DNA from: Candidatus Martarchaeota archaeon
GTDB lineage: Archaea > Micrarchaeota > Micrarchaeia > Micrarchaeales > Micrarchaeaceae
Direction of reading: 5' to 3'
DNA length: 49,240 nucleotides
NCBI GenBank assembly: GCA_023380795.1
Contig: JAMCSF010000024.1
Span: 1-49,240 of the forward strand
Position numbers and translations under genes: made by a program. Below the pieces are notes generated by a model. The model was not told where the DNA came from, did no database searches, and saw only the letters and a program-made list of their open reading frames with translations. This document shows, piece by piece, positions 1 to 49,240 of this stretch; the stretch's first letter is position 1; every line of letters begins with the position of its first letter.

Positions 1-32
1 AATTTTTTAGGTTAAATTCAGATAAAAGAGCA

Positions 33-950
33 ATGATAACCTTCCATTCCATAGGAGATATGGACTGCGTATCGTCTGCTTTCGGCATTGCGAAAATACT
101 GAAAAATTCCTCAATACGTGCTCCAGATTTCATATCCTCCAATGCCCGCTTCGCGATTGAACAGGCGGGAATAGAGATGCCAGAGCTAGGCAGCGGTTTT
201 GATGAAGGCGCAGAAATCATAGTGCTTGTCGACGTAAACAATTTTGAGGACTGCGGGCGTTTTGAGAAAAGGCTTGAAGAATCTCCTGCCCAGATTGCTG
301 TAATAGACCACCACGCTTTTCCCAAGGCAGGCAAAGCATTAGTCTTCAACGATGAGAGTTATAATTCCACGGCAAGCATAGTATACGAACTCCTCAAAAG
401 CTTAGACATAAGCTTGGATCGCCCAACGTCCGAGCTTCTCGCTATGGGCATATATTCAGATTCTGCAGAATTCAGGAACGCGACTGCCAAGAGCTTCGTT
501 CAGATAGGCGAATTGCTTGAAATTTCAGGCCTCGGGTTTCAGCAGCTGCTGGAGAAATTTTCCAAGCTGGCCCCTGCCGAGGCAAGAGAGAGAACAGTAG
601 ACGAACTTTTCGATTCTGAAACCATGATTGTAAAAGGCAGGCTTTTCGTAAAGGGCACTACTTCTGTACACGCGGCAATAGCGGCCGACGACGCAATAAA
701 GATAGGCGCCGACATAGCCCTTTTCTGCTCTGAATCAGAAAGCGAAATATCTTTCTCTGCCAGGTGCAGGCCGACTTTGGATGCCGAAATGAACTTGCAT
801 CTTGGCAAGATAATGAGATCAATATCGAGCATAATAGAAGGAACAGGTGGAGGCCATCCTTGCGCTGCTGGAGCGTATGGGCCAAAAAAGGAGGGCAAGG
901 ATGCATTCATAAAGGCCTTTCAGGATAAGGTATTCAGGGATCAAAGATGA
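33..950 (+). CDS. DHH-family phosphoesterase (RecJ/NrnA-like)
   Basis: ORF with VIDHH motif, N-terminal D-x-D (GDMDCVSSA) and C-terminal GGGHPCAAGA, typical of DHH/DHHA1. Confidence 0.9.
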   Translation: MITFHSIGDMDCVSSAFGIAKILKNSSIRAPDFISSNARFAIEQAGIEMPELGSGFDEGAEIIVLVDVNNFEDCGRFEKRLEESPAQIAVIDHHAFPKAGKALVFNDESYNSTASIVYELLKSLDISLDRPTSELLAMGIYSDSAEFRNATAKSFVQIGELLEISGLGFQQLLEKFSKLAPAEARERTVDELFDSETMIVKGRLFVKGTTSVHAAIAADDAIKIGADIALFCSESESEISFSARCRPTLDAEMNLHLGKIMRSISSIIEGTGGGHPCAAGAYGPKKEGKDAFIKAFQDKVFRDQR

Positions 951-2155
951 AGATAGCAATAGTTTCGGACATGCACATAGGCTACGAGCGCTTTTATGAC
1001 GACGCTTACGAGCAGGCGCGCGAGGCGCTTGCGAAAGCGGCATCGATGGCCGACGTCATATTGCTTCCAGGAGACATATTTGACAAAAGAGCCCCAAAGC
1101 CAGAAGTTATTGCACAAGCGCTTAGCCTGTTCAGGGAGCTCAACGGCGCCGAATGGAAAACGGATGTTAAATGGTTCAGGGGGCAGGGCAGAGACTTTTC
1201 ATCTGCGCCGATAGTGGCGATATCAGGAACACACGAGAGAACGGCCGCAGGGAAGGAAAACCCTCTAGGGCTTCTCGCACTTGCCGGATTGCTTATAGAC
1301 GCAAGCGAATCGCAAGTACTGCTCGAAAAAGACGGCGAAAGAGTAGCCGTTTATGGGCTTGGAGGCTTGTCCGAGGAAAGGGTCGTAGATAAACTGAAGG
1401 AGCTCGATCCGAAGCCGGTGGAAGGAGCTTTCAACGTTTTCATGCTGCACCAATCCATATACGAGATACTGCCGTTCGACAACTCGTTCATGCACTATGA
1501 TGATTTGCCGAAAGGGTTTGACCTTTACGTTTGCGGCCACATACACAGCAGAGTCAAAGCGACAGTGCACGGAAAGCTTTTCCTTATACCCGGAAGTACG
1601 GTCCTGACGCAGCTGAAGGAGGGGGAACAGGAAAAGAAGGGATTCATACTTTTTGACACGCAGAAATACAGCTACGAGTTTATTGAGATAGGAAGCAGGC
1701 CATTCATAGTTAAAAGGCTGAAATTCGAAAATGCTTCGATTGCAGAGGTAAGGAAAAAATGTGATGAGGCTATAGCCGAATGTGTTGCGGGCAGAGAGAA
1801 AAAGCCAATAGTAAAGCTTTATCTTGAAGGCACTTTTGAGCTTGGTGGCTCTAGCGAGCTGGGCCTCAGGGCGCTGATAATGAAACATGCAGGGGATGCG
1901 ATTTTGGAAATGGACACTTCAGGGCTGAAAGAGCCGGAGATAGAAAAAAGCATAGAAGGGATAAGGGAGAACAGCATAGACAGCGTAGGAATAAAAGATA
2001 TAGGAATGCAGCTGCTGAGGAGCAGGCTGAAGGAGCTCGGCTTCAAAGATGCAATAAATGTCGAGGAGCTCTTCGAGATTCTTTCGGATCAAAAAACTTC
2101 CAAGAAAGACAAAATAATAGAAAACGCGCTTAAGTTTCTAGAAGAGGACCCCTGA
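947..2155 (+). CDS. mre11: DNA double-strand break repair nuclease Mre11/SbcD-like
   Basis: Calcineurin-type phosphoesterase motifs SDMHIGY, LPGDIFD, GTHE, VCGHIHS; ORF overlaps the upstream stop. Confidence 0.85.
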   Translation: MKIAIVSDMHIGYERFYDDAYEQAREALAKAASMADVILLPGDIFDKRAPKPEVIAQALSLFRELNGAEWKTDVKWFRGQGRDFSSAPIVAISGTHERTAAGKENPLGLLALAGLLIDASESQVLLEKDGERVAVYGLGGLSEERVVDKLKELDPKPVEGAFNVFMLHQSIYEILPFDNSFMHYDDLPKGFDLYVCGHIHSRVKATVHGKLFLIPGSTVLTQLKEGEQEKKGFILFDTQKYSYEFIEIGSRPFIVKRLKFENASIAEVRKKCDEAIAECVAGREKKPIVKLYLEGTFELGGSSELGLRALIMKHAGDAILEMDTSGLKEPEIEKSIEGIRENSIDSVGIKDIGMQLLRSRLKELGFKDAINVEELFEILSDQKTSKKDKIIENALKFLEEDP

Positions 2156-2404
2156 TTATTTGTGCTTAGGGGCTTCGGACGAAACTCCAAGTATCTTGTT
2201 TACTTGGTCCTTGTTCTTAGGATCTACTTTCTCATTCAGGAATTCCAAATGCCTAGCATTGCATTTGCGCTCCTTCTGTCGCTTCGAGGTCACTATGTTT
2301 ACATAGCCGTTCTGGCCAACCGAAGTTATGACCGCCATGCTGCCAGCATCCCTTCCGAACTTCTTTATGCATACTCTGCCTTGTTCAACCAACATTTGTA
2401 TCAC
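2156..2404 (-). CDS. rpl14e: 50S ribosomal protein L14e
   Basis: GRVCIKKFGRDAGSMAVI start and NARHLEF motif; followed by cmk as in many archaea. Confidence 0.85.
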   Translation of the reverse strand: MIQMLVEQGRVCIKKFGRDAGSMAVITSVGQNGYVNIVTSKRQKERKCNARHLEFLNEKVDPKNKDQVNKILGVSSEAPKHK

Positions 2405-2460
2405 TTTGTAATCGATATGTGCTTATATTTGCCACTTAACCCTTTTAATTGTTAGCACCG

Positions 2461-2976
2461 TTACCTCTCGCTCGCTTTGGCCGCCAGGCATATTATTTCT
2501 GCGCATTCCCCAGGGCCTATCTTTTCCGTGTTTATGACCATGTCAAATATCGACCTGTCGTTAAGGTCTATTCCGTATATGCGCTTTATGCTCCTTACTT
2601 CGCTCTGGTCCTTTTCTGACACCAGTTTTTCCGCATCGGATATTCCGATATTGTACACTTTTGCCCATCTGGAAGAGCGCGTTTTTATGCCTGCGTGCAG
2701 CCATATCCTGAGCGTTGCGTCTTCAATGAACCATGGCGCCAGCCATGTGCTCAGTACGCACGAGCCTGCGGAATCAGCCTGCTTCTTTATCTCGTTGTCG
2801 AACGATTTCACAAATTCGTCAGACGCATTGTCAGTGAACTTTGCCACTTCCAGCTCGCTCTTCACATATTCCTTGTAAGATTTGTGTATATGAGCTATTC
2901 CGAGCTTTTCCGAAACCAGCTCTGCGACAGTAGTCTTGCCGCTGGAGGTAAAGCCGGATATGCATATCTTGATCAT
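2461..2976 (-). CDS. cmk: archaeal cytidylate kinase
   Basis: MIKICISGFTSSGKTTVAELVSEKLG P-loop; L14e/L34e context; start moved to the internal Met. Confidence 0.85.
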   Translation of the reverse strand: MIKICISGFTSSGKTTVAELVSEKLGIAHIHKSYKEYVKSELEVAKFTDNASDEFVKSFDNEIKKQADSAGSCVLSTWLAPWFIEDATLRIWLHAGIKTRSSRWAKVYNIGISDAEKLVSEKDQSEVRSIKRIYGIDLNDRSIFDMVINTEKIGPGECAEIICLAAKASER

Positions 2977-2980
2977 AGCG

Positions 2981-3307
2981 TCAGTGTGCAACGAGCTGTA
3001 GCACGTAGGACCTTTGCCTTATGCCTATGTCGTTGAGCTTCATGTCGCCCTGCTCCACCCTGCTCCTGAGCTTTACCACTTCGGCAGTGCAGGAAGCGCA
3101 GAGCACTCCCCCAAACAGCCTGCTGTTGGTCCTCCTCGTCTTTGGGCCCTTCTGTGATATGCCGTTGAGCTCCTGGCCGCATATCGCACAGTGCGGCATC
3201 ATGTCCTTTCCGCGCTTGTAATGAGTGACCGTCCTCTTTGAACTCGTTACTCTTTGTACCTTCTTGAAACTGTGAGACCTGTGCATTGGCTTTGGCAAAT
3301 TAAACAC
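2981..3307 (-). CDS. rpl34e: 50S ribosomal protein L34e
   Basis: HCAICGQELNG...RRTNSRLFGGVLCASC zinc-binding Cys pairs; gene order. Confidence 0.85.
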   Translation of the reverse strand: MFNLPKPMHRSHSFKKVQRVTSSKRTVTHYKRGKDMMPHCAICGQELNGISQKGPKTRRTNSRLFGGVLCASCTAEVVKLRSRVEQGDMKLNDIGIRQRSYVLQLVAH

Positions 3308-3358
3308 CTTTTAAAACAACAACTTAATTGAGTAAAGGAAATTCTATTGAAAAACTAT

Positions 3359-3889
3359 TTATGTGTTTGTACCTGATTCTGCTGCTTCCGCTGCAGCTAT
3401 CGCTTGGCGCTCCAGCTTCGTTTTCTTTCTGTCGTATATCATTATTATTATCGATGTAGTTATTCCCAAAATGAAAACGCATGCGAAGAACACGCCTAGA
3501 TAGTTTAGCTTCATAGAGCCAAGGATAGACAAAGGCACGTACTCGTTGGCTATCGAATGGAAAGTAGTTGGCAGAACAAGGTAATAAAGCAGGAAAAATA
3601 CAGGCAGTATGACTAGCATTGGCTTTATGGACGTCTTCATGTTTTCGCTCATAAGTGGCATTAGCTCGCTCTGCTTCTTGGCTATCTCCTCTTTTGTGGC
3701 ATTTGACTTTACAAGCTGGTTCAGCTCCTTCGACAGCGCATTCATGCGCTGCTGCAGCTCCCTCATCTTCTTTGGATTCCCTACCTTGCGCTGGGCAAAC
3801 GTCGAGAAGGCCACATAGGCTATGCCTATGGCTATAATTATTATTACTGTGCCCATGGGCATCAGTGCGTTAAGAGTTACTGCGGCCAT
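3359..3889 (-). CDS. EMC3/TMCO1 family (DUF106) membrane protein
   Basis: Three hydrophobic segments with central coiled region RKVGNPKKMRELQQRMNALSKEL; located between L34e and adkA. Confidence 0.8.
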   Translation of the reverse strand: MAAVTLNALMPMGTVIIIIAIGIAYVAFSTFAQRKVGNPKKMRELQQRMNALSKELNQLVKSNATKEEIAKKQSELMPLMSENMKTSIKPMLVILPVFFLLYYLVLPTTFHSIANEYVPLSILGSMKLNYLGVFFACVFILGITTSIIIMIYDRKKTKLERQAIAAAEAAESGTNT

Positions 3890-4481
3890 GGTATTCGCTG
3901 TTTTCAGTTATATCATTTATGAAGCTCTTGAAGTCCGCTTTTGCAGCCTCAAGCCCTCCTTCTTTGTTGTGCAGTATGTAAACCGGTATATCGTATGTCG
4001 ACCCGTAAAGAGTCACTACTGAGAGATTAAGATGGCGCTGCAGGTTCAGCACCTCCTCGTCATCGTTCTCTCTTTTCCTTACAGTGTCAGTCGAGCGCCG
4101 CTTTATCAGCTCATCTGGGCTGGCATCGACATATATTATGCCGCGTATGCTTCCCATATACTGCAAGTCATTTATGGGCAGTCCAAATATAAATTTATTT
4201 CCTTTTTCGACCGTTGCGTGAGTGTCAACTATTACCGTGCCCTTCATTTTCGCTATCTTGCTGAAGGCCGCCTTCCTCAATTCCCTTATTTTCTCTGTTG
4301 GGAGATACCTGAGCCTGTCCCTAGGTATGTTCTGGGATTTTACCTCTTCGGCCATCAGCGTGCCTATGTTTACGACCTCAAAGTTCCGTGTTTCGGCATT
4401 CACGCTGTTTATAAGGGTTGTTTTTCCTGCTCCCGGAGAACCAAGAACGAGTATTATTATGTTTTCAGGATTGTGTTCCAT
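3870..4481 (-). CDS. adkA: archaeal-type adenylate kinase AdkA
   Basis: IILVLGSPGAGKTTLINSV, VVNIGTLM, VDTHATVEKGNKFIFGLP; start moved to the internal Met at 4481. Confidence 0.88.
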   Translation of the reverse strand: MEHNPENIIILVLGSPGAGKTTLINSVNAETRNFEVVNIGTLMAEEVKSQNIPRDRLRYLPTEKIRELRKAAFSKIAKMKGTVIVDTHATVEKGNKFIFGLPINDLQYMGSIRGIIYVDASPDELIKRRSTDTVRKRENDDEEVLNLQRHLNLSVVTLYGSTYDIPVYILHNKEGGLEAAKADFKSFINDITENSEYHGRSNS

Positions 4482-4600
4482 TGGATGCACGTTTGTGTTT
4501 CGGATTTCGAGTTTAAAATGTTTTGCATTGGGACTATGCAAGCTTAAAAAAAGAAAAATAAAAGGGACGGGCCCTAGCCCGTCACCCCATTACGTGCCGT

Positions 4601-6250
4601 TTATTCCATAGGCGGCATTCCTTGCGCACCGCCTGGGCCTCCAGGAGACCTTCCCCTGGAGCTGATTATGTCGTCTATCCTGAGGATCATCTCCGCTGCC
4701 TCGCTCGCGCTGTATATGGACTGCACCTTCATCTTTTCAGGCTCGAACACCCCGACCTTGTTCATGTCGCCTATCGCATTCCTGTATACGTCAACGCCGT
4801 ATATCTTGCCGTCCTTCGCCTTGTGCTTGCTCCTGAGCTGCACCAGCGTGTCTATGGCGTCTATTCCGGCGCTTTCCGCAAGGGTCTTTGGTATGCCTTC
4901 GAGTGCATCTGCGAATTTCTGTATCGCGAGCTGCTCCCTTCCTCCGACCTGGCCTGAGTAGTTCCTTAGCTCGTCTGCTAGGTCTATCTCTATGCTGCCT
5001 CCGCCTATGACGTATCTTCCGTCATTTTCGATAGTGGCGGATACCGCACCTATCACGTCGTTGAGCGAACGCTCTGCCTCGTCTATTACCTGCTGCGTGC
5101 CTCCCCTCACGAATATAGTTACGCTCTTCGGGTCCTTGCACTTCTCTACGAAGACCATCTGCTCTCCTGCTATCTTGCGCTCTTCGACTATGCCTGCGTG
5201 TCCCAGATCTTCTGAGTTGAGGTCGTCCAGGCTAGTTATTATCTTTGCTCCGGTGGCCTTTGAGAGCTTCTCTATGTCGCTCTTCTTTACCCTCCTCACT
5301 GCCATTATGCCGGCTTTGGCAAGGTAGTGCTGCGCCATGTCGTCTATCCCCTTCTGCGTCACAACGAAGTTTGCGCCGCTCTTCTTGACCTTCTCGACCA
5401 TTTCCTTGAGCATGCGCTCCTCTTGCTGCAGGTATGACTGTATCTGGTCCGGAGACGTTATTTCTATCTTTGCGTCCGTTTCCGTTTTCTCGATCTCCAG
5501 AGCCACGTCCAAAAGCGCTATCTTTGCGTTTGTCAGCGACTTTGGCATTCCTGGATGCGCCACTTCTTTGTCAATAAGCACGCCGTTTATCAGTGCAGTG
5601 TCTGCTATGCTGCCCCCGGCCTTTTTCTCCACCTTTATGAAGTCGTGGTCAATGTGGTATTTGCCGTCCTGGCTCTTTTCCATTACCTGCTTTACCGCCT
5701 TTATTACCAGCTTTGATATCTGCGCCTTTGTGTTGTCGTCGCCTATGTTCTTTGAGCCCATCGAAACCATTGCAATCTTCTGCAAAGTCTGCTCGTCGCT
5801 TATTTCGACGCTCTTCGAATACTTTGACAGTATTTCAGCCGCCTTTCCGGCTGCCATCTTGTATCCCTTTATTATTATTGTAGGATGTATGCCCTGCTCC
5901 AGAAGGTCTTCTGCACCCTTGAGCAATCCCCCTGCCGTTATTATTACGCTTGTGGTTCCGTCTCCGACCTCCCTGTCCTGCGTCTTTGCGACGTCAACGA
6001 GTATCTTTGCAACCGGGTGCTCTACGTTCATTTCTTCTAGTATCGTGGCCCCGTCGTTGGTTATGACTATGTCTCCGAGGTCGCTAACCAGCATCTTGTC
6101 CATACCCTTAGGACCCAGAGTCGTTTTTACGGCGTTCGCCACTGCCACTGCCACTGCGATGTTTGTTCGTTGCGCGTCCCTGCCCAAAAGCCTGGATGCT
6201 CCCTCCGGGAGCAGCAATACCTGCTGTCCGCCCATATTGTTTTCTGCCAT
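4601..6250 (-). CDS. thsA: thermosome subunit (group II chaperonin)
   Basis: TLGPKGMDKMLV, NDGATIL, GDGTTSVII, Gly-rich C-terminus; start moved to MAENNMGG. Confidence 0.97.
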   Translation of the reverse strand: MAENNMGGQQVLLLPEGASRLLGRDAQRTNIAVAVAVANAVKTTLGPKGMDKMLVSDLGDIVITNDGATILEEMNVEHPVAKILVDVAKTQDREVGDGTTSVIITAGGLLKGAEDLLEQGIHPTIIIKGYKMAAGKAAEILSKYSKSVEISDEQTLQKIAMVSMGSKNIGDDNTKAQISKLVIKAVKQVMEKSQDGKYHIDHDFIKVEKKAGGSIADTALINGVLIDKEVAHPGMPKSLTNAKIALLDVALEIEKTETDAKIEITSPDQIQSYLQQEERMLKEMVEKVKKSGANFVVTQKGIDDMAQHYLAKAGIMAVRRVKKSDIEKLSKATGAKIITSLDDLNSEDLGHAGIVEERKIAGEQMVFVEKCKDPKSVTIFVRGGTQQVIDEAERSLNDVIGAVSATIENDGRYVIGGGSIEIDLADELRNYSGQVGGREQLAIQKFADALEGIPKTLAESAGIDAIDTLVQLRSKHKAKDGKIYGVDVYRNAIGDMNKVGVFEPEKMKVQSIYSASEAAEMILRIDDIISSRGRSPGGPGGAQGMPPME

Positions 6251-6496
6251 GTTATCACTTTGTTTTAGCGTTATTCTCTCGTCATTTATTGCCGATGTTT
6301 TCGGACCATTACAATACAAACAGATGTCCGTAACATTTTACATATATATGTATTCGTATATTACCATGATTAAGTATTTATAGTTTGTGCCTACAGTGCA
6401 TGAAGTGCGGTGCTCGCTGCGATTGTGCGCGTTTCATAGGTAAAGCAGGCTTTACCAAAAGTGTTTTAAATATAAAATCCCTAATATTTATCGTAA

Positions 6497-8455
<1,959 letters not shown>

Positions 8456-8460
8456 TACAG

Positions 8461-10941
8461 ATGGCAGAGAACAATAACGCTTACGACAGCAGAAACCTCG
8501 AGGTAACGATAGAGGGAGAAATGCAGAGCAGCTACATCGATTACGCGATGAGCGTCATAATAGGCAGGGCGCTCCCGGATGCCAGGGACGGGCTGAAGCC
8601 GGCCCAGAGAAGAATACTTTACGCAATGCACATGCTCAAGAACACGCACGAGCAGGCAACCAAGAAGAGCGCAAGGATTGTAGGAGAAGTAATAGGAAAG
8701 TACCATCCGCACGGAGATGCGGCGGTGTACGAGACGCTTGTGAGGATGGCGCAGGATTTTTCCATGAACCACATGCTTGTAGAGGGCCAGGGCAACATGG
8801 GCTCGATAGACGGAGACCCGGCTGCTGCACAGAGGTACACGGAAGTCAGGCTTAGAAGGCTTGCCGAAGAGATGCTTGAGGATCTTGACAAGAAAGCAGT
8901 GCCGTTCATACCTAATTTCGACAACACCGAGGAAGAGCCTTCGGTGCTGCCTTCGAAAGTACCGAACCTGATGATAAACGGCTCTTCGGGCATAGCGGTT
9001 GGCGTCGCTACGAACATACTGCCGCACAACCTGGGCGAAGTGTGCGACGCGATAATGGCCTACATAGCCAACCCGGAGATAACGCCGATTGAGCTTATGG
9101 GCAATATAAAGGGGCCTGATTTCCCTACTGGCGGCATAGCGTTCATGAGCCCGGAGCTCAAGAGGTCATACTTAACAGGGAGGGGCAGCGTCATACTTAG
9201 GGGCAAGGCAGAGCTCGAGGAGGGGCACAGGCTGAGGCAGTTCGTCATAAGTGAGATACCATACACGGTCAACAAGAGCACGCTGGTGGCCAAAATAGCA
9301 GAGCTCGGGAAGCAGAAGCTCATAGACGGAATGAGCACCATAAGGGACGAGAGCGACAAGAAGGGCATGAGAGTAGTCATAGAGCTCAAGCAGGATGCCA
9401 ACCCCGATGTAGTGCTCAACCAGCTTTACAAGCATACGCAGATGCAGATAACCCTTCCGGTAATGAACATTGCCGTAATGGGCAACAGGCTGCTTACGCT
9501 CAACATACGCGATTTCATAAAGGTGTTCGTGGAGCACAGGATGGAGGTCATACGCGCAAGGACAAGATACGATTTGGGAGTGGCAACCGACAGGCGCCAT
9601 ATAGTGGAGGGGCTTCTCATAGCACTCAAGGATATTGACGGAGTAATATCCATAATAAAGGCCAGCTCGGACACAAGAGAAGCAAGGGAAACGCTCATAG
9701 GCAACTACAGCATAAGCGAGAAGCAGGCCAACGCGATACTTGACATGAAGCTGGCAAGGCTCACAAGGCTGGAAACGACGTCGCTTGAGGCCGAAAAGGC
9801 AGAGCTGGACAAGAGCATAAGCTACTACAACAGCGTGCTGGAGAACGAATCCATGGTTTACGGGATAATAAAGGAGGAGACTCTTGCGCTCAAGGACAAA
9901 TACGGGATTCCACGAAAGACAGAAATAGTGGAAGACGAGGCGCTCAGCATAGAGAACGAGGACCTCATAAAAGACTATCCTTGCGTTGTCCTGATAACCA
10001 ACAAGGGCTACATGAAAAGGCTGGATATGGACGCATACAAGAGCCAGGCTAGGGGAGGCAAGGGAGTCATAACCATGGAGCTTAAAGACGAGGATTTCGT
10101 CAGGCAGAGCCTGCAGTGCATGTCAAAGGACTTCCTCCTTGCCATAACAAACAAGGGCAGGGCGTACTGGCTAAAGGCTTACGCTGTGCCGGAGGGCGGC
10201 AGGTACAGCTCCGGCAAGGCCGCGGCCAACATGTTTGCGCTCGGAACGGACGAAAGGATAGAAAAAATAGTTAACACCAGGGAGTTCGAAGGCAAGTACA
10301 TAAACTTCGTGACTAGCTCCGGAATAATAAAGAGGAGCATGGCCGCGCTGTATTCCAGGCCGCGCTCCACCGGAATAATAGCGCTGAGCATAAACGAAGG
10401 CGATTCCCTGGCAGAAGTATGCATATCAGACGGATCTTCCGACATCTTCGTTGCCACATCAAGCGGAAAGGCAATAAGGTTCAAAGAGACCGACGCAAGA
10501 TCGGTAGGCAGGAATGCTACCGGGGTCAGGGCGATAAGGCTCAGGAAGGGCGACCGCGTGGTAAACGCCGTAGCAGTGAAAGACGATTCGCTGGTTGCAA
10601 GCATAAGCGCAAAGGGATATGGCAAGATAACCGAGATAGGAAAATACAGGCTGCAACACAGGGGAGGCAAGGGAATAATAAACCTCAAGGTAAACGAGAA
10701 GACAGGCAACGTAGTAAAGGCGCTCTCATGCAGCATTGACGACAGCATAATACTGGTTAATTCCGCAGGGCTTTCGATACAGTTCGACGCTTCAGAGGTC
10801 AGGCAGAGCGGCAGGAGCGCCAGCGGAGTCAGATTAATGAGGCTGGAAGAGGGCACGGTAGTGGTTGACGCACAGGCAGTAAAGAAGCAGGACGAGACCG
10901 GCGACGCGCAAGCCAGCTCTAAAGAACAAAGCCCGAGCTAG
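8461..10941 (+). CDS. gyrA: DNA gyrase subunit A
   Basis: [42 protein letters not shown], catalytic QRYTE, six-bladed CTD repeats. Confidence 0.97.
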
Positions 10942-10969
10942 ACGCCAAAAACCCAAAAATAAGATGCAT

Positions 10970-11920
10970 TCAGTCCCTTATGCCTTCGGGAGTTACCTTT
11001 ATGACGCATTCTCCGTCTGGCATGCTTGGGCTGTCGACGAGCCTGACTATGCGCTTGTCCTCCTTGCTTTTCCTCAGGTAAAGCCTAGTTGTGGCTGCAT
11101 GAGCCAGGATATTGCCGCCTATTGGAGTGGTAGGATCTCCGAAGAGTATTCCAGGATTGTCCATGACTTGGTTGGTTATGTATACAGCCAACGAATATTT
11201 ATCGGCAAGAGCTTGGAGCTTGTGAATGTGAACGTTGAGCTTTTGCTGCCTTTCCCCGAGGGCGCCCCTGCCTATGAACTCTGATCTGAAAAGAGACATC
11301 AGGGAATCGACCACTATGAGCTTTATGTTCTTCTCCGGTATTATGCTATCCGCCCTTTCTATTGTAAGTATCTGTTTCTCTGTTGTGGTGGCCCTTACGA
11401 CTATTATGTTTTGGAGCACCTGCTGCTCGTCCATCTTCTGCGCTTTGGCCATCTCGGCTATGCGCTCAGGCCTGAACGTGCCTTCCGTATCGATAAAAAG
11501 CACCGCACCTTCTAGGCCTCCTTTATCTTTTGGCAGCTGCGCGTTGACAGATAGCTGGAAGCCCAGCTGGCTCTTTCCGCTTGCGAATTTTCCATATACT
11601 TCAGTTATGGCGTTGGTTTCGACCCCTCCGCCTATGAGCTCGTTGAGGTCTTTTGATCCTGTGGTTATTTTGCCAAGCACGTTGCGCCTTTCCAGTATCT
11701 GGCCTCCGGTCTCATAATCTATTGTTGTGGCTTCCTGCGCGGCCTGTATCGCCTCCTTGGCCTTTTCAGCGTTTATGCCAGCGAGCTCGGCTAGCTCATG
11801 AGGAGCCGAGACTGCTACCTTTTCAAGGGTGTCTATGCCAGCGGCCCTGAGCTTTTCTGCTGTGGTTGGACCTATGCCTGGCAGGTCCTCGAGCTCCTTC
11901 ACGGATTTTTCCTTTGCCAT
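10970..11920 (-). CDS. radA: DNA repair and recombination protein RadA
   Basis: N-terminal HhH LPGIGPTTAEKL; Walker A GKFASGKSQ; EFIGRGALGERQQKLN. Confidence 0.97.
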   Translation of the reverse strand: MAKEKSVKELEDLPGIGPTTAEKLRAAGIDTLEKVAVSAPHELAELAGINAEKAKEAIQAAQEATTIDYETGGQILERRNVLGKITTGSKDLNELIGGGVETNAITEVYGKFASGKSQLGFQLSVNAQLPKDKGGLEGAVLFIDTEGTFRPERIAEMAKAQKMDEQQVLQNIIVVRATTTEKQILTIERADSIIPEKNIKLIVVDSLMSLFRSEFIGRGALGERQQKLNVHIHKLQALADKYSLAVYITNQVMDNPGILFGDPTTPIGGNILAHAATTRLYLRKSKEDKRIVRLVDSPSMPDGECVIKVTPEGIRD

Positions 11921-12004
11921 ACAATAAGCACCAACTAAGCATATGTATTTGTTGCGTTAGCCATTTATACTATTCGCTATGCCCCAAAATTGCCTAAATT
12001 AAGC

Positions 12005-12080
12005 AGAAAAAGTGCCAGCGTGCAATGCACGCTGGCAAGGCGACCAGTTCTTCACGACCTTCCTACAGTAGAGAACCCGT
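12005..12080 (-). ncRNA. candidate small structured RNA (unknown family)
   Basis: Intergenic; minus-strand TATA-like TTTTTATAT (about 12087-12096), GTTCT...AGAAC pairing, then perfect 11-bp hairpin TGCCAGCGTGC-ATT-GCACGCTGGCA followed by CTTTTT. Confidence 0.4.
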
Positions 12081-12311
12081 AATATAATATAAAAAGATAA
12101 GTTTAAAAAACTTTTGAAATAGCGGAATATTTATAATTTAAAGCGTTTTTTCTCGGAGATTTTGCTTCTGGATATGCCTGACCGCCGCAGGGCCTTCCGC
12201 GGCGCACAGAGGGGAGCTTTTATATCTTTTTGGCTCAAAGTATATCCTTGTATTTGGAAAGCAGCGACGCATGTGACCCTAGTTTTGCGTTGCGCAGCCT
12301 GCGGAATCTTA

Positions 12312-13004
12312 ATGGCAACTTTTCTAACCTTGAACGTCAAGGCGACAGTAGCAGCCCTTGTGATGGGGCTAGCCATGCTGCTGCTAGCCTGGCCGAGCTA
12401 CGGCATCTTTTTCTTCCTGGTAATGCTGTGGTTCCTGGCAATTTCTGCAGTCGTTACTTTCGCAGGCACGTCGTACAAGAAGAAGAAAGGGCTTTACGAA
12501 AAGCAGAGAGGCGTCAAGAACGTCATAGCCAACGGCCTGCTGCCGCTCATTTTCGTTGCGGTTTTCGCGTTCGGTAGGATTTACCATTATGGGATGCTTG
12601 ACCTATTCGCTTTGGCTGGGTTCATAAGCGCAGTCAGTGCCGTGACCGCAGACAAGTTCAGCAGCGAGCTCGGCGTTTTGGACGGAGAGCCCAGGATGAT
12701 ATTCAATTTCAAGAAGGTGAAAAAGGGCACATCCGGAGGCGTAACTGCTTTCGGCCTTGCAATGGGGCTTTTAGGAAGCGTAGTCGCGAGCGTGACGGTT
12801 TTCGCGGCGCCTCAGTTCGGAGTTTTCATTCCGAAGTACACGATTTTCCTCATAGTACTGATTGCTGGATTTCTGGGCACCGTATTCGATTCAATGCTGG
12901 GCTATTTTGAAGACAGGGGAACCGGAAACAAGTTCACTTCGAACTTTTTCGCTGCTGCTGGAGCTAGCGCCGTTTGCCTTGCTGCGCTCGCCTTTTTAGT
13001 TTGA
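12312..13004 (+). CDS. DUF92 (TIGR00297-like) integral membrane protein
   Basis: Multi-TM; DKFSSELGVLDGEPRMI and GTVFDSMLGYFEDRG motifs; start uncertain. Confidence 0.75.
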   Translation: MATFLTLNVKATVAALVMGLAMLLLAWPSYGIFFFLVMLWFLAISAVVTFAGTSYKKKKGLYEKQRGVKNVIANGLLPLIFVAVFAFGRIYHYGMLDLFALAGFISAVSAVTADKFSSELGVLDGEPRMIFNFKKVKKGTSGGVTAFGLAMGLLGSVVASVTVFAAPQFGVFIPKYTIFLIVLIAGFLGTVFDSMLGYFEDRGTGNKFTSNFFAAAGASAVCLAALAFLV

Positions 13005-13425
13005 TTCGCGGGTTCTTCGATTCGGAAAGAAGCTTTATCTTTTCCTGTACTGCTTGCGACATTGGAGAGGATTTCCAGTGCTGCCTGTTTATCGATACCT
13101 GAGTTATATGCCCTGCGCAGATTGCCGAGCCGCTTACGAATATCTCGAAATCAAACCTCAGGGTTTTTGGGGAAAGAAGCTTGGGCTTTAATATTACCGA
13201 AAGCTCGTCTCCAAGCTTTGCGGATTTGTAGTATCTGGCTTCTGATTCCACCACTACGAACCATGTCTTTTCGTCAAGGAGGGGGTAGCTTATGCCCAGG
13301 GTGTCGTGCATGAAGCTCTCCGCGGCATCAGTGAAGAACCTGTAGTATCCTGCGTAGTGTACTATTCCCTGTGCGTCAGTGTCGTAAATCCTGACCCTGT
13401 CCGTAAAGACTATTTCCTGCGACAT
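12964..13425 (-). CDS. acyl-CoA thioesterase, 4HBT/YbgC hotdog family
   Basis: VRIYDTDAQGIVHYAGYYRFFTDAAESFM; start moved to MSQEIVF to avoid overlapping the tRNA. Confidence 0.8.
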   Translation of the reverse strand: MSQEIVFTDRVRIYDTDAQGIVHYAGYYRFFTDAAESFMHDTLGISYPLLDEKTWFVVVESEARYYKSAKLGDELSVILKPKLLSPKTLRFDFEIFVSGSAICAGHITQVSINRQHWKSSPMSQAVQEKIKLLSESKNPRIKLKRRAQQGKRR

Positions 13426-13448
13426 GCATCCACCTTTTAGTATGATTT

Positions 13449-13535
13449 GCGCCAGCCGGGATTTGAACCCGGGCATTCAGCTTTTTCCAGTCTTGTATGG
13501 GAAGCTGATATCCTACCAGGCTAGATGACTGGCGC
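13449..13535 (-). tRNA. tRNA-Gly(CCC) with short intron (about 15 nt) after position 37
   Basis: GCGCCAG/CTGGCGC acceptor, GGG-TTCAAAT-CCC T-arm, anticodon stem TCAGC/GCTGA flanking TTCCCA + intron + A. Confidence 0.85.
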
Positions 13536-13569
13536 GCGGGAAATGCCAGGTATTCTTGCTCGGTTATCC

Positions 13570-14349
13570 CTATCTTATGTAAGACGGCTTAGGATTGTTC
13601 TCTCCTCCTATGGGTGGGGGAAGCTGCGCAGTGCCTGAAAGCTGCTTTTCGAGCTCCTTAAGCGCCTTTGCGGTTTCCTTTATCATTGAATCCATGTGCG
13701 TAGTGTCTATCTTCATGCCCAGCTTTTTCGTAAGCATTTCCAGCACCGCCTTGGCCGCCGCAGGGTCCATGTCGAAGAAAGTCGACTCTCCCATAAGGCA
13801 TACGCCTTCAAGGCCCTCCATCTTTGCGAAGGCGAGCATCAGCCCTGCCGCTCCTATTATTACGGTGTGTGCCTTGCCGAAAAGCACGTTTTCCTTCTCA
13901 AACTCCTTTATGGTCTTTTTTGAAGTGGCGTTGCCGAAGACCTTTGGGGAGGACACCACGTTGCCGCTTACGTTGTAGCCCCCTATTGTATAGATAAAGC
14001 TCCCGTTGAGCTTTTCCTTGAAAAACCTTACGAGCTTGTGGCTCACCTCATACTGGCCCTCCGGGCTTATCGCTTGCGCGTCGCCGGTCAGCACCACGAC
14101 ATCCTGCTTTCCCTTGCGCCGTATAAGGTAGAACCTGTTGCTTACCATCCTTATGCCGCCGTTCTTTGTCATGAAGACTTCGTGGGGGAAATGTGGCGAA
14201 TAAACAGTAGCTATGCGCTCTGCCTTGAACTCCTTTATGAGATGCTCGGCCACGAGCTTGCCTACGTTGCCTATTCCCGGCAGGCCGACTATGAGCACAG
14301 GGCTCTTAAGCTTGAGATTCTTCTTGTACCTTATAACTGTTTTTTCCAT
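13570..14349 (-). CDS. PAC2 family protein (proteasome assembly chaperone-like, COG2047)
   Basis: LIVGLPGIGNVGKLVAEHLI, TGDAQAISPEGQYEV, GAAGLMLAFA. Confidence 0.85.
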   Translation of the reverse strand: MEKTVIRYKKNLKLKSPVLIVGLPGIGNVGKLVAEHLIKEFKAERIATVYSPHFPHEVFMTKNGGIRMVSNRFYLIRRKGKQDVVVLTGDAQAISPEGQYEVSHKLVRFFKEKLNGSFIYTIGGYNVSGNVVSSPKVFGNATSKKTIKEFEKENVLFGKAHTVIIGAAGLMLAFAKMEGLEGVCLMGESTFFDMDPAAAKAVLEMLTKKLGMKIDTTHMDSMIKETAKALKELEKQLSGTAQLPPPIGGENNPKPSYIR

Positions 14350-14356
14350 ATAACCA

Positions 14357-15163
14357 TCAATCGCTGTCGAATATGCCTTCCTTGTCTTTCCTTATCTTCT
14401 CCTTTTCTACCTTGAGCTCCGCATTCTTGAGCTTTGCGCTTATGGCGCTTACGGCCGATTTTACCTTTTCCTCCGAATCCTTATAGTCAGCCCCCTCTGC
14501 CACTATGTGATATTTCGGGGAGCTTATGTATGATATTTCCACGTCGGCCTTTTCGGCCTCTTTGAGGGCCTCGTTTATCATCGTGATCCCGTTTTCTGTA
14601 TCCTCGACAACCATTTCAAGCACGTACGCAACCCTGTGCTTCTTCTTGGCGTTCTGTTCGTCAATGAATTCAGTGAGCCTGTCCTTGAGCTTCTTCGGCA
14701 TCTTGGACTCCCTGAAGCGCTTGGAGCCTTCCGAGAGGTCAAAATAGAGCTGCGCGTAGCTTCCGAATTCAGAAATTATGTCATAGCCTATCTTCTCTTT
14801 GTTCTTCTCTTCGCCGGTCTCCTTTATCATTTTGCCTACCAGTATCGAGAAGCGCTTCTCGAGGTTATAGGCACTGAGCTTGTCCTTCGCTTCTTTAGGC
14901 ATTACTTTCTTTATGGAAGCGTCTATCGTGCCCTTTTGATTGTCAATGTATGTTATCTTGCACACGAGCTTCTGGCCGTTGTGAAGGAACTCGTGTATGT
15001 TCTTTATCCATCCAGAGGATACTTCCCTTATAGGTATGAAAACCTCTATCCCGTCATATTCCAGCAGCTTGCAGTATGCGCCGAACTGCATTATCTTGGA
15101 TACCTGAGCTATAACCAGCTCTCCGGGCCTCGGGGAATTCCTCTGTTGCCTTTGTTCTGTCAT
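14357..15163 (-). CDS. eif2a: translation initiation factor aIF2 subunit alpha
   Basis: S1 domain start PGELVIAQVSKIMQFGAYCKLLEYDGIEVFIPIREVSSGWIKNI; followed by L44e. Confidence 0.93.
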   Translation of the reverse strand: MTEQRQQRNSPRPGELVIAQVSKIMQFGAYCKLLEYDGIEVFIPIREVSSGWIKNIHEFLHNGQKLVCKITYIDNQKGTIDASIKKVMPKEAKDKLSAYNLEKRFSILVGKMIKETGEEKNKEKIGYDIISEFGSYAQLYFDLSEGSKRFRESKMPKKLKDRLTEFIDEQNAKKKHRVAYVLEMVVEDTENGITMINEALKEAEKADVEISYISSPKYHIVAEGADYKDSEEKVKSAVSAISAKLKNAELKVEKEKIRKDKEGIFDSD

Positions 15164-15168
15164 TCAAA

Positions 15169-15450
15169 TCATATGGCGAATTCTAGCTTCTTCTTGGTCC
15201 TTGAACCGAGAACGCGCTCTACCTCGTACTTGCACTCCTTGCACTGAAGGAGCACCTTCTGTCTCTTCGCCACTTTGACAACTGTTGCCTGCCCTTTTAC
15301 CTTTCCGGTTATTCCCTTAAGCTTTCTGGCCCTGCGCCTTTTTCCAACATTGAGCCCGCTTTCCTGCTTTTTGGAATATATCACTACCTTGTGCTCAGTG
15401 TGCTTACCGCATTTAGGGCAGTAAACGTTGAGTTCTCTAGCTATCTTCAT
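15169..15450 (-). CDS. rpl44e: 50S ribosomal protein L44e
   Basis: YCPKCGKHTEHKV...LLQCKECKY zinc-ribbon pattern. Confidence 0.93.
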   Translation of the reverse strand: MKIARELNVYCPKCGKHTEHKVVIYSKKQESGLNVGKRRRARKLKGITGKVKGQATVVKVAKRQKVLLQCKECKYEVERVLGSRTKKKLEFAI

Positions 15451-15474
15451 AACATCACTCCTATAAGCTTGCGT

Positions 15475-15984
15475 TTATAATTTCTCGTAAACACATAAAG
15501 AATTATCTATAAGGAACTTGCTGTCGTTCTTGTCCTGTACCTCTATTAGCTGGCCTTTTTCAAGCGGTCCTATTTTAGATCCTGAAGGCAAAAACACTTC
15601 CGGCAGTTTTTCTATTATTACCCTAAGCCTGTTCTGCTGCGTTTTGGTTTCTTTTGGGCCAGCTATCTTAGTGTTAATGTAAAGCTCCATCATTTTGTTA
15701 TATAAGTCAGTTTCTATATCTGTTATTGGGTTCGGCAGCGGTTTCTTGTATGCAACGTACAACGCAACTTTTTGTTTCCTTTTGTCAAATATTTCAGAAA
15801 CAAGCCTTTCTATGTTCGCAATTTGTATTCCAGCCTCTTCGTTTTTGGCTATTTCGTTTTTTGTGCCTTCTATAAATTCCCCTATATCGGAATAGAAATT
15901 CTTAGGCAAGAGCTGAAGAGCGTTGCTAGATCTTTCCTTCTGGAGAACTTCCCACAAAAAATTATAAGTGATAGTTTCTGCCAC
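15475..15984 (-). CDS. GINS complex subunit (archaeal Gins51-like)
   Basis: N-terminal helical A-domain plus short B-domain LPEVFLPSGSKIGPLEKGQLIEV; follows L44e. Confidence 0.65.
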   Translation of the reverse strand: MAETITYNFLWEVLQKERSSNALQLLPKNFYSDIGEFIEGTKNEIAKNEEAGIQIANIERLVSEIFDKRKQKVALYVAYKKPLPNPITDIETDLYNKMMELYINTKIAGPKETKTQQNRLRVIIEKLPEVFLPSGSKIGPLEKGQLIEVQDKNDSKFLIDNSLCVYEKL

Positions 15985-16137
15985 GATGACCCCACACTTC
16001 CAGTATTATATTATCAATATTGGAAAATATTTACGGTTTTTAGTTTTGGAATAACGTAACTATATGTTGTTTTGGTTAGTTTATATATATAAATAAAATT
16101 GCGCGATTAGCGGAAGTGTGGGGTGGGGGTTGTGGAT

Positions 16138-16211
16138 AGCGAGGGGTGGATTTGAACCACCGGTCTCCGGGTTATGAGCCCGGCGGGCACTCCAGACTAC
16201 CCTACCTCGCT
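16138..16211 (-). tRNA. initiator tRNA-Met(CAU)
   Basis: AGCGAGG/CCTCGCT acceptor with A1-U72, CCGGG-CTCATAA-CCCGG anticodon arm with GGG/CCC pairs, GGTGG-TTCAAAT-CCACC T-arm. Confidence 0.93.
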
Positions 16212-16257
16212 GCTGTGATTGGTTTCGGAATGAAAGTTAAAATAGGTTAGTGTTGGG

Positions 16258-17157
16258 TTACTGGTCCGAAGCAGTAAGCTTTTCGTGTTCTTGTGCTGCT
16301 CCGGAAAGTAGTTCGGAAGCCTTTCCCTTATCTATCCTAGAAAGCTGCTTGCTGCATATATTACACTTGAAGCTGGATTCATAAGCGGCGTCGAATGTAA
16401 ATACAAACTTGTTGTCGTCGTAGCATGACTTGCATATGAAATAATCGTTGCAGTCGTCCTTCAGCGTGGCTTTTTCCGAAGCGGTATTCTTCACATAGTC
16501 AAAAAACTGCGGGACTTTGTTGGTGTTTATGTACCATGCGAACGAAAGCCATCCTTCGTTGTTTTTTGAAACGTTGTAATTCGTTATCCCGTAGCCCTGC
16601 ATTATGTTAAGTATGCGCCTCACTGCGTTTATTTTCAGGTCAAGCGCAGCGGCTATCTCTTCGTCGGTTCTCGGCGTGGTCAACAGGTCGATCACCTCAG
16701 AAGCGTGCCTGCTGACGTTCTTGTTGAGATAGTCTGATATTCTCGTGTCTTCGACAAGCGCCTCTATGTATTTCATCGCGTTTGCAGTGTACGTTGCTTC
16801 GTCAAGCTCTTTTTGCTTTTTGGCCTTTTCGATGGATTGTGCCTTCCTGTCGCTTATCTCCTTTACCTCTGTAGGTGCGCTCTTTGTAGCGCGTTGGATC
16901 TGCCTTGGCTTTTGCTTTTCTGGCTGTTTTGATTTTGCCTTTTGGTTTTTTGCGATGGGCTTTACAGCCATGCGCTTTTTAGTGCTTTCCGTGGTTTTCT
17001 TTACTGTTTTAGCTGCACTTTTCATTATCTTGTGCTTTGCTGCAAATCTAGAATTGGTCGGATTCTTCTTTGCCTTTAAAACTACCTTATGCTTCTGTGC
17101 AGGCATTGCACCTGCCTTACCTTTACTATGGGTCGTTTTTTTGTTATTTTTTTGCAT
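16258..17157 (-). CDS. tfe: transcription factor E (TFE alpha) with Lys/Ala-rich N-terminal extension
   Basis: Winged-helix EVIDLLTTPRTDEEIAAALDLKINAVRRILNIM and zinc ribbon CKSC...CNIC; start moved to MQKNNKK. Confidence 0.85.
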   Translation of the reverse strand: MQKNNKKTTHSKGKAGAMPAQKHKVVLKAKKNPTNSRFAAKHKIMKSAAKTVKKTTESTKKRMAVKPIAKNQKAKSKQPEKQKPRQIQRATKSAPTEVKEISDRKAQSIEKAKKQKELDEATYTANAMKYIEALVEDTRISDYLNKNVSRHASEVIDLLTTPRTDEEIAAALDLKINAVRRILNIMQGYGITNYNVSKNNEGWLSFAWYINTNKVPQFFDYVKNTASEKATLKDDCNDYFICKSCYDDNKFVFTFDAAYESSFKCNICSKQLSRIDKGKASELLSGAAQEHEKLTASDQ

Positions 17158-17493
17158 AATCAGCACCGTAACGGGTTTAGCGTTCAAGCGTTTAGTTATT
17201 ATGGCTTTTATATTATTTAAATCTATCCCAAAAATACCACAAAACCGTATAAAACAGCGTTGTTGTTTTGCCTTTGTTTGCTGGTTTATTGGCGGTTCTC
17301 CGAAACTTAGACAGTGTAGCAGGCTTTGATAAGTATTTATAAAAACTAATTGATGCCTTGCAAAAGCACAATAAAGCAGCGATAAAAACAATCGGCCTCC
17401 AACACCTGCATAGTATTTAATAATTTTCCATAGTAAATAATCAGGCGAACATTCATCTACGACGCGCGCTTACGTGCCGTAATCGTGATTTTC

Positions 17494-18000
17494 ATGGGAG
17501 CAAGTAAATACATAAAGGAGACAATCAAAAAAGAGTACAAGGAGCGAAGCCCCGAATACAAAAATAGGCTGGCCGAATGGTCTAAACAGGACAATATTAC
17601 AAAAGTGGAAAGGCCCTCAAACCTGTCAAGGGCGAGGGAGCTAGGCTACAAGGCCAAGCAGGGCATAGTGGTAGTGCGTACCGCAGTAAGGAAGGGAAAC
17701 AGGAAGAGGCAAACAGTGGGAGGCGGCAGAAAGCCTTCAAAGAGCGCGAGGTTCATATCTAGGCACAAGAACATGCAGATGATAGCAGAGGAGCGTGCCT
17801 CAAAGAAATTCTCCAATTACGAAGTGCTAAATTCATATTTTGTTGGCGAAACAGGAACAACAAGGTTCTATGAGGTCATACTCATATCAAAGCAGGACAA
17901 CGGCATAAAGAGGGATGCAGTATATGCTCCTGTGGCTGCGCAGAGCGGCAGGGCCAACAGGGCGCTCACATCTTCAGGAAAGAAGTCGAGAGGCTTATGA
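17494..18000 (+). CDS. rpl15e: 50S ribosomal protein L15e
   Basis: SRARELGYKAKQGIVVVR, GGGRKPSK, VLNSYFVGETG. Confidence 0.93.
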   Translation: MGASKYIKETIKKEYKERSPEYKNRLAEWSKQDNITKVERPSNLSRARELGYKAKQGIVVVRTAVRKGNRKRQTVGGGRKPSKSARFISRHKNMQMIAEERASKKFSNYEVLNSYFVGETGTTRFYEVILISKQDNGIKRDAVYAPVAAQSGRANRALTSSGKKSRGL

Positions 18001-18260
18001 TGGAATATAAGATAGCCATCAGCATACCAAAACTTCACGACATAAAATATGCGCAGAAATTGCGGCAGCAGTACAGTACATCAAGAAGCAATCTGTCCTT
18101 GAGCGAATCTGCGAAAAGGATAAATGTAAAGATAGAGGCGGACGACATAGTCGCCCTAACCGCAGCGTGCAACTCGGTGCTCAAGGAAATAAGGCTTGTC
18201 GACGACATAGCTTCAATAGGCGTGAATTCCGCAAAAAAACAGAAAAGTAAAAATATATAA
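17997..18260 (+). CDS. KEOPS subunit Pcc1-like protein
   Basis: Short protein with IKIEADDIVALTAACNSVLKEIRLVDDI-type pattern; overlaps the L15e stop. Confidence 0.6.
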   Translation: MMEYKIAISIPKLHDIKYAQKLRQQYSTSRSNLSLSESAKRINVKIEADDIVALTAACNSVLKEIRLVDDIASIGVNSAKKQKSKNI

Positions 18261-18346
18261 ATATACACAATAAATATGAAAGCGCTTTAATCTTTGCGAC
18301 AATTCCTACGTCAAGTACTGAATTTTAACGTTTACAAAGTGTTTAA

Positions 18347-19303
18347 ATGGCAGGCTCATTGCAGTATTGGCCCAGAAGGCGCGCGGGCAGGCGTCTACCG
18401 CGCATCAGGAGCGCAGGCTCTGTAAAAGAGGTATCGCTTTCGAATTTGCTTACGTACAAGGTCGGGATGACAACGCTGTCGATTATTGACGACAGCAATT
18501 CTCCGGCAAAGGGGCAGGAGGTCTCGAAGGCGTGCACGATCCTAGAACTGCCGGCTATGGAAGTCTATGGCATAAGGCTATATTCGATTGACGAGGCTAC
18601 TCGCTACAAGAAAGCCCACGTAGACATACTCAGCAAGGCCGCAGCCCAAAAGCTAGGCATCAAGAGCGTCAAAAACGACGAATCCAAAATCCCTTCAGGA
18701 GAGAAACTCGACGGTATAACCGATGTAGCGCTGCTAGTAGCAGCTGACCCAAAGACTACCGGGACCAACACAAACCACCACGAAAGGTTCGAAGCCAATG
18801 TGACTGGCAAGGACGTAAAGGAGAAGCTCGCCTTCGCAACGTCAAAGCTCGGCAAAGAGCTCAGGGCAAACGAAATATTCAAGAACGGCGAATTCGTAGA
18901 CGTTGTCAGCACATCGAAGGGCAAGGGATGGCAGGGTCCAATAAAGCGTTTTGGCGTGTCCAGGATGTTCCACAAAGCAACCGGAAAGATCAGGCACGTG
19001 GGAACTCTCGGCGCATTCACTCCTGGAAAGGTCATGTACACTGTGCCTATGGCAGGACAGATGGGATTCAATTACAGGACGGAGCACAACAAGCGCATAG
19101 TCAGGCTTGGGACAAAAGAAGAAGCGACCACCATAAACCCGAAATCCGGATTCAAAAACTACGGCCTTGTAAGGAACGACTACGTCATAATAGAAGGCTC
19201 GGTTCCGGGACCCGCTAAGCGCATAGTAAGAATAAAGAAATCGGTCGAGAACAGGAACAGCAGGGGCATAAACGAAGCCAAAGTGAATTTCATAAAGGGA
19301 TGA
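18347..19303 (+). CDS. rpl3: 50S ribosomal protein L3
   Basis: WPRRRAGRRLPRIRS, SKGKGWQGPIKRFGV, PMAGQMGFNYRTEHNKRI. Confidence 0.96.
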   Translation: MAGSLQYWPRRRAGRRLPRIRSAGSVKEVSLSNLLTYKVGMTTLSIIDDSNSPAKGQEVSKACTILELPAMEVYGIRLYSIDEATRYKKAHVDILSKAAAQKLGIKSVKNDESKIPSGEKLDGITDVALLVAADPKTTGTNTNHHERFEANVTGKDVKEKLAFATSKLGKELRANEIFKNGEFVDVVSTSKGKGWQGPIKRFGVSRMFHKATGKIRHVGTLGAFTPGKVMYTVPMAGQMGFNYRTEHNKRIVRLGTKEEATTINPKSGFKNYGLVRNDYVIIEGSVPGPAKRIVRIKKSVENRNSRGINEAKVNFIKG

Positions 19304-19307
19304 TATT

Positions 19308-20141
19308 TTGCAGGAAATAGAAGTGTTCAACATAGAAGGCAAGCCCGTATCGAAAATACCGGCGCCAAAGGCGTTCGAGGCCGAGCCAAAGAAATGGCTT
19401 GTCGACAGGGCAGTTGCAGCGGAAACGTCGCTGAAGCTGCAGCCGCAGGGGCATTATGTCCTTGCCGGAATGCAGACTACTGCAGCTTATTTCGGGGCAA
19501 TGGGCTCATACAGGGCAGGCAGGCACGTCGGAAGGGCTATAAGGCCAAGGGAAAAGCTCGGAGGCGGAGCACTGGGAAGAGTCAGGCGCATACCCTCTTC
19601 AGTATCTGGAAAGAGGGCACACCCGCACATGGTCGAGAAAACCTTGGTAGAAAGGCTCAACAACAGGGAATACGTCAACGCCCTCAAGAGCGCAATAGCC
19701 ATGGCAGTTAAATCCGGTGCAGGAAAGCCAACTGTTTTCGACGGCATAGCCAAGATATCCAAAACCAAAGACTTCATAAAGTTCCTCGAGGCAAACAAGC
19801 TTTATTCGATAATAGAATCAGCGCGCGTAAAGACAATAAGGAGCATAAGAAAGACCAGGAGCAAGCAGCAGCACAGGATGCTTGTCGTAACCTCGGACGA
19901 GGAAGGCACTTTCAGGGCTTCGCGCAACGTCAAGGGCGTTACCACATGCACGCTTTCGGAGCTTCAGGTCAGCAAGCTGGCCCCAGGCGGCAATCCGGTT
20001 AACACAGTGCTGTGGAGCGCTTCGGCCATCAAGAGCCTAGACGCCGCTGTGGAAAAGGCAGTATTAATAAAGAAAGGTGCAACTAATGTCAGTGCTTTAT
20101 CTGGGCCTTCGTACAGAAAAGGCCGTAGGCCTCATAACTAA
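19308..20141 (+). CDS. rpl4: 50S ribosomal protein L4
   Basis: Apparent TTG start; GRVRRIPSSVSGKRAHPH; gene order L3-L4-L23-L2. Confidence 0.95.
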   Translation: MQEIEVFNIEGKPVSKIPAPKAFEAEPKKWLVDRAVAAETSLKLQPQGHYVLAGMQTTAAYFGAMGSYRAGRHVGRAIRPREKLGGGALGRVRRIPSSVSGKRAHPHMVEKTLVERLNNREYVNALKSAIAMAVKSGAGKPTVFDGIAKISKTKDFIKFLEANKLYSIIESARVKTIRSIRKTRSKQQHRMLVVTSDEEGTFRASRNVKGVTTCTLSELQVSKLAPGGNPVNTVLWSASAIKSLDAAVEKAVLIKKGATNVSALSGPSYRKGRRPHN

Positions 20142-20337
20142 GGGTAACACCATAATTTATGTGGTGGATTCCAGGGCAACGAAGGCCCAGATAAAGCAGG
20201 AATTTCAGGGCGTTTTTAACGCAAAGGTGAGCGCAGTGCGCACGGTCAACATGCCCAACAATGTGAAGAGGGCATACATAAAGCTTTCCAAGGAAAGCAG
20301 CGCAGGCGACATCGCAATGAAGCTTAAGCTGGTGTGA
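20086..20337 (+). CDS. rpl23: 50S ribosomal protein L23
   Basis: TEKAVGLITKGNTIIYVVDSRATKAQIKQ...RTVNMPNNVKRAYIKL. Confidence 0.95.
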   Translation: MSVLYLGLRTEKAVGLITKGNTIIYVVDSRATKAQIKQEFQGVFNAKVSAVRTVNMPNNVKRAYIKLSKESSAGDIAMKLKLV

Positions 20338-20340
20338 CAT

Positions 20341-21054
20341 ATGGGAAAGAAACTTAGACAGCAGAGAAGGGGCAAAGGCTCCAACGTATACACCAAGCTG
20401 CCAAATACGTTCGACATAAGCGTAGCCTATGAAAAGGCTCCGGATGTCAGCATGAGCGCTGAGGTAATAGACATATTCAACCATACGGGGCACAGCGCGC
20501 CACTGATGTGCGTTGTGTATGAGGACTTCAACAGGGGGTTCTACGTAGCACCCGAAGGCATAAAGATAGGAGACAAGATTTACATGGGTCCGGATGCCAA
20601 GCCAGTCCTTGGAAGCATAGTCAGGCTCGGTGACGTCCCAGAGGGAGTCCCGGTATACAACCTAGAAGTGCTCAAGGGCGACGGAGGAAAACTAGTAAGG
20701 GCCGCTGGCTCGTTCGCAGTAATAATAGCAAAGTCAGAGCACAGCGTGACGCTGCAGCTGCCTTCAAAACAGACGGTAACTCTAGACAGCGACTGCAGGG
20801 CCCAGCTGGGCATGATAGCAGGCGCAGGAGTAAAGGACCAGCCGATAGTCAAGGCAGGCAAGAGCCATTACATGTATCACACTTTAAACAGGACGTGGCC
20901 AAGGAACCGCGGGGTCAAGATGAACCCGGTGGACCACCCGTTCGGAGGAAAGCAGCATCACAAGGGAAAGAGCAGCATGACATCAAGGAACGCACCTCCA
21001 GGAAGGAAGGTCGGCCACATAGCAGCGCGCCGCGTAGGCAGGAAAAAGAGGTAA
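20341..21054 (+). CDS. rpl2: 50S ribosomal protein L2
   Basis: MGKKLRQQRRGKGS, VKMNPVDHPFGGKQHH. Confidence 0.97.
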   Translation: MGKKLRQQRRGKGSNVYTKLPNTFDISVAYEKAPDVSMSAEVIDIFNHTGHSAPLMCVVYEDFNRGFYVAPEGIKIGDKIYMGPDAKPVLGSIVRLGDVPEGVPVYNLEVLKGDGGKLVRAAGSFAVIIAKSEHSVTLQLPSKQTVTLDSDCRAQLGMIAGAGVKDQPIVKAGKSHYMYHTLNRTWPRNRGVKMNPVDHPFGGKQHHKGKSSMTSRNAPPGRKVGHIAARRVGRKKR

Positions 21055-21128
21055 ACCCCTAAAAGCAAAACAAAAGATGTGGTTTAAAAGCTTTGCTTAC
21101 AAATAAAAATACACTAAATGGTGTTGAC

Positions 21129-21359
21129 ATGGCAGAAAAAATTTCGAGAGAAGCAATAAAGAGAGAGGAGGGATACCTGTATTATCTCGGAAAGGACGGC
21201 TACGTATGGCAGAACCCGACTAGGTCGAACAAGTCCGGAAAGAAGGCTAAGGTAGGCAACGAAAAAGTAGAGAGGGAAAAGGGCTTCCTTTACTTCGTGG
21301 ACAGCAACGGCTACGTGTCAAGGGTAAAACAGGCGCGCGGAAGGAAGGCTGCAAAGTAA
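21129..21359 (+). CDS. small basic hypothetical protein with internal duplication, inside the S10-like operon
   Basis: Two related segments REEGYLYYLGKDGYVWQ and REKGFLYFVDSNGYVSRV. Confidence 0.75.
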   Translation: MAEKISREAIKREEGYLYYLGKDGYVWQNPTRSNKSGKKAKVGNEKVEREKGFLYFVDSNGYVSRVKQARGRKAAK

Positions 21360-21388
21360 TAACTAAGAAATAGATGAAGGTTTTTTAA

Positions 21389-21781
21389 ATGGTCGAAAGG
21401 ATAGCATTCAAGGGCATGCTCCCGGCGGAAGCCGCAGGCATAGATGCCGCGCAGTACTCGAAGCTCATAAAGTCAAGGCAGAGGCGCTGGCTCAAGAGGA
21501 ACTCGCTTCAGCTGAGGGAGCTCAACGAAAAGATAGAGCATGCCAAAGCTTCTGGCTCCACGGGTCCGATAAAGACAAGGACGAGGGAAGCCCTTATAAT
21601 GCCATCCTGGGTCGGCCTTTCTTTTGATATTTATAACGGCAAGGAATACCAGCACGTTGAGATCCAGCCTGCAATGCTGGGGCACAGGCTAGGCGAATTC
21701 GTCTACTCGACAAGGCGCGTGCAGCACTCGGCACCCGGAATAAAGGCAACGCGCGGAAGCAAGTTCCTGTCGCAGAAATAA
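21389..21781 (+). CDS. rps19: 30S ribosomal protein S19
   Basis: RTREALIMPSWVGLSFDIYNGKEYQHVEI...HRLGEFVYSTRRVQHSAPGIKATRGS. Confidence 0.96.
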   Translation: MVERIAFKGMLPAEAAGIDAAQYSKLIKSRQRRWLKRNSLQLRELNEKIEHAKASGSTGPIKTRTREALIMPSWVGLSFDIYNGKEYQHVEIQPAMLGHRLGEFVYSTRRVQHSAPGIKATRGSKFLSQK

Positions 21782-21808
21782 GTGATTTTTTTGAACTATT
21801 CTTTCAAC

Positions 21809-22426
21809 ATGGAAAAGGGAAAGGTAATCTTCGCCGGCGCAAAGGACATAAACGCCAGCTTCAAGGACCTAGGCGCAATATGCGACTATGTAAGATACAA
21901 GAATGCTGTCCAGGCAGCCGAAGCCCTTGAAAAGGTGGTGAAGGCAGCGGCACCTGTGCCTTACAGGAATCACAACAAGGGCATGGGCTCCAGGCACGAG
22001 CTCGGAGGGCGCAAGGGCAGGTACCCTACAAAATGCGCTGCGGTAGTCAAGAAGGTCCTGGAAATGGCAATAAGCAACGCCAAGAGCAAGGGCATAGACG
22101 CAGAGAACCTTTTCGTAGTGCATGCGTCAGCCAACAAGACGCAGATATACAGGAGGACTCCGTCAAAGGGAATGCTCTACCACAGCGACAGCTACGGCTT
22201 CGCGGCAATGAGGCATTCTGACGTCGAATTCGCCAAGGTAGAAATAGGGATAGCGTCGCCGGAAGACGTAAAGCTTGGCGAAAAAGCAACAAAAATGCTA
22301 AACCTCAACAGCGCTTTGTCGAAGAAAGCCGCAAAGAAGCAGGCACCAAAGGCTGCTCCAAAAACTGCGCCAAAGCCAGCCGCAAAGGAAAAGCAGAAGG
22401 TACAGGCAGCAACACAAAAGGAATGA
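21809..22426 (+). CDS. rpl22: 50S ribosomal protein L22 with Ala/Lys/Pro-rich C-terminal tail
   Basis: GRYPTKCAAVVKKVLEMAISNAKSKGID; tail KKAAKKQAPKAAPKTAPKPAAK. Confidence 0.93.
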   Translation: MEKGKVIFAGAKDINASFKDLGAICDYVRYKNAVQAAEALEKVVKAAAPVPYRNHNKGMGSRHELGGRKGRYPTKCAAVVKKVLEMAISNAKSKGIDAENLFVVHASANKTQIYRRTPSKGMLYHSDSYGFAAMRHSDVEFAKVEIGIASPEDVKLGEKATKMLNLNSALSKKAAKKQAPKAAPKTAPKPAAKEKQKVQAATQKE

Positions 22427-22430
22427 TCTG

Positions 22431-23054
22431 ATGGCAATAGAAATGAAGTTTATAGATGACGCAATAATAAAGATGAACATCTCCAAGTTCCTAAGCAAGG
22501 AGCTTACGAAGGCCGGCTTCTCGAGGGTGGAGATACAGAAAACTCCAGTTCTTACCAGAATAACAGTTTATGTCCTTAATCCGGGAAGGGTCATAGGAAG
22601 GATGGGAAAGAGCATAAACGAGCTGACGGAATCTATACACAGGAACTTCAACGTAAGCAACCCACAGATAAGCGTCATAGAAGTGCAGAACAAGATGCTT
22701 GAGCCCCTCCTTGTGGCCAAGGACATAACGTTCAAGCTCGAAAGGTCGATAAACCCGAGGAAGATACTGCAGTTCACACTGAAGAGCATAATGGAAAACG
22801 GAGCTCTTGGAGCTGAAATAATAATAAGGGGAAAGCTCGCCGCAAAGGGTGCGAGGGCAAAAACCATAAGGAAGAGCGTCGGCTACATACCAAAGGCCGG
22901 CGACGTCACGAATCTTGTGCTTGAGGGCGATGCAACTGCATACCCTAAGTATGGCGCCATAGGCGTAAGAGTAAGGATAGTACCTCCTGGAACAGTATTT
23001 CCGGACAGGCAGCTTGGCAAAATAGAAATACCAAAATCCATACTCAACAGCTGA
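22431..23054 (+). CDS. rps3: 30S ribosomal protein S3
   Basis: KH domain PGRVIGRMGKSINELTE; ARTIRKSVGYIPKAGD-like C-domain. Confidence 0.95.
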   Translation: MAIEMKFIDDAIIKMNISKFLSKELTKAGFSRVEIQKTPVLTRITVYVLNPGRVIGRMGKSINELTESIHRNFNVSNPQISVIEVQNKMLEPLLVAKDITFKLERSINPRKILQFTLKSIMENGALGAEIIIRGKLAAKGARAKTIRKSVGYIPKAGDVTNLVLEGDATAYPKYGAIGVRVRIVPPGTVFPDRQLGKIEIPKSILNS

Positions 23055-23077
23055 ATTGTGAAGTTACGGTAGCTTAA

Positions 23078-26000
23078 ATGGACATATTGCTTGTGGGCAT
23101 AATAGCGTTCTTGACGCTTACGATACCTGGAGAGCTTTTCGCATTCGCCCTGCTAAGGAAGACAAAGCTCGGCCTCTTCGAGATCTCCGTAATAGGATTC
23201 ATATTCGGCCTCGTCGCTGTGCCGACTCTTACATGGCTCGAGTCCTATCTCATGAATTACATACATTTCTTCGCTTTCTCTCTTGCCCTTGTAGAAGTAA
23301 ACGCTTTAGTCCTGTCTATAGTCGGCATAATACTGTGCCTGTGGCAAGGTGTATTCAAGCTTAACTTATCAAACCCTGCATCAAGAAAGGGCGAGGCAAA
23401 GGCCGAGGAAGCAGAGCTCGACGTCATGAAACAGAGAGAAGCAATGGAGCTCTCGGAACTGAGGCATCAGCTCAGGTCCTTCGACGCGGCCAAATCAATA
23501 ATTGAAAAGCACATAGAAGAGGAGAAGGTGCTTTCGGAAAGGCATACCAGGGAGCTCAATGCCATAAACCTGTCGGAGCAGGATAAGCAACGCATAAACG
23601 CGCTCCAGTCCGACGAGAGAAACAGGCTCATAAAGGACCATGAGCAGGAAGAGCGCATACTGCTTAACAAGCTCTCCAGCAACGCAGCAAAGACGATAGC
23701 GGCAAAATCAGGCATGCAGATAAATAAGACTTATCTGGTTTTGGCCCTGCTGATGCTTCTTGTTTTCGGAACGCGCATGATGAGCATAGGCATAACTCCT
23801 AAGTTCTTCGAGTTTGATCCGTATTTCGACATGCTTTCCGCGGAGTCTATACTCACGTTCGGTTATCAGATTTATCTATCGCCAAGCGCATGGCCCATAG
23901 TTCCGCAGGGCACAAGCATGAGAATACAGCCTGTGGTTCCGTATCTGGAAGCTTATTGGTATGACCTTTCTAATGCCTTAGGGCCCAAGTACACAACGTT
24001 CTCCACCACGCTGATGAGCTATGTTGGAGGAATATACCCTCCGATAACCGCAGCACTGCTGGTTTTCTCAGTATTCATACTTCTTTATTACGAATACGGC
24101 AACAAGATAGCGCTTATAGGCGCAGCACTTGCATCCACGATGCCTGTGCTCTACACTACCTTCGTTTCCGGCGAACAGTTGCTGGAGCCGTGGGGTATAT
24201 TCACCCTTTTCTTCTTCTTCGCCGCGTATGCGCTGGCGATTAAGGACATGAAGAGCAAGCGCCTTGCCATACTTGCAGGGCTTGCATTCGTGACTACATT
24301 CCTCGGCGCGCACTATTATACAGTGGATGCAGGCGTGCTAACAATATACATAATAGTTCAGGGCATAGTCAACGTGCTTCAGAACAAGACAAGCAAGTAC
24401 TTCTACCAGATGAACGCTATAATCATAATAGTAATAGCCATATTCCTGGCAATGTACAACCCGTATCACGCAACCCTGTCAGGAAGGATACCTTCAATTC
24501 TTGGCATACCTATAACCGTGAGCGGACCCCTCTTTGCGCTAATATTTGTAGCGGTAATAGAATTTATGCCTGAAATGCTGGCAAAGCGCAATATCCTTTT
24601 CAAGGAAGTCAATATGAAGACGTACTTGGAATGGATAGCTCTAATAATAATAATCGCTTTTATTGCAATAGCCTTTACTCCTATTGGCAAGCCCATAACT
24701 GCTTATGTTAACCTCAGCAAGAGGTTCACAACGCCCTCTACGCCGCTGTTCATGACTGTCGAAGAATTCATACCTACAGGGGCAATGTATAACTTCGGCT
24801 CTTCCGGTTTTGGGTTCATAGGCGCCGACATTGCGGGCATACCTATTCTCATATGGGTTATAAGCATAGTGGCTATGGTTCTGATAGTACTGAGCATATT
24901 CTACAAAAAAAGCAACACGTCGATACTTTACCTTTCGATAGCAACTCCGCTGATGTTTGCGGGTTTCTCTGAAGTGAAATATCTGCCCCACTTCGGCACA
25001 GTGTACATAATGCTGTTCTGCATAATGCTCGGAGAGGGCATATATCTATTCAGGAACGGGTTCAAGCTCAAGTACGCCGAAGCTGCGATAATAAGCATAC
25101 TGGTGGCCCTCGGAGCAGTACTCATAATACTCGGCTCGTTCTACGGCATAATACTGGCTATAATATTGGGCGTAGCAGGAGGCTTCATCTACGAGATTGC
25201 CACAAATACAAGATATACTGACATGCTAGAGGCAAAGCCAGTAAAGAACGCGGAATTCTACATAACCGCGGCGATAAGCCTTGGAATATTCTTCATATCC
25301 CCTATATTTGCCCTGATATTCGTAATAGCGCTTATATTGATGCACAAGATGGACGAGTACAAGAAGCAGCTATGGTACGTCTTTGGCATATTCCTAATAA
25401 TATTTGTAGCAGGCACGCTGCTCAACGGCAGCCTTATGCTAGGAGAGATAAGCCCGGTGGTGTCTGCGCTAAGTTCTAGCTCGGTATATTCTTCAAATCC
25501 TGCAACTGCTTGCAGTACGATAGCCGCAACGTCAAGCATAGGGTACGACCTCTTCTGCAACGTTGTGCCTAACTATTGGCTTTCCGCGACAGCATGGATG
25601 CGTGCGAACGTTGGCCCCAACGCACCGCGCGTTCTGGCGTGGTGGGACTACGGCGACTGGATAAACTGGTTCGGGCACAGCAATGCTGTAATACGTGGAG
25701 ACAATTCCGAGCCCACTGAAGACTATGCAGTGGCAGCTAGCTATGTATTGGGCCCGAAGGACAACTACACACCAGCAGTGCTGCAGAACATGATGAATAC
25801 AAACCAGACGCGCTACATAGTGTTTGATCAGGGATTAATACAGAAATGGCAGGCTCTCGACTTCCTGGCATGCGTTCATGTAAACGAGACTTCAAGGGCG
25901 TACGCCATAGCCCAGGGAGCAGCACAGAGTCCTCCAGTGCCTTACTTGCTTGGCACCTCCCCATGCGAGGTAAGCCACGATCCGGAATATGCATTCCTGC

Positions 26001-26536
26001 CTCTTGCAGCTCTCGAGCCTCCGAGCTCAAGCACGTCGCAGAACATAAACTACTACTGCTCGATCTCTAACAGCACAAACCTTTACATAAAGGCGTACAC
26101 TGCGATAGGGGATGCGCTTTCAAACACTACCGTATGCGCCAGCACGTCACCAACGAAGAATGGCGACATACAGCTTTACAACAGCAACGGAACGAAGCTC
26201 AATGCAATGATACCACTTTCTTACGATTTGGGAGTCACGAGTATAGATGGCATAGAATTCGTGCAGTACCTGGTAGTATATACGCCAAACGGCCCGAACG
26301 ACACGATAACCAATGCCCCTTCGTCCTTCTACATATCAAACTTCTACAAGGGCTTCATGTTCGGCACGCTTCCAGGGTTCAAGCAGGTATACCCCAATAT
26401 TACAACCACTCCTGGCGAGAACCTAATTAACGGGACGTATCCGTTAAGGATAATGGAGATAGTCAACTACACCGGCGGGCTTCCTCCGGTGCCGCAGAAG
26501 CCGAGCTACGTTCACAACAATCTCACGATGCAGTGA
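23078..26536 (+). CDS. aglB: oligosaccharyltransferase STT3/AglB with extra N-terminal membrane and coiled-coil region
   Basis: WWDYGDW catalytic-family motif (25640-25660) and many TM segments; about 210 N-terminal residues precede the STT3-like start. Confidence 0.9.
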   Translation: MDILLVGIIAFLTLTIPGELFAFALLRKTKLGLFEISVIGFIFGLVAVPTLTWLESYLMNYIHFFAFSLALVEVNALVLSIVGIILCLWQGVFKLNLSNPASRKGEAKAEEAELDVMKQREAMELSELRHQLRSFDAAKSIIEKHIEEEKVLSERHTRELNAINLSEQDKQRINALQSDERNRLIKDHEQEERILLNKLSSNAAKTIAAKSGMQINKTYLVLALLMLLVFGTRMMSIGITPKFFEFDPYFDMLSAESILTFGYQIYLSPSAWPIVPQGTSMRIQPVVPYLEAYWYDLSNALGPKYTTFSTTLMSYVGGIYPPITAALLVFSVFILLYYEYGNKIALIGAALASTMPVLYTTFVSGEQLLEPWGIFTLFFFFAAYALAIKDMKSKRLAILAGLAFVTTFLGAHYYTVDAGVLTIYIIVQGIVNVLQNKTSKYFYQMNAIIIIVIAIFLAMYNPYHATLSGRIPSILGIPITVSGPLFALIFVAVIEFMPEMLAKRNILFKEVNMKTYLEWIALIIIIAFIAIAFTPIGKPITAYVNLSKRFTTPSTPLFMTVEEFIPTGAMYNFGSSGFGFIGADIAGIPILIWVISIVAMVLIVLSIFYKKSNTSILYLSIATPLMFAGFSEVKYLPHFGTVYIMLFCIMLGEGIYLFRNGFKLKYAEAAIISILVALGAVLIILGSFYGIILAIILGVAGGFIYEIATNTRYTDMLEAKPVKNAEFYITAAISLGIFFISPIFALIFVIALILMHKMDEYKKQLWYVFGIFLIIFVAGTLLNGSLMLGEISPVVSALSSSSVYSSNPATACSTIAATSSIGYDLFCNVVPNYWLSATAWMRANVGPNAPRVLAWWDYGDWINWFGHSNAVIRGDNSEPTEDYAVAASYVLGPKDNYTPAVLQNMMNTNQTRYIVFDQGLIQKWQALDFLACVHVNETSRAYAIAQGAAQSPPVPYLLGTSPCEVSHDPEYAFLPLAALEPPSSSTSQNINYYCSISNSTNLYIKAYTAIGDALSNTTVCASTSPTKNGDIQLYNSNGTKLNAMIPLSYDLGVTSIDGIEFVQYLVVYTPNGPNDTITNAPSSFYISNFYKGFMFGTLPGFKQVYPNITTTPGENLINGTYPLRIMEIVNYTGGLPPVPQKPSYVHNNLTMQ

Positions 26537-26596
26537 CGCGCTGAGCGCAATTCAAAAGTAATAAATATGCTTTTCAACATAACTTTCTGCAGCAAT

Positions 26597-26671
26597 GGGC
26601 TTGTAGCTCAGCCTGGTCAGAGCGGCGGTCTTATAAGCCGTAGGTCGTGAGTTCAAATCTCACCAGGCCCA
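26597..26671 (+). tRNA. tRNA-Ile(UAU)
   Basis: GGGCTTG/CAGGCCC acceptor, GCTC/GAGC D-stem, loop CTTATAA (anticodon TAT), GTGAG-TTCAAAT-CTCAC T-arm, discriminator A. Confidence 0.9.
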
Positions 26672-26728
26672 TGTCTTTTATAAAGTTATAAGCGGCAATG
26701 CATTCGGGTACATGGCTTTGGCGGTAAA

Positions 26729-27607
26729 ATGGACCTGATGCAGTACGTAATAATTGCTGCTTTATCAGCATCAATCCTTTGGGGTTTTGAGGACGCTCTT
26801 TCTAAAAAGCCAGTATCAAGGCTAGGAATAAGCCCTACAACTATTATAATCCTCGTGGTAGGCTTGCTGCCATTTGCAATAGTGGCAATAATGTATCCCG
26901 CGCCAATAACCTTTTTTGCAATAGCGATGTCTGCAGTCGCTGGCCTGTTCTGGGGTGCAGGCTTCATGCTTATATATAAGTCGGTTTCCACCGAGAATGT
27001 CACCAGCACATATGTCATAAACGAAATTCTCCCGGCCATAATAATAATTTTCGGCATAATCGGCTTGGGGGAAAGGATAAGCGTGCTTAACGCAGTCCTG
27101 ATAATGGTCATATTCAGCGGCGCAACGGTTGTCATGCTTGACGGGAACCTCAGGTTCAACCTGCGCCTTCTTTATGCTGTGCTGGCCAACGTGTCCTGGG
27201 GCCTGTTCTGGGTGCTAATGATAGAGGTAATACACCTGTATGGGAGCTTTGCCGAACCGCTGCTCGTAGCCAGAATCGTAGCTGCAGTGGCAGTCATTGC
27301 GTTCTTTGCGATTCTGTCAAGACATGCGAGGCATACTCATGCAAAAAGATGTTTTCCAAGCTTGCGCTCACTTTACGTTCCCATATTCATGGCTGCGCTA
27401 ATAGGCATCGTAGACGCATTGGGCAACGATGCCTTCGGCTTCGTAAGCACGACCAGTTTTGTTGCTATAGGCGCCGGCATAATAGCTATATCGCCGATAT
27501 TCGTCGCCATGCTTGGAAGGCTGTTCTACAAAGACGAGCTCAAGCCGTTGCAATGGGCAGGATTCGGGATAATGGTCATGGCAGCGATTGTTCTGTCACT
27601 GTTCTAA
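26729..27607 (+). CDS. EamA/DMT-family transporter
   Basis: About 10 TM protein with two EamA-like halves (WGFEDALSKK; WGLFWVLM; WAGFGIMVMAAIVLS). Confidence 0.75.
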   Translation: MDLMQYVIIAALSASILWGFEDALSKKPVSRLGISPTTIIILVVGLLPFAIVAIMYPAPITFFAIAMSAVAGLFWGAGFMLIYKSVSTENVTSTYVINEILPAIIIIFGIIGLGERISVLNAVLIMVIFSGATVVMLDGNLRFNLRLLYAVLANVSWGLFWVLMIEVIHLYGSFAEPLLVARIVAAVAVIAFFAILSRHARHTHAKRCFPSLRSLYVPIFMAALIGIVDALGNDAFGFVSTTSFVAIGAGIIAISPIFVAMLGRLFYKDELKPLQWAGFGIMVMAAIVLSLF

Positions 27608-27698
27608 GATAACAGCAATTGCATATCAAACTAATTGGCTATTATGGTGATAAAATATACGCGCAAAGTATCCTTAATGATTCAGCTGCAAAACCAAT

Positions 27699-28409
27699 CT
27701 ATGCGAAACTTTTTCTTACCGTGCGCGTATCATACCTTTTTACTTCAGCCCCAAGCCTAGAAAGCTTCAGCGAAGCGGTATCTGCGTCACGCTTAACATC
27801 CCTTGGGTTATCCTTATTCCCTACTATAAAAAAGACCTTTTTCGCTTTGAGGTCCTTTGCGGCCAATTCGATGTCCGGCATCGCGTTGTTTATAGATGCC
27901 TGCACGATATAGCATTGCGAAGGCTCCAAACCAAGCCCTGCAAATATCCTATCATATTCGGGCTTTTCGGGGCTCAGAACCAGCAACACGTGCTCCTTTG
28001 TATCATTTGGCACCTTTATGGCGGACATCTTCACGGGCTTTGCCTGTACATTTATATTCGGAAACTCAATCTTCAATGCATTGAGCTGCAGTGCTGTATT
28101 TTTCTCTTCGAGTTCGCCCCTAGTGCTAAAATCCACAATCTCGAACTGGCTTATCAATTCTTCCTTAAGCTCGTCGGTAGCTTCAGCGTTTTCCTTTATG
28201 ACTGCAAATGTCTTTCCCATTGCCCCACAGTCGTCGTGGGTTATGAGCGTTATCGTATCTATATCTTTTTCCCTTACTGCCTGTTTTATCATCGGCATCA
28301 GCGGCGCCACGTTCGCCCCTGCATTCCTCAAGACAAAAGCGCTTCCGTGCTCCTTTTCCAAAAAACTATTGAGCCTCCTGTCCATGCAGCATATAACCAA
28401 TTCTTCCAT
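27699..28409 (-). CDS. beta-carbonic-anhydrase-like protein
   Basis: CxDxR-like ICCMDRR, LRNAGANV and HxxC-like THDDCGAM; C-terminal half unassigned. Confidence 0.55.
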   Translation of the reverse strand: MEELVICCMDRRLNSFLEKEHGSAFVLRNAGANVAPLMPMIKQAVREKDIDTITLITHDDCGAMGKTFAVIKENAEATDELKEELISQFEIVDFSTRGELEEKNTALQLNALKIEFPNINVQAKPVKMSAIKVPNDTKEHVLLVLSPEKPEYDRIFAGLGLEPSQCYIVQASINNAMPDIELAAKDLKAKKVFFIVGNKDNPRDVKRDADTASLKLSRLGAEVKRYDTRTVRKSFA

Positions 28410-28538
28410 ATAATCACGCAAGCAGAAACATAACCTTTAAAATTTAAAAAGGCTTTGATTTGCAAATATTTACCCTTTCTAAAAGGCTTTTGTGGTAAAT
28501 GATTTAGCCAAGAATAATCCATATGCTAAGCGGTTTAA

Positions 28539-28883
28539 ATGGCTAAAAGGCACAGTAACAATATAACACCGGAAGTTGCAGTCGAACGCCTCATAAACTG
28601 CTTTGAAACGGCCAACGGGGAAATAAATAAGGCATTGGGGCAGGAAATCCCCAAAAAGGAGCTAAACGCCAGGGTCAAGCTCTTCGTCGGCGACGCTTTC
28701 AGAAAGTGCAATGTCGACATAAAGAATCCAACAAAGGAAGGCCTGAGAGAAGCAATGGGCCTATGCAAAATAAATACTGAGAAGATGCTGGGTCCAAAAG
28801 CAGAACCAATAATAAGGAAGCATTATGCAGAAATGAGTGAAATAATAGAAAAGTTGCCAGATAACGGTGATAAAAATGACTAA
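28539..28883 (+). CDS. hypothetical helical protein
   Basis: ORF with plausible start after an AT-rich promoter; overlaps the next gene. Confidence 0.6.
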   Translation: MAKRHSNNITPEVAVERLINCFETANGEINKALGQEIPKKELNARVKLFVGDAFRKCNVDIKNPTKEGLREAMGLCKINTEKMLGPKAEPIIRKHYAEMSEIIEKLPDNGDKND

Positions 28884-29196
28884 AATATTGTCAATAATAT
28901 CGAGCAAGGAAAAGGAAAAGATAAGCCTGGGTATAAACTTCAGCGCCAGGCAGAAGCAGGCAGGACATGACGTGAGGGTCCTTTTCTTCGGCCAGAGCGA
29001 GGTAACCGTGGCTAACGACGAGGAATTGTCGAAGCTCATAGGGGACTCATTCAGTGGGGAAAAGCCGTCAGCATGCATATTCGTGGCGCAGGGTGCCAAG
29101 GTGGAAGAAAAGCTCGGCGAGAAGGTAAACCTTGTAAAAGCGGGGGAATACATAACGAAGAGCATAGACGAGGGATACACGCCAATAAGCTTCTGA
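28876..29196 (+). CDS. DsrE/DsrF-like small protein
   Basis: LSIISSKEKEKISLGINFSARQKQAGHDVRVLFFGQSE resembles the DsrE fold. Confidence 0.5.
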   Translation: MTKILSIISSKEKEKISLGINFSARQKQAGHDVRVLFFGQSEVTVANDEELSKLIGDSFSGEKPSACIFVAQGAKVEEKLGEKVNLVKAGEYITKSIDEGYTPISF

Positions 29197-29204
29197 ATTG
29201 GCAA

Positions 29205-29219
29205 GGAAGGCAACCTTCC
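29205..29219 (+). terminator. short hairpin GGAAGG-CAA-CCTTCC downstream of the DsrE-like gene
   Basis: Perfect 6-bp inverted repeat with a T-rich stretch nearby. Confidence 0.35.
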
Positions 29220-29389
29220 GATCTCTTCCATCCCAATTTTTATGCTAGAAGGCCCTCATGCTCTAAACTGTATCAATGTGAACGAAACTATAAAAACAAT
29301 CCGCAAAAATCCCAAACCCGAAAACTTTTTATAGCGCAATAAACCAAGCTATTTAAATCATCCATCAAAATCTAAATCGGGGTTATGTG

Positions 29390-30043
29390 ATGGGTGAAAT
29401 TACAGCCGGCTTGAACGAGAAGTTTTCGCAATACACCCTCAAGTGGAGGGGAGGAAAGCTAACAACTACGCAATATGCACTTTTTGCGATACAGATGGCA
29501 GTTGTAATACTGCTTTCGTGGCTCGGAGCCATAGCCACTCCCGTAGTTGGCCCTGGCATCGGGTTCCTTTACTGGGCATATCCTTTCTTTGTAGTTTTTA
29601 CTCTGTGGTGGGGAGTATGGGGAATACTGGGGGCATGGATTGGCGCCTTCGTGGGGTCTGGTCTTTTGACGGGGCTGCCAGTTCTTCCTGCGCTGGGATT
29701 CAGCATAGGCGACCTAATTCCCGCACTGCTGATATTCCTTCTTTACAGGGGATACCTTAGAAAGCACGGCATAGACCCATTGGGCAGGGACATAATGAAA
29801 AGCAAGAAATCCGCGGCATGGTTCGTTATATGGGTAATGGGCATTACTAATATAATCGGGGGCTTATGGGGCGTATGGATCCTTGTGCTTCTCGGTTTCG
29901 TTCCAGCCAGCGCGTATTTGCTGGGTGCCGGGCTGTGGATACTGGGCGATGCGATAGTGCTACTAATAGCCCCATTCCTGGCCAGATACGTTACTCCTGT
30001 TGTGGAGCGCTTCGGGCTGGTGAATACTGGTTGGGTGTCGTAA
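29390..30043 (+). CDS. ECF transporter substrate-binding (S) component-like membrane protein
   Basis: Small 5-6 TM protein directly upstream of EcfT- and EcfA-like genes. Confidence 0.6.
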   Translation: MGEITAGLNEKFSQYTLKWRGGKLTTTQYALFAIQMAVVILLSWLGAIATPVVGPGIGFLYWAYPFFVVFTLWWGVWGILGAWIGAFVGSGLLTGLPVLPALGFSIGDLIPALLIFLLYRGYLRKHGIDPLGRDIMKSKKSAAWFVIWVMGITNIIGGLWGVWILVLLGFVPASAYLLGAGLWILGDAIVLLIAPFLARYVTPVVERFGLVNTGWVS

Positions 30044-30051
30044 ACGCAAGC

Positions 30052-30112
30052 GTCGGTCTCACGCGGGCAGAAACGCAGGGTTAAGACTATACTTTTCTCT
30101 GCCCGTTCCGAC
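30052..30112 (+). other. structured intergenic RNA element between EcfS- and EcfT-like genes
   Basis: Nested inverted repeats: GTCGG...CCGAC enclosing perfect CGGGCAGA (30064-30071)/TCTGCCCG (30098-30105). Confidence 0.5.
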
Positions 30113-30127
30113 TCATTTTATGTAAAC

Positions 30128-30868
30128 ATGAATCCGATAGTCAAGTTCCTACTGCTCATACTTCTTTCAGTAGGGGTGGTTATATCGATAATACGTCCGG
30201 TCCCTGACCTTTCGTACAATCTGCTTGTACTTGCGTTCGCCGTAGGCTTTCTAGTCGAGAGTGGTACTATAAAATATCTGGTGAAGAGCTATCTCGCGCT
30301 TCTAGTAGTTGCGCTTTTCGTCATGATGACTTGGTGGATAGTATTCAATCAGATAGGCACTAATCCAATCTTTAGCATAACTGTGCTAGGCGCAACGCTC
30401 AGGGTAACGTACCTATCCATATACGTGGGCATAGGCAAAATATCCGGATATGCGTCTATGGCTTTCATGACGCTGCTCACGATAATGAGCACCAGGGACG
30501 CAGACATAATATCAGCATTGAAAAGGCTCAGGGTACCGTTCAAGGCGGTGTTCTTCGCATCGCTGATAGCAAGGAGCCTTAACATAATGTCCGACGATCT
30601 TGATTCGATAAGGCAGGCCCAGTTCGCCAGGGGAGCTGGAGGCGCGTCAACAAACATACTAAAGAAGGTCACCTCATTCGTAATGCTTTCGATACCATTG
30701 ACTACATCCATGATAAAGCGTTCCGTAGACATGGGCTTCGCGCTTGAATCCAGGGGATTCTCCAAGTCCAAGGGGCTGTCAGACTTTATCTCAGAAAAGA
30801 GGTTCAAGGCCAGCGATGCGATTATAATGGCTTTCGGCGCCTTCATGCTGGCCCTTCCATTTATCTGA
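30128..30868 (+). CDS. ecfT: ECF transporter T component (EcfT/CbiQ-like)
   Basis: TM protein with coupling-helix-like LDSIRQAQFARGA and SVDMGFALESRGF. Confidence 0.8.
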   Translation: MNPIVKFLLLILLSVGVVISIIRPVPDLSYNLLVLAFAVGFLVESGTIKYLVKSYLALLVVALFVMMTWWIVFNQIGTNPIFSITVLGATLRVTYLSIYVGIGKISGYASMAFMTLLTIMSTRDADIISALKRLRVPFKAVFFASLIARSLNIMSDDLDSIRQAQFARGAGGASTNILKKVTSFVMLSIPLTTSMIKRSVDMGFALESRGFSKSKGLSDFISEKRFKASDAIIMAFGAFMLALPFI

Positions 30869-30880
30869 GCGGGTGCAATC

Positions 30881-33439
30881 ATGGATTCGATAACAATAAG
30901 CGATTTTTATTGGAGATATCCCAATTTTACCGGAATAAAGAGCGATTATGCCCTGAAGGGAATTAGCCTAAGCGTCAGAGAGGGCGAATTTCTCGGCATT
31001 ACAGGGCCGAGCGGTTCAGGCAAGACAACGCTCTGCTATGCAATAGCAGGCCTGATACCCCATCAGCTAAAGCTGCCTCTCAATTTTCAGGATGGGATAA
31101 AAGGAGAGATAAATGTCCTTGGTAAAACAGTCACCAAAGCAGAAATAATAAACGGGGAGCTCAAGCTTTCAGGCACAGGCATAACTGCTCCAGAGGTTGG
31201 TCTCGTAATGCAGGATCCTGAAAGCCAGTTCCTCAGCATGAGCGTCATGAACGAGGTCTCTTTGGGGCTGCAGCTCATGGGCCTAGAAAAGGGGGAAATG
31301 CGCGAACGCATAAAGGGCGCCCTTGAGCTCGTTGGCCTGGGCGAGCTTTATGACTATGCCGAAAAGATTCACCCTTCTGAGCTGTCCGGAGGCCAGAAGC
31401 AGCGTCTCGTAATAGCAAGCTTCCTGGCCATGAAACCCAAGATCCTGATACTAGACGAACCAACGTCAGACCTAGACCCTAAGGGGAAAATGGAAGTAAT
31501 AGAGACCATTGCAAAGATAAAGAAAGAATCTGGAATGACAATAATTCTTGTGGAGCACAATCCTGACGTGATGCTAAAGTTCGCCGACAGACTAGCCCTT
31601 TTGTACGATGGTTCAATAGTCAAAACAGGCAGGCCAGAAGAAATATATTCGAACAAGGAGCTTATATCCAAATACAACATATACGCGCCGGAGGTATCTG
31701 AACTTTCCGATTATTTTTCCGTTGACGAAAGCCCAAAGCTGGGCATACCAAAAACGGGATTCAAGATAGAGCGGAAAAGGCCAACAATATCAAATCCGAT
31801 AATAACGCTAAATGAGGTATCATTCTCGTATGACGACGGAACCAAGGCTCTTGAGAACATAAATCTTGAAATAGAAAAAGGTTCTCTCGTGGCACTGGTC
31901 GGGCAGAATGGCTCAGGGAAAAGCACGCTTTCAAAAATTATTTCTGGGATACTCGCGCCTGGTTCCGGTACGGCAAATGTTGCAGGGCTAAATCCGCGCT
32001 CAAAGAGAGACAGGCTCAAGCTGCCCATGCATGTCAGCTACGTTTTTCAGAATCCAGACCACCAAATATTTACCAGGAGCGTCACTTCTGAAGTAAACTA
32101 TTCGCTGAAGAATGCCGGCATAATCGGAAAGGAAGCTGACGAAAAGGTTGACGAAATACTCAAGCGCGTAGGCCTTTCGGAAAAGGCCAACGAAGATCCC
32201 GTATTCCTTGGAAGGGGTCAGAAGCGCAGGCTTGCGGTGGCAAGCAGCATAGTAATAAAGCCAGAAGTGCTCATAGTCGACGAACCGACCACAGGCCAGG
32301 ACTATAAAATGGCAATGGAAATAATGGAGATAATAAAAAGCCTGAACGAGGATGGCGTTACTGTTATTCTTATAACCCATGACATGAGGCTAGTTGCCGA
32401 ATACTGCCGAAGGGCTATAGTAATGAGCAAGGGCTCAATTATATTCGACGGTACTCCCGAAAACCTTTTCATGGACGAGAAAGTGTTGCGCCTTTCGTCG
32501 CTGTCAGAGCCGCAATCCGTAAGGCTGTCAAAGGGCATGATGAATGCTGGTCTGCTTGATGAACCGCTGATAAGCGCGAGAGAATGGCTTGAGTTCTTTA
32601 ATTTCCTGAAATCTAAAACTAAGATAGTCTTCAAATCTATCGCCGATATCGAAGCAAGCGCTGCGAAGATATCTGCTGCATTGAAGGATGCGGGCACACC
32701 GAAGGGAATGATATACATAGAGAGAGGCGGTATGGTGTTAGCCTCTGCACTTTGCTCAAAGCTTGGAAATCCAAAAACCTACGGCATATCCGCAAGCCAT
32801 TATAATGACATAGGGACACCAACAAAGGAGGTATTCGTGCGAGGAATGGATACGCTCAAAATCCCGAGCGGCGAAGGGTACGTCTTAGTGGTAGACGAGC
32901 TGGTGGATACAGGGAAAACGCTGGCAAGCATAATGACGCGCCTGCGCGCCGAATTTCCCAAAGAGAGGTTCGTAACATGCACGATGCTTGCAAAGCCACG
33001 CTCAGCGGCAAAGCCAGACATATGTGCAGAGGAGGTTTCTGATGACACGTGGGTGGTATTCGATTATGAAAGAAACGAGGCTCTCTCGGAATTTGAAAAG
33101 GCCAACCCTACAATGCTCCCTGAGCTCCGCAAGCATTTTGCCTCTTATCCGGAGGGCAAATATTCAAGCATTTACAAGAAAATAGATGAATTCTGCTCTG
33201 GCATAAGCAAAAAGCCTACAGCCATAGCATACGAGAACCCCCAGGCGCTAGTACAGGCGAGGCTGCTATCCGACAGACTTGGAGTGAAGCGCCTTCTTCC
33301 AGTAGCTGATGCTGCAACCGCATTTGCCAAGCTCAAAGACAAAGATATAATAGTAGTCGGATCCACAAAAGCTGCAGTAGAAATGATAAGTGCAGCAATA
33401 GGGCTCAAGGATCTGCTTGCATTAGTGGCAAAAGCCTAA
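30881..33439 (+). CDS. fused ECF ATPase (EcfA-EcfA') with C-terminal phosphoribosyltransferase-like domain
   Basis: Two Walker A (GPSGSGKTT, GQNGSGKST), two Walker B (LILDEPTSDLDP, LIVDEPTTGQD), signatures LSGGQ and LGRGQ; then PRPP-loop-like VLVVDELVDTGKTLAS near residue 667. Confidence 0.88.
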   Translation: MDSITISDFYWRYPNFTGIKSDYALKGISLSVREGEFLGITGPSGSGKTTLCYAIAGLIPHQLKLPLNFQDGIKGEINVLGKTVTKAEIINGELKLSGTGITAPEVGLVMQDPESQFLSMSVMNEVSLGLQLMGLEKGEMRERIKGALELVGLGELYDYAEKIHPSELSGGQKQRLVIASFLAMKPKILILDEPTSDLDPKGKMEVIETIAKIKKESGMTIILVEHNPDVMLKFADRLALLYDGSIVKTGRPEEIYSNKELISKYNIYAPEVSELSDYFSVDESPKLGIPKTGFKIERKRPTISNPIITLNEVSFSYDDGTKALENINLEIEKGSLVALVGQNGSGKSTLSKIISGILAPGSGTANVAGLNPRSKRDRLKLPMHVSYVFQNPDHQIFTRSVTSEVNYSLKNAGIIGKEADEKVDEILKRVGLSEKANEDPVFLGRGQKRRLAVASSIVIKPEVLIVDEPTTGQDYKMAMEIMEIIKSLNEDGVTVILITHDMRLVAEYCRRAIVMSKGSIIFDGTPENLFMDEKVLRLSSLSEPQSVRLSKGMMNAGLLDEPLISAREWLEFFNFLKSKTKIVFKSIADIEASAAKISAALKDAGTPKGMIYIERGGMVLASALCSKLGNPKTYGISASHYNDIGTPTKEVFVRGMDTLKIPSGEGYVLVVDELVDTGKTLASIMTRLRAEFPKERFVTCTMLAKPRSAAKPDICAEEVSDDTWVVFDYERNEALSEFEKANPTMLPELRKHFASYPEGKYSSIYKKIDEFCSGISKKPTAIAYENPQALVQARLLSDRLGVKRLLPVADAATAFAKLKDKDIIVVGSTKAAVEMISAAIGLKDLLALVAKA

Positions 33440-34056
33440 CGCGTTACGAAGCAGTTTCTGCACCGCGGCTGGTACGCTTCCTTGCCTCCTATAACTATGC
33501 GCGGCCCGGATTCTGCAATGCCGTCAATCATCCTCTGCGAGAACACGGCTTCTTCTCCACACTTCGTACAAACCGCAGTAAGCGAATATATATAATCCGC
33601 ATAAGCTAGCAGCTTCTCCGATATGCTGAACGGGACGCCCTTATAGTCCTTGTTGAGGGTCGATACGTAAACTATTTTCTTCATTGACGCCAGCCTGTCA
33701 AGCGTGTCCTCAAGTCCAGAATCTTCGTCCCAAAACTGGGCCTCGTCTATTCCTATGACGTTGTAATCAGAGCTTACGTCAAATATGGCCTTGACTCCGG
33801 CTTTGCCTACCCTCACTACTGTGGCATCTAGTTCTGCGCCCTTGTGCGTTTTAACCTTGTTTTCGCTGTAACGCTTGTCAATCTCCGGCTTGAAGAGTAT
33901 GACCTTTCTCCCTGCAAAGCGTTCCCGTTCAAGAAGCTCTATCAGTCTTGATGTTTTGCCCGAGAACATTGGTCCGGTGATTACAACAAGTCTTCCTATC
34001 TCTAGAGATTTCTTCGTATGCTGCACCCCACCGTATCTATCTGTCCTTTTTGACAA
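33436..34056 (-). CDS. tdk: thymidine kinase
   Basis: VVITGPMFSGKTSRLIELLER, IGIDEAQFWD, zinc-binding CTKCG...CRNC. Confidence 0.93.
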   Translation of the reverse strand: MSKRTDRYGGVQHTKKSLEIGRLVVITGPMFSGKTSRLIELLERERFAGRKVILFKPEIDKRYSENKVKTHKGAELDATVVRVGKAGVKAIFDVSSDYNVIGIDEAQFWDEDSGLEDTLDRLASMKKIVYVSTLNKDYKGVPFSISEKLLAYADYIYSLTAVCTKCGEEAVFSQRMIDGIAESGPRIVIGGKEAYQPRCRNCFVTR

Positions 34057-34207
34057 GCCTGAACTCGTAGTCCCTCATGAGCATCTGGGCAGTTTCAAAC
34101 CTGTCTTCTATGCCTTTTGCGAGTTTTCTGTCCCTTCCGTCCTCGAGTTTTTTTTCAAGCTTCCTGTGGTGCTCTATCAACGCGTTTATCCTTTCCTGAT
34201 AAGCCAT
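34037..34207 (-). CDS. small hypothetical protein (charged, helical)
   Basis: MAYQERINALIEHHRKLEKKLE...; overlaps tdk start. Confidence 0.45.
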   Translation of the reverse strand: MAYQERINALIEHHRKLEKKLEDGRDRKLAKGIEDRFETAQMLMRDYEFRLVKKDR

Positions 34208-34254
34208 AAGACCACATACGTAATTGCCAGCGATAAAATAATAAGCTAACGTGC

Positions 34255-35310
34255 GTGCCAAAGGTTAAATCCTTTGCTAGCCTAATTACAACCATGTACG
34301 AACCGATGGTAAAGCCTCCGAGGCTCAGGAAGGGGGGAACCATAAGGATAATAGCTCCTTCAAGCGCAGCCACGTCAACCAGTTCCCTGCCAAAAGCCGT
34401 GAGGTTTCTGGAGAAGCAGGGCTTCAAGGTAAGCCTGGCGCAGAGCATGATAAGGGAATCGCCCACGCGCTACCTTACTGCAGGAGACGCCATTAGGAAA
34501 AACGAGATAGAGAATGCGTTCAAGAGCGACAAATACGACGCGATAATGGTGCTTCAGGGCGGCGCTGGCTCCATAGACATACTCAACGGCATAGACTATG
34601 ACATAATAAAGGACCATCCAAAGATATTCATAGGGTACAGCGACATAACGCTATTGCAGCTGGCGTTCATGAGGATGGCGCACATGGCGTCGTTCCAGGG
34701 TCCGATGCTCATAGATCTCTTCGAGGAGGACGAGGCTGCCTTGCAGACCAACTGGAACAACCTCATAAACATAATAAGCCGCGGCGAAGAGGTCATGATA
34801 AAGAACCCGTTGGAAAGCGGATGGGCCAAATCCATAAACGACGGCACGACCAAGGGCCAGCTGATGGGCGGCAACCTCACTGTCTTCTCGCTGATAGTAG
34901 GCACAAAATATATACCAGACGCGCGCGGCAAGGTTCTTTTCTTCGAGGATGTTAATGTTGAGCCATGGATGCTCGACAACCTTCTGACATCGCTTGTGAT
35001 AAAAGGCATACTGAAGAAGGCCAACGGCATAGTCTTCGGGCAGTTGCCAAATTACGGGATAGAAAACATATCGGAATCCCAGGGCGTTACGTCATACCTG
35101 ATGAAACATCTTTTCATAGAAGACTACATAAACGCCACGATGCACAGCACGCTGCAGGACCTGTTCTCAAACAAGATGCCAAAGAAACCGGCGTTCATAG
35201 AGTTCGCTTGCTGCCATGGCAAGTACATAACAACCATACCCATGGGCATAAGGGTGAAGCTCAACGCTTCCGAGTGCACGATGGAAATGCTTGAGCCTGG
35301 AGTAGAATAA
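34255..35310 (+). CDS. S66-family peptidase (LD-carboxypeptidase/MccF-like)
   Basis: GGTIRIIAPSS, QGGAGS...PKIFIGYSDITLLQLA, GNLTVFSLIVGTKY. Confidence 0.85.
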   Translation: MPKVKSFASLITTMYEPMVKPPRLRKGGTIRIIAPSSAATSTSSLPKAVRFLEKQGFKVSLAQSMIRESPTRYLTAGDAIRKNEIENAFKSDKYDAIMVLQGGAGSIDILNGIDYDIIKDHPKIFIGYSDITLLQLAFMRMAHMASFQGPMLIDLFEEDEAALQTNWNNLINIISRGEEVMIKNPLESGWAKSINDGTTKGQLMGGNLTVFSLIVGTKYIPDARGKVLFFEDVNVEPWMLDNLLTSLVIKGILKKANGIVFGQLPNYGIENISESQGVTSYLMKHLFIEDYINATMHSTLQDLFSNKMPKKPAFIEFACCHGKYITTIPMGIRVKLNASECTMEMLEPGVE

Positions 35311-35328
35311 TCCTTATTATTTAAGACA

Positions 35329-35351
35329 GCGCCTGCGCATAACGCAGGCGC
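35329..35351. repeat. 9-bp perfect hairpin GCGCCTGCG-CATAA-CGCAGGCGC
   Basis: Inverted repeat just downstream of the S66 gene, no clear T-run. Confidence 0.6.
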
Positions 35352-35585
35352 GTCCTCTGGGGTTTGCCAAGTTTCCCTGGCAGTATGAAATACGTAATAA
35401 AAGTATTTAAACATTACTTTAATTCCTTAATTGTCTATTAAAGTAAAATAATTATAGTAAAGTATAAATAGCTTAACGGAAAAACCTGACTGGACAGTGC
35501 GCAAGCCATGCACAATACAAATATGGCAGACAGCTTTTTCTGGGGTTATACCTGTGCGTAGCAAAGGCGCGTCCGAGGGGTTAGA

Positions 35586-35894
35586 ATGGACACAGACGAA
35601 GAATGTGAGCGTGAGCCAAATGGAGGAAAATTGCGGAGGGAGTTCATGTACGAACAGGAAATAAGGGACGGCATAGAAAAGCTCTTGGATTACAAGTACG
35701 GGCTTGTCGGGATAGATCCGGAAGAGGTAAGCACATCTACCGTATCAGAGCTCGTCAGGGCGATAGCCTTGGTAACCGAAGAGGACATGACAGCACAGCT
35801 AACCAAAAGAACCATGAACAGGGTGCTTGTTTACAGGCACAATTCCGAAACAACTCCTTCGGGCTTCAGTTTTTTGGCTTTTGGGCACAAATGA
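35586..35894 (+). CDS. hypothetical protein
   Basis: ORF preceded by TATA-like GTATAAATAG about 110 bp upstream. Confidence 0.45.
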   Translation: MDTDEECEREPNGGKLRREFMYEQEIRDGIEKLLDYKYGLVGIDPEEVSTSTVSELVRAIALVTEEDMTAQLTKRTMNRVLVYRHNSETTPSGFSFLAFGHK

Positions 35895-35915
35895 CCGAAA
35901 GCCCTTTTTCTTTTT

Positions 35916-36155
35916 TTATTGCTTTTTCCTGCGCGCAATTATGGAATCCCTTATTGCGGCTATCTTCTTGTTAGCTGCAATCATTCCGGTTCCGGTAAGT
36001 AGCACAATCGCAGTCACTGCAAGCATTCCATAATCGTTTATCCCATGCGAAAGCAAAACGCCCCAGACTGCTCCAGAGACAAAGCCTGCAAAAATCCAGC
36101 CCAAGCCTGCCGATATTATGCCATTCATGGAACAATCATTTGAATAATGTGACAT
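35916..36155 (-). CDS. small membrane protein, two TM segments
   Basis: Hydrophobicity of the translated ORF. Confidence 0.5.
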   Translation of the reverse strand: MSHYSNDCSMNGIISAGLGWIFAGFVSGAVWGVLLSHGINDYGMLAVTAIVLLTGTGMIAANKKIAAIRDSIIARRKKQ

Positions 36156-36256
36156 GATGGCTTTAAGTATGCGCGTGTATAGGCAGAAACGGTAAGAAAG
36201 CTATAAATATTATGAAAAGCGGAATACTTTTTATTACTTTATCATATGTGAGTGAG

Positions 36257-36577
36257 ATGCAAGATTCTGTCAATGAAATCAAAAGCCAGCATGCTAAAGC
36301 TGAATTCTCTGTGAAAGTCATGCCAGCGCAGATGAACAAGGCAAGAGATATATTCTACAAGATAACCGAGCGCGAAGAATTCGCCGATATAAGGAGTGGG
36401 ATATTTTACTCGCTTTCGCTCGAAAAGGGGGATAAAGCAGCGAATATGAAAATAAAAAGCCTTTTTAAGTATCCTTCCGAGGAAAATGCGCGTAGGATGG
36501 CGGATTTGATCGAAGAAATTGCCAATAGGATTCAAAAAGAAGCGGGTAACAGCCTAGAACCTATACTGCGCCAATAG
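36257..36577 (+). CDS. hypothetical protein
   Basis: ORF with internal Met start MQDSVNEIK; no confident family. Confidence 0.5.
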   Translation: MQDSVNEIKSQHAKAEFSVKVMPAQMNKARDIFYKITEREEFADIRSGIFYSLSLEKGDKAANMKIKSLFKYPSEENARRMADLIEEIANRIQKEAGNSLEPILRQ

Positions 36578-36662
36578 CTATGCCTAATTAACCATTTTGG
36601 GCAAATTCTTTCCGCAAAGTAATTTATACTTTTTATTGCAGTTTTTATTGCAGTTTGATAAA

Positions 36663-37103
36663 ATGGAAATATCTATAAGAGGTTTCAAGCAGGGAGACCG
36701 CATTCCGGACCAGTTTACCTGCAAAGGCATAGACACGCAGCCTACTGTGGAGATAAGCAGCGTACCGGAAGGCACAAAGAGCATAGTCCTGATAATGGAT
36801 GATCCTGACGCCCCAATGGGTACATTCACGCACTGGATAGCCTATAATATACCTCCTGACGTTGTAAGGATAGATCGTGCCTCAAAGCACTCGGAAATAA
36901 GTTTCGGCATAAACGATTTCGGAAACGAAGGCTACAATGGCCCATGCCCTCCTAAGGGAAAGCCACACAGGTATTATTTTAGGGCATATGCCACATCCCT
37001 AGAAAAGCTACCCAAAGGAATGCACAGGAAGCCAATCGACGACAAGCTAAAGTCGAGCGTTATAGCGCACTGTGAATATATGGGCACATATTCCAGCAGT
37101 TAA
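36663..37103 (+). CDS. PEBP family protein (YbhB/YbcL, Raf kinase inhibitor-like)
   Basis: DDPDAPMGTFTHWIAYNIPP, YNGPCPPKGKPHRYYFRAYA. Confidence 0.92.
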   Translation: MEISIRGFKQGDRIPDQFTCKGIDTQPTVEISSVPEGTKSIVLIMDDPDAPMGTFTHWIAYNIPPDVVRIDRASKHSEISFGINDFGNEGYNGPCPPKGKPHRYYFRAYATSLEKLPKGMHRKPIDDKLKSSVIAHCEYMGTYSSS

Positions 37104-37154
37104 CAAATAAATATTATATCTGCCATTGCTACTATTGTTATCTGGTCTGATTGC

Positions 37155-37691
37155 ATGGATGGCGGCAAAATAAGCGATTACATTGACAAGTACTCTGATT
37201 CTTTAAGGGACGTAACGCTTTGCTATTTTGTGGACAAAAAGAAGTCTGAAGTATTGCTCGCCATGAAAAAGCGCGGATTCGGACAGGGCAAGCTAAATGG
37301 TGCTGGAGGCAAGCTCAAGGCTGGCGAAACCGTCGAGGAAGCCATGATAAGGGAATCCGTAGAAGAGGTTGGAGTCCGCCCAAAGAGCTATTACAAGGCT
37401 GGCACATTACGTTTTTATTTCGGCGGAAGCAATCCCAAAAGTGAATTTAACCAAAGAGTTCATGTATACATAGCTGAAGAATGGGATGGGGAGATATCAG
37501 AAAGCGAGGAAATGGAACCTAAATGGTTCAAAATAAGCTCCATACCTTTAGACATGATGTGGGACGATGACAAATATTGGCTGCCATACGTACTTAATGG
37601 TAAATTCGTTGACGCACATTTTCTTTTCGGAGATTCAAACAAAGTCACAGACATGAAAATAAGCTACAAGGCCAATGCCGATAAAAACTGA
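37155..37691 (+). CDS. NUDIX hydrolase, MTH1/8-oxo-dGTPase-like
   Basis: Nudix box GGKLKAGETVEEAMIRESVEEVG; flanking GKLNGAGG and MMWDDDKYWLP resemble MTH1. Confidence 0.85.
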   Translation: MDGGKISDYIDKYSDSLRDVTLCYFVDKKKSEVLLAMKKRGFGQGKLNGAGGKLKAGETVEEAMIRESVEEVGVRPKSYYKAGTLRFYFGGSNPKSEFNQRVHVYIAEEWDGEISESEEMEPKWFKISSIPLDMMWDDDKYWLPYVLNGKFVDAHFLFGDSNKVTDMKISYKANADKN

Positions 37692-37715
37692 AATTAAAAA
37701 AACAAAATGTTTTGC

Positions 37716-38747
37716 ATGGAAAAAAACAAAAAAAATTTTCCTAAAGCAGAATTTGACTCCCATCCAGTGGAAAACACGGAAAAGCAGAGGTTAGAACTCG
37801 TGTCCAAGCTCTCTGGAGCGGTATTATACAATCTCCTGAGGGTAAAGGACCAAAAGACAATCCATGCCGCGCAAAGCCTCAAAGGTGCCCTGAATTGCTA
37901 TGCAAACACCTATTCCAACATAGAAAAGCTCACATATGCTGCCGGCAAAGCAATGGACTACAGGCTTGCAATAGATTATATCAGAGATGAACTCGGCCTT
38001 AAAACCCCGGGAATAGACCCCTATTCTGTCTGCATTGACGAAAGCAGTCTCTCCAAATCAATAAAAGGCGAACTGAGCGAACATTCATGGTCCATTGCCA
38101 AAGTGCTCCTAGAAGTGAGTAGGAAGGCATACGGGAAGATGGGCGAAAAAGAAACCATATTTGCCGCGAATAAAATAATCTCTGCCACAGAACAGCAATC
38201 GGACATCACAAACTTTTCTTACGTCGTGGAAAAGGTCCTGTCAGCAACCGAGGAATTGGGAAGCAATCTTGCGGATTTCGTAAACGAATATGCATATCTA
38301 AAGGCATGCATAAAGGAAATAAGTATAAGGTCAATAACTCAAAAAAGCGTAGGGGAGGGGCACGAAGCTATATTGCGCACTGCCTCAGCAATAACCTCTG
38401 AGCATATAGCCAAGGAAGATGTGCCTTCGTGGCCAAAAATAACGATAGAAAGGTCAATATCTGGAAAGGACGTTGGGATGGCGATGCATTTCGCCAAGAG
38501 TTCGAGCTATTTTGCAATAGTGTATCTAAAGCCCAGGGATTACAACCTAATAGCGAGCTTTGTAATTCAACTCAAAGAGACGATAAAAGAGCTCGAATCC
38601 GTAATTAACCCGAAAGAAAGTGTTCCTAGTCTTTCGATAAAAACATATTCTGACATAGGCATTTGCATGGTCGGCTCGGCGCATTTCGACCCCAAGTCAG
38701 AAACCGCTGTGAGGGACAATCTCCAAAAGCTTTTTGGGAGGAAATAA
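37716..38747 (+). CDS. hypothetical protein
   Basis: Long ORF, no recognised family; start uncertain. Confidence 0.6.
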   Translation: MEKNKKNFPKAEFDSHPVENTEKQRLELVSKLSGAVLYNLLRVKDQKTIHAAQSLKGALNCYANTYSNIEKLTYAAGKAMDYRLAIDYIRDELGLKTPGIDPYSVCIDESSLSKSIKGELSEHSWSIAKVLLEVSRKAYGKMGEKETIFAANKIISATEQQSDITNFSYVVEKVLSATEELGSNLADFVNEYAYLKACIKEISIRSITQKSVGEGHEAILRTASAITSEHIAKEDVPSWPKITIERSISGKDVGMAMHFAKSSSYFAIVYLKPRDYNLIASFVIQLKETIKELESVINPKESVPSLSIKTYSDIGICMVGSAHFDPKSETAVRDNLQKLFGRK

Positions 38748-39462
38748 ATCTAACAATTTGATAGAAAAGCCAACCAATAAAAAAGGATGCAATAAAAAGC
38801 TACTGAGGGTATGGGTTGCTTGCGCCGAAGTACGGATTGACCGCAAGCGTGAGCTTTGCCGAGGTGTATCATTGGAGCTTTGGGAACAAATGGCGGTAAA
38901 CATAATGGAGAAAAACAATTTCAAATTCTCCTCGACATTTGAGGCCAATGTTGCGGCAGCACTCGACCTGATGGGCATAGGGTTCTCATGCAAAAACCTC
39001 CAGTTTGAGATAACAAGCAACGGCAAAGCCATAACGTATACTCCTGATTTTGTGCTGACGGATACGTACAACGATAAAACCGTCCTAATAGAGCCTCACG
39101 GCAAGAAGTACATAAACAAAAGATTCATAGAAAAAATGAGCTCATTCAAGCGCGACCCGATAAGCTCGGATTACCATCTCATACTCATAACGGATAAAGT
39201 GCCAAAGAAGCCGAACAAGCTGAAGATAGAACTCAAGAAATACGGGTATGAAGCGAAAGACATATGCGACGACGTTTGGTACATACCATACAACGTAGTA
39301 TTGGGGCTGCAGCTGCAGTTAAAGAACGAGGATGGCTCCATATACGCGCTTTTGAACAGCCTCAGAAAAGAGGAACCATTACAACACAGTGCAGCGCTTT
39401 TAAGAAACGAGAGCAGGAATTCCAGCATGAGGCGCTGGAGCGCTTCAAAAAGCATGTCCTAA
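38734..39462 (+). CDS. hypothetical protein with PD-(D/E)XK-like nuclease pattern
   Basis: ITYTPDFVLTDTYNDKTVLIEPHGKKY; start may be the internal Met at 38890. Confidence 0.45.
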   Translation: MGGNKSNNLIEKPTNKKGCNKKLLRVWVACAEVRIDRKRELCRGVSLELWEQMAVNIMEKNNFKFSSTFEANVAAALDLMGIGFSCKNLQFEITSNGKAITYTPDFVLTDTYNDKTVLIEPHGKKYINKRFIEKMSSFKRDPISSDYHLILITDKVPKKPNKLKIELKKYGYEAKDICDDVWYIPYNVVLGLQLQLKNEDGSIYALLNSLRKEEPLQHSAALLRNESRNSSMRRWSASKSMS

Positions 39463-39479
39463 ATATAAGCAAACATATT

Positions 39480-39613
39480 CGCCAGGGTAGGGATTTGAAC
39501 CCTAAAGCCCGTGAGGGCACCGGTTTACCTGTCGCGCCTTTTTGCATCACCAATCAGCTCTTGACGTTTTGAAAACTCAAGACCGGCGCGTTACCAGATT
39601 CTGCCACCCTGGC
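39480..39613 (-). tRNA. tRNA-Ser(UGA) with intron of about 50 nt after position 37
   Basis: GCCAGGG/CCCTGGC acceptor, discriminator G, CCGGT/ACCGG anticodon stem, GCCC-TCAC-GGGC variable arm, AGGG-TTCAAAT-CCCT T-arm; intron TCAAG can pair with CTTGA. Confidence 0.8.
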
Positions 39614-39768
39614 ATATTGACAAGCATTACAGGTTTTGCTGAAAAAGTATATAAAGCATTCAATAATGGCACCGGGGCCCATGCTGCCTTGATTCAAAGC
39701 GCGACTCTTTTCCCTGCGCGAATTGAAGGCCTGGGCTTATCCGGAAGCCGTTGAAAAATGGTGTTTAA

Positions 39769-41475
39769 ATGAACAATATGAGCGCGAGCCTTGGAAGGCT
39801 CATGGAATACATTACGAAAAAGAAGCCGCGCAGCGGCCTCGCACCAGTGATCGAAGGCATAAGCATAGGAGAAGCCGTAGGCTATCCATCTATGCATAAG
39901 CTAATGTTTCATGGGCCAGAGCAAAAGACAATACCGTTTGCATGGAAACAGGCCAAGGGCGCCGTTTACATAAAGCCCCATGAATACAACAGCCCGCACA
40001 TAATAATAGCGGGCGCAAGCGGCAACGGCAAGAGCACCCTGCTAAAAAAGCTCATAGGCGGGCTAGCTTCTTCGGGCATCAATGTGCTTCTATTCGATTC
40101 CGACAGCGAGCATTACGATATAATAAGCTCGGTAAACGGGAAAATTATAAACCCTTTCAAAGGCATAAACATATTCGCCCTTGACGGACTGAGCGCCGGG
40201 GAGCGCATACAGGAGCTCACATCCCTTTTTTCCGACGTATTCAATTTTGGGTATCTCCAGTCAAATTCGTTGCACTCGTGCATACGCTATGCCTATTCAA
40301 TTTCTGGCATGCGCTCCGTAAATCAAGCGCACATTGACAACGTGCCAAGCATGGCGGCATTGATTAAGGTAATCAATGCATTCATTGCAAACTCCCGCAC
40401 AGCTGCAGAAAAGTCAAGGCTTTATAGCATTCTCAACAGGCTTAGCTCTTTAAACCTGGGCTATGGGGAAACCGCCGCAGAGGGCATAAATGGCCTTTTT
40501 GAAGGCGTAGTCTCAATACCGCTGAGACACGTGGGAAGCCCTTATTCAAAGAGGATAATAATGCACGAGCTTCTGGAAAGGCTATATGCAAGGATGCATT
40601 CGATGCCAATAACGCACAAGCTTTCAAACTACATAATAATAGATGAGCTGGACTTTGTAATATCGGACTATGATTCCCAAACTGGGATAATAAAAAAGAT
40701 AGTAAGAGAGGGGAGGAAGTACGGCATAGGCATAATAGTTTCGACACATATGGCTATATCGCTCCCAAAGGACATGGTCGAAAACTCTTCATGCATAATA
40801 ACTTTTGGCTCTCCGGATCCTTCAGAGAGAAGGTATATCTCTTCAGTAATGGCTCACGGAGACTCGGCAATGGAAAAGTTCCTCTATAGCGATATATCGT
40901 TCCTGCAAAAATACTATTTTCTTCTTTCATGTCCTGAATTTGCGCTTCCAGTGAAAGCAACCATAAAGGGCGTAAGGCAATTGGAAAATAAAAATAACTA
41001 TTATGCAAATGGTGTTTCTGAAAATGTTTTGAAGCAGCCGGTACGCAAAGAGGATGCGATTAGAATGGGCTTTACCGAAGAACAGATAGAATCATTAAAA
41101 AAATCAATGAAGATATCCAGCGGCTTTTCCTCAGGTGCGGAATGGCTCATGGCTAGAAATCCGTCCCTTAGCATAGGGCACGAGCTCGGAGTAAAAGCAA
41201 TTTGCTTATGGCTTTCTTCCAAAGGAATCGAAAACCGTGCTATAGACAACAGCAAAGGCCCGGATGCAATCGCCTACACGTATGGCAACAGGATAGCCAT
41301 GGAATACGAGACCGGAAAGAAATCCGCATCGTCAACTTCAAAAATGCTTGACAAAAGGATAAGGGATTACGGGTTCGTAGTTGTGGTGGTAAACACAAAA
41401 GCGTACGGCTTCTATAAGTCTGCAATTGAGAAAGAAGGCATTCTAGTCATACCAGATACAGAAATAACGCAATAA
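39769..41475 (+). CDS. HerA/VirB4-like ATPase with C-terminal PD-(D/E)XK-like domain
   Basis: Walker A AGASGNGKSTLLKKL, Walker B YIIIDELDFVIS, GRKYGIGIIVSTH; C-terminal GPDAIAYTYGNRIAMEYETGKK. Confidence 0.75.
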   Translation: MNNMSASLGRLMEYITKKKPRSGLAPVIEGISIGEAVGYPSMHKLMFHGPEQKTIPFAWKQAKGAVYIKPHEYNSPHIIIAGASGNGKSTLLKKLIGGLASSGINVLLFDSDSEHYDIISSVNGKIINPFKGINIFALDGLSAGERIQELTSLFSDVFNFGYLQSNSLHSCIRYAYSISGMRSVNQAHIDNVPSMAALIKVINAFIANSRTAAEKSRLYSILNRLSSLNLGYGETAAEGINGLFEGVVSIPLRHVGSPYSKRIIMHELLERLYARMHSMPITHKLSNYIIIDELDFVISDYDSQTGIIKKIVREGRKYGIGIIVSTHMAISLPKDMVENSSCIITFGSPDPSERRYISSVMAHGDSAMEKFLYSDISFLQKYYFLLSCPEFALPVKATIKGVRQLENKNNYYANGVSENVLKQPVRKEDAIRMGFTEEQIESLKKSMKISSGFSSGAEWLMARNPSLSIGHELGVKAICLWLSSKGIENRAIDNSKGPDAIAYTYGNRIAMEYETGKKSASSTSKMLDKRIRDYGFVVVVVNTKAYGFYKSAIEKEGILVIPDTEITQ

Positions 41476-41476
41476 T

Positions 41477-41689
41477 TCATATGATGTTTAAGAATCCTAA
41501 AATTATTAGCACAAGCATTATCACTATATATATCCTAAGAAACACAAAGGCAAACTTTACCCATCCGCTGACCTTGGCCCTTTTTACAGGTATCTTGGAA
41601 TAATCCTTTAGCTTTTCCTTCTTAAGGAAGTTTTCCCAGTCTTTGTCATTCTTTATGAATCCAAATTCTTTTCCATCCAAGGCATCCAT
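41477..41689 (-). CDS. small protein with C-terminal TM segment
   Basis: FAFVFLRIYIVIMLVLIILGFLNII; adjacent to the NRAMP-like gene. Confidence 0.5.
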   Translation of the reverse strand: MDALDGKEFGFIKNDKDWENFLKKEKLKDYSKIPVKRAKVSGWVKFAFVFLRIYIVIMLVLIILGFLNII

Positions 41690-41698
41690 TCAAACCAC

Positions 41699-43090
41699 CT
41701 ACAGCAAGTGCGGGAACACCAAGCTTAGCCCGTAAAGGCTGCTCATGCTCACTAGCACAATCATTATCGTTATTATCGAAACGTTCTCCCATTTCTTGTT
41801 TACGTGCTTTCCCATTACCTCTTTGTCGTTGACCAGCAGAAGCAGGAAAAGCAGCGCAGCCGGCATGAATATAGAGGCTATCACCTGCACGGTTATATTG
41901 AGAAAGCCAAGGGGCACGTTGGGTACGAGGACTATGGCAGCGGCAATTAGCATGCTTATTATTCCCGGTATGTAGAACTTCCTGCCTTCCAGGAAAGGAA
42001 GGTTTATGCTCTTGGGCCAGTTGAAAGCCTCGCCTACAGCCCACGAAGTGCTTGCGGTAAGCGCTATGGCTGCAATTATTCCCGCATCAATAAGCCCAAG
42101 GGCGAATAGCTCAACAGGTATTGTGCCTATCTTCTTTGATATGGTGCTAAGTATGAATGCTATGTTGTAGCTTGTAGTTGAGGTCGTGGTTCCCACATGC
42201 CCAGTGCTGAAAACCAGTGTTCCGGTCAGCACAAGAATGCATATTGCTACTGTGGCCATTATGCACGCGCCTACGAAAGTGTCCCTTTTCCCAGCCCCTA
42301 TGTCCTCTGGCACTGTGCCTTTGTCTACTTCAGAGCTCTGCTGGAAGAAGAGCATCCACGGCGCTATTGTAGTTCCTATGTTCGCAAGCAGCACATATAT
42401 GAATAGGGTGCTTATGCCTCCGCTTATGTGCCAAGTCAGGAAGCTCTTCGCAACAAGGCTCCAGTCAGGATGCGCAAAGAACACCAACGGTATGAATATC
42501 ATGTTGAAGAAAGCTATTATCAGGCTGGCGCGCTCCCATTTGTGGTACCTGAGCGTAAGCATTACTGTGGATATAAACGCTATCCCTATTATTACGGCAA
42601 TTAGCGGCTTAACCCCGAATATGCTCATTCCGAAGGTTATCCCTATGAATTCCGTAACCAAAGTCAGCGAGTTAGCTATTACCAAATCCCCCAGTGAGAA
42701 TGCCCCCCAGAATGGCCCGTATCTTTTCCATATCATTTCGGCATGGCCTCTTCTGGTAACCGCTGCAAGCCTCACAGTCATCTCCTGAACAAGATAAGCC
42801 GTGGGGACCATCAGTATCATGAGCGGTATGAAAAACCCGAGCCCGAATATAGAGCCAGTCTGTGCATAGGTTATAACTCCTCCTGCATCATTGTCTGCGA
42901 CCATGACCAGTATTCCAGGCCCTATGAGTGCTATTACCAGGAGTATCCTTGTCCACAGGCTCCTGTTGTGCCTAAGCCGTGCGACCTTGAGCCTGTCTAT
43001 TGCCCTGAGCCTTATCTCCACGGGCAGCTCCTCTAGTTTTTTGTTTATGTCAAATCCTTCTTCGCTACTCTGCCCTTGCCCCGGAATCAT
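41699..43090 (-). CDS. NRAMP-family divalent metal transporter
   Basis: 11 or so TM; ADNDAGGVITYAQTGS in TM1 region and IAPWMLFFQQSS in TM6 region. Confidence 0.85.
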   Translation of the reverse strand: MIPGQGQSSEEGFDINKKLEELPVEIRLRAIDRLKVARLRHNRSLWTRILLVIALIGPGILVMVADNDAGGVITYAQTGSIFGLGFFIPLMILMVPTAYLVQEMTVRLAAVTRRGHAEMIWKRYGPFWGAFSLGDLVIANSLTLVTEFIGITFGMSIFGVKPLIAVIIGIAFISTVMLTLRYHKWERASLIIAFFNMIFIPLVFFAHPDWSLVAKSFLTWHISGGISTLFIYVLLANIGTTIAPWMLFFQQSSEVDKGTVPEDIGAGKRDTFVGACIMATVAICILVLTGTLVFSTGHVGTTTSTTSYNIAFILSTISKKIGTIPVELFALGLIDAGIIAAIALTASTSWAVGEAFNWPKSINLPFLEGRKFYIPGIISMLIAAAIVLVPNVPLGFLNITVQVIASIFMPAALLFLLLLVNDKEVMGKHVNKKWENVSIITIMIVLVSMSSLYGLSLVFPHLL

Positions 43091-43131
43091 CGTTTCTTAA
43101 TACTATAAAAAGATTAATATATGCACGGAAA

Positions 43132-43500
43132 CTAGCCCTGCATTCCTGCTACTATTATCGGGCACCCTGAGCTCGCCAGTTTCTTTCCTACACCTGTCAG
43201 CGCATACTTCACTCGTATCGGATGCGAATCCACAACCATTCGGCTGAGCATTTTTTCCGCCTCTAGGGATTTAAGCACCGAAGAGAGGGTTCTAGCGGTA
43301 AGCCCGGATTCTGACAATATTTCATTGAAGAACATGCCCTCTGGTTTTGCGTTTAGTATTAAAGCAATAGTGATCTGCCAGTTCGATCTCACAATTCTCT
43401 CGAGCTTCTCGCCCTGCAATTCATTGGAATCGAGCATATGCTGTATTATGCAAATGCCTGCAGCGCCTTTTTTCTTATCTGATACCATAGAATGTGCCAT
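43132..43500 (-). CDS. winged-helix transcriptional regulator (HxlR/MarR-like)
   Basis: WQITIALILNAKPEGMFFNEILSESGLTARTLSSVLKSLEAEKML...YALTGVGKKL. Confidence 0.75.
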   Translation of the reverse strand: MAHSMVSDKKKGAAGICIIQHMLDSNELQGEKLERIVRSNWQITIALILNAKPEGMFFNEILSESGLTARTLSSVLKSLEAEKMLSRMVVDSHPIRVKYALTGVGKKLASSGCPIIVAGMQG

Positions 43501-43630
43501 TCCATCACTATATCTGCTATACTAAATACAACTCATGCTATTAATAACTTGTTTTGGGCTTTCTATTTTGTGCATTTGCGCACTAAGGCAATAAGATTAA
43601 TGCTCTCATGCACATGCACCAAGTGATTTA

Positions 43631-44209
43631 ATGGCAGCAGAAGTTTTTGTAGATTCGTTGACCATAATGTTGCTTGCACTGGGCTCCAGCGCATCGCTGT
43701 TGGCTATGTATGTCCTATGCGCGGTAAGACAAAAGAAATCGATAAGCAACCTTGCAATACCTATAATCGGATTCGGGCTGTTCGATGTTGCCAGCGGCTT
43801 CCTGATGTCATTCACGTGGCCTCTTCCTCCAGCATACAACATGCTTTTCGGGGATCCGTTGCTGTTCCTGGGCCTGCTGATGGTTATGGGAGGTTACATG
43901 CTATACAGGAACATGAACCTGAAGGTGCTTTCTATATTCGGGTTCTTTCTTGGAATATACCTTTTCGTCGAAGCAATTGCAATATACAATTTCAAGCTAG
44001 AGACAGGAGTTGACTTGATAAGCTCAATGGGGCTTTACTTATCTTCTGGCCTGGCAGCAATATTGTCCCCGCTTGTGTATCTGGATCCGAAAAGCAACAA
44101 TGGGAAGATGGCTTATTATCTTTTGGCCCTGCTGCTGCTTCTGGCTGCATTTGCTGCATTGTTCATAGGCTATGCCGGGATATACGCACATCTTTTGGCT
44201 CCTCCTTGA
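43631..44209 (+). CDS. DUF981-like membrane protein
   Basis: Multi-TM ORF, GFGLFDVASGFLMSFTWPLPPAYNMLFGDPLLFLG. Confidence 0.6.
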   Translation: MAAEVFVDSLTIMLLALGSSASLLAMYVLCAVRQKKSISNLAIPIIGFGLFDVASGFLMSFTWPLPPAYNMLFGDPLLFLGLLMVMGGYMLYRNMNLKVLSIFGFFLGIYLFVEAIAIYNFKLETGVDLISSMGLYLSSGLAAILSPLVYLDPKSNNGKMAYYLLALLLLLAAFAALFIGYAGIYAHLLAPP

Positions 44210-44224
44210 AAGGTTTGGTTTTGC

Positions 44225-44244
44225 TGCCGCGGGATTTCGCGGCA
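44225..44244 (+). terminator. hairpin TGCCGCG-GGATTT-CGCGGCA followed by TAATTTTC
   Basis: 7-bp inverted repeat 15 bp after the 43631-44209 stop codon. Confidence 0.5.
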
Positions 44245-44272
44245 TAATTTTCAATATGCTGCTTTAGCGGTG

Positions 44273-44683
44273 TCAATCTTTGCGCTTCATGAATTCCTCT
44301 ATAAGTTCAACGTCCTTTAGATCTTTTTCCCTGCCTAATGCCTTCTTCCACTTTAGCGCCTCTTCAAGCCTTACAACAGGGATTCCATCTATAATTTCAG
44401 CATCTTTTATGAGCATTGAAGGATCAGGGTTATAAACGCCGAAATTCCAATCATCGCCAACTTCAAAGCAATCTTTTTGCAGCATCTTCCTGCCGTTAGC
44501 TAACTGCTCTTCTTCCCACCCTAACCTTTTGAGTCTGTAATAAACTTCGTGTGTGGCTATAATGTCTATATCGTGCGACTCCCTGATCCTATGGGCCGCA
44601 AGCGGCACGGAGCCAAAAAGTGCGTATTCTCCGATGCGAAGGTCTAACTCTTTAGTCTTTTTGGCTATCTCGTCGAATTTCAT
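44273..44683 (-). CDS. small nucleotidyltransferase-fold protein
   Basis: YALFGSVPLAAHRIRESHDIDIIAT (GS...DxD) and LKWKKALGREKDLKDVELIEEF. Confidence 0.6.
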   Translation of the reverse strand: MKFDEIAKKTKELDLRIGEYALFGSVPLAAHRIRESHDIDIIATHEVYYRLKRLGWEEEQLANGRKMLQKDCFEVGDDWNFGVYNPDPSMLIKDAEIIDGIPVVRLEEALKWKKALGREKDLKDVELIEEFMKRKD

Positions 44684-44716
44684 GTGTACACCAAGCTAGA
44701 ATATGTGCAGCTGCAC

Positions 44717-45256
44717 TTAAGCTTGTTCGCTTTTGCCGTTCTTGATCATTTTGATTATAGTGTCATGACCCTCTTCTTCCATTATTTCCCATGCTAAGGG
44801 ATAATCACTTTCAATGCTTGTTTCCGGCGGTTTAATCATTTTGAATTCGGGGCTATTTTCGCCGAAAATATCTATATAAAGAGCCTTCTGTATGGCAAAT
44901 ACTGGTATGTGCCTGAGTGCAAGTGGCTTGGCATCCGGATGCCTTTGCTTTAATGAACTCCAAAATACTGCTAACTGCTCACGATTTTGATACAACAGCC
45001 TGTGTATCAGTTCGTGTACCAGCGTCGCAACAAATGGGTCCTCTTTCTGGTATGTTCTTATGCTCAACGGGTCTGAGAATGACCTGTGCTTTCCGACCAA
45101 ATAACAGGTGACGCTGGCTTCCTTCCATTCAAGCCCAGATATTTCTGCAATCCTTTTGGGTATTGTAACAGCGTACTTGCTCCAGTAGCCAGAGTATATT
45201 TCAGGATATTTTCTGAGCTCCCCATCAAGCTTTTCGTCTATCCTTTTGCCAAGCAA
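44717..45256 (-). CDS. putative zinc metallopeptidase-like protein
   Basis: HExxH motif VHELIHRLL. Confidence 0.5.
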   Translation of the reverse strand: MLGKRIDEKLDGELRKYPEIYSGYWSKYAVTIPKRIAEISGLEWKEASVTCYLVGKHRSFSDPLSIRTYQKEDPFVATLVHELIHRLLYQNREQLAVFWSSLKQRHPDAKPLALRHIPVFAIQKALYIDIFGENSPEFKMIKPPETSIESDYPLAWEIMEEEGHDTIIKMIKNGKSEQA

Positions 45257-45364
45257 CTGCTCTAAGTATATTCTTACGTACCTGAACTCTATGTTAAGCG
45301 TATCCAGAAAGGTACACCCAATCGTATGTTGCTGTGAGCATTTCTAAAAGATTTATCATAAGCA

Positions 45365-45493
45365 TGGGGCTGCCGAGATTTGAACTCGGATACCCGTCAT
45401 TGCAGTAGCGGGCATGACGGGATTTGAACCAGCAACCTTAGACGGAAGAACTGACAAAGTTCGACGTGTATCCTTTCTAGCCATAGCAACCCC
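45365..45493 (-). tRNA. tRNA-like locus (possible intron-containing tRNA or remnant); anticodon not resolved
   Basis: GGGGTTG/CAGCCCC acceptor and CCGAG-TTCAAAT-CTCGG T-arm at the ends; interior holds a second GGTTCAAATCC and CCCGTCAT/ATGACGGG 8-bp inverted repeat. Confidence 0.4.
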
Positions 45494-45683
45494 GATTAAA
45501 CACATTTGCCTGCAAATGAACCCCGGTTATTCATAGGTATATGCCGCTCCAAATTTATATAGACGCCGGGTGCGGTTTTATACTGAAACTGAACCCCAAC
45601 CCAGACTGAGCCATAAGCTTGGGCGTAAGGCCAAGAATGGCTTAATCTTGGGTTTTGGTCGTCTTCTCCGCCTCATTTTGGCC

Positions 45684-46020
45684 TTCTCTACATGCCGCAA
45701 AATTCTCTACATGAACTTGGCAATCCATGTAGAGAAAAGTCTCGACGGAAACCCTCCAATCGGGGCTTTTTCACGAGGAACTACTGCACATCAATATTAT
45801 AGCCGTCCATGTAGAGAGTCGTGTAGAGACTCTCCCGCCTCGCAGCCTCCGCCCGCCTTTAAGACGCCTTTGGGTGTCGCACGGCGGGCTACGGCTACTT
45901 TGTAGGACATGGCGGCGTTAAGGCTGATTTTGACCCCCCGCAAAATCAGCCGCTTGCTAGGTTGCTAGCTTAAAGTCCGTTGGGACGACCCCCTCGTGAG
46001 CTAATCCCTAAAGGATTAGC
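45684..46020. repeat. cluster of short inverted repeats in noncoding sequence
   Basis: TTCTCTACATG at 45684 and 45703, inverted CATGTAGAGAA at 45726 and CATGTAGAG at 45808; GGCTGATTTTG/CAAAATCAGCC (45922-45951); GCTAATCC/GGATTAGC (46000-46020). Confidence 0.75.
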
Positions 46021-46068
46021 GATAGAGTGGTGGTTTTAAGGATTATAGGTTTCCTTGTAACGGGACAA

Positions 46069-46554
46069 TCAAGCCCTTTTCCTTATTTTGCATTGAGGGC
46101 TAGACAGCTTGTTCAGGTAGTATGCTATGATCACAACGTTGAGGGTTATCAGCAGCAAGATGATCTCCACGTTGTAATCCCTCAGGAACGAGGTGAGCGC
46201 ATAGACCGCCGGAGTGCTCATGCCCACCGCCAGGGCCAGGGTTGGTAGCAAGGTAGTAGTGCAACCGCATAGGCCGCTGCCTAGCACGATTGTACCTACG
46301 CTGGGCACTGTGCCTATCGCTTTTGAGTTGTTTTTACGCGTGTTCCACATCGAGTATACAGCGATTGTCATGAGAATGGAGGAACTTGCCACAAGCAGAA
46401 AAACCATATAAATTGGTACGGACAGCATGACTGCGCTGCCGCCCTGAATGTAGGCCAGATACCAGAACGCAAAAGAATAGGTTATCCCTAGAACAACCGT
46501 CAGGACAGCGTATTTTGGCTTATAGATTTCCCGAAGAGTATCATAAGATATCAA
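46069..46554 (-). CDS. hypothetical four-TM membrane protein with GLCGCTTTLLPTL motif
   Basis: Hydrophobicity and paired Cys in a predicted TM region. Confidence 0.65.
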   Translation of the reverse strand: MISYDTLREIYKPKYAVLTVVLGITYSFAFWYLAYIQGGSAVMLSVPIYMVFLLVASSSILMTIAVYSMWNTRKNNSKAIGTVPSVGTIVLGSGLCGCTTTLLPTLALAVGMSTPAVYALTSFLRDYNVEIILLLITLNVVIIAYYLNKLSSPQCKIRKRA

Positions 46555-46563
46555 CGCACCACC

Positions 46564-47658
46564 TTACGCCCCACAAGACGCTCCGCCGCCGCTGGGCTGC
46601 GCAAGAATCTTGTTTTTTATCAGATACTGGTTTACGCTTGCGTAGCCTGAATAACTTGAGAAGTTATAACCCATCACATCGCTGGAATTTACTTGGGAGT
46701 AGTTCCCTCCCTGTGAATCAAAATATGCGGCTATTTCAGCGTATTGCTGTGGGAATTGATATTGATAGAAATATCTGGCAGCATCGAACATCTGACTTTG
46801 GTTTGCACCTTGATATGCAAGCAGTTCAATTAGGCCCAGAGCTGCTGCTCCGTGGTTGCAGTCTGGAAACGCCGTGGGATTATCGCAGCAAGGGCGGTAC
46901 GAATGCGTGGCAACGTCGTACATCAGAGCCTGCTGCTGTGAGTTCAGGCTTATGATATTCAATTCGCCTAATTGCAGTTTTCCCAGCGGACCATAGCCGC
47001 CCGTACTGGCAAAATACCGGCTTGCTACGTATTCAGGAGTGATTTTCTGATTCAGGGAGGCGTTGCTATTTATCTGCTCGGCATATGGAACACTCGCGTT
47101 GATTATTGGTCCGGCATTTATTATTGTATTGTTGTTGTTTATGCCCAAAGACCACAGAACGAGTTGGATAAACTCAGTGTTTGTAGCGTTGAATTGTATA
47201 TAACCATTGTATGTTCCGTTTAATATCTCCTCTTCAACAGGAGTTAGTGGCTGTCTAGAATTGTTGAGTATAATCGATAGGTTTGATGGATTCAACGCTC
47301 CTGTTTCTACAAGCTTATGTACGCTATCCCCCCACTTAAAAGGTAATGTGTAGCCTGTAGTGGGAATTACCTGCGCGGCTAATAGCGTTTGATTTATCGT
47401 GTTGTCGCCAGGTGTTTTTGCTGCGTTAGTTGTGATATTATTGTAAATGTTAGACGTATTAGTTGTTGCTGGATGGGCGGCATCAAAGTTTCCAAATATA
47501 TTTATATGTGATATTGAAATGGCTGCGAATGAAACCACCATAACCAGAAGCACCATGAGCGCAGTATAATAATGCAAGTGCTTTGCCCCCACCACACTTC
47601 TATTCTTGCCTTTCCTGAGATTGCGCTCCTTTGTCGTATTTGATTTCTTTTTTTGCAT
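46564..47658 (-). CDS. secreted/membrane-anchored Cys-motif protein
   Basis: N-terminal TM anchor; RPCCDNPTAFPDCNHGAAALGLIELLAYQG; C-terminal GGGASCGA. Confidence 0.65.
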   Translation of the reverse strand: MQKKKSNTTKERNLRKGKNRSVVGAKHLHYYTALMVLLVMVVSFAAISISHINIFGNFDAAHPATTNTSNIYNNITTNAAKTPGDNTINQTLLAAQVIPTTGYTLPFKWGDSVHKLVETGALNPSNLSIILNNSRQPLTPVEEEILNGTYNGYIQFNATNTEFIQLVLWSLGINNNNTIINAGPIINASVPYAEQINSNASLNQKITPEYVASRYFASTGGYGPLGKLQLGELNIISLNSQQQALMYDVATHSYRPCCDNPTAFPDCNHGAAALGLIELLAYQGANQSQMFDAARYFYQYQFPQQYAEIAAYFDSQGGNYSQVNSSDVMGYNFSSYSGYASVNQYLIKNKILAQPSGGGASCGA

Positions 47659-47666
47659 TGATTTAC

Positions 47667-48437
47667 CTATTCTACTATTATTTTACCGTACATTCCCATC
47701 TGTGCATGTCCAGGATACATGCAGATATACCAATATGTTCCGGTATTGGCGAAGGCAGTAGTATAGTTATATTCCGATGCCGAACCCCCGGAATAATTGG
47801 CATGTGGTATTATCGGCATCATGGACACTATGCCATTCATAGCAGACATCGGCATGTATTGATACGGCGGCCCTGTGGCAGTCATTATTACATTGTGGTA
47901 CTCGCTAGAGTCTAGATTTATAAATTCCACATGGACTATCGCGTCCCTTGGTATTATTAGGGTAGGATCTATCAACCCATATATGACAAATGCATTGCCG
48001 GAGCTGTTGGAATCATACAAAGGCGGTTGCGCACGCGTCAGATTAATCGCACGTTGCGCACCCATTGCAAGTATGACCAACGTGATGTTGCTAGAGGTGA
48101 ACAGCACAGTATTGTTATCTGGATACGCGTGCGCGTAAGAAGGCAATTTATTTGTATCTGCTTCGGCTGTGCTTATATTTATTCGTGTGTTCAGAACAGA
48201 GCCTCCAGTTCCGCCCATCATGCCGGCGTAGCCTCCTGAGCCTCCATTCATCATGCTACTGAACATGCCTGCACCCATCATTCCGGCTATCCCATTCATC
48301 ATGTTAAAACCAGATACGTTGAGGACCAGCAGAATTATAATCACTACAAGAAGCAGCACCACTACTAAAAGCAACGAAGTGGCGTTTATTATCGTATTCT
48401 TGCGTTTCGCATGTTTTGTAATGAAATCACCCGCCAC
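47667..48437 (-). CDS. sulfocyanin-like blue copper protein (cupredoxin)
   Basis: N-terminal TM; VEFINLDSSEYHNVIMTA and C-terminal TYWYICMYPGHAQMGMYGKIIV giving His + Cys-x4-His-x4-Met type-1 copper pattern. Confidence 0.8.
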   Translation of the reverse strand: MAGDFITKHAKRKNTIINATSLLLVVVLLLVVIIILLVLNVSGFNMMNGIAGMMGAGMFSSMMNGGSGGYAGMMGGTGGSVLNTRINISTAEADTNKLPSYAHAYPDNNTVLFTSSNITLVILAMGAQRAINLTRAQPPLYDSNSSGNAFVIYGLIDPTLIIPRDAIVHVEFINLDSSEYHNVIMTATGPPYQYMPMSAMNGIVSMMPIIPHANYSGGSASEYNYTTAFANTGTYWYICMYPGHAQMGMYGKIIVE

Positions 48438-48993
48438 AGCAATCCTCTAAGTTGATGAGCGTTACGACTTGGCTGACATTGTAGTTATAGTTTTTTATCA
48501 TGTATTTGGCAAGACCGGCGTGTGCATACCATGCCCAGCATTGGCAGCAACACCAACTCTTGTCTTGGGTAAGAGACGCTGCCTGAGTGAATGTCACGTT
48601 CTGGCTCTGGTTGAGCGTTATGTTATCGTAATAGCCTAGCATTTGCTTGACCTGCGACACTGAAACGTTATATGGATTTTGTGGTATTGCGCTTATATTA
48701 GAATAATTTTTTAGGCCCGCGATTTGCTGCTGATAGTGGTTCCAGTCCATAGGGCTGCAGCAGGAACCCTGAAAGTATGCGTTGTTTGGCTGGGAATCCA
48801 CAGAATTATATATTGCTGCCTTATTTCCAAGGTAAGCGCACTGGTCACTTGTAGCACTGCTCAACGCAGTGAACTGCGCAAATTCGGGGGTACTCTGCGC
48901 GCTTGCAGAGTGTCCTGACAGAAGTACGAATGAAACCGCAGCTATGACTATGATAGTTATTGCTGCAAGCAATGGGATAACATACCTGGCCAT
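48427..48993 (-). CDS. secreted Cys-rich protein
   Basis: Signal/TM N-terminus; GSCCSPMDW, SWCCCQCWAWYAHAGLAKYM, EDCCGG C-terminus. Confidence 0.65.
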   Translation of the reverse strand: MARYVIPLLAAITIIVIAAVSFVLLSGHSASAQSTPEFAQFTALSSATSDQCAYLGNKAAIYNSVDSQPNNAYFQGSCCSPMDWNHYQQQIAGLKNYSNISAIPQNPYNVSVSQVKQMLGYYDNITLNQSQNVTFTQAASLTQDKSWCCCQCWAWYAHAGLAKYMIKNYNYNVSQVVTLINLEDCCGG

Positions 48994-49068
48994 TTTATAC
49001 ACGCATATATCGTACTTAGATATATCATAGCCAAATATATAAATATTTTATCAAAGAGAAGATATACT

Positions 49069-49240
49069 ATGGGAAAAGACAAAGTCAAAATAACAAACAT
49101 GGTCAAGTTTTATACATTAGCACTTTTGTATGAGAAACCTAGACATGGATACGAGATAATTAAAAGCCTAAGTAATACCCTGAACAAAGGAGTGAGTGCT
49201 GGGGAAATATACCCTTTTCTAGAACTACTCTTTGCCCTTA
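49069..49240 (+). CDS. PadR-family transcriptional regulator (truncated by window end)
   Basis: Translation from ATG at 49069: MGKDKVKITNMVKFYTLALLYEKPRHGYEIIKSLSNTLNKGVSAGEIYPFLELLFAL. Confidence 0.75.
   Translation, partial: MGKDKVKITNMVKFYTLALLYEKPRHGYEIIKSLSNTLNKGVSAGEIYPFLELLFAL

Follow-up and report, generated by a model that had tools for sequence, protein, structure and literature searches.

Dedicated importers of the group I ECF class (CbiMNQO, BioMNY and the EcfSTAA' systems) are encoded in the order EcfS-EcfT-EcfA, with a CbiQ-type T component and ATPases of the TIGR04520/TIGR04521 families. The ABC importers MetNI, OpuA and MalK possess C-terminal regulatory domains, and uptake with metabolic trapping is typified by PnuC acting with NadR/nicotinamide riboside kinase and by the vectorial acylation of FadL/FadD. 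Membrane phosphoribosyltransferases (PRTases) were reportedly proposed in the 1970s to take up purines by group translocation, and the mechanical coupling of purine uptake to nucleotide formation is an old, unsettled proposal. Here we analyzed a stretch of 49,240 nucleotides (hereinafter the window) from a Micrarchaeota MAG of 658 kb and 71.5% completeness (Candidatus Martarchaeota archaeon, GenBank: GCA_023380795.1, contig JAMCSF010000024.1). It contains an operon with the gene order, T component and ATPase families of the group I ECF systems; unlike in those, however, the two ATPases form one chain that also includes a PRTase, the S component falls outside all curated families, and the cargo is probably a purine. 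In the open-access literature searched, we found neither an ECF-PRTase fusion nor a purine ECF transporter described.

The fusion gene and its operon

The gene at the center of this operon (30881..33439, forward strand) has a stop-free frame of 852 aa with the architecture EcfA-EcfA'-PRTase-pseudoPRTase, which is retained in the genus and in Thermoplasmata. The preliminary description of this DNA had read the frame as two ECF ATPases followed by a purine-PRTase-like region, situated behind EcfT- and EcfS-like genes, and domain searches bore out each element. Pfam searches recovered PF00005 twice, corresponding to two ABC/ECF ATPase domains, and both TIGR04520 and TIGR04521 exceeded their cut-offs. 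The first ATPase domain (about residues 1–285; 30881..31735, forward strand) displays the Walker A (42–50), Q-loop (110–116), LSGGQ signature (168–175), Walker B (189–199) and H-loop (224–227) motifs, and the second (about residues 305–559; 31793..32557, forward strand) shows a Walker A (341–349), a signature of the form LGRGQ (443–450), a Walker B (464–474) and an H-loop (498–501). The Walker A/B, signature, Q- and H-loop motifs are thus intact in this ATPase pair, as is every ATPase motif in the transporter-type branches, judged from the 23 fusions whose sequence spans domain 1 (24 rows, of which one is truncated).

The ATPases are followed by a type I PRTase domain of the XGPRT/HGXPRT type (about residues 583–745; 32627..33115, forward strand), which matches Pribosyltran (PF00156) at residues 589–732 (E 5.3e-13; 49 bits against a cut-off of 26.3) and whose closest PDB sequences are E. 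coli XGPRT and then other 6-oxopurine PRTases. An AlphaFold2 model of residues 556–852, built from an alignment of 35 sequences (mean pLDDT 86.5), adopts the type I PRTase fold in this C-terminal part, with its PRPP-binding motifs intact, just as the preliminary description had anticipated. Foldseek returned Sulfolobus HGXPRT as the top PDB match (4zfn_A, E 9.6e-12), the other leading matches being the P. horikoshii purine PRTase 1vdm and the XGPRTs of H. pylori and E. coli, with 1a97 among them. The active site comprises a PPi loop (RGG, 615–617), a PRPP loop (VLVVDELVDTGKT, 668–680) and the base-site residues K705 and W724, with which the Lys and Trp of XGPRT align. In the 35 aligned relatives R615-G616-G617, Y641, D672, D676, G678-K679-T680, K705, D713 and W724 are invariant; in the branch of the window, E takes the place of D at the second acidic position of the PRPP loop, retaining acidity. 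The fused domain shares its fold, RGG PPi loop and PRPP loop with E. coli Gpt, Sulfolobus GpT-2 (4zfn) and P. horikoshii 1vdm, and its base-site Lys and Trp with Gpt and archaeal HGXPRT, at about 20–30% identity; unlike them, it is covalently bound to an ABC ATPase and has a decayed second copy behind it. Purifying selection acts on the PRTase part, with a dN/dS of about 0.06–0.1 between close relatives, compared with 0.02–0.05 for the ATPases. By these conserved residues, the first PRTase domain is very probably an enzyme.

The last 80 or so residues had earlier been left as unassigned. In fact, profile comparison identifies the end of the protein (residues 746–852; 33116..33436, forward strand), including these last ~80–100 residues, as a second PRTase domain, degenerate but from the same family: the C-termini, compared as a profile, matched a PRTase profile from which the branch of the window had been excluded (hhalign 97.3%, E 2.4e-11), and an HMM recovered 8/8 of the C-termini tested as members of the PRTase family. 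The RGG and PRPP-loop motifs are gone from this tail, while the ARLLSDxLGVK helix is kept. Type I PRTases normally work as dimers. Since there would be one such chain per ECF complex, we propose an additional dimer partner, which may be the pseudo-PRTase tail or, in the sister genus, a free PRTase; in the fusion of the window the tail is probably a structural or dimerization partner. The sister genus has a second, intact, free-standing PRTase gene directly behind the fusion (L130:6612-7211, L131:3099-3701, L015:860-1414), with a 4-base overlap between the two in L130 and L131. Members of this PRTase family in other Micrarchaeota are joined to an unrelated N-terminal domain of ~260 aa without a Pfam match, which by eye resembles a nucleotidyltransferase, and are again followed by a degenerate second PRTase (L014:646-2385, L016:682-2430, L017:1279-2991).

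Upstream of the fusion lie genes for an EcfT of the CbiQ type, the transmembrane coupling component (246 aa; 30128..30868, forward strand; PF02361, E 1.1e-20), and for an EcfS-like substrate-binding component (218 aa; 29387..30043, forward strand), which starts at GTG 29387 or ATG 29390. The latter showed no significant Pfam match beyond a weak one to MASE1, and NCBIfam naming gave nothing useful. Its AlphaFold model (17 sequences; pLDDT 86.9) has the S components BioY, FolT, ThiT and RibU as its first PDB matches, with weak E-values (0.004–1) and TM scores (by target length) of 0.5–0.7. The assignment as EcfS draws on these weak fold matches and on identity to the Thermotogota EcfS discussed below, and its place in the operon is conserved among the loci compared. 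Distant members of the EcfS family (38–46% identity) are present in multiple copies in a single genome, so purine binding need not extend to the whole family. The neighbor of the fusion on the opposite strand does encode a thymidine kinase (PF00265), as earlier noted; nevertheless, it is only a genus-level neighbor, absent beside the Thermoplasmata fusions and uninformative on the substrate, and we dropped it as a functional partner. Further features of the window include two small genes (28539-29196; 114 and 109 aa) without a Pfam match, which hold their position upstream of the ECF operon across the genus; a 1152-aa ORF without a Pfam match (23078-26536); adjoining DNA gyrase B and A genes (6530-10941) in this Micrarchaeota genome; and two tRNAs found by Rfam and missed by ARAGORN (13448-13535 and 39480-39613, both on the reverse strand), possibly intron-bearing archaeal tRNAs.

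Recurrence and evolution of the fusion

The full fusion is present in 8/8 genomes of the genus, including the single-contig 0.99-Mb genome G002, and a sister genus adds 3 more genomes. Beyond these, a full-length ATPase-PRTase frame was recovered in 17 of 350 sampled Thermoplasmata genomes, in one of them (G420) on a contig of 1.96 Mb. In six of the Thermoplasmata loci viewed in context, EcfS and EcfT precede or accompany the fusion, and the EcfS is 73–78% identical to that of the window. A frameshift, a chimeric assembly or a misbinned contig might be suspected, given that these are MAG data and that a related contig resembles contamination from the sister genus. However, the frame has no in-frame stop, composition is similar on either side of the fusion junction, and the fusion recurs throughout the genus and on the single contigs of G002 and G420; an artefact, whose chance we put at next to nothing, is thereby refuted, and the absence from relatives or assembly join that would have undone the preliminary description was not what we found. 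The contig in question (L132, G206:C73), from an order-level relative, matches the sister genus gene for gene and is probably a binning contaminant.

In a tree of the ATPases, a single branch with support of 100/100 unites the fusions with the closest unfused sequences. A single origin of the fusion was considered and rejected: the tree needs two changes, since the unfused Thermotogota sequences nest beside the fused sister genus. By this placement, either the PRTase would have been lost after transfer to bacteria (Thermotogota) or the fusion would have arisen twice. Three Thermoplasmata sequences lie inside the branch of the genus of the window (support 92/79 to 100/99), which points to gene transfer between its lineage and Thermoplasmata; lineages of Micrarchaeota are known to live as symbionts of Thermoplasmata hosts (PMC12892359, PMC5498576).

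Ten Thermoplasmata fusions (L141–L150, in genomes G531, G635, G596, G599, G523, G608, G650, G534, G614 and G557) yielded no EcfS in profile searches, a provisional result for genomes with no known positive. The three of these seen in context have neither EcfS nor EcfT adjoining, and CbiQ was not found in 4/5 of the orphan-fusion genomes tested. In precisely these ten, the H-loop of ATPase 1 is gone (VEQD, VEKD or SSHE in place of VEH) and its signature is altered, with the PRTase intact. Thus, the state of the ATPase motifs tracks the presence of transport partners: the transporter-type branches keep all motifs and the EcfS-less fusions do not. The orphans are possibly ABC-PRTase proteins that have ceased to be transporters, and, as they keep the PRTase without a detectable EcfS, the fused PRTase need not act solely with the EcfS transporter.

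Cargo and purine physiology

Operons of Thermotogota supplied a marker of the substrate. They encode an orthologous EcfS, 72–73% identical to that of the window, with an unfused ATPase, and this EcfS occurs in only 3/104 Thermotogota genomes. In all three, an RF00167 purine riboswitch lies just upstream of the EcfS gene (E <= 3e-12; 84.6 and 81.3 bits in Athalassotoga saccharophila and MAG L026, respectively, and 78.9 bits in the third Thermotogota genome). A C at the specificity position of a purine riboswitch denotes the guanine class (PMC11477304), and both aptamers that were aligned have a C there (GACUAC). In Athalassotoga (L027), the aptamer is followed by a terminator hairpin with a U tail (z -4.35) and by a competing anti-terminator (z -6.11), a layout that fits a switch predicted to silence the operon at high guanine. 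RNA family searches detected no purine riboswitch in the archaeal loci searched, the window included; the substrate is carried over to the fusion system by the 72–73% identity of EcfS from orthologues that lack the fusion. The guanine-class signal of the bacteria and the guanine/hypoxanthine/xanthine-type PRTase of the archaea are two independent marks of the same predicted cargo. As in the guanine-riboswitch operons with xpt, pbuX or pbuG, an RF00167 element with C would here control purine uptake genes; unlike in those operons, the Thermotogota riboswitch precedes an ECF transporter, an arrangement for which we found no description in the open-access literature searched.

The purine metabolism of the genus is compatible with such a cargo. 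The only PF00156 proteins above cut-off are the fusion, APRT and PRPP synthetase-like proteins (matches other than the fusion being placed by length and sequence start), which leaves no PurF among them and the fusion as the only detected 6-oxopurine PRTase. GMP synthase is found in 0/8 genomes of the genus, whereas 14/14 control genomes were positive, and the IMPDH search yielded just weak matches of 30–35 residues, which we judged not to be IMPDH. Accordingly, not one genome of the genus carries PurF, GMP synthase or a convincing IMPDH. These absences, assessed family by family for PurF, GMP synthase and IMPDH, are provisional at genome completeness values of 54–95% (G002 about 92%, the genome of the window about 72%). 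With these three undetected, GMP in the genus would have to derive from guanine, or from nucleosides or nucleotides, and host nucleotides or nucleosides could enter by other import routes. Most Micrarchaeota have been described as depending on a host and as lacking parts of nucleotide synthesis (PMC12892359). The riboswitches of the unfused orthologues and these pathway gaps lend support to the nucleobase substrate that the preliminary description had surmised.

Proposed coupling of uptake to nucleotide formation

Taken together, we favor, at a probability of roughly 0.74, an ECF importer of group I dedicated to guanine or a closely related 6-oxopurine, in which the motor chain carries the trapping enzyme. 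EcfS would capture the base outside, EcfT would couple EcfS to the single-chain EcfA-EcfA' ATPase, and the C-terminal XGPRT/HGXPRT-type PRTase of the same chain, at the cytoplasmic face, would convert the arriving base and PRPP to GMP (or IMP/XMP) and PPi. Conversion to the nucleotide would trap the base inside the cell and could supply guanine nucleotides to a host-dependent archaeon without detectable PurF, GMP synthase or IMPDH. From sequence we infer that the system transports, which base it takes up, that the PRTase is active and that its closeness to the motor is of benefit.

The most ambitious form of this proposal is true vectorial phosphoribosylation, in which the base released by EcfS would pass straight into the PRTase and never be free in the cytoplasm: an obligately coupled group translocation driven by ATP plus PRPP, with the pseudo-PRTase, or the free PRTase of the sister genus, completing the dimer. 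We regard this as unlikely; the sequence fits direct hand-off and nearby trapping alike, the hand-off being conjecture on our part. At the other end, the fusion might simply co-localize a purine importer and a salvage enzyme at a fixed ratio, the base being freed into the cytoplasm with no kinetic advantage. The second, free-standing PRTase gene right behind the sister-genus fusion is in keeping with this, as is the same transporter with an unfused ATPase in Thermotogota, by which fusion is not obligatory for transport; yet the fusion has long been kept in two phyla, and in no member of the genus has the PRTase been freed. Such co-localization, which differs from the favored trapping importer only in degree, is possible but doubtful.

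A greater departure would be a PRTase that acts mainly as a regulatory sensor, binding PRPP, GMP or an alarmone and gating the ATPase (trans-inhibition) with little catalysis, comparable to the C-terminal domain of MetN or the CBS domains of OpuA. The C-terminus of an ABC ATPase is indeed the position of known regulatory domains, and the decayed second PRTase alongside shows that non-catalytic PRTase folds are retained here. Nevertheless, the first PRTase shows no variation between lineages at its catalytic and base-site positions, not all of which a pure sensor would need to keep, and this is the sole 6-oxopurine PRTase detected in genomes without GMP synthesis, making a mere sensor improbable. 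The cargo could also be something other than a purine base, such as a vitamin, cobalt or a nucleoside, with the PRTase unrelated to it. Vitamins and metals are the usual ECF cargo, and the neighbors of the unfused operons also suggested it: a B12-dependent methionine synthase module adjoins the Thermotogota operon on the opposite strand, and an amidohydrolase is found in Chloroflexi (L028). Against this, the purine riboswitches in 3/3 Thermotogota genomes, of the guanine class where read, match the base specificity of the fused enzyme, and RNA family searches upstream of the Thermotogota EcfS loci detected no cobalamin, SAM or TPP riboswitch. These outweigh the neighborhood evidence; we rejected the vitamin or metal cargo and hold a non-purine cargo of any kind to be very improbable.

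If the trapping importer is real, purine nucleobases would join the list of ECF cargo and an ABC motor would be linked to a salvage enzyme on a single polypeptide, with a suggested source of guanine for an archaeon that depends on its host and whose GMP synthesis is incomplete. EcfS sequences at about 70% or more identity would be likely purine binders, a prediction now testable, and the fusion would be well suited to examining whether the uptake of a nucleobase can be mechanically coupled to nucleotide formation.

As in MetNI, OpuA and MalK, the additional domain sits at the C-terminus of the ATPase; in those importers, however, it is a ligand-sensing domain, whereas in the fusion it is a probable enzyme whose active site is complete. 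With PnuC, FadL/FadD and the membrane-PRTase proposal, the system suggested here would share an uptake drawn onward by modifying the substrate at the membrane. It differs from them in that the predicted enzyme and the ATP-driven motor reside on a single polypeptide.
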